A stretch of 64,000 nt of DNA from Eubacteriales bacterium (GTDB taxonomy: Bacteria; Bacillota; Clostridia; Lachnospirales; Lachnospiraceae): positions 1 to 64,000 of the forward strand of contig JAUNJF010000006.1 of assembly GCA_030533405.1 (NCBI GenBank). The letters are read 5' to 3'. The position numbers and the translations under genes were made by a program. This document shows, piece by piece, positions 1 through 64,000 of this stretch. The notes below the pieces were generated by a model that made no database searches, had not been told where the DNA came from, and saw nothing but the letters and a program-made list of their open reading frames with translations. Numbering within the stretch: the stretch's first letter is position 1; every line of letters begins with the position of its first letter.

Positions 1-1
1 T

Positions 2-1303
<1,302 letters not shown>

Positions 1304-1329
1304 TAACAAATATATTTTAATAGAATTGT

Positions 1330-1366
1330 AAGACCGACAGGAAATCCTGTCGGTCTTATTTTTTAT
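1330..1366 (+). terminator. Rho-independent terminator of guaB
   Basis: A 12-bp perfect stem (AAGACCGACAGG paired with CCTGTCGGTCTT) with an AAAT loop is followed by ATTTTTTA. It begins 26 bases after the guaB stop. Confidence 0.93.
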
Positions 1367-1463
1367 AGGAAATTCCTCGAATTTCCTATAGGTATCGCCC
1401 ACAAGGTCCGAGACAATATTCGAACATACGCCGCTTTGCGGCTAGCGTGCAAAGCAAGCTTTG
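1364..1463. repeat. palindrome-rich intergenic element
   Basis: Three inverted repeats lie back to back: TATAGGAAATTC/GAATTTCCTATA with a 3-nt centre (1364-1390), GCCGC-TTT-GCGGC (1430-1442) and CAAAGC-AA-GCTTTG (1450-1463). It lies between the guaB terminator and the 3' end of the minus-strand gene. A hairpin of similar design (GGAAAGT...ACTTTCC followed by TATGGT) occurs at 6277-6311. I infer a dispersed extragenic repeat of the genome; the copy number cannot be judged from this window. Confidence 0.5.
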
Positions 1464-1465
1464 TT

Positions 1466-2305
1466 CTATTCAGCATGCAATTTGTTATGCCATTTGATTG
1501 CCTCTTGTCGATACTGATTGGCAATTTGCATGAGCTCGTTATATTGTGTTTTGGCGCTTTCGAGCATGCTGGACATATGATCATATTCCTTTTTACGTTC
1601 TTGTAGTAATTGATCTCTTATTGAGAGCTTTGATTGTAAAGAAAGGATTTCTTGGTTTAATCGTTCGATTTGCTGGTTGTTTTCCTGTGTGTTTGCTGAG
1701 ATCTCCTTTTGACATTGCTGAAGCATAGCTTCTAGCTCTTGTTTATGTTGTTGACATTGTGATATTGAAAAATCTCTGGAACTACCGATTGGTGTTGCTG
1801 AAAAGGAGGAATCCATTAATATAAATTTATGAGAAAAATCATCATATATACTTATGAGCAATACTTCGCTTAATGGAGTGAGGGAAATCTTCGGGAGTGT
1901 TTTGTAAGTATCTGGTATGATAAAATGAATGTTATTAGTGAATATGGCATTACATTTTATAGAATAGCTGTTATCGAATGGATTTTTCATGATATAAAAT
2001 AAGAATAACTGCTTTTGAAATGTTGTCAGAACAGGATAATAGTAAGTAGAAATGGTTTCGTCCTCTGATGTAAAGAGTGATTGATTTTCGGTTATGTTTT
2101 TTACGATGATTTCCTGTTTATCATTTATATAGGAATAATAAACATTTCCATTATAAAGCGTCTGCGTTAAATCACTGAAGTAGTCGGATGCAAGCGTAAT
2201 AGGGCGACTAAACGTTTCACCTTTTTTCTTTCGTAATATGATATGATTTTCTGATGCGTAAAAAAGAAGACTTGTGCCTTGGTTTGTTTCAAAGAGTGTT
2301 CCCAT
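1466..2305 (-). CDS. unrecognised protein with C-terminal coiled coil
   Basis: 279 aa; no family recognised. The start is the ATG at 2305 (MGTLFETNQG), preceded by AAGGAC at good spacing; an upstream in-frame ATG at 2359 would add a lysine/tyrosine-rich tail without a ribosome site. Residues 1-180 are rich in short beta-like segments with aromatic and charged alternation and no signal peptide or membrane span. Residues about 185-279 are a long Gln/Glu-rich heptad-like coiled coil (HKQELEAMLQQCQKEI, then EILSLQSKLSIRDQLL). It is transcribed divergently from the Cys-rich gene at 2392, with 86 bp between starts, suggesting shared control. A structural, perhaps spore-related, role is only a guess from the general context. 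Confidence 0.7.
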   Translation of the reverse strand: MGTLFETNQGTSLLFYASENHIILRKKKGETFSRPITLASDYFSDLTQTLYNGNVYYSYINDKQEIIVKNITENQSLFTSEDETISTYYYPVLTTFQKQLFLFYIMKNPFDNSYSIKCNAIFTNNIHFIIPDTYKTLPKISLTPLSEVLLISIYDDFSHKFILMDSSFSATPIGSSRDFSISQCQQHKQELEAMLQQCQKEISANTQENNQQIERLNQEILSLQSKLSIRDQLLQERKKEYDHMSSMLESAKTQYNELMQIANQYRQEAIKWHNKLHAE

Positions 2306-2391
2306 AATAAAGTCCTTGTTTTTTTTATTCTTATGGTAGCAATAAAAAAAATAGAACATATTATGTAGTAAATAAAAAAAGGATTTTTGTT

Positions 2392-3378
2392 ATGGCCAAG
2401 TGTAAATGTGGAGGACGACCGAGAATTGTTAGCAATGTTGTACAGAGTATCAAATGCGGTGGAGAATGTAGGGATTTTTGTTCGAATCCGGCATGTGGCG
2501 ATGCAGATGTGTTAAGTATTCAGGCTCCATTGATTTTTGATGAAATTGGTATTAATTTGTGTGCGAATTTTCCGTTAGGTGTTGATATTGCAACAACGTA
2601 TCCAACAGTTACCAATGCTTCCATTAAGGTTTTGAATGCAACATATACGTATGGGACAGATAATGTGTTGATTGAGTCGATTACAGGTCGTCAAAATTGT
2701 TATGTCGTTACACTTTCTAACATTACTTTACAGTTTGCTGTAAATTTGTATGATGCAGCCTGCCGATTGGTTGCAACCATTTATCCGACAGCAGTGTTTT
2801 TACCATCGGACACAACAGCACCAACATATGATGAAGATACCAATCCAACATCTGTGGAGTTGGAATTATTCGCTCCGTATGGTTTTTCTTATACAGCAGG
2901 AGGAGCGACTCCGCAACCGGTGATTAATTTTGTTGGCTTTTTAGATACAAATAATTTTACCCGTCAGGGGATTAATCTTTCTGCTATGGCTAAAATTTTA
3001 GATTTTTCTACAGATGACAGTGAGGTCACTGTTGGAGTAACATTAGTGCTTCAAAGCTTGTATTTTGTAGGTTATAAAGTGAATAGTGCTGGTAAGATTG
3101 AAGTACCAAAGGGAAGCATTATGTCACCAGATAATACAGATTGTATGCGTTTTGTGGCAGGAGATTTATTGGATTTAGAGATTAAACCTTTAAATCTTGA
3201 AGAAGATATATATTATAAGAAACCATGTAAAAAGGTTAGTACTTGTGCAAGCGGAAATTGTGGAACAAATGCTGAGGACGATACGGTTGTGATTCCAGGC
3301 TTGGTTACGGGGACAACAGAGGAGGAAGAACCAGCTCAAAATCCAGAACCAGATCCAACACCAGATCAAGGTGTTTGA
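2392..3378 (+). CDS. unrecognised Cys-rich N-terminal, acidic-tail protein
   Basis: 328 aa; start supported by AAAAGGA 8 bases upstream. The first 40 residues carry a cysteine cluster (KCKCGG, KCGGECRDFCSNPACG), compatible with metal binding or disulfide cross-linking. The middle is Thr/Val/Asn-rich and looks all-beta (NASIKVLNATYTYG and similar), there are two further Cys groups near residues 280-292, and the last 35 residues are a low-complexity Glu/Pro/Asp tail (EEEEPAQNPEPDPTPDQ). There is no signal peptide, no sortase motif and no membrane span. A leaderless, cysteine-rich, beta-rich protein would fit a spore-coat or exosporium component, but I do not recognise the family and this remains a hypothesis. 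Divergent from the coiled-coil gene at 1466-2305. Confidence 0.7.
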   Translation: MAKCKCGGRPRIVSNVVQSIKCGGECRDFCSNPACGDADVLSIQAPLIFDEIGINLCANFPLGVDIATTYPTVTNASIKVLNATYTYGTDNVLIESITGRQNCYVVTLSNITLQFAVNLYDAACRLVATIYPTAVFLPSDTTAPTYDEDTNPTSVELELFAPYGFSYTAGGATPQPVINFVGFLDTNNFTRQGINLSAMAKILDFSTDDSEVTVGVTLVLQSLYFVGYKVNSAGKIEVPKGSIMSPDNTDCMRFVAGDLLDLEIKPLNLEEDIYYKKPCKKVSTCASGNCGTNAEDDTVVIPGLVTGTTEEEEPAQNPEPDPTPDQGV

Positions 3379-3402
3379 ATTAAACTTGGTTATTTGAGAT
3401 AG

Positions 3403-3448
3403 AAATCGAGTGGGTCCTACCTGCTCGATTTTAAATTTTGTGTTTTTT
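3403..3448 (+). terminator. probable terminator after the Cys-rich gene
   Basis: AAATCGAG pairs with CTCGATTT (3403-3410/3424-3431), extendable through GU and GC pairs, then TAAATTTTGTGTTTTTTTT. The U-rich tract is interrupted. Confidence 0.65.
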
Positions 3449-3452
3449 TTAC

Positions 3453-3481
3453 TTGTTTATATGCGTATCGTTTCGTATAAT
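3453..3481 (+). promoter_or_regulatory. sigma-A promoter of pyrF operon
   Basis: TTGTTT (3453-3458), a 17-bp spacer and TATAAT (3476-3481), 70 bp before pyrF. No attenuator or PyrR-like hairpin is visible in the short leader. Confidence 0.8.
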
Positions 3482-3550
3482 GGAAAAAGAGTAAATAGGA
3501 ATGGAAAGTCCTGTTTTGTAAATCGTAAATGATGCATTTAGGAGGATATT

Positions 3551-4477
3551 ATGATTAACACATTAGTAAAAAAGATTTCTGATTTGAACGCACCAGTTGT
3601 AGTTGGTTTGGATCCAATGTTAAATTATGTTCCGGATCATATTAAAAAAGCTGCTTTTGACCAGTTCGGTGAAACTTTGGAGGGGGCTGCAGAAGCGATT
3701 TGGCAGTTTAACAAGGCAATTGTTGATGCAGTATATGATTTGATTCCTGCTGTAAAGCCACAGATTGCGATGTATGAGCAGTTTGGTATTCCTGGACTTG
3801 TTGCATTTGAAAAGACTTGTGCTTATTGTAAGGAAAAAGGATTGGTTGTGATTGGTGATATCAAGCGTGGAGATATTGGTTCTACTTCCACAGCTTATGC
3901 CGTAGGTCATATTGGAAAAGTACAGGTGGGTAGTAATACATTTTCAGGTTTTTCAGAGGATTTTGTAACGGTAAATCCGTATCTTGGTACCGATGGTGTA
4001 AAACCATTTGTAGATGTTTGTAAAGAAAACAATAAGGGTATTTTTGTTTTGGTAAAGACATCAAATCCTTCTTCAGGAGAATTTCAGGATCAATTAGTTG
4101 ATGGAACACCTCTTTATGAACTGGTTGCGAAAAAGGTCGTAGAGTGGGGCGAAGATTGTATGGGTGATACATACAGTAATGTTGGATGTGTTGTAGGAGC
4201 AACCTATCCTGAGATGGGAAAAGTACTTCGTAAGTTAATGCCTAAGACATATATTTTGGTTCCTGGATATGGTGCACAGGGTGGTAAGGCAGAGGACTTA
4301 GTACACTATTTCAATGCAGATGGTTTGGGAGCAATTGTAAATTCTTCTCGTGGTATCATTGCTGCATATAAGCAGGAAAAATATGCGCAGTTTGGTGCAG
4401 AGAATTTTGCGGATGCATCACGTCAGGCAGTGAAAGATATGATTGAAGATATTACAGGAGCAATTGCAAGAAAGTAA
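3551..4477 (+). CDS. pyrF: orotidine 5'-phosphate decarboxylase (subfamily 2)
   Basis: Decarboxylates OMP to UMP, the last step of de novo pyrimidine synthesis. 308 aa, the length of the long bacterial PyrF type 2 family. Motifs: substrate loop VVGLDPMLNYVP near residue 18, and the catalytic Asp/Lys motif GDIKRGDIGST at residues 102-112, followed by the phosphate-binding PGYGAQGG segment near 239. Ribosome site AGGAGG 9 bases before the ATG. First gene of a pyrF-pyrK-pyrD operon; the next start lies 16 bases after its stop. Confidence 0.97.
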   Translation: MINTLVKKISDLNAPVVVGLDPMLNYVPDHIKKAAFDQFGETLEGAAEAIWQFNKAIVDAVYDLIPAVKPQIAMYEQFGIPGLVAFEKTCAYCKEKGLVVIGDIKRGDIGSTSTAYAVGHIGKVQVGSNTFSGFSEDFVTVNPYLGTDGVKPFVDVCKENNKGIFVLVKTSNPSSGEFQDQLVDGTPLYELVAKKVVEWGEDCMGDTYSNVGCVVGATYPEMGKVLRKLMPKTYILVPGYGAQGGKAEDLVHYFNADGLGAIVNSSRGIIAAYKQEKYAQFGAENFADASRQAVKDMIEDITGAIARK

Positions 4478-4493
4478 TCAGAAGAAAAGAGGG

Positions 4494-5264
4494 ATGGTAG
4501 TGAGTTCAGTTAAAGTGTCAGCGACAGTAAGAAGACAGGATCAGCTTGCCAGTGATGTGTTTAGTCTTGTGTTATACGCACCAGAAATTGCAAAAGAAGC
4601 AAAGGCAGGACAGTTTGTATCAGTTTATAGCAAGAATGGAGCAAATCTTTTACCAAGACCAATTAGTCTTTGTGAGATAGATGCGACAGAAGGAACGATT
4701 CGTTTGGTATATCGTGTAGTGGGAAAAGGAACAACAGAGTTTTCTCATATGGTTGCAGGTGACACCGTAGATGTCATGGGACCACTTGGAAATGGATTTA
4801 CAAAAAAGGATAAAAAAGCCATTTTGATTGGTGGAGGAATTGGAATTCCACCGATGTTGCAGCTTGCAAAGGAATTAAAGTGTGAAAAGGATATCGTAAT
4901 CGGTTTTCGTGATGAAACCTTCCTGTTAGAAGATTTAAATGCGCAGGGTGAAGTCTATATTGCAAGTGAAGATGGTAAGAATGGCGTACAGGGTAATGTA
5001 TTAGATGCTATTCGCGAGTATAATTTGAAAGCGGATATTATTTATGCATGTGGTCCGACGCCTATGCTTCGTGCGATTAAAGAGTATGCGATGATGCATC
5101 ATATGGAGGCACAGTTATCATTAGAGGAAAAGATGGCTTGTGGAATTGGTGCTTGTTTGGCATGTGTATGCAAATCTAACGAAGTGGATTCACATAGTCA
5201 TGTTAAGAATAAGAGAATTTGCAAAGATGGTCCGGTATTTGATGCACAGGAGGTGGAATTATAA
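4494..5264 (+). CDS. pyrK: dihydroorotate dehydrogenase B, electron-transfer subunit
   Basis: FAD and [2Fe-2S] subunit that passes electrons from PyrD to NAD+ in class 1B DHODH. 256 aa from the ATG at 4494 (MVVSSVKVSA), which follows AGAGGG; the frame is open to 4443 but that would overlap pyrF with no ribosome site. Features: flavin-binding RPIS at residues 55-58, the Gly-rich nucleotide motif IGGGIGIPPML near 119, ACGPTPMLRAI near 180, and cluster cysteines C216, C221, C224 and C243. The stop shares one base with the pyrD start, so the two subunits are translationally coupled. Confidence 0.96.
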   Translation: MVVSSVKVSATVRRQDQLASDVFSLVLYAPEIAKEAKAGQFVSVYSKNGANLLPRPISLCEIDATEGTIRLVYRVVGKGTTEFSHMVAGDTVDVMGPLGNGFTKKDKKAILIGGGIGIPPMLQLAKELKCEKDIVIGFRDETFLLEDLNAQGEVYIASEDGKNGVQGNVLDAIREYNLKADIIYACGPTPMLRAIKEYAMMHHMEAQLSLEEKMACGIGACLACVCKSNEVDSHSHVKNKRICKDGPVFDAQEVEL

Positions 5265-6166
5265 TGAATCTTTCAGTGAATATTGCAGGCGTTGAATTTA
5301 AAAATCCAGTAACCGTTGCATCCGGAACATTTGGCTCAGGCGCAGAGTATGGTGATTTTGTGGATTTGAATCGTTTGGGCGCTGTGACAACAAAGGGCGT
5401 TGCCAATATACCATGGGCTGGTAATCCAACACCACGTATTGCGGAAACTTATGGTGGTATGATGAATGCAGTTGGCTTACAAAATCCAGGAATAGATGTT
5501 TTTTGTAATAGAGATATTCCATTTTTGCAACAATATGATACCAATATTATTGTAAATGTATGTGGAAAATCCGAAGCGGATTATGTAGAGGTCGTAGAGC
5601 GTTTGGCAGATGAGAACGTTGATTTATTGGAAATTAATGTGTCATGTCCAAACGTGAAAGAGGGTGGTATTGCATTTGGACAAGACCCTAGGGCACTGGA
5701 GCAGATTACGAAGGCTGTTAAGGCAAAAGCAAAGCAACCGATTATTATGAAGTTAAGTCCGAATGTAACGGATATCACTGCTATGGCAAAAGCCGCAGAG
5801 GCAGGTGGTGCAGATGCACTTTCATTGATTAATACACTGACAGGAATGAAGATTGATATCAACCGAAGAAATTTTGCGGTGGCAAATAAGACTGGCGGTG
5901 TATCTGGTCCAGCAATTAAACCGATTGCAGTACGTATGGTATATCAGGTTGCAAATGCAGTGAATTTACCAATTATTGGAATGGGTGGTATCATGAATTA
6001 TGAGGATGCAATCGAATTTATGATGGCAGGTGCTACTGTTGTTTCGGTGGGAACCGCAAATTTCCATAATCCATATACTACGATAGAAATCATTGAAGGT
6101 ATGGAACGCTTTATGAAAGAAAAAGGAATTGAAGATATTAATGAGATTATTGGATGTGTGAAATAA
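5264..6166 (+). CDS. pyrD: dihydroorotate dehydrogenase, catalytic subunit (class 1B)
   Basis: FMN subunit that oxidises dihydroorotate to orotate together with PyrK. 300 aa. Conserved N-terminus with VASGTFGSG and the active-site loop NVSCPNVKEGG, catalytic Cys near residue 128 (Cys is the class 1 base), then GMGGIMNYEDA and the phosphate loop near residue 245. GGAGGTGG ribosome site inside the end of pyrK. pyrE, often next in clostridial operons, is absent here: the operon ends at a hairpin and the next gene is convergent. Confidence 0.97.
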   Translation: MNLSVNIAGVEFKNPVTVASGTFGSGAEYGDFVDLNRLGAVTTKGVANIPWAGNPTPRIAETYGGMMNAVGLQNPGIDVFCNRDIPFLQQYDTNIIVNVCGKSEADYVEVVERLADENVDLLEINVSCPNVKEGGIAFGQDPRALEQITKAVKAKAKQPIIMKLSPNVTDITAMAKAAEAGGADALSLINTLTGMKIDINRRNFAVANKTGGVSGPAIKPIAVRMVYQVANAVNLPIIGMGGIMNYEDAIEFMMAGATVVSVGTANFHNPYTTIEIIEGMERFMKEKGIEDINEIIGCVK

Positions 6167-6218
6167 TGCATTCAGGAACAGGAACGATTTAGATGTTTTC
6201 ATTTCGGAATACCTTAAT

Positions 6219-6268
6219 GAAAAAAAGCGAGTTATTTTACAAGAATAAGTGTAAAATAACTCGCTTCT
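6219..6268. terminator. bidirectional terminator between pyrD and the DUF1846 gene
   Basis: A 16-bp perfect stem (6225-6240 with 6251-6266; AAGCGAGTTATTTTAC arm) with a 10-nt loop. The minus-strand side ends in a run of six U, ideal for the DUF1846 gene; the plus-strand side has only CTTTG, so termination for pyrD is likely weaker. Confidence 0.85.
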
Positions 6269-6276
6269 TTGTTGTG

Positions 6277-6311
6277 GGAAAGTTCTTTTGACTTTCCTAT
6301 GGTGCATGACC
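6277..6311. repeat. hairpin element resembling the 1364 repeat
   Basis: GGAAAGT/ACTTTCC inverted repeat (6277-6283/6291-6297) followed by TATGGT, then GGT...ACC. Layout and some bases match the first palindrome of the element at 1364-1400. It sits in the 3' flank of a minus-strand gene, as the other copy does. Confidence 0.4.
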
Positions 6312-6321
6312 ATGTTATATG

Positions 6322-7797
6322 TTACAGATTGGTTTTGTTTTCATAAACTGCTTCGTTTGTTACTTCAATACCAAGCTTTTTAAATGTAGTCATATCTACA
6401 GAAGAAAGGATAACGGTTGTATGTAATTGACAACCAATTAATTTTGGTAATTGTTCTAATGCTAATTTAGCTGTAGCATCGGTTGCTGCGCACATAGAAA
6501 GCGCAATCAGTACTTCGTCTGTATGAAGTCTTGGATTTTTGCTTCCTAAAAATTCTGTCTTTAAGTGCTGAATTGGTTCAATAAAGGTAGGAGAGATTAG
6601 ATGCTTTTCATCATCAATTCCACCTAATACTTTGATAGCATTTAACAATACAGCAGAAGATGCTCCAAGTAAATCGCTTGTTTTTCCAGTTACAATCGTT
6701 CCGTCAGGAAGTTCGAGTGCAGCAGCAGGAGCACCATTTTTCTCAGCAAGCTCGTTTGCAGCTGGAACAACAGGACGATCATTTGTTGTGATTTTAGCCT
6801 GTTTTAATAAGAGCTCTTGCTTGTATACTTCGTCTTTGGTTGCTTCGTCCTTTACCAAACGATTCATAGACTGATAATATCTGCGAATAATCTCCTGATT
6901 AGAAGCTTCTTTACATACGTCATCATCGATAATGCATTTTCCAGCCATGTTAACTCCCATGTCAGTAGGTGACTGATATGGACAATAGCCAAAGATTCCT
7001 TCAAACATTGCTGCAAGTACAGGATAAATCTCGATATCACGATTATAGTTTACTGTTGTTTCGCCGTATGCTTCTAAATGGAATGGGTCAATCATATTAA
7101 CATCATTTAAATCAGCAGTCGCAGCCTCGTATGCGAGGTTTACTGGATGTTTTAATGGGATGTTCCAAATAGGAAATGTTTCGAATTTTGCATAACCTGC
7201 TTTTTGACCGCGTTTGTTTTCGTGATAGAGCTGTGAAAGACAGGTTGCCATTTTACCACTTCCAGGTCCAGGAGCAGTCACAATAACAAGTGGACGAGAT
7301 GTTTCAACATAATCATTTTTTCCATATCCTTCATCACTTACAATATGACTAATATTGTTTGGATAGCCATCGATTGGATAATGGAAATATACGTTGATTC
7401 CCATATGCTCTAATTTTGTTTTGAAAATATCAGCAGATGTTTGACCAGTGTAGCGTGTGATGACAACACTACTAACAAACAATCCTTTTTCGCGATATAC
7501 ACGAATTAAACGTAACACATCTTCGTCATATGTAATACCTAAATCGTGACGAACTTTGTTCTTTTCAATATCTGCAGCATTAATAGAAATAATCATTTCT
7601 GCCTGATCTGCTAACTGTAATAACATTTGTAATTTACTGTCTGGTGCGAATCCAGGAAGAACACGAGATGCATGGTAATCATCAAATAATTTGCCACCGA
7701 ATTCCAAATATAATTTTGAACCAAATTGTCCGATTCGTTCACGAATGTGCTCAGATTGCATCGTAAGGTATTTCTGATTATCAAAACCTATTTTCAT
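6322..7797 (-). CDS. DUF1846 domain-containing protein
   Basis: 491 aa, the usual length of this conserved Firmicute family; biochemical role not established to my knowledge. Recognised by its N-terminus (KIGFDNQKYLTMQSEHI) and blocks such as GFAPDSKLQMLLQLADQA and VTAPGPGSGKMATCLSQLYH, which looks like a nucleotide or phosphate-binding Gly-rich loop (near residue 173). No signal peptide or membrane span, so cytosolic. Ribosome site AGAAGGGAAAA upstream of ATG at 7797. Monocistronic: the downstream terminator is at 6219-6268 and the upstream gene purE is divergent. Confidence 0.9.
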   Translation of the reverse strand: MKIGFDNQKYLTMQSEHIRERIGQFGSKLYLEFGGKLFDDYHASRVLPGFAPDSKLQMLLQLADQAEMIISINAADIEKNKVRHDLGITYDEDVLRLIRVYREKGLFVSSVVITRYTGQTSADIFKTKLEHMGINVYFHYPIDGYPNNISHIVSDEGYGKNDYVETSRPLVIVTAPGPGSGKMATCLSQLYHENKRGQKAGYAKFETFPIWNIPLKHPVNLAYEAATADLNDVNMIDPFHLEAYGETTVNYNRDIEIYPVLAAMFEGIFGYCPYQSPTDMGVNMAGKCIIDDDVCKEASNQEIIRRYYQSMNRLVKDEATKDEVYKQELLLKQAKITTNDRPVVPAANELAEKNGAPAAALELPDGTIVTGKTSDLLGASSAVLLNAIKVLGGIDDEKHLISPTFIEPIQHLKTEFLGSKNPRLHTDEVLIALSMCAATDATAKLALEQLPKLIGCQLHTTVILSSVDMTTFKKLGIEVTNEAVYENKTNL

Positions 7798-8103
7798 TGT
7801 TTAAATTTTCCCTTCTGTGTATTTTTATTCATTTTTGTACGTTCGATTAGTTCTTTTTTGGTGCAACGTATTTGCACCCATAGTTATTATTAGTTTATCA
7901 CATAATGATTTGAAAATCACTATAATTTTAAAAAAGATGTAGCATTAATTGCATCGTTTGTATGATTGGGTTGTATGATGTCTGATTGGAAGCAAAACCT
8001 TAGACTTGTGACGAAATAAGAAATATGATATGATAAGCAAAGAATGCATATGGAGTCAAATATGCGCTGTATATTAGATTACAAAAAAGGAAGGTAATTG
8101 TAC
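7798..8103. other. 306-bp divergent intergenic region with two palindromes
   Basis: Lies between the DUF1846 start (-) and purE start (+). It holds the purE promoter (8006-8034) and two inverted repeats on the DUF1846 side: GGTGCAA-CGTAT-TTGCACC (7860-7878) and TGATTT-GA-AAATCA (7907-7920). Neither has a terminator-like U run in the direction of a gene end, so operator or 5'-leader structure is more likely. No purine riboswitch core was seen. Confidence 0.55.
8006..8034 (+). promoter_or_regulatory. sigma-A promoter of purE
   Basis: TTGTGA (8006-8011), 17-bp spacer, TATGAT (8029-8034), 70 bp before the start codon. Confidence 0.75.
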
Positions 8104-8592
8104 ATGAAAACAGCAATTATTATGGGTTCTACAAGTGATTTAGCGAAAGTAGAGCCAGCAGTTTCTATTTTGAAAGAGTATGGTGTAGAAGTAAATGTAA
8201 GATGTTTATCTGCACATAGAGCACATGCAGGATTATCTGCATTTATTGAAGAGTGCAATCATGATGGAACAGAAGTGATTATTGCTGCAGCAGGTATGGC
8301 AGCAGCGTTGCCAGGAGTTGTAGCATCTCAGACTGTACTTCCTGTTATTGGTGTTCCTTTGTCTGGTTCTGTATTGGATGGTACAGATGCTTTAATGTCA
8401 ATTGTTCAGATGCCACCAGGAATTCCAGTTGCAACTGTAGCAATTAACGGAAGCAAGAATGCTGCATATTTAGCATTGCAGATTATGGCAAACAAAAATG
8501 ACGCGCTTAAAACTAAATTATTAGAGGATCGTCAAAATATGGAAAAAGCAGCCATGAAAGCAAATGAAGAAGTAATTGAAAAATTCAAATAA
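8104..8592 (+). CDS. purE: N5-carboxyaminoimidazole ribonucleotide mutase (PurE class I)
   Basis: Converts N5-CAIR to CAIR in de novo purine synthesis. 162 aa, normal length. Motifs: GSTSDLAK phosphate-binding loop at the N-terminus, RCLSAHRAH (catalytic His region), AAAGMAAALPGVVASQT and VIGVPLSG. The ATG at 8104 is preferred over the TTG at 8098 because AAGGAAGG sits 9 bases before the ATG and only 3 before the TTG. It stands alone; purC is 2.3 kb away on the other strand and purK is not in the window. Confidence 0.96.
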   Translation: MKTAIIMGSTSDLAKVEPAVSILKEYGVEVNVRCLSAHRAHAGLSAFIEECNHDGTEVIIAAAGMAAALPGVVASQTVLPVIGVPLSGSVLDGTDALMSIVQMPPGIPVATVAINGSKNAAYLALQIMANKNDALKTKLLEDRQNMEKAAMKANEEVIEKFK

Positions 8593-8595
8593 TAT

Positions 8596-8676
8596 GAAGC
8601 AGGCGTTAATGACGCCTGCTTAATAATGATATTATTGTTATGATGTGAAAAGAGTGCATAGGCACTCTTTATTTTT
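8596..8676 (+). terminator. tandem hairpins after purE
   Basis: Hairpin 1 GCAGGCG-TTAATGA-CGCCTGC (about 8598-8620) has no U run. Hairpin 2 AAAGAGTGC-ATAG-GCACTCTTT followed by ATTTTTGG (about 8649-8676) is a good terminator and overlaps the last codons of the convergent cotJC. Confidence 0.75.
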
Positions 8677-9268
8677 GGTCAAAGGACGGATTGATAAAGT
8701 AATAATTATGCTCGTTTAATTTGTCTTTTGTCATTTCTAACGCTTCTCCAAAACGTTGAAAATGAACAATTTCTCTTGCGCGTAAAAATTTTAGTGGTGC
8801 ACATACATCAGGATCATCAATCACGCGAAGTAGATTATCATATACAGTTCGAGCTTTTTGCTCTGCTGCTAAATCCTCGTAAAGATCTGTGAGTGCATCT
8901 CCCTTGGATTGGAATTCTAAAGATGTAAAGGGAACTCCAGCTGCAGCTTGTGGAAATAGACCTTTTGTATGGTCAATATAATAAGCATCAAATCCAGCAG
9001 TTTTTACCTGTTCTTCTGTTAAATCTCGTGTTAATTGATAGACCATAGCACAAATCATTTCCATATGATTGAGTTCTTCGACCCCAATGTCTGTTAGAAG
9101 TCCACCAACTTTTTTGTATGGCATGGAATAGCGTTGTGCCAAATAACGCATGCTGGCAGAAAGTTCTCCATCTGGACCACCGTATTGACTAATAATTAAT
9201 TTTGCAATATTGGGATTTGTGTTTTTGATTTTGATTGGAAATTGTAATCGTTTTTCGTATGCAAACAT
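8669..9268 (-). CDS. cotJC: spore coat protein CotJC (manganese-catalase fold)
   Basis: 199-aa coat protein of the Mn-catalase family. The ATG at 9268 (MFAYEKRLQFP) is chosen because GGAAGGAG lies just upstream and it overlaps the stop of the preceding gene (TAATG). Diiron/dimanganese-type ligand motifs are kept: EELNHMEMICAM around residue 70 and AREIVHFQRFGEAL near 165. Some clostridial CotJC-type proteins have been described as spore catalases; activity here is inferred. Second gene of a two-gene cotJ operon, expected to be expressed in the mother cell. Confidence 0.94.
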   Translation of the reverse strand: MFAYEKRLQFPIKIKNTNPNIAKLIISQYGGPDGELSASMRYLAQRYSMPYKKVGGLLTDIGVEELNHMEMICAMVYQLTRDLTEEQVKTAGFDAYYIDHTKGLFPQAAAGVPFTSLEFQSKGDALTDLYEDLAAEQKARTVYDNLLRVIDDPDVCAPLKFLRAREIVHFQRFGEALEMTKDKLNEHNYYFINPSFDQK

Positions 9269-9732
9269 TAGATACACGCTCCTTCCCATGGGGCAGGTCC
9301 CTCACCCCATCCGTAATGATTAGGATTACAGTCTCCTGTAATCATGGATGCTTGTGTGAGCGGATAGTAGTTTTTGGCATAATCCGCCAAAAGCGTAAGT
9401 CGTTCTTCCATTAGTGTGTGAAAAAGAGTAAGTCCAGATTCGCAGGTTGGGTGCGTGTCTAAATATAATGTTAAATCATTTAAGGCAAAACTTACTTCTG
9501 TGATTTTACTTAGCGCTTTTTCTCGTTCCTGTTGATCCTTTGATGCAGATTCGTAGTAACATGTTAGATTAGTGTCTCCTTGGGGAGCTTTAAAAAAGGT
9601 AAGATTTAAAGACGGGAAAATGGTACCCTCAGATAGTGCTGTACATAAATCATATGGTTCACACCATTTTTGTTTCGGAATGGTAGCCATTGCGAGTGTT
9701 GGTTTTGTTTCACATTCACATGTGGTTGACAT
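9268..9732 (-). CDS. CotJA-CotJB fusion spore coat protein
   Basis: 154 aa, one continuous frame. Residues about 16-50 match CotJA (IPKQKWCEPYDL, then EGTIFPSLNLTFFK); residues about 70-154 match CotJB (REKALSKITEVSFALNDLTLYLDTHP, ending with the Tyr/Trp/Gly/Pro-rich tail HYGWGEGPAPWEGACI). In Bacillus subtilis these are two proteins of roughly 80-90 aa each. The linker (residues 50-70) is short and CotJA has lost its C-terminal part. Six Cys residues, three of them in the first 25 residues, could be cross-linked in the coat. Strong AAGGAGG ribosome site; last base of the stop is the first base of cotJC. Confidence 0.88.
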   Translation of the reverse strand: MSTTCECETKPTLAMATIPKQKWCEPYDLCTALSEGTIFPSLNLTFFKAPQGDTNLTCYYESASKDQQEREKALSKITEVSFALNDLTLYLDTHPTCESGLTLFHTLMEERLTLLADYAKNYYPLTQASMITGDCNPNHYGWGEGPAPWEGACI

Positions 9733-9750
9733 AATATAACCTCCTTGTAT

Positions 9751-9782
9751 AAAAAAACCATATCAAAGGGATATGGTTTGTA
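9751..9782 (-). terminator. terminator of the purC-azlC-azlD operon
   Basis: Read on the minus strand: AAACCATAT/ATATGGTTT stem (9771-9779 with 9755-9763) followed by a run of U (the A run at 9751-9757). It lies about 80 bp after azlD and just before the cotJ ribosome site, so it also separates the two operons. Confidence 0.85.
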
Positions 9783-9863
9783 AATAAGTGACTACATGTT
9801 TAGTATTTTATTTTTTCAAAAAAACATAAATGTATATATTGGAAGAATATCATATATGTAGCA

Positions 9864-10166
9864 CTATAATAATTCGATTAAAAACACAACCAGACAACAA
9901 AGTACAGATACAGGAAAAAGTCCGGCACCGCACCAAGCAGCGATGATTCCTACAATTAATGCAGCGATTCCTGCAATTGGTGTTTGTGTTGCATAAATGA
10001 TAGCAGGAAATGTCATGACCGCGAGTGTGATATATGGGACATAGTACAAAAATGATTGTAAAAATTGATTTTTAATTTGTTTGCGTATCAGTGTGAGAGG
10101 AAGAATGCGAATACTAAGTGTTACAACGGCCATGATGAGTAAATAAATGTTTATATTATGTTGCAT
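9864..10166 (-). CDS. azlD: AzlD-family branched-chain amino acid exporter subunit
   Basis: 100 aa with four hydrophobic segments; small partner of AzlC in export of branched-chain amino acids. The ATG at 10166 (MQHNINIYLL) follows GAAGGAGG; the longer frame to 10223 lacks a ribosome site. Family hallmarks: RILPLTLIRK near the N-terminus, YYVPYITLAVMTFPAI and GIAALIVGIIAAWC. The start lies inside the end of azlC (11-bp overlap), a typical AzlCD arrangement. Confidence 0.93.
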   Translation of the reverse strand: MQHNINIYLLIMAVVTLSIRILPLTLIRKQIKNQFLQSFLYYVPYITLAVMTFPAIIYATQTPIAGIAALIVGIIAAWCGAGLFPVSVLCCLVVFLIELL

Positions 10167-10878
10167 GTTGTTCCTCCTTCTCTGATACTGGAAAAAGAAT
10201 TGCAGCAATTGCAGAAAGTGCAACCGTTAAAATAATTGTGCGGGTTCCTCCAGAAAAATCACGAAGCACTGGAAGGTGACAACAGATATAACTTGCCACA
10301 AAACTAATCAATACAAAAAGACCAACCACTTTATCTGTTTTTGCAGGTGGAATGATGACAGCCAGAAACATTCCAAACAAGGCAACGCTGAGTGCACTGA
10401 CTGCTCGGGCTGGCATTAAATTGCCTGCGATAATACCTAGAGCGGTTCCTCCTGCCCACGAAGGAGCAGCAATTAAAATTGCACCATAACAATAATACGG
10501 ATCTAGTATGCCAGGCCTTGCGATTGTAATACCAAAGATTTCATCTGTAACATCGTAACCGACTAAAATACGATGAAAAATAGATGTACCAGATGAGAAT
10601 TTTTGACTTAGTGCGCAGCTCATTAATAAATATCTGGCGTTTGCGATTAGTGTTATGAAAAAAATTTCAAAATAGGGTGCATCAGCAGCAATTACAGTAA
10701 ATCCAGCATATTCGCCTGCGGAAGCATTGTTAAACAGACTAGCAAAAAATCCCTGTAATGGAGTGAGACCAGCATTTTTTGCTGCTACCCCTAAAGAGAA
10801 TGAGACGGCCAAATATCCCAAACCAATGGGAAGGCCATCTCGAATTCCTTCACGTAATGCTTTTTTATGTTGAAGCAT
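10156..10878 (-). CDS. azlC: AzlC-family branched-chain amino acid exporter, large subunit
   Basis: 240-aa integral membrane protein. Conserved N-terminal block EGIRDGLPIGLGYLAVSFSLG, FNNASAGEYAGF and ANARYLLMSCALSQKF are AzlC signatures; about six to seven membrane spans follow. With AzlD it forms an exporter that in Bacillus affects leucine, isoleucine and valine efflux. It starts 9 bp after the purC stop with no good ribosome site nearer than GGAGAAA about 20 bases upstream, so translation probably depends on purC. Confidence 0.93.
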   Translation of the reverse strand: MLQHKKALREGIRDGLPIGLGYLAVSFSLGVAAKNAGLTPLQGFFASLFNNASAGEYAGFTVIAADAPYFEIFFITLIANARYLLMSCALSQKFSSGTSIFHRILVGYDVTDEIFGITIARPGILDPYYCYGAILIAAPSWAGGTALGIIAGNLMPARAVSALSVALFGMFLAVIIPPAKTDKVVGLFVLISFVASYICCHLPVLRDFSGGTRTIILTVALSAIAAILFPVSEKEEQHAT

Positions 10879-10887
10879 GAAAAATGA

Positions 10888-11763
10888 TTAAGCTAATTTT
10901 TCTCCAGTTAATAATTCATATGCTTCCAAGTATTTGTTGATTGTCTTTTCTGCGATATCTTCTGGTAATTCCCAATCATGTTTTCCTTCGTTGTCCTTAA
11001 GCCAGTCTCTTGCAAACTGTTTGTCGAAAGATGGCTGTCCATGACCTGCTTCATATCCTTTTGCTGGCCAGAAACGAGAGCTGTCTGGTGTAAGCATTTC
11101 ATCACCGATTACGATGTTTCCGTCTTCATCTAATCCAAATTCGAATTTGGTATCTGCAATGATAATTCCACGCTCTAATGCATAGTCTGCGCATTTTTTG
11201 TAAAGTGCAATTGTACAGTCGCGAAGCTTTTCGGCATATTCCTGTCCTTTTCCTGGGAACTGCTTTTCTAATACTTCGATACTCTTTTCAAAAGAAATGT
11301 TCTCATCGTGATCACCGATTTCAGCTTTTGTAGATGGAGTATAAATTGGTTCAGGAAGTTTGTCAGATTCTTTTAATCCATCAGGAAGTGTAATGCCACA
11401 TACGGTTCCGTTCTCCTGATAGCTTGCCCAACCACTACCTGTGATATATCCACGTACAATACATTCGATTGGAAGCATTTCAAGTTTCTTGCACATCATA
11501 CTATTACCGTCAAATTGAGGCTGTCTAAAATATTCAGGCATGTCTTTTACATCTGCGGAAATCATATGGTTTGGAAGGATATCCTTTGTTAAGTCAAACC
11601 AGAATTTTGACATCTGTGTTAAAACAGTACCTTTTTTGTGGATGGTATTTTTCAAAATAACATCAAAACAACTAATGCGGTCAGTTGCAACCATGATAAG
11701 GCTGTCGCCATTGTCATAAATCTCACGTACTTTACCTTCTTTGATCGGTTTCATTTCGTTCAT
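10888..11763 (-). CDS. purC: phosphoribosylaminoimidazole-succinocarboxamide synthase (SAICAR synthetase)
   Basis: ATP-dependent ligation of aspartate to CAIR in purine synthesis. 291 aa, the longer (about 290-300 aa) form of PurC. Motifs: KEGKVREIYDNGD at the N-terminus, ATDRISCFDV, VRGYITGSGWASYQ, IIADTKFEFG and the C-terminal LTPDSSRFWPA. ATG at 11763 has GAGGT seven bases upstream; an in-frame TTG at 11769 is less likely. Promoter at 11825-11797. It heads an operon with azlC and azlD, an unusual pairing of purine synthesis with amino-acid export. Confidence 0.97.
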   Translation of the reverse strand: MNEMKPIKEGKVREIYDNGDSLIMVATDRISCFDVILKNTIHKKGTVLTQMSKFWFDLTKDILPNHMISADVKDMPEYFRQPQFDGNSMMCKKLEMLPIECIVRGYITGSGWASYQENGTVCGITLPDGLKESDKLPEPIYTPSTKAEIGDHDENISFEKSIEVLEKQFPGKGQEYAEKLRDCTIALYKKCADYALERGIIIADTKFEFGLDEDGNIVIGDEMLTPDSSRFWPAKGYEAGHGQPSFDKQFARDWLKDNEGKHDWELPEDIAEKTINKYLEAYELLTGEKLA

Positions 11764-11796
11764 TATCAATACCTCGCAATCTATATTTTTATTTGT

Positions 11797-11832
11797 TTAG
11801 CATAGTAGATTTTTATGTAAAAATCAAGTCTT
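11797..11832 (-). promoter_or_regulatory. sigma-A promoter of purC
   Basis: On the minus strand TTGATT, 17-bp spacer, TATGCT, about 35 bp upstream of the ribosome site. A divergent -10-like TATACT for the TPR gene is at 11839-11844 with a poor -35. Confidence 0.6.
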
Positions 11833-11874
11833 TTGTGATATACTCTAAAAATATGAAATTAAAGGAGATAAAAA

Positions 11875-14800
11875 ATGATTTGGAAAATCTTAGAGATAGA
11901 AAAAACAAAAGACGAAGATGTGATTAAAGCAGCATATCGTAAAAAATTGCGTTATGTAAACCCGGAAGATGATGCAGAGGGATTTAAAGAGTTACGACAG
12001 GCATATGACGAAGCCATGGAATATGCCAGTATGCCTGAGGAGTTGGAAGAACATAGTCAGGAGCAAGTTTTTAAAGGTAAGAAAACAGATGTCGATTTAT
12101 GGATTGATCGAATTGACCTTATTTATGTGGATGTAGCAAAGAGAAGAGATGTTGCATGCTGGGAAACATTGTTGCATGATCCGGTTTGTGATGATTTAGA
12201 TACAGAGTTAGAGGCAGCAGAGAAACTATTAGTGTATTTCATGTCGCATTCCTATATGCCACAAGCAGTTTGGCAAGCCGTTGAACAGCGTTTTCATTAT
12301 AAAGATAGTTTAGAGCAGCTAAAAGAGCGATTCCCAGAAAATTATTTGGATTATGTGATGTGGCAAATCGATCATCCGGGATTTATTGATTATGATATGT
12401 TTGATGGTGTAACAAATTCCCATGTAGATGATTATATTTCGACATTGTATGAGGAAAAAAATGCTTTTGATGAGGGAGATGTAGAAGGAGCGAAAAAACA
12501 TTTAAAGACACTTCTGCGATATGATGTGACACACCCATTTACACAGGTGGAAGAAGCAAGACATCTCATGAAGGAAGACAAATTAAATGAGGCGCTTTCT
12601 ATTATGGAGGATTTGGATTTTGAATATTCAGACAACCCTTACATTGAGCGTGTTTATGCGGATGTTTTGCTTCAAAAAAATGAAGTGGAAAAAGCAAGAA
12701 ATGTGTATGAACATTTGTTAGAAGTGGATGCAGATAACTTTAGTGCTGCATTAGGACGTGCTAAATGTACATTTTTAGATGGTTCACTTGAGGATGCGAA
12801 AGAGATGGTGGAAGATATTCTAGAGGACCGCGTACAGGAGATGGAAAGTATGCAGTTGCTAGATGAGATTAATGAAAAATTAGTAACAAGATATCAAAGT
12901 GAATTAGAAGAACAAAAGGATGTGGAAACTTGTTATAAGCTTGGTTGGTGTTATTACCAACAAAAAGAATTTGAAAAAGGAATTGCGTTGTTAGATGACG
13001 TGGAAGAGAGCGAGGAATATGATTATGTGAATTTGCGTTGTCGCCTTTATCTGGCAAATGAAGATTATGAAAAGGCGTATCCTTTGACAAAAAAATGGTT
13101 GACATTGATTGAGGAAACAACCGATGATGGAACCAAGGATATGCAAAAACGTAAAAATCGATTATCGTTGGCATATTTTTCAATCGGTATTTGCATGTAT
13201 GAGATTGCATTTCAAAAAAAAGAAGAACAAAAAGATACTCCGTCGTTAAATGGGGAGAATGATTGGAATGCAGAATTTGCAGAGGGTGAGCGTTATATTG
13301 AGAGAGCAATTGAAGAAGAAAAAAATGTTTTAGTTCGCCTTTCTTATATGGAACAACTCGCAAAGTTTTATATTGCGCGTGAAAAATATGAGGCATGTAT
13401 AGAAATTTGTGATCAAATTCTTGCTACGGATAAAGGGTTTTATCCTGCATATGTACATCGTCAGCGTGCAAATTATGAATTAAAGAATGCAAAGGAAGTT
13501 ATTGATGATTATTTTGCGTGTAAAGAGATTTATCCTGGATACTCTGTTCCTTATGTGTTGGCTGCGGAAGTGTTCATGGCATTTGAACAGTATGAAGACG
13601 TGGAGAATATTATTCAGGCTGCAAAAGAAGTGAATTTGGAAAGTGATGGATTAACATTATACGAGATTAAATGTTTACATTATAAGAATTTTTCGCCAGA
13701 AAATGTCAGAAAAGCAATTGAACAAATCGAGTCATTAATTGGAAAAGTTGAGAAAAAGACAGAAGAAGAATTTTGCGATATTGAAAAAAAATCAGAATTA
13801 TATAGAGAGTTGGCAATTCTTTATTGGGATTTAGATATGACAGAAAAAGCATTGGATATATTGGAAGAGTCTATTGGGAAAGTATCGGATGCAAAAGAAT
13901 TACTCTATTTAGAAACAGATATTCTTGGAAGAAGTGAAAAGTATGGGGCTGCACTTCGGGTTTGTGAGCAGTTAATTGCATTAGATCCGGATAATTTAGC
14001 ATATCCGTTAAAGCGAGGAAACTTATACGAGCGAATGAATAAAACCCAGGATGCGATTGCTTGTTACAAAGCGATTTTGGATATTAATGAGAATTATGTG
14101 CCAGCAATTCGTAGATTAATGTATATCTATAGTTATTTGAGTAACGAAGAGAGAGACCTTGAGAAATGTAGAATTGGAATTGAATATGCTACAAAATTGA
14201 TTGCATTGACAGATCAGGCGGAAGGATATGTGGAACGAGGTAATTTATATATTGATTTATATGAATTGGAGAAGGCAGTTGATGATTGTAAAGAGGCAAT
14301 CAAGAGAGATACAGACGCTTATTATGCGTATAATAATTTAGGTTGTGCTTTGCTAAAACTTCGTCGAATTGATGAGGCAATTGAACCGTTAGAGCAGTTG
14401 ATACAAAATGAGCCAGATAAGGATTATCTTCCTTATTTGAATTTGGCAGATTGCTATGTATTAAAAAAACAATATGATCAAGCGATTCGTGCATATGAAA
14501 ATGTGATGCGAATAAAAAAAGGCAGGGGAGATTCTGTCGATTATATTGAAAAGGAAATTGCTGATATTTACTGTATGAAAAAAGAGTATGAAAAGGCGGC
14601 AGCGATTTATCAGAAAAACATTGACGAAATAAAAAAGAAAACAGGCTTGTTTACTCGTGATGAAAGTGGAAAGCTTCAGTTAAAGGGCAAGATGACACGT
14701 GATATGATGGATCGTTTGATACAATGTCAGTGCGATTTGGGAGATGTGTATCGACAAATCGGGAATGAAAAGTTAGCGGAGTCATTGTATAAAGAAGCAG

Positions 14801-15360
14801 AAAAAAATTTCTTTAAAGGAGAGTTTTTCTGTAATCCAAAACGAATGGAAGAGGTTGCCGAATATTATAGAGATAAGGGCGATTTGAACAAAGCTTTGTA
14901 TGTAATGCGAAGATTACGTGCAAAAGAGATGGAAGTAGGGAGAGAACGTTACCAAACCTATCTTGTTATGTCAACGATTTTATATTTACAGGGCGCTTTT
15001 GAGGATGCAAAAAAATATGCAGATCGCTATATAAAAGAATATATGGAAACATTTGGCGGTGAGCAGGGCTTGAAAGATGATATACGCTATTTGCCAGCAA
15101 GATTATACAATATTGCCATAATGCATGTGTGTGCAAGACGGTATGATAAAGCAAAAGCGTATATTGCGCAAATTCCACAATGTAAGCTATGTGTGATGTG
15201 TACAAGCTGTGATTGTTTTGAATATTATTTCTGCATGGGAATGATTGCAAAGGCAGAGGGACGAGAGGAAGAAGCGTTAACATTTTTCAAAAAGGCGAAG
15301 GAAATCAATGAAGATTATCCTTGTTGTGAATATCAGATTCGGAGTCTTGGCAAAAAATAG
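11875..15360 (+). CDS. giant J-domain-like tetratricopeptide-repeat protein
   Basis: 1161 aa. Residues 1-50 resemble a J domain (WKILEIEKTKDEDVIKAAYRKKLR, FKELRQAYDEAM), but the Hsp70-activating HPD tripeptide is replaced by VNPEDD, so it is J-like only. Most of the rest is arrays of TPR helices (for example EKARNVYEHLLEVDADNFSA near 280, TQDAIACYKAILDINENYVP near 725, DEAIEPLEQLIQNEPDKDY near 835). Near residue 1102 is a CKLCVMCTSCDC cluster (C-x2-C-x2-C-x2-C-x-C). No signal peptide or membrane span. Good AAAGGAG ribosome site. A cytosolic scaffold or co-chaperone is likely; target unknown. Followed 22 bp later by yigZ, probably one transcript. Confidence 0.88.
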   Translation: MIWKILEIEKTKDEDVIKAAYRKKLRYVNPEDDAEGFKELRQAYDEAMEYASMPEELEEHSQEQVFKGKKTDVDLWIDRIDLIYVDVAKRRDVACWETLLHDPVCDDLDTELEAAEKLLVYFMSHSYMPQAVWQAVEQRFHYKDSLEQLKERFPENYLDYVMWQIDHPGFIDYDMFDGVTNSHVDDYISTLYEEKNAFDEGDVEGAKKHLKTLLRYDVTHPFTQVEEARHLMKEDKLNEALSIMEDLDFEYSDNPYIERVYADVLLQKNEVEKARNVYEHLLEVDADNFSAALGRAKCTFLDGSLEDAKEMVEDILEDRVQEMESMQLLDEINEKLVTRYQSELEEQKDVETCYKLGWCYYQQKEFEKGIALLDDVEESEEYDYVNLRCRLYLANEDYEKAYPLTKKWLTLIEETTDDGTKDMQKRKNRLSLAYFSIGICMYEIAFQKKEEQKDTPSLNGENDWNAEFAEGERYIERAIEEEKNVLVRLSYMEQLAKFYIAREKYEACIEICDQILATDKGFYPAYVHRQRANYELKNAKEVIDDYFACKEIYPGYSVPYVLAAEVFMAFEQYEDVENIIQAAKEVNLESDGLTLYEIKCLHYKNFSPENVRKAIEQIESLIGKVEKKTEEEFCDIEKKSELYRELAILYWDLDMTEKALDILEESIGKVSDAKELLYLETDILGRSEKYGAALRVCEQLIALDPDNLAYPLKRGNLYERMNKTQDAIACYKAILDINENYVPAIRRLMYIYSYLSNEERDLEKCRIGIEYATKLIALTDQAEGYVERGNLYIDLYELEKAVDDCKEAIKRDTDAYYAYNNLGCALLKLRRIDEAIEPLEQLIQNEPDKDYLPYLNLADCYVLKKQYDQAIRAYENVMRIKKGRGDSVDYIEKEIADIYCMKKEYEKAAAIYQKNIDEIKKKTGLFTRDESGKLQLKGKMTRDMMDRLIQCQCDLGDVYRQIGNEKLAESLYKEAEKNFFKGEFFCNPKRMEEVAEYYRDKGDLNKALYVMRRLRAKEMEVGRERYQTYLVMSTILYLQGAFEDAKKYADRYIKEYMETFGGEQGLKDDIRYLPARLYNIAIMHVCARRYDKAKAYIAQIPQCKLCVMCTSCDCFEYYFCMGMIAKAEGREEEALTFFKKAKEINEDYPCCEYQIRSLGKK

Positions 15361-15382
15361 AGAGGTAAAAGGAGAAACGTGC

Positions 15383-16009
15383 ATGCAAAAAGAGTATGTG
15401 ACAATTTTAGAGTTTGGAACGGATGAAATTGTAGAAAAAAAATCCAGATTTATCGGTTATGTAAAACATGCTGAGACGGAGGAAGAAGCATTAGAATTCG
15501 TGAATGAAATCAAAAAAAAGCATTATGATGCACGACATAATTGTTATGCCTATACGGTGGGTGTAGAACAACCAGTTTTACGATTTTCAGATGATGGTGA
15601 ACCAGGTGGAACAGCCGGAAAACCAATTCTCGAGGTGATTACGGGACAGGAACTTTATAATGTGTGTATTGTTGTAACTCGTTATTTTGGTGGCACATTG
15701 CTTGGAACAGGTGGGTTGGTTAGAGCATATACGGACGCTGCAAAGGCTTGTATTATGGCAACAAAGACCGTAAAAAATCGTTTTGTCGTGCCATTTGATA
15801 TTACGACGAATTATACAGATCTAGGTAAGATACAGTATATTTTAGGCAATGAAGGAATTGTGATATTAGATAGTGTATATGGGGAAGATGTTTTGTTAAA
15901 TACAGAGATATTTATAGACGATGTGGAACGGATTGAAAAATTATTAGTTGAAGCAACCGCAGCGAGAGTGGTTGTTGTAAAATCGGATCCGATATTTTCT
16001 ATGCGTTAA
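15383..16009 (+). CDS. yigZ: YigZ/IMPACT family protein
   Basis: 208 aa. UPF0029 (Impact N-terminal) plus a C-terminal DUF1949-like domain. Signatures: EIVEKKSRFIGYVK near residue 15, KKHYDARHNCYAY, RFSDDGEPGGTAGKP, and VTRYFGGTLLGTGGLVRAY. ATG at 15383 is preceded by AAAAGGAG; the longer frame from 15308 overlaps the TPR gene without a ribosome site. Related to eukaryotic IMPACT, which acts on translation control; the bacterial role is not firmly established. Probably co-transcribed with the TPR gene. Confidence 0.93.
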   Translation: MQKEYVTILEFGTDEIVEKKSRFIGYVKHAETEEEALEFVNEIKKKHYDARHNCYAYTVGVEQPVLRFSDDGEPGGTAGKPILEVITGQELYNVCIVVTRYFGGTLLGTGGLVRAYTDAAKACIMATKTVKNRFVVPFDITTNYTDLGKIQYILGNEGIVILDSVYGEDVLLNTEIFIDDVERIEKLLVEATAARVVVVKSDPIFSMR

Positions 16010-16020
16010 ATAAATAATAT

Positions 16021-16054
16021 ACAGGAATTCTATATTGACATATAAAATTCCTGT
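16021..16054. repeat. inverted repeat spanning the marR promoter
   Basis: ACAGGAATT (16021-16029) and AATTCCTGT (16046-16054) flank the -35 box. It could be a weak yigZ terminator (no U run follows) or a second operator. Confidence 0.5.
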
Positions 16055-16063
16055 CAATATAAT
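16035..16063 (+). promoter_or_regulatory. perfect consensus sigma-A promoter of marR-RND operon
   Basis: TTGACA (16035-16040), exactly 17 bp, TATAAT (16058-16063): both hexamers match the consensus fully. Confidence 0.9.
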
Positions 16064-16066
16064 TAC

Positions 16067-16111
16067 TTTGATATCAAACTATTTGATGTTGAACTATTTG
16101 ATATGAAAATA
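16067..16111. promoter_or_regulatory. three tandem 15-bp operator-like repeats
   Basis: TTTGATATCAAACTA, TTTGATGTTGAACTA and TTTGATATGAAAATA start at 16067, 16082 and 16097. The first contains a perfect 12-bp palindrome TTTGATATCAAA. They begin 3 bp after the -10 box and end before the marR ribosome site, so a bound repressor would block initiation or early elongation. Autoregulation by the MarR protein is inferred. Confidence 0.75.
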
Positions 16112-16145
16112 AACATGCGACATAAAGTAAAAAGGAGGATGCGAA

Positions 16146-16628
16146 ATGGATGCATGTATGATTTCGTTGTTTCAAAATTCCATTGAAATCTATGATTATT
16201 TGTGTCAGCCGGTTTGCAAAAAGTATGATATTCAGCAAACTTCGCTGAACATTTTGTTGTTTTTGGCAAATAATCCTGGCTTTAATACAGCGAAAGATAT
16301 TCATAAATATAGAGGGATTAAACAAAGCATGGTTTCTTTTCATGTAGAGAAACTTGTGAGAGATGGATATATTGAAAGAGAAAGCGTTCCAGAAGATCGT
16401 AGACAGGTGAAGCTGGTTTGCACAAAAAAGGCACAGGCGTTAATTGAGGAAGGGCGTAGACAACAGGAGTTGTTTATGCGATGCATCTCAGAAGATGTAA
16501 CCGAAGAAGACCGAGAGGCTTATATAAAGGTTTTAAGCATTTTAAAGAGAAATATAATGAACTGTATAGAATTAAAATTGCAAGGTTCATTAGATGAACA
16601 TATACAGATGTTTATGGAAGCAGAATAA
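16146..16628 (+). CDS. MarR-family transcriptional regulator
   Basis: 160 aa winged helix-turn-helix dimer. Recognition region: TAKDIHKYRGIKQSMVSFHVEKLVRDGYIERE (residues about 55-85), then the wing with the family motif EDRRQVKLVCTKKAQALI. Strong AAAAAGGAGG ribosome site. Stop is 11 bp before the RND pump gene, so the two form an operon. The dense operator-like repeats over the start region suggest strong autorepression relieved by a ligand, as in other MarR-pump pairs; the ligand is unknown. Confidence 0.92.
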   Translation: MDACMISLFQNSIEIYDYLCQPVCKKYDIQQTSLNILLFLANNPGFNTAKDIHKYRGIKQSMVSFHVEKLVRDGYIERESVPEDRRQVKLVCTKKAQALIEEGRRQQELFMRCISEDVTEEDREAYIKVLSILKRNIMNCIELKLQGSLDEHIQMFMEAE

Positions 16629-16639
16629 AGGAGGATGTT

Positions 16640-19600
16640 ATGATTTCAAAGTTTAGTGTAAAAAAAGCCTATACGGTTGTTGTAGGTATTGTTTTGGTTA
16701 TTATTTTAGGTATCGTTGCCTACACAAAGATGACAATCGATTTATTGCCAAGTATGGAATTTCCGTATGCGATTATTATGACAACATATCCTGGAGCCAG
16801 TCCGGAAACAGTAGAAATGGGTGTTACCAAACCAATTGAGCAATCACTTGCAACGATTGATAATATTAAAGAGATTAGTTCTATTTCTGCTGAAAACTAT
16901 TCCATGGTTATTTTGGAGTTTAATCAGGATACAAATATGGATAGTGCAACAGTAGATATGCGAGAAAGTCTGGATCAGATTACGGGTTATTTTGATGATT
17001 CGGTTGGGAATCCATTTATTATGAAAATCAATCCGAATATGATGCCGGTTGCTGTAGCCGCTGTGGAAAAGGATGGAGCGGATGTTGCCAGCTTAAGTGA
17101 ATATGTTACGAATGAGTTAGAGCCTGAAATTGAAGGTGTGCAGGGTGTTGCATCTGTGACTACAATGGGTATGATTGAGGAATCTGTTCAGGTTGTGATT
17201 CGGAAAGACAAAGTTGCAGCTGTGAATAAGAAAGTAAAGAAATCACTGGATAAAAAATTCAAAGATGCAGAAGATGCGATTGCAGACGGTGAGAGTCAGA
17301 TTAACAGTGGAAAACAGCAGTTGGCAAATGGTCAGGCAACAGCTGGAAAAGAATTTGCAAAAGCAGAGAATCAGATTACGACTTCAAAATATGAATTATT
17401 AAAATCTGAAGATGAAGTGAAAGCTGGTCAAAAAGAGTTAGAAGAACAGGAAAAGAAATTGCAGGAGCAGAAGACACAGTTGGAAAGTGGAGTGAAATCC
17501 TTAGAAGAGCTTCTTGCAAGTTATAATAAACTGAAGGAACAAAAAGCGCAAATTGAAGCGGCGTTAACATTGAATCCTGAAGATGAAGCAATGAATGCGC
17601 AACTTCAGGTGATAAATGGTGCATTAGAAACCATGGAATCAGAACTAGCAAAACAAAAGGATCAGAATGGAAATTCGCTTTCTTTTGAAACATTGCCAGC
17701 AACAATTGCGACAATGAAGGCAGGACAACAGCAGATTGAAAAAGGAGAGAAAGAACTTAAGAAAGGTAAACAGCAGTTAGTAGATGCGTTAAATCAAATT
17801 ACAGAAGGAAAAAAACAGTTAGACAATGGCTATGTAACTTTAAAAGAAAAGGAAGCAGAAGCGCAGAGTCAAATGAATAAGGCACAGGCAGAGTTGATTC
17901 AGGGAGAGTCAGCGTTGAAAGAACAAAAAAATGCACTTGAGGATGCAAAAGATGCAGCTTATGATGGTGCAGATATGAAAAATATTCTTACAGTCGATAT
18001 GATTAAGGGTATTTTAACAGCGCAGAACTTTGATTATCCAGCAGGTTATGTAACAGAGGATGATGTAGACTATCTTGTACGTGTCGGAGAGAAATTTGAT
18101 GATGTGGAAGCTTTGTCAGACTTTATTTTGTTGGATTTAAGTATGGATGGTGTGGATCCCATTAAGCTTAGTGATGTGGCCGATGTATTTGTACAGAGTA
18201 ATGAGGATTCTGTTTATACACGATTAAATAAGAATCCTGGTATCATTTTATCTTTGGCAAAGCAAAATGAGCATTCAACAAAGGCAGTTGCTGATCGTTT
18301 GAAGAAGAAATTTGAGGAGATTGAAAAAGAAGATAGTACAGTGCATTTTTCAACCTTGATGGATCAGGGAATGTATATTGATTTTGTTGCAAATTCTGTT
18401 ATTAGCAATTTATTATATGGTGCTGCATTAGCGGTTATCATTTTGTTATGTTTCTTAAAAGATATCCGTCCGACGGCAATTATTGCAGTTTCGATTCCGG
18501 TATCTGTGGTGTTTGCGATTGTATTAATGTACTTTAGTGGTGTAACATTAAATGTTATTTCGCTTTCTGGTTTAGCACTTGGTGTTGGTATGCTGGTGGA
18601 TAATTCCATTGTAGTAATTGAGAATATCTATCGTTTGAGAAATGAAGGATATTCTGTAAAAGATGCGGCAATCAAAGGTGCAAATGAAGTGGTAGGTGCG
18701 ATTACAGCGTCCACACTTACTACAGTTTGCGTATTCTTACCGATTGTATTTACATCTGGTATTACAAAACAGTTGTTTAAGGATATGGGTCTGACAATTG
18801 CATATTCTTTACTTGCCAGTCTGATTGTTGCGATTACATTTGTACCAATGGTTGCATCTAAATCATTTGATAAAGTATCAGAAAAGAATAATAAGCTCAT
18901 TGAACGTATCAGTAATTTGTATGCCAAGATTTTACCAGGTGCGTTGAATCATAAATGGATTGTATTATTGATTACTTTAATCTTGTTTGTTGGATGTACA
19001 GGGTTATCGGTTTCTAAGGGATTTTCATTCTTCCCAGAAATGGATTCGCCACAGATGTCGATGGATATGAAGATGCCAGAGGGAACAAAGACATTGGAAG
19101 AGACAGCAAAGATGTCGGATCAGATTATCGATGCAGTATTAGAAATTGAAGATATTCAAACGGTTGGTGCAATGGTAAGTAGTGGTTCGATGTCTATGTT
19201 GGGACTTGGATCAAATGATAGTATTGATGCAGTTACGTATTATATTGAGTGTAAAGAAGATAAGAAGCATAGCAATGAAGAAATTGCAAAAATGATTGAA
19301 GAAAAAACAGCTGATTTTGATTGTGAAATTAGTATTTCTACTTCTAATATGGATATGAGTGCGTTAACTTCAAGTGGTGTATCTGTTCAGTTAAAGGGTA
19401 AAGAGTTAGATAAATTAAAAGAATTGGCAGTTCAAATTGGTGAACAGTTAGAAGGTGTAAAAGGGCTAGAAGAAATTGACAATGGATTAGAAGATGCTAC
19501 ACCAGAGTATCGTATTACAGTTGATAAAGAAAAGGCTGCAAAATACGGTCTTACCGTTGCGCAGGTATTCCAAAAGGTACAGGGCGCACTTGCGGATGCA

Positions 19601-20464
19601 AAGAGTGCTACGACACTTACTACAGATTCAAAAGATTATGCAGTTTATGTAACGAATGAATCAGAAGAAGATTATAGTATTAAGGATGTCGAAAATCTTA
19701 AAATTGAGGGTAAGAAGGGTGAGGAAACCAAGCTTATTAAGATTAAAAAGATTGCAGATGTTGAAAATACGCAGTCGTTATCCTCAATTCGCCGAAATAA
19801 TCAGACGAGATATATTACCATATCAGGTCAGGTGTCAGAGGGATATACAACGACGGATGTCGCGAACAGAGTAGAAAAACAGTTAAAAAACTTCTCGTTA
19901 CCAAGTGGATACAGCATTGAGTTTAAAGGAGAAAATGAAACTGTAATGGAGGCTCTTGGTCAGGTATTATTGATGATGGTTTTGGCAATTGCATTCATGT
20001 ATTTGATTATGGTAGCACAGTTCCAATCCTTAAAGAGTCCATTTATTGTAATGTTTACTATTCCATTAGCGTTTACTGGTGGTTTTGCAGCGCTTTATTT
20101 TACTGGACATGATGTTAGTATTATTGCAATGGTAGGTCTTGTTATGTTGGCGGGTATTATTGTAAATAACGGTATCGTGTTTGTGGATTCTGTCAATCAG
20201 TTGAGAGAAACAGGAATGACAGTAAGAGACGCTATTATTTTAACAGGTCGTCATCGTTTACGTCCGATTACCATGACAGCGCTTACGACAATTTTAGGTT
20301 TGTCGACAATGGCGCTTGGTGCAGGTATGGGCGCAGATATGGCACAGCCTATGGCGCTTGTAACGATTGGTGGTTTGATATATGGAACATTGCTGACATT
20401 ATTTATTGTTCCATGTATTTACGAAATTTTCAATAAAGATAAAAAGGTAATCACGGAAGAATAA
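16640..20464 (+). CDS. RND-family efflux permease with coiled-coil insertion
   Basis: 1274 aa versus about 1040 for AcrB-like pumps. N-terminal span, then TIDLLPSMEFPYAIIMTTYPGA typical of RND permeases; extracellular domain; two six-helix bundles. TM4 reads GLALGVGMLVDNSIVVIENI near residue 650, with one Asp of the usual Asp-Asp proton relay replaced by Asn. The extra length is an insertion at residues about 195-440: a Lys/Gln/Glu-rich coiled coil with repeated Leu-x-x-Gly spacing (KGEKELKKGKQQLVDAL). No membrane-fusion protein or outer-membrane channel gene is nearby, as expected in a Gram-positive. Substrate unknown; MarR control suggests a toxic or signalling molecule. Confidence 0.93.
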   Translation: MISKFSVKKAYTVVVGIVLVIILGIVAYTKMTIDLLPSMEFPYAIIMTTYPGASPETVEMGVTKPIEQSLATIDNIKEISSISAENYSMVILEFNQDTNMDSATVDMRESLDQITGYFDDSVGNPFIMKINPNMMPVAVAAVEKDGADVASLSEYVTNELEPEIEGVQGVASVTTMGMIEESVQVVIRKDKVAAVNKKVKKSLDKKFKDAEDAIADGESQINSGKQQLANGQATAGKEFAKAENQITTSKYELLKSEDEVKAGQKELEEQEKKLQEQKTQLESGVKSLEELLASYNKLKEQKAQIEAALTLNPEDEAMNAQLQVINGALETMESELAKQKDQNGNSLSFETLPATIATMKAGQQQIEKGEKELKKGKQQLVDALNQITEGKKQLDNGYVTLKEKEAEAQSQMNKAQAELIQGESALKEQKNALEDAKDAAYDGADMKNILTVDMIKGILTAQNFDYPAGYVTEDDVDYLVRVGEKFDDVEALSDFILLDLSMDGVDPIKLSDVADVFVQSNEDSVYTRLNKNPGIILSLAKQNEHSTKAVADRLKKKFEEIEKEDSTVHFSTLMDQGMYIDFVANSVISNLLYGAALAVIILLCFLKDIRPTAIIAVSIPVSVVFAIVLMYFSGVTLNVISLSGLALGVGMLVDNSIVVIENIYRLRNEGYSVKDAAIKGANEVVGAITASTLTTVCVFLPIVFTSGITKQLFKDMGLTIAYSLLASLIVAITFVPMVASKSFDKVSEKNNKLIERISNLYAKILPGALNHKWIVLLITLILFVGCTGLSVSKGFSFFPEMDSPQMSMDMKMPEGTKTLEETAKMSDQIIDAVLEIEDIQTVGAMVSSGSMSMLGLGSNDSIDAVTYYIECKEDKKHSNEEIAKMIEEKTADFDCEISISTSNMDMSALTSSGVSVQLKGKELDKLKELAVQIGEQLEGVKGLEEIDNGLEDATPEYRITVDKEKAAKYGLTVAQVFQKVQGALADAKSATTLTTDSKDYAVYVTNESEEDYSIKDVENLKIEGKKGEETKLIKIKKIADVENTQSLSSIRRNNQTRYITISGQVSEGYTTTDVANRVEKQLKNFSLPSGYSIEFKGENETVMEALGQVLLMMVLAIAFMYLIMVAQFQSLKSPFIVMFTIPLAFTGGFAALYFTGHDVSIIAMVGLVMLAGIIVNNGIVFVDSVNQLRETGMTVRDAIILTGRHRLRPITMTALTTILGLSTMALGAGMGADMAQPMALVTIGGLIYGTLLTLFIVPCIYEIFNKDKKVITEE

Positions 20465-20473
20465 ACAGTAGAG

Positions 20474-20516
20474 GGCTGTCGCTTGAAAAATGGGAAAAAT
20501 AGGCGACAGCCTTTTT
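20474..20516 (+). terminator. terminator after the RND gene
   Basis: GGCTGTCGC (20474-20482) pairs with GCGACAGCC (20503-20511), followed by TTTTT. Confidence 0.92.
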
Positions 20517-20526
20517 GTATGTATGA

Positions 20527-20555
20527 TTGCATTGTTTTATAAAATATGATAAAAT
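20527..20555 (+). promoter_or_regulatory. promoter of the dehydratase-activase operon
   Basis: TTGCAT (20527-20532), 17-bp spacer, TAAAAT (20550-20555). Confidence 0.65.
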
Positions 20556-20625
20556 CACCTTCATATGAGATTGGATAATGACTAAATGAATATAGATAAA
20601 AACAGAGGAAAAAAGGGGTACCGGA

Positions 20626-23553
20626 ATGAGAATAGGATTGGACGTAGGTTCTACCACATTAAAATGCGTTGTATTGGATGAAAAAGATAATATTGTATAC
20701 AAAGATTATCAAAGACATTTTTCTCAGATTACCAGCAAGACAGTTGGGATGTTAGAGGATATTATGAAGCAATTTCCGAGTGAGAAGGAAATGAGTTTAT
20801 GTATTTCTGGTTCTGCAGGTATGGGAATTGCAGATTCATTGGGAATTCCGTTTGAACAGGAAGTTTATGCCACAAGAGTAGCAGTGAATAAAATGATACC
20901 AGGAACGGATGCTGTCATTGAATTGGGTGGAGAAGATGCAAAGATACTATTCTTGACAGATGGATTAGAAGTTCGTATGAACGGTTCGTGTGCAGGTGGT
21001 ACAGGTGCGTTTATTGACCAGATGGCGACATTACTCAATATGGAAGCTGGTGCGATGAACGAAGCAGCAAAGAATTATGAAAAAATTTATACTATTGCAA
21101 GTCGTTGCGGTGTGTTTGCAAAATCGGATGTGCAGCCACTTTTAAATCAGGGTGCCCAGAAAAATGATATTGCTGCAAGTATCTTTTATGCAGTTGTGAA
21201 TCAGACAATTGCAGGTCTTGCACAAGGAAGAGAAATTGAAGGAAAAGTCGTTTATCTTGGGGGACCACTTACCTTTTTGTCAGAACTACGAAAGGCTTTT
21301 GATGCAACCTTAAAATTAGAAGGTGTTGCCCCAGAGAATTCTCTTTATTTTGTTGCAATGGGTGCTGCGTTAAAAAAGGATAGCAAAACTTTTGATTTAA
21401 GCAAATTAAAGGATAAAATCAATGGTTATACAGCGACTGGCGGATATGCAAGTTGTAAACCGTTATTTACTTCTGAGAAGGATTATGAGACATTTCTTGA
21501 AAGACATAAAAAGAATTCAGAACATATCAAGAATATTGATACCATAAGTGGTCCGGCTTATCTTGGAATTGATGCGGGTTCTACAACTGTAAAGGCTGTG
21601 GTAACAGATGGTGATGCCAATATTTTATGTTCAGAATATTTGCCGAATGGTGGTAATCCAGTTCCATTAATAAAGGACTTTTTGGAAAAACTTTATGATA
21701 AGTATCCAGATATACAGATTGAAGCGTCTGCTGTAACAGGTTATGGCGAAGAAATGATTATGAGTGCGTTTGGTGTGGATTATGGAATTGTTGAAACAGT
21801 TGCACATTTTACGGCAGCAAAGAAATTCCAGCCAGATGTTGATTTTATTATTGATATCGGTGGTCAGGATATTAAATGTTTCCAAATTCGAAATAATGCA
21901 ATTGATAATATTTTCTTAAATGAGGCGTGTTCTTCTGGCTGTGGTTCTTTCTTGCAGACATTTGCTGGGGCACTTGGGCATCCAATTGCTGAATTTGCAA
22001 AATTAGGTTTGTTCGCAGATAAACCAGTTGATTTGGGATCAAGATGTACTGTATTTATGAATTCTTCGGTAAAACAAGCACAAAAAGATGGCGCAAGTAT
22101 TGAGAATATTTCAGCAGGTCTTTCAATTTCTGTTGTGAAAAATGCGTTGTATAAGGTGATTCGTGCTGCATCTGCAAAGCAATTGGGAGAGCATATTGTT
22201 GTACAGGGTGGTACTTTCTTAAATAATGCGGTTTTGCGTGCGTTTGAGCAGGAAATTGGACATGATGTTGTTCGACCTGAGATGGCAGGTATTATGGGCG
22301 CCTATGGTGCTGCTTTGTATGCGAAGGAAAATAGTATAGGAAAGAGTACAATATCTAGTCAAGAAGATTTAAAAGCATTTAAACATGATGTTACGATGAC
22401 AACATGTAATGGGTGCAGTAATCATTGTAAACTTACAATTAACACATTTGCAAATGGTAGAAAGTTTGTTAGTGGCAATCGATGTGACAAACCAACATCA
22501 AAAAAAGCAGTGGGTACAAAGTATGATTTGTATGAATACAAATTGAAATTATTAGAAGAATATAGAAAATCAGAGATTCCAAAGGGAAAAGCCAGAGGAA
22601 CCATCGGAATTCCAATGGGACTGAATATGTATGAATTGCTTCCGTTTTGGTATACTTTGTTTACCAAATTAGGATTCAATGTGATTACTTCTCCAAATTC
22701 TAGTAGAAGTCTTTACTTAAGTGGACAGCATACAATTCCGTCGGATACTGTTTGTTTCCCTGCAAAATTAATGCATGGACACATTGATGCATTGTTAAAG
22801 GAAAATGTGGATGCAATTTTTTATCCTTGTTTAAGTTATAACTTTGATGAAGGATTAGGCGATAATCATTATAATTGTCCAGTGGTAGCATATTATCCAG
22901 AAGTATTAGAGGCAAATGTTAAAGAGTTATCAAAGGTTAAATTTATATATGATTATTTAGGTATTCACAGAAGAAAAGATTTTACGAAAAAATTCCATGC
23001 GTTGTTAGAGCATTATTTTGGTACTATGAAGCTTTCTGATGTGGCGATGGCATGTAATTATGCATATGACGAGTATGACAGACACATGAAGTTGGTGCGT
23101 ATGGAAGGTAGAAAATACTTGCGAATTGCACAAAGAGAGGATAAACCTGTTATTATACTTGCTGGTCGTCCTTATCATTTAGATCCGGAAATTAATCATG
23201 GAATTAATCAGTTGATTTGTGATTTGGGGGCGGTTGTAATTACAGAGGATTCTGTGTCAGACATTGCACCTCGAGTAGATACGAAGGTATTAAATCAGTG
23301 GATGTACCATTCGCGTATGTATGCTGCAGCGAAATATGTTGCGACAGAGCAAAATCCTAATTTGAATTTGGTTCAGCTTGTGTCATTTGGATGTGGTGTG
23401 GATGCGATAACAACAGATGAGGTACGTAGCATTTTAGAGCAACAGGGAAAGATTTATACACAGATTAAGATTGATGAAATTACTAATTTGGGTGCCGTGA
23501 AGATTCGACTTCGAAGTCTGTTTGCTGCAACGAAGCAGAAGGGAGCAAAGTAG
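20626..23553 (+). CDS. 2-hydroxyacyl-CoA dehydratase activase-like protein, tandem ASKHA + DUF2229
   Basis: 975 aa. Two BadF/HgdC-type ATPase domains: the first begins RIGLDVGSTTLKCVV with NGSCAGGTGAF, the second begins near residue 312 (YLGIDAGSTTVKAVV) with GGQDIK and NEACSSGCGSF, the Cys positions that hold a bridging [4Fe-4S] cluster in HgdC activators. From about residue 655 comes DUF2229 (TIGIPMGLNMYELLPFWYTL, HTIPSDTVCFPAKLMHGH). Activators use ATP to inject an electron into dehydratases. No HgdA/HgdB-type substrate enzyme or CoA-transferase is nearby, so this is an orphan large activase-related protein of unknown substrate. Ribosome site AAAAAAGGGG. The downstream gene carries the remaining domain. 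Confidence 0.92.
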   Translation: MRIGLDVGSTTLKCVVLDEKDNIVYKDYQRHFSQITSKTVGMLEDIMKQFPSEKEMSLCISGSAGMGIADSLGIPFEQEVYATRVAVNKMIPGTDAVIELGGEDAKILFLTDGLEVRMNGSCAGGTGAFIDQMATLLNMEAGAMNEAAKNYEKIYTIASRCGVFAKSDVQPLLNQGAQKNDIAASIFYAVVNQTIAGLAQGREIEGKVVYLGGPLTFLSELRKAFDATLKLEGVAPENSLYFVAMGAALKKDSKTFDLSKLKDKINGYTATGGYASCKPLFTSEKDYETFLERHKKNSEHIKNIDTISGPAYLGIDAGSTTVKAVVTDGDANILCSEYLPNGGNPVPLIKDFLEKLYDKYPDIQIEASAVTGYGEEMIMSAFGVDYGIVETVAHFTAAKKFQPDVDFIIDIGGQDIKCFQIRNNAIDNIFLNEACSSGCGSFLQTFAGALGHPIAEFAKLGLFADKPVDLGSRCTVFMNSSVKQAQKDGASIENISAGLSISVVKNALYKVIRAASAKQLGEHIVVQGGTFLNNAVLRAFEQEIGHDVVRPEMAGIMGAYGAALYAKENSIGKSTISSQEDLKAFKHDVTMTTCNGCSNHCKLTINTFANGRKFVSGNRCDKPTSKKAVGTKYDLYEYKLKLLEEYRKSEIPKGKARGTIGIPMGLNMYELLPFWYTLFTKLGFNVITSPNSSRSLYLSGQHTIPSDTVCFPAKLMHGHIDALLKENVDAIFYPCLSYNFDEGLGDNHYNCPVVAYYPEVLEANVKELSKVKFIYDYLGIHRRKDFTKKFHALLEHYFGTMKLSDVAMACNYAYDEYDRHMKLVRMEGRKYLRIAQREDKPVIILAGRPYHLDPEINHGINQLICDLGAVVITEDSVSDIAPRVDTKVLNQWMYHSRMYAAAKYVATEQNPNLNLVQLVSFGCGVDAITTDEVRSILEQQGKIYTQIKIDEITNLGAVKIRLRSLFAATKQKGAK

Positions 23554-23554
23554 A

Positions 23555-24847
23555 ATGAGTGATCATTTAAATACACAAAATGATAATATTGTAACGACTA
23601 CGGCAGCTGGGGAACGTGTGGAATTTACGAAGGAAATGCGTAAGGATTATACAATTTTGATTCCAGATATGTTGCCTGTGCATTTTAGATTATTAAGAAA
23701 TATTTTTACACAACATGGTTATCGTGTTGGTCTGTTAAAGAATACGGGACGTAGAGTGGTAGATACCGGATTGAAATATGTGCATAATGATACTTGTTAT
23801 CCAGCATTACTGGTAATTGGACAGATGATCAGTGCACTTCAAAGTGGAAAGTATGATGTTAATAAGGTTGCGCTTATTATTACACAGACAGGAGGCGGGT
23901 GTAGAGCTTCTAATTATATCCATTTACTACGTAAGGCACTACAAAAAGCTGGATTGGGGCATGTTCCTGTTATTTCGCTAAATTTGTCAGGATTAGAGGC
24001 AAATAGTGGATTCAAACTTACATTGGAGATGATTTATCAGGGATTGATTGGCTTGACCTATGGTGATTTGTTTATGCTTTTAAATAATCAGGTTCGTCCT
24101 TATGAAATTAATAAAGGCGATGCGGATGCGTTAATTGAAAAATGGGTAAAAGAGCTTTCAAATCAGTTTCGACGCCGTAAGGGCTATACGCCAAAGGGTA
24201 TGGAAAAGAATATGAGAGCAATCGTTGAAGATTTTGCAAAGATTCCGGTGAACAAAACGAAAAAAACAAAAGTTGGTGTGGTTGGAGAAATTTATGTTAA
24301 ATATTCTTCGATGGCTAACAATGATTTGGAGAATTTTTTGGTAGAACAGGATTGTGAGGTCATGGTTCCGGGTGTTATGGGATTTATGATGTTTAAAATT
24401 GATAATCGTATTGAAGACATTAATTTGTATGGTGGTAATCCTGCAAAGAAAAAAGTGGTACAGGCACTTATGAAGTATTGCGAAATGCTTGAGAAAACAT
24501 TGTATGAGTCTGTTTCAAAACATAGTGATTTTTTACCACCATCTAGATATGCACATATCAAAGAGTTGGTAACAGGCGTAGTAGGACTTGGTAATAAAAT
24601 GGGAGAAGGATGGTTGTTAACTGCGGAGATGTTAGAGCTTGCAGAGACAGGATATGGTAATATTATTTGTGCACAGCCATTTGGATGTCTTCCAAATCAT
24701 ATTGTTGGAAAAGGTATGGTTCGAAAGGTAAAAGAGATTTATCCGCAGGCAAATATTGTACCAATTGATTATGATCCGGGTGCAACAAAGGTAAATCAGG
24801 AAAATCGAATTAAGCTAATGCTTGCGGTTGCCAGAGAACAGGACTAA
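23555..24847 (+). CDS. 2-hydroxyacyl-CoA dehydratase D-component-like protein
   Basis: 430 aa. It begins 1 bp after the preceding stop (ATG at 23555, AGGGAG upstream). Sequence blocks such as LKYVHNDTCYPALLVIGQMI and IITQTGGGCRASNYI, and late AQPFGCLPNHIVGKG, match the HGD-D fold found as the C-terminal part of about 1400-aa single-chain homologues. Conserved cysteines (in NDTCYP, GGGCRAS, QPFGCLP) could carry a [4Fe-4S] cluster. Here the ancestral chain appears divided into two coupled genes. Substrate unknown. Confidence 0.88.
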   Translation: MSDHLNTQNDNIVTTTAAGERVEFTKEMRKDYTILIPDMLPVHFRLLRNIFTQHGYRVGLLKNTGRRVVDTGLKYVHNDTCYPALLVIGQMISALQSGKYDVNKVALIITQTGGGCRASNYIHLLRKALQKAGLGHVPVISLNLSGLEANSGFKLTLEMIYQGLIGLTYGDLFMLLNNQVRPYEINKGDADALIEKWVKELSNQFRRRKGYTPKGMEKNMRAIVEDFAKIPVNKTKKTKVGVVGEIYVKYSSMANNDLENFLVEQDCEVMVPGVMGFMMFKIDNRIEDINLYGGNPAKKKVVQALMKYCEMLEKTLYESVSKHSDFLPPSRYAHIKELVTGVVGLGNKMGEGWLLTAEMLELAETGYGNIICAQPFGCLPNHIVGKGMVRKVKEIYPQANIVPIDYDPGATKVNQENRIKLMLAVAREQD

Positions 24848-24886
24848 GCTCATTTTTTCAAAGCAAAGAACTAAAGGAGATTATAT

Positions 24887-25159
24887 ATGTTTCGCGTATG
24901 GGGAAAAGTAATTCGAGATAATCATCTATTGAAAGATACAGTTATATGTATTGAGGATTATACCATGTCGAGAACGAAGAAAGTATATCAGGCATTAGAT
25001 GAAATGTGTTATGAGTTTGATTTAGCAAAACCCATTTGGTTAGAGGGGAATAAAGCCGATTTTATAAAACACGCAAGAACAAAATTTACAAAAGATAGTT
25101 TTATTGAAGAAATAGAGTTTGATTATTTGGATTTTCAGGTGATAGAGGAAGAATACTAA
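24887..25159 (+). CDS. small conserved-looking hypothetical protein
   Basis: 90 aa, family not recognised with certainty. AAAGGAG ribosome site before ATG at 24887, 39 bp after the previous gene, so probably the third gene of that operon. Begins FRVWGKVIRDNHLL, is rich in acidic and aromatic residues, has a central helix (MSRTKKVYQALDEMCYEFDL) and ends with an acidic tail (QVIEEEY). No membrane span or signal peptide; cytosolic. Confidence 0.8.
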   Translation: MFRVWGKVIRDNHLLKDTVICIEDYTMSRTKKVYQALDEMCYEFDLAKPIWLEGNKADFIKHARTKFTKDSFIEEIEFDYLDFQVIEEEY

Positions 25160-25187
25160 ACACTTTTCACGAAATGAAAACATTGCC

Positions 25188-25222
25188 GTCACAATTTAGT
25201 CACAAAACATTGATAGTATAAT
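25188..25222 (+). promoter_or_regulatory. htrA promoter with 11-bp-spaced direct repeats
   Basis: GTCACAA occurs at 25188-25194 and 25199-25205, start to start 11 bp (one helical turn), upstream of TATAAT at 25217-25222. There is no good -35 box (the region reads ATTTAG), which fits an activator-dependent promoter. Direct repeats one turn apart are typical of response-regulator sites; CssR-like control of htrA is an inference from other Firmicutes. Confidence 0.6.
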
Positions 25223-25279
25223 GTACATGAAATAACACAAATGTGATATGGAAATTCAAGTAAGGAAGGTGTTTTAGTT

Positions 25280-26821
25280 ATGGATAACGAGAACGATGTA
25301 TTTGATGAAAAAAATGAAAGTGAAGTAGTTGAGAGTGTGAGTATTCCTAAGGTGGAAGAAACACAGCATGTAGAGACAAGTACAGAAACATATGTGACGC
25401 AAAATCATATGCAGGGTAATCCGTATAGTCAGGGAACTGTATACGGAAAGGGAATTTATACAGGTGAAGTATTCCAGACAGATCAGGTTGAACCAAAGCA
25501 CTCAAAACCGAAAAAGAATGGAACTGGTAAAAAGGTATTTCGCTTGGTTGGTTCAGCAGTAGCATTTGGTTTGGTTGCTGGTTGTGTTATGGTAGGTGTA
25601 AATGTAGCAGGAAGTAAATTGTTTAAGACGGAAAAACAAACACCACAGATTCCAACAGTTACTACATCGGATGCCATGATTCAGAGTGGGAAAAGTGATA
25701 ACGGATCTGGATATGCGGATGTTGCTGAACAGGTAATGCCGTCAATTGTTTCAATTACAAATACATCTGTTCAGACGGTTCGTTCATGGTTTCAGTCTTA
25801 TGAACAGGAAGTAAGTGGTTCTGGTTCTGGAATTATCATTGGAAAGAATGATAATGAGATTTTGATTGTGACGAACAATCATGTCATTGATGGTGCAAAA
25901 GAATTAACAGTTGCATTTTGTGATAAAACAGCGGTGCCAGCTACAGTAAAAGGTGCTGATCCATTAGCAGATTTGGCCGTGGTGGCAGTGAATGTAGAAG
26001 ATTTGGAAGATGGTACATTAGATAATATTCGTGTCGCAGCAATTGGTTCATCAGATGAATTAAGGGTTGGTGAAGGCGTTATCGCAATTGGTAATGCATT
26101 AGGCTATGGACAATCGTTAACAGCAGGATATATTAGTGCGTTAGATAGAGAAGTAGATGTTGAAGAGAATAGCATGACACTTTTACAAACAGATGCTGCG
26201 ATTAATCCTGGTAATAGTGGTGGAGCACTTTTGAATACAAAGGGTGAACTTATCGGAATCAATACGGTTAAGTATGTAGATAGTAAGGTAGAAGGAATGG
26301 GATATGCGATTCCAATATCATCTGCAATTCCAATCATTAATGATTTAATGAATAAACAAGTGATTAAAGAAGAAGAACAGGGATACCTTGGTATTCAGGG
26401 AAATGATGTTACAGATGAGTATGCTGCCAGCTTTAATATGCCAAAGGGTGTATATGTAGTTAAGATTGTAGATGGTGCACCAGCAGATCAATGTGGATTA
26501 AAAGCTGGTGATATTATAACCAAATTTGCTGGAAGAGATGTCAACAGTTTTCAGGCACTTCAAACCATTTTGAGTGGAAAGAAGGCTGGAGAAGAGGTTG
26601 AAATGGTTGTACAGCGTAATACAGAAAAGGGTGAGTATGAGGAAGTGACTCTGAAAGTCGTTTTGGGCGCAAAAAAGGATATGCCAGAAACCGAAAAAAG
26701 ACAGCAAAATAAACAGGAAACAAAGGAAAAGCAGGATGAACAGCGTCAAGAAAATCCTTATGAGAACTATGAAGAGTATATGACGCCAGATGATATATTT
26801 GAACATTTTTTTGGTAATTAA
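25280..26821 (+). CDS. htrA: HtrA/DegP-like membrane-anchored serine protease
   Basis: 513 aa. Cytoplasmic acidic N-terminus (1-85), one membrane anchor (about 87-112, LVGSAVAFGLVAGCVMVGV), then an extracytoplasmic trypsin-like domain with His201 (VTNNHVID), Asp231 (DPLADLAVV) and Ser313 (NPGNSGGALL), one PDZ domain (about 370-460, GVYVVKIVDGAPADQCGL) and a Gln/Glu/Lys-rich C-terminal tail. Degrades misfolded exported proteins during envelope stress. Monocistronic, with its own promoter and a terminator at 26851. AAGGAAGG ribosome site. Confidence 0.95.
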   Translation: MDNENDVFDEKNESEVVESVSIPKVEETQHVETSTETYVTQNHMQGNPYSQGTVYGKGIYTGEVFQTDQVEPKHSKPKKNGTGKKVFRLVGSAVAFGLVAGCVMVGVNVAGSKLFKTEKQTPQIPTVTTSDAMIQSGKSDNGSGYADVAEQVMPSIVSITNTSVQTVRSWFQSYEQEVSGSGSGIIIGKNDNEILIVTNNHVIDGAKELTVAFCDKTAVPATVKGADPLADLAVVAVNVEDLEDGTLDNIRVAAIGSSDELRVGEGVIAIGNALGYGQSLTAGYISALDREVDVEENSMTLLQTDAAINPGNSGGALLNTKGELIGINTVKYVDSKVEGMGYAIPISSAIPIINDLMNKQVIKEEEQGYLGIQGNDVTDEYAASFNMPKGVYVVKIVDGAPADQCGLKAGDIITKFAGRDVNSFQALQTILSGKKAGEEVEMVVQRNTEKGEYEEVTLKVVLGAKKDMPETEKRQQNKQETKEKQDEQRQENPYENYEEYMTPDDIFEHFFGN

Positions 26822-26850
26822 GGAACATAATAAGTAGTAAAATGAAGATA

Positions 26851-26885
26851 TAAGAAGACTGTTGAAAGATGGTCTTCTTATTTTC
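26851..26885 (+). terminator. terminator after htrA
   Basis: TAAGAAGAC (26851-26859) pairs with GTCTTCTTA (26872-26880), followed by TTTTC. Confidence 0.8.
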
Positions 26886-26888
26886 ATG

Positions 26889-26917
26889 TTTGCAGATGAT
26901 AAGAAAAGTGGTATAAT
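26889..26917 (+). promoter_or_regulatory. promoter of glgB
   Basis: TTTGCA (26889-26894), 17-bp spacer, TATAAT (26912-26917). Possibly drives a long transcript through to 37559, since no convincing terminator was seen between. Confidence 0.65.
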
Positions 26918-26958
26918 ATTAGATAATTATGTATTGTGATATTTATGGAGGGTTGCTT

Positions 26959-29250
26959 ATGAATAATAAAATTCAACAATGGATGAATTGGATTCTATAT
27001 GATGAGCTGATTGAGGGGAAAATCAATGCTCCAAAGCATTTGCTGGGTAATCATGATTTTGGGGAAGGTCAGGTGATTACTGCATATAAGCCACATTCAG
27101 TAAGTTGTAAGGTGATTGCACCAACTGGTAAAACAGAATATGAAATGGAAAAAATAGATGAACACGGTTTTTATGCCATTTATTTTCCAAAGAAAAAATT
27201 TCAGGGTGCAAAATATCGCTTGGTGACAAATTATCAGGATGGTTCAACGGTTGTTGATGCAGATCCTTATAGTTTTGAAAATCAGATTACAGATTATGAT
27301 GTGTATTTGTTTTCAGAAGGAAATCATTTTGAAATTTACAAAAAATTAGGTGCGCATCCAATGAAGATAGATGGTGTATCTGGTACATTTTTTGCAGTTT
27401 GGGCACCACACGCAAGAAGAGTTTCTGTGGTTGGTGATTTTAATATGTGGGATGGAGCACTTCACCCAATGCAGATTAGTAATAATGGTGGTATTTTTGA
27501 GTTGTTTATTCCAAATGTTACAGAGGATGCGGTTTATAAGTTCTGTATTCTCACAAGATTTGGAGAGGAATTGTATAAGTCTGATCCATATGGAAACTGT
27601 GCACAAATGCGTCCTGATAATGCATCGGTTGTAAAAGATATCACAACCTATAACTGGAAGGACGATGCATGGATACAGAAAAGAAAAGGTGTTTCTCGTG
27701 TGGATATGATGAGAGAACCTATGGCAATTTATGAGATGCATTTAGGCTCATGGAAAAAACAGATTGAAGACGATGATAACGGATTCTTTTCATACAGAGA
27801 ATTGGCACCTATGGTTGCAGAATATGTGAAAGATATGGGATATACACATATTGAATTAATGGGAATTGCAGAATATCCATTTGATGGATCATGGGGATAT
27901 CAGGTAACCAATTATTATGCACCAACAAGAAGATATGGAGATCCACAGGACTTTATGTATTTTGTAGATTACATGCATAAGAATGGTATTGGTGTCATTT
28001 TGGATTGGGTTCCAGCACATTTCCCAAGAGATGAACATGGTTTGGGACGTTTTGATGGTATGGCGTTATACGAGCATCCAGATGCAAGACGTGGTGAACA
28101 TCCAGATTGGGGCACTTATATTTTTGATTATGGACATAATGAAGTTGTCAATTTTTTAGTTGCAAATGCTGTTTTCTGGGTGAAAGAATATCACATTGAT
28201 GCGCTTCGTGTAGATGCAGTTGCCTCTATGTTATATTTGGATTATGGAAAACAGGATGGCAATTGGTTACCAAATGAAAATGGTGGTAATGAAAATTATG
28301 ATGCCATTAAGATGTTAATGAAACTAAATAAAACGGTGGAAGAATTAGATTTGGGCGTATTTGTTATTGCGGAAGAATCTACATCATGGGCAGGAGTTAC
28401 TGCGCCTGTTGCAATGAATGGATTAGGCTTCGGTTTTAAATGGAATATGGGTTGGATGAATGATTTTCTGGAATATATGAAATTGGATCCATATTTTAGA
28501 CAGTTTAATCATAATCGTTTGACATTTAGTTTGATGTATGCATATTCAGAGAATTTCATACTTGTCATTTCCCATGATGAAGTGGTACATTTGAAATGCT
28601 CTATGTTAAATAAAATGCCAGGGCTTCATGACGACAAGTTCGCTAATTTGCGTACCGCATATGGTTTTATGTATGGTCATCCAGGCAAAAAGTTATTATT
28701 TATGGGACAGGAATTTGCTCAGCTTAGAGAGTGGAGCGAAATGAGAAGTCTCGATTGGTATTTATTAGATGGTGACGATGCCAAAATGCATCGTGGCATA
28801 CAAAATTATGTGAAAGCATTAAATGCATTGTATCAAAAGTATGATGCAATGTATTATAATGATCAGGATCAAATGGGATTTGAATGGATTAGTTGTGATG
28901 ATCCACAAAGCTCAATTGTGTCATTTATCAGACGAGGTTCTACAGCAAAGGATCAATTGTTGTTTGTATGTAATTTTACACCAATGGATCGCGATGGTTT
29001 TGTGGTAGGTGTGCCTTGTCCAGGTAATTATACAGAGATTCTCAATTCAGACAGTGTTGAATTTGGAGGTCTGGGTAGAGTGAATGATAAACCGATTAAG
29101 GCAGCAGAGGAGTCTTGGAATGGAAGAGATTATTCGATTCGCATGCATTTACCTCCGCTTTCTGTGACGGTTTTCAGATATGATTATAGAGAGCCGAAGA
29201 AGGGAATTTCAAAACAATCGGCGGAAAGCAAAAATAAGAAAGATAAATAA
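26959..29250 (+). CDS. glgB: 1,4-alpha-glucan branching enzyme
   Basis: Makes alpha-1,6 branches in glycogen. 763 aa from ATG at 26959 (MNNKIQQWMN) behind GGAGGG; the longer frame from 26929 lacks a ribosome site. Two N-terminal beta domains (the second CBM48, FFAVWAPHARRVSVVGDFN), then the GH13 barrel with nucleophile Asp419 (ALRVDAVASM), acid/base Glu472 (VIAEEST) and Asp540 (ISHDEVVH). A charged C-terminal tail (KGISKQSAESKNKKDK) goes beyond the usual end. No other glg gene is in the window. typA follows 10 bp later. Confidence 0.95.
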   Translation: MNNKIQQWMNWILYDELIEGKINAPKHLLGNHDFGEGQVITAYKPHSVSCKVIAPTGKTEYEMEKIDEHGFYAIYFPKKKFQGAKYRLVTNYQDGSTVVDADPYSFENQITDYDVYLFSEGNHFEIYKKLGAHPMKIDGVSGTFFAVWAPHARRVSVVGDFNMWDGALHPMQISNNGGIFELFIPNVTEDAVYKFCILTRFGEELYKSDPYGNCAQMRPDNASVVKDITTYNWKDDAWIQKRKGVSRVDMMREPMAIYEMHLGSWKKQIEDDDNGFFSYRELAPMVAEYVKDMGYTHIELMGIAEYPFDGSWGYQVTNYYAPTRRYGDPQDFMYFVDYMHKNGIGVILDWVPAHFPRDEHGLGRFDGMALYEHPDARRGEHPDWGTYIFDYGHNEVVNFLVANAVFWVKEYHIDALRVDAVASMLYLDYGKQDGNWLPNENGGNENYDAIKMLMKLNKTVEELDLGVFVIAEESTSWAGVTAPVAMNGLGFGFKWNMGWMNDFLEYMKLDPYFRQFNHNRLTFSLMYAYSENFILVISHDEVVHLKCSMLNKMPGLHDDKFANLRTAYGFMYGHPGKKLLFMGQEFAQLREWSEMRSLDWYLLDGDDAKMHRGIQNYVKALNALYQKYDAMYYNDQDQMGFEWISCDDPQSSIVSFIRRGSTAKDQLLFVCNFTPMDRDGFVVGVPCPGNYTEILNSDSVEFGGLGRVNDKPIKAAEESWNGRDYSIRMHLPPLSVTVFRYDYREPKKGISKQSAESKNKKDK

Positions 29251-29260
29251 GGAGAAAAAA

Positions 29261-31090
29261 ATGAAGATCCAAAGAGAAGACATTCGTAACATTGCAATTA
29301 TTGCCCACGTTGACCATGGTAAAACCACATTGGTGGATGAGCTGTTGAAGCAAAGTGGTGTATTTCGAGAAAATCAGGAGGTGGCAGAACGTGTTATGGA
29401 CTCCAACGATATCGAAAGAGAGCGTGGTATTACGATTCTCTCTAAAAATACTGCTGTAAATTATGGTGGTACAAAGATTAACATTATTGATACTCCGGGA
29501 CATGCAGATTTTGGTGGCGAGGTAGAACGAGTACTGAAGATGGTAAACGGTGTTGTATTGGTTGTCGATGCCTTTGAAGGTGCGATGCCTCAGACAAAAT
29601 TTGTTTTAAAGAAAGCATTAGAACTGAATTTGCATGTTATTGTATGTGTAAATAAAATCGACCGTCCAGAAGCAAGAGTGGAAGAGGTAGAAGAAGAGGT
29701 ATTAGAATTATTATTGGATTTGGAAGCAAGTGACGAACAGTTAGATTGTCCATTTGTTTATGCATCTGCAAAAGATGGTGTTGCAAAGAAGAATATGGAT
29801 GATGAAGCAGTTGATATGAAACCGTTGTTCGAAACAATTATTGATTATATTCCTGCACCAGAAGGTGATCCTGATGCTGATACACAGGTACTCATTTCTA
29901 CAATTGACTATAATGAGTATGTTGGCCGTATTGGTGTAGGTAAGGTAGACAATGGTACATTAAAGTTAAATCAGGAAGTATTGCTTGTGAATGCGCACGA
30001 CGATACAAAGTGTAAGAAGGTAAAAATCGGTAAATTATATGAATATGATGGTCTTGATCGTGTAGATGTAAGTGAGGCAGGAATCGGTTCGATTGTAGCG
30101 ATTTCTGGTATTGCGGACATTCATATTGGAGATACGCTTTGTTCTGTAGATAATCCACAGCCAATTCCGTTCCAGAAGATATCGGAGCCTACGATTTCGA
30201 TGAATTTCATGGTAAATGATTCTCCGCTTGCTGGTAAGGAAGGTAAATTTGTAACTTCTAGACATTTGAGAGATCGTTTGTTTAGAGAGTTGAATACAGA
30301 TGTTTCCCTTAGAATTGAAGAAACAGAGGAGATGGATACTTATAAGGTATCAGGACGTGGTGAGTTACATTTGTCTGTCTTGATTGAAAATATGCGTCGT
30401 GAGGGATATGAGTTTGCAGTTAGTAAAGCAGAGGTTATCTACAAAAATGACGAGAATGGTAAAAAATTAGAGCCAATGGAGATTGCATATATTGATGTAC
30501 CAGAAGAGTTTTCTGGTACAGTTATCAGTATGTTAAATGAACGTAAGGGTGAGCTTCAGGCAATGAATCCGGCGCATGATGGAACCGTTCGTTTAGAGTT
30601 TAACATTCCTGCAAGAGGATTGATTGGATTCCGCGGTGACTTTATGACATCGACAAAGGGAACAGGTATTATCAATACGATTTTTAATGGATATGGACCT
30701 TATAAGGGAGACATGATGTACCGTAGTCAGGGTTCTTTGATTGCATTTGAAACAGGTACCTCTATTACTTATGGATTATTTAATGCACAGGATCGAGGTA
30801 CATTGTTTATTGGTGCAGGTGAGCAGGTATATGCTGGTATGGTAATTGGTCAGACTGGTAAGGCGGAAGATATTGAAATTAATGTATGTAAGGCAAAACA
30901 CTTGACCAATACTCGTTCGTCAGGAGCAGATGAGGCATTAAAGCTTACACCTCCTAGAATTTTAAGTCTAGAACAGGCGTTGGAGTTTATTGATACGGAT
31001 GAGCTTTTAGAGATTACGCCAGAAAATATTCGTATTCGTAAAAAGATTTTAGACCCAACACTTCGTAAGAGAGCAAGAATTAATCGTTAA
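29261..31090 (+). CDS. typA: translational GTPase TypA/BipA
   Basis: 609 aa ribosome-associated GTPase of the EF-G superfamily, linked to stress and cold adaptation and late 50S assembly. ATG at 29261 ([10 protein letters not shown]) behind AAGGAG; the frame is open to 29180 inside glgB. G motifs: [32 protein letters not shown]-terminal TypA-specific domain contains GLIGFRGDF and [16 protein letters not shown]. Lies between glgB and an acyltransferase-like gene. Confidence 0.97.
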
Positions 31091-31103
31091 GGATTAAAGT
31101 GAT

Positions 31104-32420
31104 ATGAAAGATAGTGAAAAAACGGAAAATAAAAGAACGCTTCGAAAAGAACAACTTGCATGGGACAAATTGGACAATACGGCCAATTTGTTCCCTGTTA
31201 TTGCTACAGAGAATATGACAAATGTATATCGAATATCTGTGACATTAACAGAGGAGATTGACCGTGTTTTACTGCAAGAGGCATTGAATCGTATTCTACC
31301 ACAGTTTTCTGTATTTCGTATGCGATTGCGTATGGGCTTTTTTTGGTATTATTTCGAAGAAAATGAAAGACCAGCTCCGATTGTTTTACAGGAATATTCG
31401 AATCCTGGTGCATATATTGATAAGAACCGAAATAATCAATACATGTTTCGTGTGACGTATTATAATTGTAGAATTAATTTAGAGGTTTTTCATGCATTGA
31501 CAGATGGTTCTGGTGGTATCATCTTTTTAAAGGAATTAGTATATCAGTATTTGAGACTTCGTTATCCAGAGGAATTAAGTGGTCAAAAGGATCGCATTTC
31601 TTCTGGTGTATTTTTGGATAAGGAAGATAGTTATGTTAAAAACTTTAAGAAGAGTGGAAAAAATGCAAAAGGATACAAATCAAAACGTGCAATTACTTTG
31701 ACTGGAGAAATGCTGTCAAAAGGGGAGACAGGTGTGATTCATGGATATCTTCCTGTAGAACAATTAAAAGCAGTTAGTAAGCGATATGGAGTAACCATCA
31801 ACCAATATCTGGTTGGTGTATTTGTATATGCGATTTATCGGGAATATTTGAAGGAAGAACCGTCTAAGACACCAATTAGTTGCTGTGTTCCAGTAAATTT
31901 GCGTCCGTATTATGATTCGCATACTATGAAGAATTTTTTTGCTATGGTGTCTGCAGATTTCAAACCTGTCAATGCGCAATACAGTTTTGAAGAAGTATTA
32001 TCGATTGTTTCAGAAAGTTTGAAAGAACAAATTACGCCAGAGAACTTAAATCGTATTTTGTCATATAATGTGTCAAATGAAAAGAATTGGATTTTGAGGC
32101 TTGTGCCACTTGTTGTAAAGAACTTTTTTATGAAACAGGTGTATGGTGCATCTGCATATGCGACAACAACAACTGTTACGAATATTGGAAATATCGAACT
32201 AAAAGAGGCATATCAGCCATATGTGGAGCATTTTTATGTAACGCTTTCTATGTCAAAAGGTCAAAATATGAAGGGTGGAATCTGTTCATATAATGGAATC
32301 CTTACATTTACATTTAGTTCTGTTTTGACGGATGTGTCGATTCAAAAGAGATTTTTTCAAATGATTGCAAAAGATGGTGTAGAAGTGGCAATTGAAACAA
32401 ATGGAGTTTATTATGAATAA
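31104..32420 (+). CDS. alcohol acetyltransferase / condensation-domain-like acyltransferase
   Basis: 438 aa. Two-lobed fold typical of CoA-dependent acyltransferases and NRPS condensation domains, recognised by HALTDG at residues 130-135 (HxxxDG catalytic motif) and the C-terminal segment GASAYATTTTVTNIGNI. Such enzymes move acyl groups to alcohols or amines; the substrate here is unknown. Starts 13 bp after typA with a modest AAGGA site, and overlaps the next gene by 8 bp, so it belongs with the following two genes. Confidence 0.82.
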   Translation: MKDSEKTENKRTLRKEQLAWDKLDNTANLFPVIATENMTNVYRISVTLTEEIDRVLLQEALNRILPQFSVFRMRLRMGFFWYYFEENERPAPIVLQEYSNPGAYIDKNRNNQYMFRVTYYNCRINLEVFHALTDGSGGIIFLKELVYQYLRLRYPEELSGQKDRISSGVFLDKEDSYVKNFKKSGKNAKGYKSKRAITLTGEMLSKGETGVIHGYLPVEQLKAVSKRYGVTINQYLVGVFVYAIYREYLKEEPSKTPISCCVPVNLRPYYDSHTMKNFFAMVSADFKPVNAQYSFEEVLSIVSESLKEQITPENLNRILSYNVSNEKNWILRLVPLVVKNFFMKQVYGASAYATTTTVTNIGNIELKEAYQPYVEHFYVTLSMSKGQNMKGGICSYNGILTFTFSSVLTDVSIQKRFFQMIAKDGVEVAIETNGVYYE

Positions 32421-33108
32421 ATGTCAACACTGTAATATATATGTATATGATAATATTGATGTCTGTCCAATGTGTCATCGGGTTTTAGATGATATGGAAG
32501 CAGATGAGTTGGAAAAAGTGATGTCTACGTTTGGGAATGGAGCACCATATCCAGATATTAGAAAACGAACCAAAAGCTTACATTTTGTGATGCGATTGAT
32601 TTTGTTTTTATTTATTATTGCTGAAATATCACTAGTAGTTGTGAATTATTTTGTGTCTCCACATATTTGGTGGTCTGGAATTAGTGGCATTGCAATGATT
32701 TATACGTATTTATCTATGGTTTATTGGATTCGCCATGATGCTGGATATTCCGCCAAGATTGGTAGTCAGTTGATTTTAACAATGTTACTTTTGTTTGGTA
32801 TAGATTATTTTACAGGCATGATAGGATGGTCATTAGAATGGGCGATTCCAGGAATTATATTATTTGGTGATGCGATTGTATTTTTTTTAATGATGCTGAA
32901 TCGGCATCATTGGTACAGTTATACGGTGTTGCTTTTGGTGATTGCTGTGTGTGCAGGAGCAATTATTGGATTGTATTGCTGGGGTAAGATTTCTAATATT
33001 GTATTACCAGTTATATGTGCAGTTGTAACGGGTGTATATTTGCTTGCAACCATCATTTTTGGTGATCGAGAATTGAAGAGAGAATTAAAGCGGAGATTTC
33101 ATGTATAA
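32413..33108 (+). CDS. zinc-ribbon polytopic membrane protein (DUF6320-like)
   Basis: 231 aa. The N-terminus has a zinc ribbon (CQHC...CPMC, residues 3-23), followed from about residue 60 by six hydrophobic spans. ATG at 32413 (MNKCQHCN) is preferred over 32392 because it has GGAG upstream and places the CxxC at the N-terminus. The layout resembles the family I remember as DUF6320, found beside an acyltransferase and an alpha/beta hydrolase in Lachnospiraceae; that family name is from memory. Its stop overlaps the next start (TAATG). Confidence 0.75.
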   Translation: MNKCQHCNIYVYDNIDVCPMCHRVLDDMEADELEKVMSTFGNGAPYPDIRKRTKSLHFVMRLILFLFIIAEISLVVVNYFVSPHIWWSGISGIAMIYTYLSMVYWIRHDAGYSAKIGSQLILTMLLLFGIDYFTGMIGWSLEWAIPGIILFGDAIVFFLMMLNRHHWYSYTVLLLVIAVCAGAIIGLYCWGKISNIVLPVICAVVTGVYLLATIIFGDRELKRELKRRFHV

Positions 33109-34025
33109 TGGAAGAAAAAATTAGTATTCGGGGAAGAACTGCAAGACATATGGTTAAAATTGCAAACCATTTTCCTGTGGTTGGTGCGAAGGCAAGAAGC
33201 GGTGATCTTCGAAAAAAATTAAATCAAAGAGAAAAAGAATGGGAATGCCCAGATCATTTTGTATTAGAAAAGATAGATATGGGCATTTTTTCTATGGAAT
33301 TATTATCAAGTGCACAAAAGCAACGCAAGGGTGTCATTTTGCATTTGCATGGTGGTGGATATTACGGAAAACTTCATAATACATATCGCAAGATGGCTGG
33401 ATTATATAATGAAGTGAGTGATGGTTTTGATGTGCTGAGTGTGGATTATCGTGTTGCACCTGAAAATCCTTTCCCAGCAGCACTTGAGGATGCTGTATGT
33501 GCGTATCGGTGGTTGTTAGCACAAGGATATGAAGGGAATCAAATATTTGTTGTGGGTGATTCTGCTGGTGGAGGACTTGCGCTTGCATTATGTTTATATA
33601 TTAGGGATCATGCGATTGTTATGCCAAAAGGAATTGTCACAATGTCTGCATGGACAGATTTGACAAAAAGTGGGGAATCCTATCAGGAAAATTTTGATAT
33701 TGACCCGATGTTTGGAAAAGCAACGGATTCTATTGTGTACAAAGAAGGATATTTTAAAGAGGTTGATCCGCATCACCCGTATATTTCGCCAATAAACGGC
33801 GCATATCAGGGCTTTCCGCCGATGTTGATGCAGGTTGGTGAGTATGAGATGTTATTAAGTGATACATTGGAGGTTGCGAGGAAAGCGCGGGAAGCAGGAG
33901 TGCTTGTAAAAGAACATGTTTATAATGGAATGTTTCATGTATTTCAAATGGGATTATTATTTTACCCAGAGGCAAAGGATGCATGGGTGGAAGTTGGAAG
34001 ATTTATTCGTAAGTTATCCAAATAA
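33108..34025 (+). CDS. alpha/beta hydrolase, hormone-sensitive-lipase type esterase
   Basis: 305 aa. HSL-family marks: oxyanion-hole HGGG (LHLHGGGYYG, His81-Gly84), nucleophile Ser152 in GDSAGGG, acid in LLSDTLEVA and base His in NGMFHVFQM near the C-terminus. Carboxylesterase or deacetylase acting on small acyl esters. Cytosolic; no signal peptide. Start codon shares bases with the previous stop, so it is coupled to the zinc-ribbon membrane protein. Together with the acyltransferase it suggests a make-and-break ester pair. Confidence 0.9.
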   Translation: MEEKISIRGRTARHMVKIANHFPVVGAKARSGDLRKKLNQREKEWECPDHFVLEKIDMGIFSMELLSSAQKQRKGVILHLHGGGYYGKLHNTYRKMAGLYNEVSDGFDVLSVDYRVAPENPFPAALEDAVCAYRWLLAQGYEGNQIFVVGDSAGGGLALALCLYIRDHAIVMPKGIVTMSAWTDLTKSGESYQENFDIDPMFGKATDSIVYKEGYFKEVDPHHPYISPINGAYQGFPPMLMQVGEYEMLLSDTLEVARKAREAGVLVKEHVYNGMFHVFQMGLLFYPEAKDAWVEVGRFIRKLSK

Positions 34026-34048
34026 AATGCATTTGGTAAGGAGAAGAG

Positions 34049-35791
34049 ATGTTTAAGATTACAAATTATTTAAAAGAATATAAGAAAGAAAGTGTGATAG
34101 CACCGTTATTTAAGATGTTAGAGGCCAGCTTTGAGTTGTTTGTTCCACTGGTTATGGCGGCGATTGTAGACCAGGGAATTAAAGAACAGAATACCACTTA
34201 TATTGCGAAAATGGGTGTTGTGCTTGTGGCATTAAGTTTGGTGGGATTACTTTGTTCTGTTACAGCACAGTTTTTCGCGGCAAAGGCTTCTGTTGGATTT
34301 GGGAAGGCGGTAAGACATGATTTGTTTGCACATATCAATCGTTTGTCATATGCAGAAATTGATCGGGCAGGCACGTCAACACTGATCACAAGAATGACCA
34401 GTGATATTAATCAAATGCAATCTGGTGTAAACATGTTTTTGCGATTGTTTTTGCGCTCACCATTTATTGTGTTTGGCGCAATGATTATGGCTTTTACAGT
34501 GGATGCAAAGGCTGCGTTGGTATTTGTAGTTGCAATTCCGCTATTATCTATTGTTGTATTTGGTATTATGTTATATTCCATTCCGTTGTATCAAAAGGTG
34601 CAAAAGGCGTTGGACCGTGTGCTACGTATGACAAGAGAAAATTTGGCTGGAGCAAGAGTCATTCGGGCATTTTGCAGACAGGAGGCTGAAATACAGGATT
34701 ATGAGGAAGCCAGTCAGACATTGAATCAAATGCAATTATTTGTGGGTAAGATTTCGGCAATGATGAATCCTGTAACGTATATCATTGTAAATGCTGCATT
34801 GATTGCTATTATCTGGATTGGTGGAGTGCGCGTAGAAGCAGGTGATTTGTCACAGGGTGATGTCATTGCTTTGGTCAATTATATGTCTCAGATATTGGTT
34901 GAACTTGTGAAGCTTGCTAATTTGATTATTTTACTTACAAAGTCTATGGCTTGCTCAAAACGAGTTGGTGAGATTTTTGCCATGGAACCTAGTATTTTAG
35001 AACATCCAACAGGTGTGGATCTTGAACATGCAAAAGATAAAGTGGTCTTTCGAAATGTAACTTTTACATATGAAGGCGCAAAAGAACCAGCACTAAAAGA
35101 TATTTCATTTACAGCAAAAGCGGGTCAGACAATTGGAATTATAGGCGGAACTGGTTGTGGAAAATCTACATTAGTGAATTTGATTCCCAGATTTTATGAT
35201 GTGGATTCGGGAGAAGTGCTTGTAGATAATGTCAATGTCAAGCAATATTCGTTCCATCAGTTGCGGGATCGAATTGGTGTTGTTTTGCAAAAAGCGGTTT
35301 TGTTTCATGGTACAATTGCAGAAAATATAAGGTGGGGACGAGAGGATGCGACTGATGAGGAGGTTTTGCGTGCTGTTTCAATTGCACAAGGTGATGATGT
35401 CATTGCTTCCAAGGAAAATGGTTTAGAGGAAATGATTTTGCAGGGCGGTAAGAATTTATCAGGTGGTCAGAGACAGAGACTTACGATTGCCAGAGCATTG
35501 GTAAGAGAACCTGAAATTTTAATTTTAGATGATGCTGCATCTGCACTTGATTTTGCAACAGATGCAAAATTGCGACAGGCAATTAAGGAACAGACAAAGG
35601 GAATGACGGTATTTATTGTTTCACAACGTGCATCAACCATTCGACAGGCAGACCAGATTATTGTATTAGAAGATGGTATGATGGTAGGAAATGGAACACA
35701 TGAGCAGCTGCTTGCGGATTGTTCTGTATATAGAGAAATTGTGGAATCACAGGAAAAAAATGAGAGGGGAGGCGTGGAGAATGGCAAATAA
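34049..35791 (+). CDS. ABC exporter half-transporter, degenerate ATP site
   Basis: 580 aa: six-span transmembrane domain (1-310) and nucleotide-binding domain. Walker A GGTGCGKST, intact signature LSGGQ, but Walker B reads LILDDAAS (Asp instead of the catalytic Glu) and the switch His is replaced (VSQRAST). These changes mark the subunit with the non-hydrolytic site in heterodimeric exporters. AAGGAGAAG ribosome site, 23 bp after the esterase; overlaps the next gene by 11 bp. Confidence 0.93.
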   Translation: MFKITNYLKEYKKESVIAPLFKMLEASFELFVPLVMAAIVDQGIKEQNTTYIAKMGVVLVALSLVGLLCSVTAQFFAAKASVGFGKAVRHDLFAHINRLSYAEIDRAGTSTLITRMTSDINQMQSGVNMFLRLFLRSPFIVFGAMIMAFTVDAKAALVFVVAIPLLSIVVFGIMLYSIPLYQKVQKALDRVLRMTRENLAGARVIRAFCRQEAEIQDYEEASQTLNQMQLFVGKISAMMNPVTYIIVNAALIAIIWIGGVRVEAGDLSQGDVIALVNYMSQILVELVKLANLIILLTKSMACSKRVGEIFAMEPSILEHPTGVDLEHAKDKVVFRNVTFTYEGAKEPALKDISFTAKAGQTIGIIGGTGCGKSTLVNLIPRFYDVDSGEVLVDNVNVKQYSFHQLRDRIGVVLQKAVLFHGTIAENIRWGREDATDEEVLRAVSIAQGDDVIASKENGLEEMILQGGKNLSGGQRQRLTIARALVREPEILILDDAASALDFATDAKLRQAIKEQTKGMTVFIVSQRASTIRQADQIIVLEDGMMVGNGTHEQLLADCSVYREIVESQEKNERGGVENGK

Positions 35792-37559
35792 GAATTCGAT
35801 ATCCAGACAGGATCAAAAAGCAACGATAAAACGTGTGTTACAATTCATAAAACCATATCGTTTTTATGTGTGGTTGTCATTATTCTTTGCGTTTCTAACG
35901 GTTGTGACTACATTGTATGCTCCGATTGTGATTGGTAAGGCAATTGATTTGATTGTTGCAAAGGGCTATGTAGACTTTGATGGATTGATGCCATTGTTGG
36001 TTCGTTTTCTGATTGTGGTTCTTGGTACTGCAATTGCACAGTGGTTTATGAGCCTTTGTAATAATAAGATTACCTATCGTGTTGTAAAGGATATTCGTAC
36101 AAAAGTATTTGCACATTTGAATCAGCTACCACTAAAATATGTTGATAATCGTCAATATGGTGAAGTGGTATCGCGTGTGGTAAATGATGTGGATCAGTTT
36201 TCAGAAGGTTTATTGATGGGATTTACACAGTTGTTTTCGGGTATCATAACGATATTAGGAACTTTGTTGTTCATGATTTCTGTGAATTTGAGAATTACAT
36301 TGGTTGTTGTAATTTTAACACCAATTTCTTTGTTTGTTGCGGCATTTATTGCAAAGAGAACCTATCATATGTTTCGTTTACAGTCAGAGAGTCGAGGAAC
36401 AATGACTGCATTTGTAGAGGAGATGGTTGGTAATCAGAAAATTGTAAATGCGTTTGGGCATGAAGATGCAGCTATTCATCAGTTTGATGAGATGAATGAG
36501 CAATTGAGTGCATATAGTCTGCGTGCTATTTTTTATTCTTCCCTGACCAATCCCTGTACGCGATTTGTGAATGGAGTTGTATACGCAGGTGTTGGAATTG
36601 TTGGCGCACTTAGTGCCATTCGAGGTAATATTTCAGTTGGTCAGTTATCTTGTTTTTTGAGTTATGCAAATCAATATACGAAACCATTTAATGAGATTTC
36701 AGGTGTTGTGACAGAGGTACAAAATGCAATTGCATGTGCAGCACGTGTATTTGAATTGTTAGATGAACCAGTGGAAGAACCAGATGCTGTAAATGCAATG
36801 GTATTAAAATCAAGAGATATTCAGAAAAAATGCAATATCTCTTTACGCCATGTTGCATTTTCCTATAGCGATGAAAAGCCTTTGATTCAAGATCTGAATT
36901 TAAAAGTGAAAAAAGGACAGCGTGTCGCTATTGTTGGTCCAACAGGTTGTGGAAAGTCTACACTGATTAATTTGTTGATGCGATTTTATGATATTGATGA
37001 TGGAAGTATAGCGATTAATGGAGAAAGTATTTATAAGGTGACAAGAGATAGTCTTAGAAGCCATTATGGTATGGTGTTGCAGGAAACCTGGTTAAAGTCG
37101 GGAACGATTGCAGAAAATATTGCTTATGGAAAACCGAATGCAACAAGACAGGAAATTGTTGAGGCTGCGAAAGCATGTCATGCACATAGCTTTATTAAGA
37201 GAATGCCCGATGGATATGATACTGTAATAGGGGAAGATGGAGGAACTCTGTCTCAGGGACAAAAACAGCTTTTATGTATTGCACGTGTCATGTTAGAACT
37301 TCCACCGATGCTTATTTTAGATGAGGCGACTTCTTCTATTGATACAAGAACAGAGATAAAAGTACAGAATGCATTTGCAAAAATGATGAAGGGAAGAACC
37401 AGTTTTATTGTAGCGCACCGATTATCAACAATCAAAGAGGCTGATGTGATTTTGGTTATGAAAGACGGAGATATCATAGAACAGGGAACCCATGAAAGCT
37501 TGTTGGAAAAAAATGGATTTTATGCACAGCTTTATAATAGCCAGTTTGCAATATCATAG
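35781..37559 (+). CDS. ABC exporter half-transporter, catalytic partner
   Basis: 592 aa. ATG at 35781 (MANKNSISRQ) with GGGGAGG upstream, inside the end of the previous gene. Membrane domain (about 20-330), then Walker A GPTGCGKST, weak signature LSQGQ, full Walker B LILDEATS and intact switch His (VAHRLST). It supplies the consensus ATP site paired with the LSGGQ of its partner, so the two form an asymmetric drug/lipid-type exporter. The exported compound is unknown. Confidence 0.94.
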   Translation: MANKNSISRQDQKATIKRVLQFIKPYRFYVWLSLFFAFLTVVTTLYAPIVIGKAIDLIVAKGYVDFDGLMPLLVRFLIVVLGTAIAQWFMSLCNNKITYRVVKDIRTKVFAHLNQLPLKYVDNRQYGEVVSRVVNDVDQFSEGLLMGFTQLFSGIITILGTLLFMISVNLRITLVVVILTPISLFVAAFIAKRTYHMFRLQSESRGTMTAFVEEMVGNQKIVNAFGHEDAAIHQFDEMNEQLSAYSLRAIFYSSLTNPCTRFVNGVVYAGVGIVGALSAIRGNISVGQLSCFLSYANQYTKPFNEISGVVTEVQNAIACAARVFELLDEPVEEPDAVNAMVLKSRDIQKKCNISLRHVAFSYSDEKPLIQDLNLKVKKGQRVAIVGPTGCGKSTLINLLMRFYDIDDGSIAINGESIYKVTRDSLRSHYGMVLQETWLKSGTIAENIAYGKPNATRQEIVEAAKACHAHSFIKRMPDGYDTVIGEDGGTLSQGQKQLLCIARVMLELPPMLILDEATSSIDTRTEIKVQNAFAKMMKGRTSFIVAHRLSTIKEADVILVMKDGDIIEQGTHESLLEKNGFYAQLYNSQFAIS

Positions 37560-37743
37560 CGGGAAATACGATTATTTAGAATGATAAAATTACTAAAAAA
37601 ATATTAAGAAACAATGATGGGGCTTGCTTTTTTTGGTAGGCATGGTATATTAGCATAGGAATTAGATGAATTTGTTTTTAGTCTGATTCCTTTGTTTTTA
37701 GTAAAAATGTGATTGTGATTATGAAAGAATAATGGGTTAAAGC
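37560..37743 (+). promoter_or_regulatory. intergenic region with promoter of the LTA-synthase-like gene
   Basis: TTGCTT (37624-37629), 16-bp spacer, TATATT (37646-37651). No clear terminator for the ABC operon was found in these 184 bp. Confidence 0.55.
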
Positions 37744-39912
37744 ATGAATATTTTTAAGAAAAAAGCGAATATAAATAATGATAAAAATATTGATACAAAT
37801 AAGGATATAAATCGCAAAAAAAGTAAGATTGTGCAGATTATTCAGATACCGTTTATAGGGTATTTGTTGTTGGCTTGTGTCTTGAATTTTGTTTTGGAAA
37901 TGTTAAGTCGACATTCTTTTATAAAGGCTTTAAGATTTGTTGGACATTCACCAGCAGTGTTTGCGTATAATGCATTTATTATATTTGTAACGTTGTCGTT
38001 GGTATTATTTGCAAAGAGAAAAGTATTTGCAACGGTTTTTGTGTGTGCGGCATGGATTGCTTCCGCATTTGCCAATTGGATTGTATTGTGCTTTCGAACG
38101 ACGCCATTTTCAGCAATTGATATACTAATGCTGCGAAACGTCATGACAATGCTTGATAAATATATGACAAAATGGCAGATGGTGTTGAGTGTAATCGGTA
38201 TTATACTGGTTATTATACTGTTGATTTATTTGTATGTGCGTTTGCCTAAAACCACGCATAAAAGACATCCGTTGCGCGCATCAGCATATGTTTGTATGTG
38301 TGGCTTTCTAATTGTTACCCTTACAAAGGTGGCTGTAGAAACACAGACGGTATCAGATAATTTTGGTAATTTAGCATATGCATATAATGATTATGGATTC
38401 GCATATTGTTTTTCTAATAGTATTATCGATGTTGGTATTAGTAAGCCGAAAGATTATAGTGAAGAACGTGTCAAAGAGATTGTAGAACCGTTGTTTTACG
38501 ATAAAAGTGAAGTGATTTTTGATAAGAAATTGATTGCGGAAAAAAAGAAAGCTGAAAAAGAAAAGAATGCGGATAAAGCGAAGGAACAAAAGAAGAAGGA
38601 GAAAGCATATCCGAATGTTATTGTGATTCAGTTGGAATCTGTTTTTGACACAAAATATATGAGGGATTTTTATACATCAGAAAATCCAATGCCATTTTTA
38701 GCACAGTTAAAGAGAAAATATTCATCGGGATTGTTTACGGTGCCGGCAGTTGGAGCGGGAACTGCGAATACGGAGTTTGAGGTACAGACTGGTATGAGTA
38801 CGCAATTTTTTGGTGCTGGAGAGTATCCGTTCAAAACGGTAATGAAAAACACAACATGTGATAGTATGGCGTATGATTTTAAACGTTATGGATATACGAC
38901 AACCGGATTCCATAATAATGATGCCACTTTCTATGAACGATATATTGACTATTCCAATCTGGGATTTGAATCGTTTAGTGGAATGGAGCATATGTGGGGA
39001 TTGCATTACACACCAAGAGGTTGGGCAAAGGATGACGTATTAGATGATTTAATTGTAGATCGAATCAAGCAAACAAAAGAAAAAGATTATATAACGACGA
39101 TTACAGTACAGTGTCATGGAAGATATCCGAAAAAACATACCAATACATTGACCAATATAGATTGTTATTTTGCAGGACAGTATGCGGATGATAAAGCGAA
39201 GCAGGCTGCGTGGGAATATTATGTAAACATGTGTAAGGAATGTGATAATACGATTCGCAATCTTGTTAGAAAATTGGAAGAACTTGATGAACCTACTGTG
39301 TTATTTATGTATGGGGATCATTTACCTAGCCTAGATTTGCATGAGGAAGACCTAAATGGAATTAGTCTATATGAAACAGAATGGGTTATGTGGGATAATA
39401 TGGGCTTGCGTACAGAGCACAAGGATATAAAATCCTATCAGGCAAGTACATATATTTTCAACCGTTTGAAGATGAAAGGTGGCCTTATGCAAAATTTTCA
39501 TAACAAATATATGCATGGGGAGAATCAGAAAGAATATCTTGATAAATTGGAAACGTTAGAGTATGATACATTGTATGGTAATCGATATGCATATGACCAA
39601 ACAAACCCGTTTCCACAAACAGATATGACAATGGGAATCCGAAAAATTAAGGTGAAAGAATATAAGATTATGGGGGAACGCGTTTGGGTCTATGGAAAGA
39701 ACTTTAATGAATTTTCTGAAGTTCATATTGATGGGCAGGCTGTTGATACCATTTATGCAAGTCCAGAAGTTTTGATTATTGATGTAGAAGATATGAAAAC
39801 TGGAAATTTGTTGAGTGTTGTGCAGGTTGGAGATGATCACATTGTGTTATCGGAAACAGACGCAATTTCAATTTCTACTGAGGATGAAACAACGCAATCT
39901 TTAGTGGAATAG
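37744..39912 (+). CDS. LTA synthase family (sulfatase-type) membrane phosphotransferase
   Basis: 722 aa. About five N-terminal membrane spans (residues 35-205), a Lys/Glu-rich linker (265-290), then an extracellular sulfatase-fold domain: VIVIQLESVFD metal site, GAGTANTEFEVQTG with the nucleophile Thr, FMYGDHLPSLD near the C-terminal metal ligands. Such enzymes transfer glycerol-phosphate or related groups onto cell-surface polymers or lipids. After residue about 620 there is an extra domain of about 90 aa (MGERVWVYGKNFNEF, LIIDVEDM) resembling an IPT/TIG beta-sandwich, not part of LtaS. Weak ribosome site (GGGTTAAAGC). Monocistronic. Confidence 0.88.
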   Translation: MNIFKKKANINNDKNIDTNKDINRKKSKIVQIIQIPFIGYLLLACVLNFVLEMLSRHSFIKALRFVGHSPAVFAYNAFIIFVTLSLVLFAKRKVFATVFVCAAWIASAFANWIVLCFRTTPFSAIDILMLRNVMTMLDKYMTKWQMVLSVIGIILVIILLIYLYVRLPKTTHKRHPLRASAYVCMCGFLIVTLTKVAVETQTVSDNFGNLAYAYNDYGFAYCFSNSIIDVGISKPKDYSEERVKEIVEPLFYDKSEVIFDKKLIAEKKKAEKEKNADKAKEQKKKEKAYPNVIVIQLESVFDTKYMRDFYTSENPMPFLAQLKRKYSSGLFTVPAVGAGTANTEFEVQTGMSTQFFGAGEYPFKTVMKNTTCDSMAYDFKRYGYTTTGFHNNDATFYERYIDYSNLGFESFSGMEHMWGLHYTPRGWAKDDVLDDLIVDRIKQTKEKDYITTITVQCHGRYPKKHTNTLTNIDCYFAGQYADDKAKQAAWEYYVNMCKECDNTIRNLVRKLEELDEPTVLFMYGDHLPSLDLHEEDLNGISLYETEWVMWDNMGLRTEHKDIKSYQASTYIFNRLKMKGGLMQNFHNKYMHGENQKEYLDKLETLEYDTLYGNRYAYDQTNPFPQTDMTMGIRKIKVKEYKIMGERVWVYGKNFNEFSEVHIDGQAVDTIYASPEVLIIDVEDMKTGNLLSVVQVGDDHIVLSETDAISISTEDETTQSLVE

Positions 39913-39933
39913 TGGCAACAGATAAAGACAAGG

Positions 39934-39971
39934 GGCTTTGTAAAACAATATGTTTTTGCGAAGCCTTTTTT
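39934..39971 (+). terminator. terminator after the LTA-synthase-like gene
   Basis: GGCTT...AAGCC stem with further pairing of GTAAAAC and GTTTTTGC inside, followed by TTTTTT. Confidence 0.75.
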
Positions 39972-39998
39972 AACATAATCAGTTAGATAGGATGAAGA

Positions 39999-40466
39999 AT
40001 GAAGAAGAGAATAGTGATTCGAGAAATCAGTAGAATATGTTTTGTTGTATATATGACTTTTTTGGTATATTTTTTGTTGCTAAGTGATGGCTTAGGACGT
40101 TTGGAAGGATATCAATATTATCGATATAATTTAGTACCATTTCAGGAAATTATGCGATTTATTGAATACCGAAATTATATGAATTTTGAAGTTGTTATCA
40201 TTAATTTGCTGGGCAATATTATAGCATTTATGCCATATGGCGCGTTGATTCGATGGGTTGTGAATCAAAAAATTCACTGGTATCAGGCAACATTTTATAC
40301 ATTTGTTTTTAGCCTAAGCGTTGAGTTTTTACAATTGGTTGCAAAGGTAGGTGTGTTTGATGTTGACGACCTGATTTTAAATACAGTTGGTGGATTGTTT
40401 GGTTTTTGGATATACTATATTTTGACGATTGTGAACCGGAGGAACGAAAAGAAAAATGAAAGATAA
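39999..40466 (+). CDS. VanZ-family membrane protein
   Basis: 155 aa, four hydrophobic spans. Family pattern: YRYNLVPFQEI early, NLLGNIIAFMPYGALI in the middle, SVEFLQLV, and DVDDLILNTVGGLFGF. VanZ proteins give modest teicoplanin resistance in some enterococcal clusters, but most chromosomal members have no assigned role. No van genes are present, so no resistance is implied. AGGATG-type ribosome site; 11-bp overlap with the next gene. Confidence 0.9.
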   Translation: MKKRIVIREISRICFVVYMTFLVYFLLLSDGLGRLEGYQYYRYNLVPFQEIMRFIEYRNYMNFEVVIINLLGNIIAFMPYGALIRWVVNQKIHWYQATFYTFVFSLSVEFLQLVAKVGVFDVDDLILNTVGGLFGFWIYYILTIVNRRNEKKNER

Positions 40467-40764
40467 TAGATATAAAGTGAAAAATATAAGCAGTGATGCA
40501 GTGATTGCATGTGTACTTGGCGGATTATCTTTGATTAGCTTAATAACTTCGGTAATCTTGTCGTATCATTATGCAGGGAATGGTCCGCTTGTGATTGGAT
40601 TACTTGGAATAGGCAGTCTGGCATTTTCTATGACAGGATTTATTTTTTCGTTGAATGCCTGGAAGTCTGTAGATGGGAAATTGGCAATGAAGCGTGTCGC
40701 TATTTTGGTAACAATGATTCCAATGGTGTTATCAATAATTGTGTTTGTGGCTGGTTTGTTTTAA
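40456..40764 (+). CDS. small three-span membrane protein (DUF6142-like)
   Basis: 102 aa with three hydrophobic segments (about 16-38, 44-66, 80-101) and a short basic N-terminus. Its start lies in the end of the VanZ gene, so translation is coupled. I associate the layout with a small Lachnospiraceae family (DUF6142) from memory; function unknown. Confidence 0.75.
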   Translation: MKDNRYKVKNISSDAVIACVLGGLSLISLITSVILSYHYAGNGPLVIGLLGIGSLAFSMTGFIFSLNAWKSVDGKLAMKRVAILVTMIPMVLSIIVFVAGLF

Positions 40765-40805
40765 TCAAATCGTGATTAGATAAAATTGGAAAAGAGGGAA
40801 GTAGA

Positions 40806-42911
40806 TTGAAATATCAGGAATTGTTTTTGGAAGAAAATAAGAACATGGAAGAACGTTATTTACTTGCCATGGAGAGAATTCAGACTTTTATAAATGAGTT
40901 TGAACATCAAACAGAAACAAAAGAAATGCTTTATGTGGATTACTTTTTGTCTGTGGCAAAATTTATGATGAAAATCAAACGTTATTGGGAATTGCTAGAT
41001 ACAAATGCTGGAAATTCGATGACTTTAGAGGAATGGCAGAAATATAATCAGGAATTGTATTCGGATGTTTTGGTTAGCAAGCAGAACCAACAGGGATATG
41101 ACTTTAGTTACGCAAATCCTGTCTATGCGGTTGAAGTGTTGGGAGAAGAGTTTGGCCCATTATTATCATTTTTATATACTGAGTTAAGGGGTTGTATTAT
41201 TTATGCGACAGAGCGTAGATTGTTCTATTTGACGATACATGCGGAATTGTTTATTGAAGTATTGTGCTTGTTTGAAGATGGACAGCCAACTGTGAAAGAG
41301 TTGAAAGAGATACTTTATTATTTTGTAAGTGATTATGCAGATGAAACGATTGATTACCGTGTGAGAGAACAGTTAGATCCAGAACTTTCATTTGCAACGG
41401 ATATAATCATGGAGAGTGATTTGACGGATTTGCGGTATTTGTATCAGTATGGGGAATACATTTCAGAGAATGAAATAAAAATGGCAAGTTTCCTGAATCA
41501 GCTTGAGCAGGATAAAATTGATGCAATGGCTCACACATATACACATGGATATCAGGAAGGTTTTCGAATTGCAGGGATTGATTTGACAAAGAAGAAAACG
41601 GTAAACATTCGATATGCAATTGGTATGGAGCGCATGGTAAGGGCTGCAATAAAACAATTTGAGCAAATGGGATTGAAACCTGTGATATATCGTGCACCAA
41701 TTGCAAGAGTGAATCGTAGACAGACTGCAAAACCTGGATATTTTGCAACTTCTGTGAATCGTCAATATGAATATGATCATAGAGGTGATGATGCGTTATT
41801 TTTGGATAAGGCATTCGTAGATCGTAAAATTGCAATATTAAAGAGTGCATATGAAAGTAGAAAACAATTGGCGAAGGAATATGCTGGACCAGCTGTGATT
41901 GAAGTGTTTGGAGAAGCGGAATTCTCGCCAGTTAATAAAAAAGAAGCATTTAAGCTCTCAAAAGAACAGCAGGAACTATCTGTGTATGCAAGTTCTGAGA
42001 GTGCAAAGATTGTAAATGAATATATCCCACAGGATGATTATAGTTTTACCATTATTGCATATCCATTACCAAGTATTGGGGAACAGTTTGAAGAGATATT
42101 TGGGAAAATTGTAGAAGTGAATACCCTAGATAACGAATTATACAAACAAATCCAACAGGTGATTATTGATGAATTAGATCAGGCAGTTAAAGTTCGTGTT
42201 TTGGGAACAGGGGATAATGAAACGGATATGACTGTTATGATGCATGATTTGGAACATCCAGAACAGGAGACGAATTTTGAAAATTGTACAGCTGATGTGA
42301 ATATTCCGGTTGGTGAGGTGTTTACGTCTCCGAAATTGACAGGCACGGAGGGTGTATTGCATGTCTCAGAGGTGTATTTAAATGATTTGAGATACGAAAA
42401 TATTCGTCTGGTTTTTCAGGATGGTAAAATAAAGGAATACAGTTGCGATAATTTTGAGACGGAAGAGGAAAATAAGGCATATATCAAAGAAAATGTTTTA
42501 TATAACAGAGAAACGCTTCCGATTGGGGAGTTTGCAATTGGAACGAATACAACGGCTTATGTCATGGCAAATGCATATGATATCGTATATAAGTTGCCAA
42601 TACTCATTGTGGAAAAAATGGGACCACATTTTGCGGTGGGTGATACCTGTTATAGTTATAGTGAGGAAACAAAACTATATAATCCAGATGGAAAAGAGAT
42701 TGTTGCAAAGGACAATGAGTGTTCGTTGTTACGAGATACGAAACCAGATGAGGCTTATTTTCATTGCCATACAGATATTACGATTCCGTATGATGAGATT
42801 GGAAAAATTATTAGTATTCACGCAGATGGAACGGAAGTTGCTATTATAGAAAATGGTCGTTTTGTTTTAAAAGGGTGTGAAAAACTGAATGAACCATTTG
42901 AGAAAAACTGA
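40806..42911 (+). CDS. M29-family aminopeptidase with long N-terminal extension
   Basis: 701 aa versus about 410 for thermophilic-type M29 aminopeptidases (AmpS/PepS). The C-terminal half has the metal-ligand pattern: Glu504 (PVGEVFTSP), Glu575 (IGEFAIGTN), His608 (GPHFAVGD), and an H-x-H-x-D cluster at residues 653-657. Residues 1-330 are a mostly helical, Glu-rich extension with no recognised domain. The start is a TTG at 40806 behind GAGGGAAG; the first ATG is 13 codons later. No signal peptide, so cytosolic peptide degradation. Confidence 0.85.
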   Translation: MKYQELFLEENKNMEERYLLAMERIQTFINEFEHQTETKEMLYVDYFLSVAKFMMKIKRYWELLDTNAGNSMTLEEWQKYNQELYSDVLVSKQNQQGYDFSYANPVYAVEVLGEEFGPLLSFLYTELRGCIIYATERRLFYLTIHAELFIEVLCLFEDGQPTVKELKEILYYFVSDYADETIDYRVREQLDPELSFATDIIMESDLTDLRYLYQYGEYISENEIKMASFLNQLEQDKIDAMAHTYTHGYQEGFRIAGIDLTKKKTVNIRYAIGMERMVRAAIKQFEQMGLKPVIYRAPIARVNRRQTAKPGYFATSVNRQYEYDHRGDDALFLDKAFVDRKIAILKSAYESRKQLAKEYAGPAVIEVFGEAEFSPVNKKEAFKLSKEQQELSVYASSESAKIVNEYIPQDDYSFTIIAYPLPSIGEQFEEIFGKIVEVNTLDNELYKQIQQVIIDELDQAVKVRVLGTGDNETDMTVMMHDLEHPEQETNFENCTADVNIPVGEVFTSPKLTGTEGVLHVSEVYLNDLRYENIRLVFQDGKIKEYSCDNFETEEENKAYIKENVLYNRETLPIGEFAIGTNTTAYVMANAYDIVYKLPILIVEKMGPHFAVGDTCYSYSEETKLYNPDGKEIVAKDNECSLLRDTKPDEAYFHCHTDITIPYDEIGKIISIHADGTEVAIIENGRFVLKGCEKLNEPFEKN

Positions 42912-43007
42912 ATAATTGCATGAAAGCATAAAATGAGATAGCTCTCCTAAATATGGGACAATGATTTTGATATCATCAAGACAGCCGCATAGGAAGGAGG
43001 GCTTTTT

Positions 43008-43763
43008 ATGATGAAGTATGTGCGTAATATATTTATTTTGATAGTGTGTGTGGGCTTGGTATGTAGGCAAAGTGGAAGTGTGGTAAATGCGAAGAGTACA
43101 TCCAATTGTCTGCCGGATTCGGTGTGTGTTGTGAAAAATGAGAAGCAACTAATGAGTAAAATGATTGGAGGTATGAAAAAACATAAGACATATTTTGCAT
43201 TTTACTATCCAGGAATAGAAAAGGATTTTAAATGTTATCAAAAAGGTAATAATAATTATCGTGATTTTTGGGTGAAGGTTGCAAATAAAAATGGTTATTA
43301 TGCAGGGATTACGTCAGGAAGTTGTATTATGTTAACTGGAGAATCCCCCCAATATATCGTGATTCAAATGGGTTATTTGACGACAAAAAAACAGGAACGA
43401 TATATTGATCAACAGATTAAGAAGATTGTGAAACAGATTGGAGCAGGAAAACCAGAATCCAGAGTGCGAAAGGCGCATGATTATATTAGAAAACATATGG
43501 TATATAGTAATCAGTATTATAGTCCATACGATGCGTTAAAAAGGGGAAAAGGCATGTGTATGTCATATGCACTTTTGTTTCAGCGAATGATGCAGGAAAT
43601 GAAAATACCATGCAGATATATTCGGGGGACAAATCATGCATGGAACAGAGTGAAGGTGAATGGGATTTGGTATAATATAGATGTGACATGGGATGATAAT
43701 GCTTCAAATCCTTATCGTTATTTTTTGAAACGTGACTGGGAATTTCATGGACACGACAGATAG
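43008..43763 (+). CDS. secreted transglutaminase-like cysteine peptidase-fold protein
   Basis: 251 aa. Signal peptide or anchor at residues 1-28 (IFILIVCVGLVC, cleavage possibly after NAK). Transglutaminase core with Cys184 (GKGMCMSYALLF), His210 (GTNHAWNRV) and Asp225 (NIDVTWDD): full triad. Members cleave or cross-link cell-wall or protein substrates; the target is unknown. GGAAGGAGG ribosome site. Upstream is a small palindrome TTGAT-ATC-ATCAA (42968-42980). A second transglutaminase-type gene begins at the right end of the window. Confidence 0.88.
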   Translation: MMKYVRNIFILIVCVGLVCRQSGSVVNAKSTSNCLPDSVCVVKNEKQLMSKMIGGMKKHKTYFAFYYPGIEKDFKCYQKGNNNYRDFWVKVANKNGYYAGITSGSCIMLTGESPQYIVIQMGYLTTKKQERYIDQQIKKIVKQIGAGKPESRVRKAHDYIRKHMVYSNQYYSPYDALKRGKGMCMSYALLFQRMMQEMKIPCRYIRGTNHAWNRVKVNGIWYNIDVTWDDNASNPYRYFLKRDWEFHGHDR

Positions 43764-43791
43764 AAAAACAATAGGATATCGTGGAAATGAT

Positions 43792-43820
43792 TTGAAATGT
43801 AGGTTGTAGTATGCTACAAT
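43792..43820 (+). promoter_or_regulatory. promoter of the aconitase-family gene
   Basis: TTGAAA (43792-43797), 17-bp spacer, TACAAT (43815-43820), about 70 bp before the start. Confidence 0.65.
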
Positions 43821-43888
43821 GATAAACGATTTGCTATGTACATTGTTAAAGTATATAGTGCGAAAGATATAAAAGGAGGAACGTATGC

Positions 43889-46171
43889 ATGATTAAGTTA
43901 TACGAAGGTGGCGCATATCTTGTAAATGGAACAGAGATTATTGCAGATGGTGCGAATCAAGAAGCAGAATTACAGAGTAAAGCAGGAAGTGTTATTTCAA
44001 AGGAAGAGGCAGCAAAGAATACAATTGCATATAATATTTTGAAAAATCATAATACTTCTGATAATATGGAGAAACTTCAAATCAAATTTGATAAGTTGAC
44101 TTCTCATGATATTACATTTGTTGGTATTATTCAGACTGCACGTGCATCTGGATTGGAAAAGTTCCCAATTCCTTATGTTTTGACAAACTGTCACAATTCT
44201 CTTTGTGCGGTAGGTGGAACAATTAATGAAGATGATCATATGTTTGGACTTTCTTGTGCAAAGAAATATGGTGGAGTATATGTTCCTCCTCATCAGGCAG
44301 TTATCCATCAGTATGCAAGAGAAATGCTTGCAGAATGTGGTGCTATGATTTTAGGATCTGATTCTCATACACGTTATGGTGCGCTTGGTACCATGGCAAT
44401 TGGAGAAGGTGGCGGAGAACTTGTTAAGCAGCTTCTTTGCCAGACATATGATGTTAAAATGCCAGGTGTAGTAGGTATTTATTTAGATGGAAAGCCAGAG
44501 GCAGGAGTAGGTCCACAGGACGTTGCACTTGCTATCATTGGTGCTGTTTTTGCAAATGGATATGTTAAGAATAAGGTAATGGAATTTGTTGGTCCTGGTG
44601 TAGATGCATTAAGTGCTGATTATCGTATCGGTATTGATGTTATGACAACAGAGACAACCTGTTTGTCATCTATTTGGAAAACAGATAGTAAGGTAAAAGA
44701 GTTCTATGAGATTCATGGTAGAGCGGATAAGTATAAAGAATTAAATCCAGGAGCAGTTGCATACTATGATGGTATTGTTTATGTAGATCTTTCAAAGGTA
44801 AAACCTATGATTGCAATGCCATTCCATCCAAGTAATACATACACAATTGAAGAGTTGAATGCAAATCTTATGGATATTTTAGCGGATTGCGAGAAGAGAG
44901 CGCTTGTGAGCTTAGATGGTAAGGTAGATTTCACTTTGAAGGATAAAGTTCGTAATGGTAAATTGTATGTTGATCAGGGTATTATTGCTGGTTGTGCAGG
45001 TGGTGGATTCGAGAATATTTGTGCTGCAGCTGATATCTTAAAGGGTGCAAGCATTGGCGCTGACGAGTTCACATTAAGTGTATATCCTGCTTCTACTCCA
45101 ATTTATATGGAACTTGCTAAAAATGGTAAGTTAGCAGATTTGATTGCAACTGGTGCAATTGTGAAGACTGCTTTCTGTGGTCCATGTTTCGGTGCTGGTG
45201 ATACACCTGCTAACAACGCATTTTCAATTCGTCATTCAACACGTAACTTCCCTAATCGTGAAGGTTCGAAGGTACAAAATGGTCAGATTTCATCTGTTGC
45301 ATTGATGGATGCTCGTTCTATTGCAGCTACAGCAGCAAATAAGGGATATTTAACAGCAGCTACAGATATTGATGCAAACTTCAGCAATCCTAAGTATTTC
45401 TTTGATAAGACAATTTACGAGAATCGTATTTATGATGGTGTTGGTAAGGCAGATCCAAGCGTTGAGATTAAGTTTGGTCCAAACATTAAGGATTGGCCAG
45501 CAATGGTTGCATTGACAGATAATTTGGTACTTAAGATGGCTTCAGTCATTAATGACCCAGTTACAACAACAGATGAATTGATTCCTTCAGGAGAGACTTC
45601 ATCATACCGTTCAAATCCATTAGGTCTTGCTGAGTTCACATTATCTCGTAAGGATCCTGAGTATGTAGGTCGTGCAAAAGAGATTCAGGCGGTAGAAAAG
45701 GTTCGTGAAGAAGGTAAGTGTATGGGTGAGTTCTACCCAGAGATGCGTGAGATTATGCATAAGATAAAAGAGACATTCCCAGAGGTTGATAAAGATAACA
45801 CAGGTGTGGGTTCTACGATTTTTGCTGTGAAACCAGGTGATGGTTCTGCTCGTGAACAGGCTGCTTCTTGTCAGAAGGTTCTTGGCGGATGGGCAAACGT
45901 TGCAAAAGAATATGCTACAAAGCGTTATCGTTCAAATCTTATTAACTGGGGTATGCTTCCATTCTTGATGCCAGAGGATTATACATTTGAGATTGGAGAT
46001 TATATTTTCATTCCAGAGATTACAAAAGCAATCAAGGAAAAGAATGATGATATTAAGGCATATGTTGTTAACAAAGATATGAAAGAATTAACATTCCATT
46101 TAGGTGATTTAACAGATGATGAGCGTGAAATTATTTTGAAGGGATGCTTGATTAATTATAATCGTCAGTAA
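43889..46171 (+). CDS. aconitase-family hydratase (YbhJ-like)
   Basis: 760 aa. Aconitase-superfamily fold with its [4Fe-4S] cysteines kept: one in [12 protein letters not shown] and the CxxC in [11 protein letters not shown]; also [13 protein letters not shown] and a C-terminal swivel domain. The overall order differs from AcnA/AcnB and LeuC and resembles the E. coli YbhJ type annotated only as hydratase. It could be a dedicated hydratase, or serve as the citrate enzyme in an incomplete cycle. AAAGGAGG ribosome site; an out-of-phase ATG five bases earlier is stopped after two codons. Confidence 0.88.
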
Positions 46172-46185
46172 TTAGAATAATATGT

Positions 46186-46226
46186 AAGGGGGCTGCTACA
46201 TTTTATTGTGGTTAGCCCCTTTTCTA
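46186..46226 (+). terminator. terminator after the hydratase
   Basis: AAGGGGGCT and AGCCCCTT arms (one bulged G) around a 19-nt loop, then TTTTC. Confidence 0.8.
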
Positions 46227-46324
46227 TTTTAAAATGATGACAGATATGGTATAATAACCATTATAACAATACAGAATTTAGATATTGAATTTGGGTGAAA
46301 GAGTGCATGGAAAGAGGCAATAAA

Positions 46325-47995
46325 ATGGCAGGAAAGAAGAAGATAGCAACAAATTTTGCACTGCAGGCTACGATACTTGCAGCGGCTAGTATTATATCAA
46401 AGTTGATTGGTATGGTATATAATATTCCATTTGCGAATATTTTAAAGGAAGAGGGAAATGGATATTATGGAAGAGCTCAGACAATCTATGCGCTTATATT
46501 ATTAATTGCGACATTCAGTATTCCGGCAGCGATTTCTAAGATTATGGCGGAACGAATTGAACGAGGGGAGTACAAGAATGTGAAACGTATTTTCCAGGGT
46601 TCTATGCTTTATGTTTTGGTGGTAGGTGGTGTGGCAGCCGTCATCACATATATATTTGCACCTTATATGGTAAAGGAAGTTGGAAATGCAACATTATCCC
46701 TTCGGATTTTAACACCTACTATTTTTTTATCAGGGTTCTTAAGTGTATATAGGGGGTATTATCAGGCATATGGTAATATGGTTCCAACATCCATTTCTCA
46801 GATTGTGGAACAGATTTTTAATGCGATTGTGAGTATTGGTGCTGCGGTTATTTTTATTCGTTGGGCAACCAATAGAGGATTGGATGAATCGTTAATAGCG
46901 AAATATGGTGCAGCAGGAGGAACGATTGGAACAGGAGTGGCTGTTTTAGCAGGACTCATTTATATTATGCTTTTGTTTGCAAGAGATAAGAAAGAGTTGG
47001 AGGAGAAGGTGCAAGCGGATACGACAAAAGATATATTGTCGTATAGAGCAGTGATTCGACTTTTGTTAACGGTTGCAACACCAATTATTTTTAGTTCATT
47101 CATTTATAATGTGAATGTTACATTGGATATGAAGGTGTTTGATTCGTTGTTTGCAAAGACAGGTGCTGATGAAGCTGTGATTTCTGCACAATATGCTTTG
47201 TACAATCGTTATTATATGGTATTAGCAAATGTGCCAATTGCAATGGCAGCCGCTGTTGCATCAGCTATTATTCCTAGAATATCAAGCGCATATGCGAGTG
47301 GAAGTCGAGAAGAATGCAATAACAAAGTACAGCAGTCTATGGAATTGACTACAACGTTAACACTCCCATGTGCAATTGGTTTTGCAGTGTTAGCGAAACC
47401 AATTGTACAATTAATCTATTATAGATTGTCAGAGGAGAGTACGAATACAGTTGCCATGTTATTGATTTTAGGTGGAGTATCTATTGTGTTATATGGTATT
47501 TCCAGTGTGTTAAATGGTGTGCTTCAGGGAATTGGTAAGGTAAATGTTCCGGTTATTAGTTCAGCAACAGCACTGGTTGCACATTTGTTTGTGTTGGTGC
47601 CACTTATGTTGTTTACGAAGCTTGGTGTGTATTCTTTGATTTTTGCAACATTGTTTTATGTGATTGTGATTATTGTGATTAATGCTATTGCAGTAAAAAA
47701 AGAGTTAGGGTTTGCTCTGCGATGGAAAGGGGCAGTTTGGGTACCTTTTCTTGCATCTGTTGTGATGGGTGTGATTGCATTTTTCGTATATACACTTGTG
47801 AATATGTTATGTCTAGATTTATGCGGACAAAGAACTGCAAATGCAATTGCAGTCTTAGTTGCGATTGTATTTGCGGCATTTGTATATTTTGTTTCATTAC
47901 TTCGTTTGGGCGGATACACAAAAGAAATGCTTGAGGCGTTTCCGAAAGGCGCGATGCTTGCAAAGTTTGCAACAAAATTACACTTGATTCGGTAG
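46325..47995 (+). CDS. SpoVB/MurJ-like polysaccharide lipid flippase (MOP superfamily)
   Basis: 556 aa, about fourteen membrane spans. ATG at 46325 (MAGKKKIATNF) with AAAGAGG upstream. N-terminal block ATILAAASIISKLIGMVYNIPFA and RGYYQAYGNMVPTSISQIVEQ are typical of the SpoVB/YtgP group, which moves lipid-linked cell-wall precursors, in spores (SpoVB) or vegetative cells. It stands alone between two unrelated genes, with TATAAT at 46250-46255 as probable -10. Whether this is the sporulation or the vegetative paralogue cannot be told. Confidence 0.92.
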   Translation: MAGKKKIATNFALQATILAAASIISKLIGMVYNIPFANILKEEGNGYYGRAQTIYALILLIATFSIPAAISKIMAERIERGEYKNVKRIFQGSMLYVLVVGGVAAVITYIFAPYMVKEVGNATLSLRILTPTIFLSGFLSVYRGYYQAYGNMVPTSISQIVEQIFNAIVSIGAAVIFIRWATNRGLDESLIAKYGAAGGTIGTGVAVLAGLIYIMLLFARDKKELEEKVQADTTKDILSYRAVIRLLLTVATPIIFSSFIYNVNVTLDMKVFDSLFAKTGADEAVISAQYALYNRYYMVLANVPIAMAAAVASAIIPRISSAYASGSREECNNKVQQSMELTTTLTLPCAIGFAVLAKPIVQLIYYRLSEESTNTVAMLLILGGVSIVLYGISSVLNGVLQGIGKVNVPVISSATALVAHLFVLVPLMLFTKLGVYSLIFATLFYVIVIIVINAIAVKKELGFALRWKGAVWVPFLASVVMGVIAFFVYTLVNMLCLDLCGQRTANAIAVLVAIVFAAFVYFVSLLRLGGYTKEMLEAFPKGAMLAKFATKLHLIR

Positions 47996-48076
47996 AATAG
48001 AATGCTGCATATGGGGGTGCAGATTTCTATATAAGAGGTAGAGGAGAAGGAGATTGTAAGGAAAGAAGGGGTTGCG

Positions 48077-49672
48077 ATGAAATTAACATTTATTGGTGCA
48101 GATCATGAGGTGACTGGTAGTTGTCATTGTCTACAAGCATGTGACAAAAATATTTTGATTGATTGCGGTATGGAACAAGGGCAGGATGTTTATGAGAATC
48201 AGGAACTTCCGATGAATCCATCAGAGGTGGATTACATACTGTTAACACACGCGCATATTGATCATACGGGACTTTTGCCACTTATGTATGCGAGAGGCTT
48301 TCGTGGAAAGGTATATACGACAAAGGCAACAACGGATTTATGTAATATTATGCTTCGAGATAGTGCACATATTCAGGAGTTTGAAGCAGAGTGGAGAAAT
48401 CGTAAAGCGCGAAGAGCTGGTGAAGAAGAGTATGTACCACTTTATAGTATGAACGATGCAATTGGAGCATTAGAACATTTTATCCCATGTGAATACGATG
48501 AAATCATCGAAATTGATGAAGGAATTAAAATTCGTTTTTCGGATGTAGGACACTTGTTGGGTTCTGCGAGTATTGAAGTGTGGATGACAGAGGCAGATGT
48601 GTCAAAGAAGATTGTATTTTCTGGTGATATTGGTAATATGAATCAGCCTATTATTAAAAATCCACAGTATTTAAAAGAAGCTGATTATGTTGTCATGGAG
48701 TCGACTTATGGTGATCGGAATCATGGTGGTACACCAGACTATGTTGCAGAATTAACAAAGATTATTAAGGAGACATTTGATCGTGGTGGTAACCTGGTGA
48801 TTCCATCGTTTGCTGTTGGTAGAACACAGGAATTGCTTTATTTTATTCGTAAGATTAAGGTGGATAATCTGTTGCCAGAATATGAAGATTTTGAGGTGTA
48901 TGTAGATAGTCCATTAGCGGTTGAGGCAACCAATATTTTTAATCGTAATGTAGAGAGCTGTTTTGATGAAGAAGCGATGGAACTTGTGAGAAAAGGCATT
49001 AATCCAATTTCGTTCCCTGGTTTGAAGACATCGGTTACAAGTAGTGATTCTAAATCAATCAACTTTAGTCAAAAATCTAAGGTCATTATTTCTGCTTCTG
49101 GTATGTGTGAAGCTGGTAGAATTCGTCATCACTTAAAGCATAATCTGTGGAGAAAAGACAGTACGATTTTGTTCGTGGGATATCAGGCACATGGTACACT
49201 TGGACGTAGTATTTTAGAGGGTGCCACGAATGTGAAGTTGTTTGGTGAAGTGATCGAAGTAAAAGCGAAAATCGAAAAATTAGATGGTATTAGTGGTCAT
49301 GCGGATCAGGAGGGATTACTGCGGTGGCTTCATTCATTTGAACCAAAGCCAAAAGTGTTTGTTGTTCATGGCGAAGATACGGTTTGTGAAAGCTTTAAGA
49401 CTATGATACAAAATCAGGGATATGAAGCGATTGCGCCGTTTTCTGGTGCGGAATTTGATTTGGCAACCAATGAACTTATTTTTGCTGGAATAGCAACTAA
49501 GAAAGTGAAGGTTAGTCAGAAGGCATTTAGAGCCAGAGCAATCTTTGATCGTTTGGTGGCAGCAGGTAATCGATTACTGGTTGTGATTGCGCATAATAGA
49601 GGTGGTGCAAATAAGGATTTGATTAAGTTTACAGACCAGATTAACAGCCTGTGTGACAAATGGGATCGCTAG
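48077..49672 (+). CDS. metallo-beta-lactamase / beta-CASP RNA-processing hydrolase
   Basis: 531 aa. MBL core: GADHEVTGSCHCL at the N-terminus and the zinc motif LTHAHIDHTGLLP near residue 57, VGHLLGSASIEV, FSGDIGNMNQPI; then the beta-CASP cap (VIPSFAVGRTQELLYFI) and motif C region ISGHADQEGLLRW and VVHGED. This is the CPSF73/YsiH-like bacterial group, smaller than RNase J and without its C-terminal domain. Predicted cytosolic endoribonuclease; targets unknown. AAGAAGGGG ribosome site. Confidence 0.92.
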   Translation: MKLTFIGADHEVTGSCHCLQACDKNILIDCGMEQGQDVYENQELPMNPSEVDYILLTHAHIDHTGLLPLMYARGFRGKVYTTKATTDLCNIMLRDSAHIQEFEAEWRNRKARRAGEEEYVPLYSMNDAIGALEHFIPCEYDEIIEIDEGIKIRFSDVGHLLGSASIEVWMTEADVSKKIVFSGDIGNMNQPIIKNPQYLKEADYVVMESTYGDRNHGGTPDYVAELTKIIKETFDRGGNLVIPSFAVGRTQELLYFIRKIKVDNLLPEYEDFEVYVDSPLAVEATNIFNRNVESCFDEEAMELVRKGINPISFPGLKTSVTSSDSKSINFSQKSKVIISASGMCEAGRIRHHLKHNLWRKDSTILFVGYQAHGTLGRSILEGATNVKLFGEVIEVKAKIEKLDGISGHADQEGLLRWLHSFEPKPKVFVVHGEDTVCESFKTMIQNQGYEAIAPFSGAEFDLATNELIFAGIATKKVKVSQKAFRARAIFDRLVAAGNRLLVVIAHNRGGANKDLIKFTDQINSLCDKWDR

Positions 49673-49726
49673 CTTGAAATCTGTTGAAAAATAGTTCTTT
49701 TTTATCAATAAAAATGGATTTTTTGC

Positions 49727-49755
49727 TTGTTTTTTTTGTGCAAATGATGTATAAT
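49727..49755 (+). promoter_or_regulatory. promoter of 6S RNA
   Basis: TTGTTT (49727-49732), 17-bp spacer, TATAAT (49750-49755); predicted transcript start near 49762. Confidence 0.8.
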
Positions 49756-49761
49756 TTAATT

Positions 49762-49970
49762 AGTTTTAAAGCAAGCTATTAAGGTAAAACTTCTGGGATG
49801 TACGACAACTCTTGTAATTTTGAACCTACATTTATTTTTACGGGAAACCGATATTTACATGAGGATGTCAAGCCAGCTTTGATTGGAAGACAGAGCCATG
49901 TGTGAGGTAGCCCACCTAGCTTGGCTAGGACTCAAAATGCAGGAAACGGCATCACCGGTTGTTTTACCAT
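49762..49970 (+). ncRNA. ssrS: 6S RNA
   Basis: Regulatory RNA that binds sigma-A RNA polymerase by mimicking an open promoter. The closing stem is GGTAAAAC (49783-49790) with GTTTTACC (49961-49968). Inside are stretches I recognise from Firmicute 6S RNAs: TTTGAACCTACA on the 5' side, and GACAGAGCCATGTGTGAGG then TAGCCCACCTAGCTTGGCTA on the 3' side. There is no open frame, and a strong sigma-A promoter stands just upstream. Length about 190-210 nt, as expected. Exact ends are uncertain. Confidence 0.85.
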
Positions 49971-50005
49971 TACAGATGAGATATACATAGATACAAATGA
50001 AGAAG

Positions 50006-50055
50006 AGCAGCATTTAGACGGTATGGTAAGTATCATTTGTCTGATGCTGCTTTAT
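50006..50055 (+). terminator. hairpin downstream of 6S RNA
   Basis: AGCAGCAT (50006-50013) pairs with ATGCTGCT (50044-50051), with additional GAC/GTC pairing inside, then TTATT. Weak U run; may end transcripts that pass the 6S 3' end. Confidence 0.6.
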
Positions 50056-50076
50056 TGATGTGTCATAATATGAAAG

Positions 50077-50106
50077 TTGACCGATACTTTGTATCGAATT
50101 TATTCT
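50077..50106 (+). promoter_or_regulatory. possible promoter of the SpoIID-like gene
   Basis: TTGACC (50077-50082), 18-bp spacer containing GATAC-TTT-GTATC, TATTCT (50101-50106). Confidence 0.45.
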
Positions 50107-50142
50107 GTATACATAAAATATATGACAAAAAAGGGAAAGAAT

Positions 50143-52437
50143 ATGAAACAAAGAATGAAACGTGTAGGTGTCAAAAAGAAAAAATGGATTGGAATGATAT
50201 GCATACTGCTTGTTTTGATCGGTGTGCTTGGAGGTATTGGTATTAAAAAGATATTTTTTGAACCAAAGACTGACGGAATGATGATGTCCAATCAGGAAGC
50301 GATTCGTTTGATTAGTTACCTGGGGTTAGCTGAATATGAATACCCAGATCGGTTGGGTTCTTCTTTTTCTTATGGAGAGACTAGAAAATTATTTGATGCA
50401 GCTGGTGTTAGTTATGATAAGTCGCCAGTTTCGATTTCACTTGTTCCAGGGTTTATGCCCTTGACAAAGTCGCAATTTGAAAATGTATATGGTGTGTTGG
50501 TGCAGGAATTGGATTTGGATCGTTTGTCAGCTGTTGATTTATACATATACAATATAGATAATGAAAATGATCGTGAAATAGACGGTATTTTATATGAGAT
50601 TGTAAATACCAATGCAGGAGATTTTTTTCTGGAAAAAAAGTATGCGTTGGATAGGGATTATATTGGTAAAATTGTAAAGGTATATGTTTCTAACAATGAG
50701 ATGATTTTATGTTCAGGAGAAAGTGAAGAAAGCGTTGCCATTCAAAATGCATACATTGTGGGAGATAGTGAATCAGAAGATGAGGGATTGATTTGTTATG
50801 TGAATGGTACAATGAAAAATTTTGCTTATGCCAATAAAGACGTTAGATCCGACAAAGAAAATTACTTAGGAGATATTATGTTTTCCAATAAAGGGATTAC
50901 GCAGTTGGTTGATCATACAGCTGATTTGGTTCAGACTAAGGTCACTGCATACGATGATGGAGTCATGATGGTGGAAGGCTATGAAGAACCGCTTTATTTA
51001 TCAACAAGTTTTTCGGTATATAAGACAAATGGTAAATTTAAGGCAATGAAATCAGCTGGTACGTTGATTGGATATGATGAAGTTTCTCTTTATGTTTTAG
51101 ATGGGGTTGTTGAGGCAGCATTAGTAGAACAGGAGATTTATGAGAAGGATATCCGAGTATTGATTCAGACAACGGATTATGCAGGATATTATCATAATGG
51201 TGTCATGATTACATCGGATACGCCTTTTACTGTGACATCAGGATCTGAAACAAAAGAGTATGAAGCAAAAGAACAGTTGGAATTTCAGAGTGGTAGTAAA
51301 GAATTTGCAGGTGGTAATATTAAAATTACCTCTAAGGAAGAGGATGGCAAGATTAAAATTACAACGATTCAACGTCAGAGTGGAACGCCGGCTTATCGAG
51401 GAACGATTGAACTTGTAAAAAATGATAAGGGACTTTTGGTGATTAATGAATTGCCAATTGAACAATATTTATATGGCGTCGTTCCGAGTGAGATGCCAGT
51501 TACTTATGAAACAGAGGCTTTGAAAGCACAGGCAATTTGTGCAAGAGCATATGCGTATCGTCAAATGGATAGCGATAAATTTGCACAGTATGGTGCACAC
51601 TTAGATGATAGTATTTCAAGTCAGGTTTATAACAATGTGGAGGAGGATGAGCGGGCAATCTATGCGGTGGATGATACATATGGTGTTGTTCCTTGTTATA
51701 ACGATGAGGTGATTGAATCCTTTTTCTTTTCGACATCATGTGGATCGACAAGTAATAACAGTGAGGTTTGGGGTGGAAATCCAGAGGCTTACTTGTTAGA
51801 TACAATGGAAACTGAATTTCAGGATATTGCTGAATTGCAAAATGAAGAAAGTTTTCATGATTTTATAGATGGTAAGCTTGGAAAAGATTATATTGAAGAA
51901 GCAGAGCCGTTTTTTAGATGGGAAGTGGTGTTTGACAAAAAGCAATTAGGCGATGTTATCAATTCTCATTTATATGATCGAATTCAAGCGATGCCAGAAT
52001 ATATTTTGGCAGAAAATGCAAAAGGAGATTTTGAAAAAAAGTCAATTAACAGCATTGGAGATTTAGTTGATATTCAAGTGACAAAACGAGGAAGTAGTGG
52101 AATTATTTTAGAAATGGTAATTACTGGTACTGCAGAGACGATATTAGTAAAAGGGCAGGCAAACGCAAGAGCGTTATTGAACCCCGAAAGTGTTTCCATT
52201 AGAAAACAGGATGGAACTAGTATTACAGGGTGGACCTCTTTACCAAGTGCATATTTTTATGTAAATAATGGAGAAAATGAAATTACCATAAAAGGTGGCG
52301 GATTTGGTCATGGGGTTGGAATGAGTCAAAATGGTGCAAATGATATGGCCAAGATGGGATATACAGCATGTGATATTATTGAGCACTATTATACTGCTGT
52401 AGAGTTGAAGGATATGTATAGTTTAATGGGAAGATAG
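50143..52437 (+). CDS. SpoIID/LytB domain protein
   Basis: 764 aa, more than twice SpoIID (about 340). ATG at 50143 (MKQRMKRVGV) with AAGGGAAAG upstream. One membrane anchor (about 15-35, WIGMICILLVLIGVLGGIG), a long extracytoplasmic region without recognised motifs (40-440), then the SpoIID domain: IEQYLYGVVPSEMP, ALKAQAICARAYAY, FFSTSCGSTSNNSEVWGG and the C-terminal GGGFGHGVGMSQNGA. SpoIID is a lytic transglycosylase acting on peptidoglycan during engulfment; this larger form may have a vegetative or sporulation role. YihY follows 15 bp later. Confidence 0.9.
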   Translation: MKQRMKRVGVKKKKWIGMICILLVLIGVLGGIGIKKIFFEPKTDGMMMSNQEAIRLISYLGLAEYEYPDRLGSSFSYGETRKLFDAAGVSYDKSPVSISLVPGFMPLTKSQFENVYGVLVQELDLDRLSAVDLYIYNIDNENDREIDGILYEIVNTNAGDFFLEKKYALDRDYIGKIVKVYVSNNEMILCSGESEESVAIQNAYIVGDSESEDEGLICYVNGTMKNFAYANKDVRSDKENYLGDIMFSNKGITQLVDHTADLVQTKVTAYDDGVMMVEGYEEPLYLSTSFSVYKTNGKFKAMKSAGTLIGYDEVSLYVLDGVVEAALVEQEIYEKDIRVLIQTTDYAGYYHNGVMITSDTPFTVTSGSETKEYEAKEQLEFQSGSKEFAGGNIKITSKEEDGKIKITTIQRQSGTPAYRGTIELVKNDKGLLVINELPIEQYLYGVVPSEMPVTYETEALKAQAICARAYAYRQMDSDKFAQYGAHLDDSISSQVYNNVEEDERAIYAVDDTYGVVPCYNDEVIESFFFSTSCGSTSNNSEVWGGNPEAYLLDTMETEFQDIAELQNEESFHDFIDGKLGKDYIEEAEPFFRWEVVFDKKQLGDVINSHLYDRIQAMPEYILAENAKGDFEKKSINSIGDLVDIQVTKRGSSGIILEMVITGTAETILVKGQANARALLNPESVSIRKQDGTSITGWTSLPSAYFYVNNGENEITIKGGGFGHGVGMSQNGANDMAKMGYTACDIIEHYYTAVELKDMYSLMGR

Positions 52438-52452
52438 GATTGAATACAAGGT

Positions 52453-53364
52453 ATGAAAGATTCTCAGGAAAAAACTTCTAAATTTAAAATGTTAATTCAA
52501 TATGGATTCAAATTTGGAGGCATGATTAGTGATAACTATACTGCGGCATGTGCTGCGCAGGCGGCATTCTTTCTTTTGTTGTCAATTGTGCCGTTGGTTT
52601 CCTTGATTTTGGCGATTGCGACATACCTTCCATTTACACAGCAGGATGTTATTACCGTTTTGATTGGAGTAATTCCTGATGATATGATGCCATATATTCA
52701 GGACATTATTAACGATTTGTATAGCCGGGCAAGCAAGACGGTGATTTCTGTTTCGATTATTACATTAATTTGGTCTGCATCCAGGGGTATTGTTTCACTG
52801 ATGGATGGGTTCAATAGTATGTACCATATTCGTGGGGATAGCAATGTTGTGAAAATCAGATTGAGTGCAATTGCATACACGGTTATGTTTATCATTTTGT
52901 TTGTATTCATGCTTTCTTTCTATGTGGGAGTTAGTCATTACTACAAAGAATACATTACGAATATGTTTGCAGTGAAAAGCTTTGGAAGGGAGCTATTACT
53001 GTTTTCCCGTTATTTGATGGGTTGGCTTGTGTTTTATTCATTTATTTTGATGATGTTTGTGATATTGCCTGGTGGATTTGGTATTCCAATGGGAAAAGAA
53101 GAAAAAATAAATTTTAAAGAACGTGTGAGAAGTCAGGCACCAGGTGCTGCATTTGCATCAGTTGCCTGGTTGATTATTACGCAAGGCTTGAAGCTATATA
53201 TGCGTTATTTTTCCAATTATTCTGTGATGTATGGTTCTTTGGCAGGAATTGTGATTGCGATGCTGTGGTTATATTTTTGTATGTATTCCTTATTTATTGG
53301 AGCAATCATCAATTATTTATTATCAAAAGGCTACTTGACACGAGTCAAAAAGATGTTAAAATAG
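52453..53364 (+). CDS. YihY/virulence-factor BrkB-family membrane protein
   Basis: 303 aa, six membrane spans. Family blocks: AAQAAFFLLLSIVPLVSLI near residue 35, WSASRGIVSLMDGFNSMY near 110, and the C-terminal YGSLAGIVIAMLWLYFCMY. Formerly called RNase BN by mistake; function unknown, possibly a transporter. Weak AAGG ribosome site 15 bp after the SpoIID-like gene suggests co-transcription. The promoter of the T-box leader lies inside its last codons. Confidence 0.92.
   Translation: MKDSQEKTSKFKMLIQYGFKFGGMISDNYTAACAAQAAFFLLLSIVPLVSLILAIATYLPFTQQDVITVLIGVIPDDMMPYIQDIINDLYSRASKTVISVSIITLIWSASRGIVSLMDGFNSMYHIRGDSNVVKIRLSAIAYTVMFIILFVFMLSFYVGVSHYYKEYITNMFAVKSFGRELLLFSRYLMGWLVFYSFILMMFVILPGGFGIPMGKEEKINFKERVRSQAPGAAFASVAWLIITQGLKLYMRYFSNYSVMYGSLAGIVIAMLWLYFCMYSLFIGAIINYLLSKGYLTRVKKMLK
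53335..53362 (+). promoter_or_regulatory. promoter of the T-box leader
   Basis: TTGACA (53335-53340), 16-bp spacer, TAAAAT (53357-53362), overlapping the 3' end of the YihY gene. Confidence 0.75.
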
Positions 53365-53368
53365 ACAG

Positions 53369-53632
53369 ATGGATAGGCAATGATGGTGCAAAAGAATGAT
53401 ATGTTCCAACAGAGAGAGATTGTCGCTGGCTGGAAGCAATCTTAGGTTCACATATGATTTTAATTTCACACCGGAGCTTTTGAATGGAAGAATTACAATG
53501 GAATGCATTGGTATTTGGTAGATTCAAACGGGTCATGTACGTTATACATGGGAAAGTGTCAGAGGGATTCCTCTGGAAGCTGGGTGGTACCGCGATTTTG
53601 ATTCGTCCCAATTTATTGGGGCGATTTTTTTG
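53369..53632 (+). promoter_or_regulatory. T-box riboswitch, specifier Phe (UUC)
   Basis: tRNA-sensing leader. Stem I shows the AGAGAG / GATTG...CAATC arm with CTGGCTGGAAG apical sequence; the specifier site reads TTC (53465-53467) followed by ACACCGGAG. The T-box core GGGTGGTACCGCG is at 53582-53594; its TGGT pairs with an uncharged tRNA ending in A73-CCA, consistent with tRNA-Phe. The competing terminator is TCGTCCC...GGGGCGA then T7 (53603-53631). Uncharged tRNA-Phe should turn on the downstream thyX-like, pheS and pheT genes. Confidence 0.93.
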
Positions 53633-53669
53633 TTTTTAATCATTTTATTAGTAAAGGATGTTTGATTAT

Positions 53670-54347
53670 ATGGGAAAGATAATAATACAGGAGGAGACGA
53701 CCAAGGATCCCATCAGCTTAATAGGAAGAGAAGCAGGCGTATGCTGGGGTGCTGATATTACAAATGCTGATAAGAATTATAAGCGTGGTATGGATTGTCT
53801 GGTGTCGGGACATGGAAGAACATGGGAATATCCACAGGTTTATATGATATTAGATGGGTATTCTGCACGTGTCATTCGAGAATTGTATACGCATATTGGT
53901 GGTGCACCAACAAGATTGCAGGCATCTACAAGATATATTAATTATCAAAAGGGATTTCCGTATGTGGTTCCACCAACCATTGCAAAGAATAAGGAAGCAA
54001 GTGAAATATATCATAAAGCGATGGATGATATTCTACATGCGATGCAAAGCCTTGAGACTTTGGAGTTGCCAAGAGAGGATATTGGAATGTTACTTCCACT
54101 TGGTATGGAGAGTAAGGTTGTCTTTCGGACAAATTTGCGTAATTTAATTGATATGTCACATCAACGGTTGTGCACAAGAGCATATTGGGAATATCGCCAG
54201 TTGATGAATGATTTAAAACAGGCATTGGCTTCGTATTCAGAAGAATGGGCATTTTTGACAGAGCATTATTTTGTTGCAAAATGTGATGAATATGGATATT
54301 GTACCGAGGCAAAGTCCTGTGGCAGAAAAGAGAAACGAGAAAAATAA
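53670..54347 (+). CDS. thyX: atypical FAD-dependent thymidylate synthase (ThyX family)
   Basis: 225 aa. ThyX makes dTMP from dUMP with methylene-THF and FAD. Family blocks: SGHGRTWEYPQVYMIL, APTRLQASTRYINYQ (the S-x-R-Y substrate loop), MLLPLGMESK and LRNLIDMSHQRLCTRAYWEYR. The RHR flavin/substrate triad usually just before the loop is not intact (THIGG instead). A Cys group near the C-terminus (CDEYGYC, SCGR) is extra. ATG at 53670 has AAAGGA upstream; the ATG at 53658 overlaps that site. It sits between a Phe T-box and pheS, 13 bp before pheS. Activity is uncertain. Confidence 0.78.
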   Translation: MGKIIIQEETTKDPISLIGREAGVCWGADITNADKNYKRGMDCLVSGHGRTWEYPQVYMILDGYSARVIRELYTHIGGAPTRLQASTRYINYQKGFPYVVPPTIAKNKEASEIYHKAMDDILHAMQSLETLELPREDIGMLLPLGMESKVVFRTNLRNLIDMSHQRLCTRAYWEYRQLMNDLKQALASYSEEWAFLTEHYFVAKCDEYGYCTEAKSCGRKEKREK

Positions 54348-54360
54348 AAGGAGATAAATC

Positions 54361-55380
54361 ATGAAAGAAAAGTTAGAAGCAATTAAGGCAGAAGCGCTTG
54401 CAAAGATTAATGAGGCAAAAGACTTAGATGCATTGAATGAGATTAAGGTTGCAGTGCTTGGCAAAAAAGGTGAATTGACTGCCGTATTAAAGAGTATGAA
54501 GGATGTAGCTCCAGAAGAGCGTCCAATGGTTGGTCAAATGGTAAATGAGGCAAGAGAGGCAATTGAGCAAAAGCTTGAAGAAGAACGTACAAAGGTTGCA
54601 AGAATGCTTCGTACAGAGAAAATGAAAAGAGAAACAATTGATGTAACATTACCGGGAAAGAAAAATATTCGTGGTCATAGACATCCAAATCAGATTGCAT
54701 TAGAGGATTTGGAACGCGTATTTATTGGTATGGGGTATGAGGTTGTGGAAGGTCCAGAAGTGGAATATGACAAATATAACTTTGAGTTGTTAAATATTCC
54801 TGCAAATCATCCAGCAAAAGATGAACAGGATACATTTTACATCAATAAAGAAATCTTACTTCGTACACAGACATCACCAGTGCAGGCACGTATTATGGAA
54901 AAGGGTAACCTCCCAATTCGTATTCTTTCTGCTGGTCGTGTATTTAGAGCAGATGAAGTGGATGCAACACATTCACCATCGTTCCATCAGGTTGAGGGAC
55001 TTGTAATTGATAAAAATATTACAATGGCTGATTTAAAGGGTACTTTAGCGCAGTTTGCGAAGGAGTTCTTTGGTGAAAAGACACAGGTGAAATTCCGTCC
55101 TCACCATTTCCCATTTACAGAGCCTTCTGCTGAGGTGGATATCACATGTTTCAAGTGTGGTGGTAAAGGATGCCGTATGTGTAAAGGAAGCGGATGGATT
55201 GAGATTTTAGGTTGTGGTATGGTTCATCCACATGTATTAGAAATGTGTGGTATCGATCCAAATGAGTATCAGGGATTTGCATTTGGTATCGGACTTGAGC
55301 GTGTAACACTTCTTAAATATGAGATTGATGATATGAGACTTCTTTATGAGAATGATGTACGTTTCTTAAATCAGTTCTAA
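54361..55380 (+). CDS. pheS: phenylalanyl-tRNA synthetase alpha subunit
   Basis: 339 aa, usual length. N-terminal coiled coil (1-90) that contacts tRNA-Phe, then class II core: motif 2 region LLRTQTSPVQARIM, FHQVEGLVID, and RPHHFPFTEPSAEVDI, motif 3 AFGIGLERVTLLKY. A CxxC...CxxC zinc-like pair (CFKCGGKGCRMCKGSGW) is present, as often in clostridial PheS. AAAAGGAG ribosome site. Forms an alpha2-beta2 enzyme with PheT; controlled by the upstream T-box. Confidence 0.97.
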   Translation: MKEKLEAIKAEALAKINEAKDLDALNEIKVAVLGKKGELTAVLKSMKDVAPEERPMVGQMVNEAREAIEQKLEEERTKVARMLRTEKMKRETIDVTLPGKKNIRGHRHPNQIALEDLERVFIGMGYEVVEGPEVEYDKYNFELLNIPANHPAKDEQDTFYINKEILLRTQTSPVQARIMEKGNLPIRILSAGRVFRADEVDATHSPSFHQVEGLVIDKNITMADLKGTLAQFAKEFFGEKTQVKFRPHHFPFTEPSAEVDITCFKCGGKGCRMCKGSGWIEILGCGMVHPHVLEMCGIDPNEYQGFAFGIGLERVTLLKYEIDDMRLLYENDVRFLNQF

Positions 55381-55484
55381 TGATGATTTGAACTAAGAAT
55401 AGAAAATAGCGGTTTCCTCTAATGAAATGGGGAGACAAAATGAATAGATAATAAAATGATGCGAATAGAGAAAGGAAGTTTATT

Positions 55485-57911
55485 ATGAATACTCCAATAT
55501 CATGGATTAAAGCGTATGTTCCAGATTTAGATGTGGATGTACAGGAATTTGTAGATTGTATGACATTATCAGGTTCTCATGTTGAGAGTTATGAGAAAAA
55601 AGATAAGAATCTTGAAAAAATTGTAGTTGGTAAAATTGAAAGCATGGAGAAACATCCAGATGCTGACAAGCTTGTCGTGTGTCAGGTAAATATTGGCGCA
55701 GAAACTGTTCAGATTGTAACAGGTGCAAAGAATGTCAAGGTTGGCGATGTGATTCCAGTTGTATTAGATGGTGGTAAGGTTGCGGCTGCACATGGCGATG
55801 ATAACGAATATCCAGATGGTATCAAGATTAAAAAAGGAAAACTTCGTGGTGTTGAGTCAAATGGTATGATGTGTGGTATTGAAGAGTTAGGCTCTTCAAG
55901 AGACTTTTATCCAGAAGCACCAGAAGACGGTGTATATGTATTTACAGAGGATTCTGGTGTAAAGCCGGGTGATGATGCAGTTAAAGCATTAGGTCTTGAC
56001 GACGTTGTTGTAGAATATGAAATTACATCAAATCGTGTAGATTGTTTTTCTATGATTGGTATGGCAAGAGAGGTTGCGGCAACTTTTGATAAGCCATTTT
56101 ATCCACCAGTTGTTGAGGTAAAGGCAAATGATAAAGATGTAAATGATTTTATTCAGGTTGAAGTAGAAGACAATGTGTTATGTACTCGTTACTGCGCAAG
56201 AGTAGTAGAGAATATCAAGATTGGACCTTCTCCAAAATGGATGCAGGATCGATTAAAGGCAATGGGCATTCGTTCGATTAACAATTTGGTTGATATCACA
56301 AACTACATTATGGAAGAGTATGGTCAGCCAATGCATGCTTACGATTTGGATACGATTGCAGGTCATAAGATTGTTGTAAAACGTGCACAGGATGGTGAAA
56401 CATTCACAACGTTAGATGGTCAGGAAAGAAATCTTGATAATGGCGTATTGATGATTTGTGATGGTGAGAAGGAAGTTGGTATCGCTGGTATTATGGGTGG
56501 AGAAAACTCTATGATTACAGACGATGTAAAGACTGTGTTGTTTGAGGCAGCATGTTTTGATGGAACCAATATCCGTTTAGCATCTAAGAGAATTGGTTTA
56601 CAGACAGATGCGTCATTCAAGTTCACAAAGGGTCTTGATCCAAACACTGCAATCGAAGCAATTAATAGAGCTTGTCAGCTTGTAGAGGAAATGGGCTGTG
56701 GTGATGTTGTAGGTGGCGTTGTAGATGTATATCCTAATCCAGTGAAGGAAAAGGTACTTCCGTTTGAGCCAGAACGTTACAATCATTTATTGGGTACAGA
56801 TATTTCAAAAGAAGATATGCTTGCATACTTCAAAAAATTGGATCTTGTTTATAATGAGGCTGATAATACATTAGTAATTCCAACATTCCGTCAGGATTTG
56901 GGTTGTGCAGCTGACCTTGCTGAGGAAGTAGCAAGATTTTATGGTTATGATAATATTCCAGTTTCATTGCCACGTGGTGAGGCTACGGTTGGTAAGAAGC
57001 CATTTAATCAGAGAGTAGAAGATATGGCAAGAGAAATTTGTGAAAGAAATGGTTTCTCTGGCGGTATGACATATTCATTTGAAAGTCCAAAGGTATTTGA
57101 TAAGTTATTGTTGGCAGAGGATGCGCCAGAGCGTCAGGCAATTGTGATTTCAAATCCACTTGGTGAAGATTTCTCAATTATGCGAACAGTTTCGTTGAAT
57201 GGTATGCTTACATCACTTGCTACAAACTATAACAGACGTAATAAAACAGCAAGACTTTATGAGTTGGGCAATATTTATGTACCAAAGGCATTACCACTTA
57301 CAGAATTACCAGAAGAAAAAATGCGTCTCACAATGGGTATGTATGGAGATGGTGATTTCTTTACATTAAAGGGTGCAGTGGAAGAGATTTTTGAAAAATT
57401 AGGATTTTCTGGACAGATTGAGTTTGCACCATGTAACGATATTCCATATTTGCACCCAGGTCGTCAGGCTCATTTACAAAAGGGTAAATTAGATATTGGA
57501 TTTATGGGACAGGTTCATCCAGAGGTTGGTGATAATTACAACATGAAGGGTGAGGCATATGTTGCTGTATTAAATATGGACGTTATTACAATGCTTGCTA
57601 ACTTTGATCGTAAGTATGAGGGTATTGCAAAATATCCAGCAAGTACAAGAGATCTTTCTATGGTAATGGATAAGAGCATTTTTGTTGGAGAAATTGAGCA
57701 TACCATTACAAAGAATGCAGGAAAGATTTTAGAGAGTGTAGAACTCTTTGACGTATATGAAGGAGAACAGGTTGGCGAAGGAAAGAAATCTGTTGCTTAT
57801 TCGTTAATCTTCCGTGCAAAAGATCGTAACCTTGAATCTGCTGAGGTAGATAAGGCAGTAGAGAAGGTTTTAGATGCACTTAAGAAGATGGGTATTGAAC
57901 TTAGAGGATAA
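55485..57911 (+). CDS. pheT: phenylalanyl-tRNA synthetase beta subunit
   Basis: 808 aa. N-terminal EMAP/tRNA-binding domain ([19 protein letters not shown]), B3/B4 editing domain ([18 protein letters not shown]), B5 region, and C-terminal anticodon-binding fold (FPAS-like [15 protein letters not shown]). GAAAGGAAG ribosome site. The 104-bp gap after pheS holds no terminator that I can see, so it stays in the T-box operon. queA starts 4 bp after the stop. Confidence 0.97.
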
Positions 57912-57915
57912 GAAT

Positions 57916-58953
57916 ATGAAATTATCAGATTTTTATTATGATTTACCAGAGGAATTGATTGCACAGGATCCACTTGAAAAGAGAAGTGACTCGCGTCTTA
58001 TGGTTGTAGGACGCGAGGACGGTGAAATTTGTCATAAACATTTTTATGATATTTTGGATTATGTAAACCAAGGAGATTGTTTGGTAATCAATGATACAAA
58101 GGTGATTCCAGCACGTCTTATGGGTGTGAAGGAAGATACAGGTGCCTCGATTGAAGTGCTTTTGTTAAAACGAAGAGAAGAAAAGGTATGGGAGACACTT
58201 GTTAAGCCTGGTAAAAAAATGAAGGTTGGAGCAAGAGTATCATTTGGTGATGGATTGCTGGTTGGTGAAGTCATTGAAATCGTGGAAGAAGGAAATCGTT
58301 TGATTCGTTTTGAATACGATGGAATTTGGGAGGAGCTGTTGGATCAGCTTGGACAAATGCCACTTCCACCTTATATTACGCATCAATTAAAGGACAGAAA
58401 TCGTTATCAGACGGTATATGCAAAACATGAAGGCTCTGCTGCCGCACCTACTGCAGGATTACATTTTACGGAGGAATTGTTGCAGAAATTACAGGATAAG
58501 GGTGTTGAGATTGCACATGTGACATTGCATGTGGGACTTGGAACATTTCGTCCTGTGAAAGTAGATAATATTTTAGAACATCATATGCATTCTGAATTTT
58601 ATATTGTAGAAGAGGAAGAAGCAGCGAAAATCAATGCTGCAAAAGCAAGAGGGAACCAGGTGATTTCTGTTGGTACAACAAGCACAAGAACGGTAGAGTC
58701 TGTTGCGGATGAAAATGGTATGGTAAAAGCAGGAACTGGATGGACAGACATTTTCATTTATCCAGGATATCAGTTTAAAGTAATTGATTCGTTGATTACG
58801 AATTTCCATTTGCCAGAATCGACATTGTTGATGCTGGTTTCAGCGCTTTCTACAAGAGAAAAAATGCTTGCGGCTTATGAAGTAGCAGTAAAGGAAAAGT
58901 ATCGTTTCTTTTCTTTTGGGGATGCGATGTTTATTCGGCATCGTAGTGAGTAA
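57916..58953 (+). CDS. queA: S-adenosylmethionine:tRNA ribosyltransferase-isomerase
   Basis: 345 aa. Makes epoxyqueuosine in tRNA from SAM. ATG at 57916 ([17 protein letters not shown]) with AGAGGATAAG upstream; the longer frame overlaps pheT. Motifs: [51 protein letters not shown], and [10 protein letters not shown]. Coupled to pheT by a 4-bp gap, so also likely downstream of the Phe T-box, though tgt, its usual partner, is not in the window. Confidence 0.97.
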
Positions 58954-59013
58954 TCCAAACAGAATTGTACAAGAAAAAAGACAAAAAATGGGTATCATTT
59001 TCATAAAAAGTTG

Positions 59014-59041
59014 TTGAGAAATCCACGGGAGGTTATATAAT
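59014..59041 (+). promoter_or_regulatory. promoter of pta
   Basis: TTGAGA (59014-59019), 16-bp spacer, TATAAT (59036-59041). Confidence 0.7.
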
Positions 59042-59080
59042 AGAATATAGGATAAAAAAAGAAGATGGAGGTTATTTGTA

Positions 59081-60064
59081 ATGTATGGTTTTGGTGAATT
59101 GATTGATATTTTGAAGAAGAGCCCAAAGAAAATTGTATTGACTGAGGGAACGGATTCTCGTATTTTAGAGGCATCATCAAGACTCTTAGCAAGTAATTTC
59201 TTACACCCTATATTGATTGGTAACCCACAAGAGATTTATGATGCGGCGGAAGAGTGTGGTTATAATATTCGCGGTTCGGAAATCATTGATCCTCACAATT
59301 TTCCAGAGATGGATAAAATGATTGAGTTATTCTGTGAATTGCGAAAGAGCAAGGGGATGACACCAGAAGAAGCAAAGAAATATGTATATGAGAATAATTA
59401 TTTTGGAACAATGCTTGTAAAGATGGGATATGCAGATGCGTTACTCGGTGGCGCAACCTACTCTACAGCAGATACGGTTCGTCCAGCATTGCAGCTGATT
59501 AAGACAAAGCCTGAGAATAATATCGTTTCTTCATGTTTTATTTTGGTTCGCCCTTCAGCAACAGGTGGTAATGAAGTGCTTGCAATGGGAGATTGTTCGA
59601 TTAATATTAAGCCTACAGCAGAAGAGTTGGCAGAGATTGCACAGGAAACGATTCGTTGTGCACAGCGTTTTGGTATTGAACCTAAGGTGGCATTTTTGAG
59701 CTATTCTACATTGGGCTCTGGTATGGGAGAGGATGTAGATAAGATGAATTTGGCTGCTAGATTAACCAAAGAGAAATGTCCAAACATTCCGATTGAAGGT
59801 GAGATTCAGTTCGATGCTGCCGTTTCTCCACGAGTAGCAAAGAAAAAATGTCCAGATTCAGAAGTTGGTGGACATGCGAATACATTTATTTTCCCAGATA
59901 TCAATGCAGGTAATATTGGTTATAAGATTGCACAGAGAATGGGTAATTTTGAGGCGTATGGTCCAATTTTGTTAGGTTTGAATTCGCCAATTAATGATTT
60001 GTCTCGTGGTTGTACAGCTGCCGAGGTTTACTCTATGGCAATTATTACAGCTGCATTGGCATAG
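59081..60064 (+). CDS. pta: phosphate acetyltransferase
   Basis: 327 aa, the short Pta form without the N-terminal P-loop domain. Converts acetyl-CoA and phosphate to acetyl phosphate for acetate fermentation. Motifs: LTEGTDSRILEAS, GGATYSTADTVRPALQ, FLSYSTLGSGMGEDVDKM and the C-terminal FIFPDINAGNIGYKI. TGGAGG ribosome site and its own promoter. It ends at a strong terminator; ackA, its usual neighbour, is not next to it. Confidence 0.96.
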   Translation: MYGFGELIDILKKSPKKIVLTEGTDSRILEASSRLLASNFLHPILIGNPQEIYDAAEECGYNIRGSEIIDPHNFPEMDKMIELFCELRKSKGMTPEEAKKYVYENNYFGTMLVKMGYADALLGGATYSTADTVRPALQLIKTKPENNIVSSCFILVRPSATGGNEVLAMGDCSINIKPTAEELAEIAQETIRCAQRFGIEPKVAFLSYSTLGSGMGEDVDKMNLAARLTKEKCPNIPIEGEIQFDAAVSPRVAKKKCPDSEVGGHANTFIFPDINAGNIGYKIAQRMGNFEAYGPILLGLNSPINDLSRGCTAAEVYSMAIITAALA

Positions 60065-60088
60065 AACGTAACAGGATAGATACATAAG

Positions 60089-60120
60089 GAAGGCATTACT
60101 AAAATGCCTTCTTTTCTTTT
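60089..60120 (+). terminator. terminator after pta
   Basis: GAAGGCATT (60089-60097) pairs with AATGCCTTC (60103-60111), then TTTTCTTTT. Confidence 0.92.
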
Positions 60121-60156
60121 AATTGGAAATGATTAGCAATGAAAGGAACGAAAAAG

Positions 60157-62748
60157 ATGAAACGACTTGCGGTTGGCATTTTAGCCCATGTGGATGCAGG
60201 TAAAACTACATTATCGGAAGGTTTGCTTTTTGAAGGCGGAACAATAAGAAGTATGGGTCGAGTGGACAACCAGAATGCTTTTTTGGATACGGAAGAAATA
60301 GAGCGAGCAAGAGGAATTACAGTATTCTCAAAACAGGCGGTGATAAGGCGGGACAATATGATTCTTACATTATTAGATACACCTGGTCATGTTGATTTTT
60401 CTGCCGAAATGGAACGTACACTTTGGGTAATGGATTATGCTATCCTTGTTATTAGTGGAACCGATGGAATACAGGGACATACCTATACATTGTGGAGATT
60501 GTTGCAACAATATGAGATACCAGTATTTGTTTTCATCAATAAGATGGATCGACCAGAAACCAATCGAGAGCAGTTGATGCATCAGTTACAGGAAGAATTT
60601 GGAGATGGTTGTGTAGATTTTTCAGACACAACTTGCGATGATTTTATGGAGCAGGTTGTTATGTGTGAGGAAACGTTGCTAGAAGCCTATTTGGCAGGAG
60701 AAACAGTAACGCATGAGACCATTGTGGAGTTGATTGCAAATCGAAAAGTATTTCCATGTTTCTTTGGATCGGCGCTTAAAAATGAAGGTGTGAAAGCGTT
60801 TTTGGCACAGTTTGAGAACTATACGATGGATCGGAATGCAATCAATCAGAGCAAAGAATTTGGAGCTAAAGTGTTTAAAATAGCCAGAGATGCGCAGGGA
60901 AATCGTCTTACTTATATGAAGGTGACACAGGGTGTGTTGCGAACAAAAGATGTGGTAAAAAAGTATGGCGATAATGGATTAGAGTGGGAAGAAAAGAATA
61001 ATCAAATACGCGTATATTCTGGAGAACATTATGAAATGATTCCGGAAGCGGAATGTGGTTGTGTTTGTGCTGTAACAGGACTGACGAATACAAGACCAGG
61101 GGATGGCTTGGGTGCAGAACGAAATTCCGTTATGCCATTGCTTGAGCCGGTGCTTACATATGCGGTAGAATTGCCTGAGGATATGGATGCCGCTGTTGCA
61201 TTACCGATGTTGAGACAGCTGGAAGAAGAAGAACCTGAATTGTGTGTGATATGGCAGGAACCAACGAAATCTATTCAAATTTCTCTCATGGGGGAAGTGC
61301 AGTTAGAGGTGCTTACCAAGCTGATTAGGGATCGTTTTGGGTTTGCTGTGAAGTTTGGAACAGGTGATATTGTTTATCGCGAAACCATAGCAAGTACCGT
61401 AGAAGGTGTTGGGCATTTTGAACCCCTTCGACATTATGCAGAGGTGCATGTTTTAATGGAACCAGCAGAGCCTGGAAGTGGAATCCAGCTTATGACAAAA
61501 TGTAGCGAAGATATTTTGAATAAAAACTGGCAGCGGTTGATTTTAACACATTTAGAAGAGAAGAAGCATGTAGGTGTCCTGACGGGATCACAATTGACCG
61601 ATGTTCGTATTACGGTTGTATCTGGGCGGGCACATACGAAACACACAGAAGGTGGAGATTTCAGACAGGCAACCTATCGAGCAGTCCGTCAGGGATTGAT
61701 GCAGGCAGAAAATGTCCTGTTAGAGCCATATTATGCATTTCGAATGGAGATTCCAATGGATTGTGTTGGAAGGGCTATGACAGATGTGGAAAATATGTAT
61801 GGTTCGTTTGAAGCACCCGTTATGGATGGAGAACGTGCGATATTATCGGGTTCGGCCCCTGTTGCAACGATGAGAGACTATCAGATTACGCTAAATGCCT
61901 ATACCAAAGGTATGGGAACCATTTTTTGTACATTACAGGGCTATGGACCATGTCATAATGCGAGTGATGTCATAGAACAGATGCATTATAATCCAGATGA
62001 GGATATAGAGAATCCGGCAGGTTCAGTATTTTGTTCTCATGGGGCGGGATTCATTATTCCGTGGAATCAGGTAAAGCAGTATATGCATATGCCAAGTGTT
62101 TTGGAGGACGAACACACAGAACAATCAGAAGAGGAGTGGATGGAGTCTGTGATGACGCTTGAGGAGCGAAAAGCGAGTCTCATGGATTACTCGATTGACG
62201 AAGAACAGATTCAGGCTATTTTGAATAAAACGTTTCATGCAAATGAAAATGCAAAAAAACACTGGAAAAAGACGAAAAATAAATTACCTGATATACATTA
62301 TAAAGGACAACCGAAGCCAAAAAATTCACAAAAGTATTTGATTGTGGATGGTTATAATATTGTACATGCATGGGAGGAATTAAAATGCCTGGTAAATGAT
62401 AATTTAGAAGGCGCAAGAATGCGATTGTTAGATGTGCTATCGAATTATCAGGCATTTATAAAATTCGAAACGATTGTAGTATTTGATGCATATAAGGTTA
62501 AGGGTAATTTGGGCGAAATGTTCGATTATCAAAATATTCATGTGGTATATACAAAAGAAGCAGAGACTGCTGATAGTTATATTGAGAAATTAACACACCG
62601 GATTTCGAAGGATTACCAGGTGACAGTAGCGACCTCTGACGGTCTGGTACAATTGATTACCAGAGGCAATCATTGTACCGTTTGGTCAGCAAATGATCTC
62701 CGTGAGGAAATCGAGCGCGTGAATTCGCAGATTAGAGAATTTTTATAG
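60157..62748 (+). CDS. TetM-like ribosomal GTPase fused to a Rae1/YacP NYN endoribonuclease domain
   Basis: 863 aa versus about 640 for Tet(M). ATG at 60157 (MKRLAVGILAHV) follows GAAAGGAAC; the ATG at 60139 has no ribosome site. Residues 1-690: EF-G-like GTPase of the ribosomal-protection type, with AHVDAGKTT, RGITVF, DTPGHVDF, NKMD and late LTKLIRDRFGFAVKFG. An acidic linker (640-720) leads to residues 725-863, closely matching B. subtilis Rae1 (YacP): IVDGYNIVHAWEEL, IVVFDAYKVKG, VYTKEAETADSYIEKL, VTVATSDG, keeping all four acidic NYN residues. Rae1 cuts mRNA in the ribosomal A site. I infer a ribosome-directed GTPase-nuclease; it should not be read as proof of tetracycline resistance. Confidence 0.92.
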   Translation: MKRLAVGILAHVDAGKTTLSEGLLFEGGTIRSMGRVDNQNAFLDTEEIERARGITVFSKQAVIRRDNMILTLLDTPGHVDFSAEMERTLWVMDYAILVISGTDGIQGHTYTLWRLLQQYEIPVFVFINKMDRPETNREQLMHQLQEEFGDGCVDFSDTTCDDFMEQVVMCEETLLEAYLAGETVTHETIVELIANRKVFPCFFGSALKNEGVKAFLAQFENYTMDRNAINQSKEFGAKVFKIARDAQGNRLTYMKVTQGVLRTKDVVKKYGDNGLEWEEKNNQIRVYSGEHYEMIPEAECGCVCAVTGLTNTRPGDGLGAERNSVMPLLEPVLTYAVELPEDMDAAVALPMLRQLEEEEPELCVIWQEPTKSIQISLMGEVQLEVLTKLIRDRFGFAVKFGTGDIVYRETIASTVEGVGHFEPLRHYAEVHVLMEPAEPGSGIQLMTKCSEDILNKNWQRLILTHLEEKKHVGVLTGSQLTDVRITVVSGRAHTKHTEGGDFRQATYRAVRQGLMQAENVLLEPYYAFRMEIPMDCVGRAMTDVENMYGSFEAPVMDGERAILSGSAPVATMRDYQITLNAYTKGMGTIFCTLQGYGPCHNASDVIEQMHYNPDEDIENPAGSVFCSHGAGFIIPWNQVKQYMHMPSVLEDEHTEQSEEEWMESVMTLEERKASLMDYSIDEEQIQAILNKTFHANENAKKHWKKTKNKLPDIHYKGQPKPKNSQKYLIVDGYNIVHAWEELKCLVNDNLEGARMRLLDVLSNYQAFIKFETIVVFDAYKVKGNLGEMFDYQNIHVVYTKEAETADSYIEKLTHRISKDYQVTVATSDGLVQLITRGNHCTVWSANDLREEIERVNSQIREFL

Positions 62749-62752
62749 GGAT

Positions 62753-63343
62753 TTAATCACATAGGGCGTGGTAGAGCTTTGCAATCGGCAAACCTACCAC
62801 GTTATTATAATCACCATGTATTTCTTTGATATGAATTGCGAATGGTCCCTGAATTCCGTAAGCACCAGCTTTATCAAGGGGATCGCCAGTTGCAATGTAA
62901 TCTTTGATTTCCTGGTCAGAAATCGGATAGAAGGTGACATCCGTTTTTTCATGTAAAAGAAAAGACTGTTTTTCACCGTTTTGTCGTTTGATGATTGCAA
63001 TGCCAGTGTATACCTGATGGGTTCGGTCGGAAAGCATTTTGATTATATCATATGCTTCGTGGGAATCGGCTGGTTTTCCGAGTACGTCGTTGTCGTAGTA
63101 AACGATGGTATCCGCACCAATTACAATAAAGTCTTTGCCGGTGTAATCTTTTTTGATTCGGTTATACACTTCATTTGCTTTCAGGAAAGCAAGTTCTTCT
63201 ACGATTTTTTGAGGTGCGGTTTCTGTGATTTGTTCTTCTGCTTTAGATGGGATGACTTCAAATGAGAATCCTGCCTGGTTCATCAGTTCCGTTCGTCTTG
63301 GCGAAGCAGAAGCAAGAATGATAGGGATATCTTTTTGTAACAT
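62753..63343 (-). CDS. maf: Maf/YhdE nucleotide pyrophosphatase
   Basis: 196 aa. Hydrolyses non-canonical or damaged NTPs (house-cleaning) and is linked to septum control. Start at 63343 (MLQKDIPIILAS) behind GGAGG; the longer frame to 63370 has no ribosome site. Motifs: LASASPRRTELMNQAG, VIGADTIVYYDNDVLGKP, and the C-terminal AGAYGIQGPFAIHIKEIHGDYNNVVGLP. Its stop lies only 4 bp from the stop of the convergent GTPase-nuclease gene, so the two mRNAs must overlap at the 3' ends. Confidence 0.95.
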   Translation of the reverse strand: MLQKDIPIILASASPRRTELMNQAGFSFEVIPSKAEEQITETAPQKIVEELAFLKANEVYNRIKKDYTGKDFIVIGADTIVYYDNDVLGKPADSHEAYDIIKMLSDRTHQVYTGIAIIKRQNGEKQSFLLHEKTDVTFYPISDQEIKDYIATGDPLDKAGAYGIQGPFAIHIKEIHGDYNNVVGLPIAKLYHALCD

Positions 63344-63416
63344 AAGTTGTTCCTCCTTATGGTTTAGCATAATCTATTTTATTTCTGAAAAATATTTTAA
63401 TGGAATGAAATAAGGT

Positions 63417-63445
63417 TTGCAAGGTTATCTTAACAATGGTAAAAT
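63417..63445 (+). promoter_or_regulatory. promoter of the right-edge gene
   Basis: TTGCAA (63417-63422), 17-bp spacer, TAAAAT (63440-63445). Confidence 0.65.
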
Positions 63446-63502
63446 AAATGTTCAGTGATGAAATCATATATGACGGAAGAAGAAAGTGTCGAGGATAGCG
63501 TG

Positions 63503-64000
63503 ATGAAAAGATTAACAACCGCTTTTCTTTTGTTTTTCATTTTTGCATGTATCATGATTGTGGCATATTTATATGTGCCAGATGTACAGGAGAAATTTGC
63601 ATACATTACAGAAGAAAACTTTGTAGAAGAAAACATATATAGCAATTTAGATGGTATTTCTGAACGATTGGATGAAGAGATTATGAAGGGTTCTGAATCA
63701 TTTATCATATACTTAAAGGATATGGATGTGAATGAAATTAATCAGATTAATGCATCTATGGATGGTGTTTTTGGTAGTGGTAAAAGTTATCAGCAATTGG
63801 GAATGATTGGAACCACTTATAAAAAGATTGAGATTACAGTGAAAAAGTCAACCAATTATTATGTATATGCAGCTTATCGGAATCGTGTTCCAATACCAGA
63901 AGATGAGAGAGATGCAAAGAAATTATATGCAACAGTGAAGAATATCATGGATACACAAATTACAGATGAGATGAGTGATTATGAAAAGGAACTTGCATTG
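63503..64000 (+). CDS. secreted transglutaminase-type protein, 3'-truncated
   Basis: 166 codons are visible and the frame is open to the window end. ATG at 63503 has GAGGATAG eight bases upstream; in-frame ATGs at 63470 and 63458 would add an acidic extension. N-terminal signal anchor (residues 4-24, TTAFLLFFIFACIMIVAYLY), then an extracytoplasmic domain with a central YVYAAYRNRVPIPEDERD and TDEMSDYEKELAL. This last string is the usual lead-in (before HDY) to bacterial secreted transglutaminase domains, so the catalytic part should lie beyond the edge. That is an inference from the pattern. Confidence 0.75.
   Translation, partial: MKRLTTAFLLFFIFACIMIVAYLYVPDVQEKFAYITEENFVEENIYSNLDGISERLDEEIMKGSESFIIYLKDMDVNEINQINASMDGVFGSGKSYQQLGMIGTTYKKIEITVKKSTNYYVYAAYRNRVPIPEDERDAKKLYATVKNIMDTQITDEMSDYEKELAL

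Follow-up and report, generated by a model that had tools for sequence, protein, structure and literature searches.

Here we describe a single gene in the window (the whole 64,000-nucleotide stretch of DNA analysed) that joins a complete EF-G-shaped translational GTPase to a Rae1/YacP NYN nuclease domain in one chain. The fusion gene is real, selected, widespread and old, and it has taken over the place of the ordinary Rae1 gene. We give an even chance to the reading that its product is a Rae1 with its own ribosome-docking motor, in which the GTPase would dock and the tethered nuclease would cut A-site mRNA. The features are listed below, with residues numbered on the 863-aa form of the protein.

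60142..60147, + strand: Shine-Dalgarno-like AAAGGA, 9 nt ahead of the preferred start (read from the sequence)
60157..62748, + strand: trGTPase-NYN fusion gene, 863 aa, one chain (ORF reading and Pfam)
60166..60822, + strand: G domain, residues 4-222, with P-loop, RGIT, DTPGH and NKMD motifs (Pfam GTP_EFTU)
60859..61110, + strand: EF-G domain II, residues 235-318 (Pfam EF-G_D2)
61144..61359, + strand: EF-G domain III, residues 330-401 (Pfam EFG_III)
61366..61707, + strand: EF-G domain IV, residues 404-517 (Pfam EFG_IV)
61405..61449, + strand: domain IV loop I, GVGHFEPLRHYAEVH, residues 417-431 (alignment of fusions)
61624..61665, + strand: domain IV loop III tip, GRAHTKHTEGGDFR, residues 490-503 (alignments of fused and unfused forms)
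61714..61959, + strand: EF-G domain V, residues 520-601 (Pfam EFG_C)
61951..62088, + strand: conserved Cys segment after domain V (C599, C626), residues 599-644 (alignment)
62089..62337, + strand: variable, charged tether, approximately residues 645-727 (~80 residues) (identity and spacing)
62338..62739, + strand: NYN_YacP / Rae1 nuclease domain, residues 728-861, lacking the C-terminal ~30 residues of standalone Rae1 (Pfam and structure-chain alignment)

The ORF from 60157 to 62748 is uninterrupted in the window sequence, with no stop and no frameshift between the two parts. Its longest frame is 869 aa and starts at 60139; we prefer the start at 60157 because AAAGGA lies 9 nt upstream and because the equivalent start is used by a protein of the same genus (L058). 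Frames of 858-904 aa around the NYN domain were found in 18 of the 23 same-genus genomes within a set of 40 relatives. The departures are three genomes with shorter frames (G015, G019, G021), one with fragments only (G007) and one with no match (G011). After removing fragments and near-identical rows, 159 fusions were reduced to 143 distinct sequences and 61 standalone NYN proteins to 48. The fusion set takes in seven loci (L051, L092, L093, L108, L118, L152, L216) although the motif of the first search is absent from them, and it leaves out L073 and L074, where the frame is broken at the locus, and L179, where no single frame was found. Pfam matched both GTP_EFTU and NYN_YacP in all 50 aligned fusions scanned, which comprise the window's own and 49 of the 76 complete named fusions. 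Together with the uninterrupted ORF, this confirms the claim of the first-pass annotation that GTPase and NYN domain lie in one chain. Since 50/50 fusions carry both domains and 143/143 keep the NYN aspartates, the fusion is no assembly accident.

The nuclease domain matches NYN_YacP (PF05991) at 152.4 bits, against a Pfam cut-off of 24.6, and matches the solved YacP structures 5mq8 and 5mq9 with an E value of 4.7e-20. D731, D777, D806 and D828, which we take to be the catalytic residues of the NYN domain, align with D7, D53, D81 and D104 of 5mq9 and are kept in 143/143 distinct fusions; E801 is kept in 141/143. A Rae1/YacP NYN domain with all of its acidic active-site residues, as first annotated, therefore appears to be correct, with a span of 728-861. 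Rae1/YacP of Bacillus subtilis shares the family, the aspartates and their surroundings (VDGYN, VVFDA, TKExETADxxIEKL and VATSD). The B. subtilis protein is free and about 170 aa long, whereas the domain here is the C-terminus of an 863-aa GTPase encoded elsewhere in the genome, and the window's copy lacks the last ~30 residues of Rae1. Translation-dependent cleavage of A-site mRNA is the predicted activity of the fused domain.

Alignment to the YacP chains covers their residues 3-136 of 181, and the remaining tail has no counterpart in the window's protein. The profile match likewise stops at position 136-138 and does not extend into positions 139-166, the C-terminal tail that we ourselves chose as a family-defining feature. 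This tail is short in 26 of the 143 fused NYN domains, the window's included, versus 0/48 standalone ones (Fisher p 4e-4, with kinship ignored and the sample drawn from the best matches); one standalone row, G166, also stops early, at profile position 142. A tie between tail loss and the fused state is only suggestive in a sample that leans to good matches. Perhaps the GTPase does part of the docking for the NYN domain where the tail is gone. In B. subtilis, R166P in the Rae1 tail is listed among suppressor mutations read as loss of function (PMC6613710).

The GTPase part is a translational GTPase of the EF2/EF-G superfamily, with a G domain, domains II-V and intact GTPase motifs. Each tested position of the P-loop, switch and NKxD motifs is conserved in 142 or 143 of the 143 distinct fusions. 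Binding to 70S and GTP hydrolysis there are predicted activities of the fusion. Across 21 fusions, domain IV is the most conserved part, with a mean pairwise identity of 75%, followed by the G domain, domain II and NYN at 59-60% and domains III and V at 54-55%. The stretch 602-727, tether included, has 36% identity in the same 21 fusions, and the distance from the SVFC motif to NYN ranges from 86 to 170 (median 98, 143 fusions). Within the Cys segment, C599 and C626 are kept in 143/143 fusions, and in 36/36 and 34/36 unfused relatives, respectively.

EF-G and TetM insert domain IV into the ribosomal A site. At the tip of this domain, K495 occupies the position of Pro509 in Tet(O)/TetM; it is Lys in 141/143 fusions and 35/36 unfused relatives, and the alignment has Pro in both Tet(O) and Tet(W). 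Loop I residues G419, H420, E422, P423, H426, Y427 and E429 are common to 36/36 unfused relatives. The tip motifs GHFEPLxHYAEV and HxKHTxGGDFR also occur in the unfused forms, with each checked position kept in 34-36 of 36, and the Ligilactobacillus copy deviates at H493 and K495. Since unfused forms conserve the tip almost as strictly, its task is not unique to the fusion.

In the order sample (genomes at least 95% complete; 245 for YacP and 241, four fewer, for the GTPase, with presence of the latter set at E 1e-150), a YacP match occurs in 226/245 genomes and the GTPase part in 157/241. Within the window's own family (f1), 114 of 125 genomes are GTPase-positive. These comprise 105 with frames of 848-1045 aa, six with unfused forms and three (G184, G232, G245) without a listed row. 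The spread of the fusion in the Lachnospiraceae, a matter raised at first annotation, is thus broad, with the long frame in 105 of the 125 sampled genomes. The class sample has the GTPase in 124/293 genomes and YacP in 193/293. In the phylum sample the GTPase occurs in 20/249 genomes, and in 17 of these the frame is 857-909 aa long. Across the two samples, many families retain the fusion. Named carriers include Anaerovorax odorimutans, Desulfosporosinus acididurans, Fusibacter sp. 3D3, Clostridium punense, Caproicibacter fermentans and Intestinimonas butyriciproducens. They come from a set of 80 loci kept out of at least 596 that encode a relative, and the NYN motif is present in 79 of the 80. 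Across these 80 loci the fusion has no conserved neighbours, the commonest neighbour family appearing in 13 at varying positions, and we found no operon partner. Anti-phage defence was rejected as a function on the lack of both a PADLOC match and conserved neighbours in the 80 loci.

The fusion is also the single YacP match in the window's genome. Exactly one NYN match was found in 224/226 (order) and 189/193 (class) of the NYN-bearing genomes; the exceptions are G043, G064, G375, G422, G449 and G509, of which G509 has both a fused and a standalone copy. Where rae1 is standalone, it lies directly after rlmB, on the same strand and within 200 nt, in 37 of the 49 genomes examined, and was not seen there in 12. 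This count leaves out L235, L248 and L030, which have no NYN by motif, and the fused L230, L241, L243, L246 and L247. The NYN motif is absent within 1.5 kb of rlmB in all 10 fused genomes where rlmB was found. By eye, the gene after rlmB is SigH-like in four of these 10 (G116, G213, G235, G059); two of the four were run on NCBIfam and both had SigH as best match, one over and one under the cut-off. At eight standalone loci, also judged by eye, a similar sigma gene lies right after rae1 in six, further down in one and is absent in one. Because the rlmB loci of the fused genomes have no NYN, with a SigH-like gene next in four, the order rlmB-rae1-sigH has lost rae1 there. The sole YacP match in the window's genome and the 10 rlmB loci bear out the lack of a separate yacP in almost all fusion carriers.

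We also collected 36 unfused GTPase relatives of 639-724 aa, one of 618 aa coming from a short contig. The GTPase tree was built from 50 fused, 36 unfused, two Tet and three EF-G rows. The 50 fused rows in our trees were drawn from the 143 by thinning on similarity and then capping the number at 50, and the EF-G-like paralogues L310 and L311, which the motif does not pick up, are not among the tree rows. Fused and unfused forms group in a single clade that excludes Tet(O)/Tet(W) and EF-G (support 98*). Judged from sequence, the GTPase is a subfamily of its own among the trGTPases, separate from TetM. The 50 fused rows plus the unfused Ligilactobacillus salivarius copy split from the rest with a support of 84 (no star), and this copy is nested among the fused ones. 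For the NYN domain, grouping all 50 fused rows gives the tree of better likelihood, which the AU test does not reject (p-AU 0.589), and the standalone NYN of the window's own family is not separable from the fused NYN. One fusion event is the simplest account and most likely the right one.

In the order sample, every genome listed with an unfused GTPase has a standalone NYN as well (19/19), and in the class sample 15 of 21 unfused-GTPase genomes have an NYN match. The NYN match is absent in the other six (G292, G295, G318, G332, G425, G512; 95-99% complete), so the GTPase probably has some independent function as well. Conversely, 75 of the 193 NYN-bearing class genomes have no such GTPase at E 1e-150, and therefore Rae1 does not need it. 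A strict rule that the GTPase occurs only where NYN exists is broken by these six of the 124 GTPase-positive class genomes; its sole exception in the order sample is G083, where the gene is cut by the contig end. Co-occurrence of the two parts is largely trivial, since one gene carries both. By motif, unfused GTPase and standalone NYN lie side by side in 0/37 loci of approximately 7-10 kb. The GTPase and NYN are tied by fusion, and neither is strictly dependent on the other.

With a natural fusion of Rae1 to a translational GTPase, present as a long frame in 105/125 family genomes, GTP gating of mRNA cutting becomes directly testable, which bears on how Rae1 enters the A site and which ribosomes it picks. 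In B. subtilis, Rae1 is described as an endoribonuclease that acts in the A site on an mRNA substrate and may gain better access upon ribosome stalling (PMC6613710). Rae1 is also counted among the enzymes able to attack A-site mRNA and thereby free the site for tmRNA (PMC12320835). The architecture of the fusion would fit work at the same site. On a 70S ribosome that has paused or stalled, the GTPase part would occupy the factor site in an EF-G/TetM pose and place its His/Lys-rich domain-IV tip in the empty A site. Upon GTP hydrolysis, domain IV would be withdrawn or released, and the Rae1 domain on its ~80-residue tether would then enter the A site and cut the mRNA exposed there; the truncated message would be left to tmRNA and exonucleases. 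We assume a sequential model because domain IV and NYN should not fit one A site together. Recruitment or licensing of the nuclease by the GTPase, the sequence of steps and the choice of stalled ribosomes as the target are inferred.

The docking-motor reading is supported by the intact NYN aspartates and GTPase motifs, the homology to YacP, the replacement of rae1, the conservation of domain IV above all other parts, the standalone NYN in 19/19 genomes with an unfused GTPase, and tmRNA, which is present in 11/11 genomes tested, so that cut messages can be rescued. Against it stand the GTPase without NYN in 6/21 genomes, NYN without the GTPase in 75/193 and adjacency in 0/37 loci. A role in rescue or quality control, as first proposed for this gene, can reasonably be inferred. 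Going further, the protein could be a GTP-driven A-site mRNA nuclease whose tip tests the A site and whose leashed nuclease follows. That would make it a third type of EF-G-shaped factor besides translocases and drug ejectors, and in most Lachnospiraceae and many other Clostridia it would be the chief enzyme that cuts mRNA upon stalling. We put this forward tentatively, with more doubt than confidence.

The two parts may instead do separate jobs, with an EF-G/EF4-like GTPase that remodels or moves ribosomes, an ordinary Rae1, and a fusion that only fixes their ratio. The class-sample genomes with one part and not the other (6/21 and 75/193) would suit this reading, as would the variable tether and a domain IV tip that hardly differs between fused and unfused forms. 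We consider it unlikely, since a separate rae1 has been given up in almost all fusion genomes, many families in the class and phylum samples retain the fusion, and the tail has been lost from 26/143 fused domains against 0/48 standalone ones, in a sample biased to good matches. Alternatively, the GTPase could position NYN on rRNA or tRNA rather than mRNA, as part of a factor for ribosome assembly or rRNA/tRNA processing. An early prediction of this kind for YacP NYN domains is cited in Atkinson 2015 (PMC4342817), and standalone rae1 adjoins rlmB, which encodes an rRNA methyltransferase, and an mrnC-like gene is adjacent (by eye). The substrate of B. subtilis Rae1 is described as mRNA (PMC6613710), the fused domain keeps the conserved residues, and no conserved neighbour hints at rRNA work in the 80 loci, all of which makes rRNA or tRNA processing improbable.

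Tetracycline ribosomal protection with an added RNase has been suggested before, in the RNase-based resistance mechanism proposed by Atkinson 2015 (PMC4342817). The GTPase part has the overall EF-G/Tet shape, its best NCBIfam match is a Tet profile, and one fused protein carries the RefSeq label 'TetM/TetW/TetO/TetS family tetracycline resistance'. Plasmids carry unfused relatives in L. salivarius, which accounts for 23 of the 25 plasmid records listed, and most of these relatives bear that label too; on its own, the GTPase part is thus not confined to chromosomes. In addition, a chromosomal TetM-like gene of B. toyonensis, which may or may not be close kin of the fusion, gives resistance (PMC5209696). 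Against this reading, the fusion scores 413.7 bits on NCBIfam tet_protect (NF012153), where the curated cut-off is 775 and the Tet(O) control reaches 848.5; four unfused relatives score 406-458 bits and another fusion 430. Pro509 overlaps tetracycline in the TetM-ribosome structure (PMC7456112), and the fusion has Lys where this clashing Pro stands in Tet(O)/TetM. The clade is separate from Tet(O)/Tet(W), the gene is core-like (848-1045 aa frames in 105/114 GTPase-positive genomes of its own family), and a search of 72,556 plasmid records gave only two with a match spanning 80% or more of the query, both of them large non-mobilizable replicons. Tet(M), Tet(O) and Tet(W) share the EF-G-like domain order, with approximately 29% identity to Tet(O) and Tet(W) over ~600 residues, but the fusion differs from them in its domain IV tip, the extra Cys segment, the nuclease domain and its core-like distribution. 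Drug resistance is rejected as the main reading on score, tip residue and distribution, and protection with an added RNase is, in our judgement, highly improbable. The same evidence favours the earlier view that this is probably not simple drug resistance. It also divides the first-pass annotation of residues 1-690 as a TetM-type GTPase: a complete EF-G/Tet-shaped translational GTPase stands, while the TetM type falls on the 414 vs 775 bits, the Lys tip and the separate clade, and the end lies near residue 601 rather than 690.

The novelty implied for the fusion did not hold, because Atkinson 2015 had already reported that Tet proteins of ten Clostridiales species gained a YacP-like NYN RNase domain (PMC4342817); the join is thus in print as an observation. 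These proteins are almost certainly the same family as our fusion. The paper classes them under Tet and names their rRNA RNase ability as testable (PMC4342817). We found no study of the fusion's function in the open-access literature, a scope outside which the main Rae1 papers fall. The Atkinson paper precedes the 2017 Rae1 paper. In RefSeq, the fusion of Monoglobus pectinilyticus is labelled 'translation factor GTPase family protein', a name without an attached function. Public records sometimes annotate this core-like gene of gut commensals as tetracycline resistance, and an EF-G-shaped subfamily is revealed whose domain-IV tip is nearly invariant.

The single match in PHROGs is phrog_6880, 'translation elongation factor', and covers the GTPase part only. 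Two phage records have a match over at least 80%.

In the GTPase tree, an unfused relative from Ligilactobacillus salivarius, L290, is nested among the fused GTPase-NYN forms. This placement looks as if the NYN domain had been lost. A plasmid-borne rpsN lies near the L290 gene. A single genome of the class sample, G363, carries two unfused GTPase copies.

L290 3986-5920: unfused GTPase relative, Ligilactobacillus salivarius plasmid
G363:C1:577252-579186: unfused GTPase, copy L282
G363:C1:1255706-1257637: unfused GTPase, copy L281

Full-length fusions at 50-52% identity were also found in two faecal 'Bacteriophage sp.' records, both without annotation, and the fusion-bearing sequence in each is possibly host DNA.

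MT835563.1 5421-8009: full-length fusion
MT835514.1 15276-17786: full-length fusion

Within the window's own genus, the NYN domain occurs in shorter frames in G015 (402 aa), G019 (393 aa), and G021 (285 aa), which may be broken genes, split genes, or assembly errors. The fused protein of Agathobacter rectalis (NZ_CP143948.1, L292 5974-8775) is labeled as a TetM/TetW/TetO/TetS tetracycline resistance protein in RefSeq; surveys may count a core-like fusion gene as resistance.

Elsewhere in the window are a 6S RNA gene and a T-box leader with ORFs identified by eye.

49787-49965: 6S RNA gene (77.3 bits)
53371-57911: T-box leader (94.7 bits) with ThyX-like, pheS-like, and pheT-like ORFs

The ThyX-like ORF (53658-54347) is the first after the leader, with the pheS- and pheT-like ORFs downstream, and therefore the thymidylate synthase may share this tRNA-sensing leader with the tRNA synthetase.
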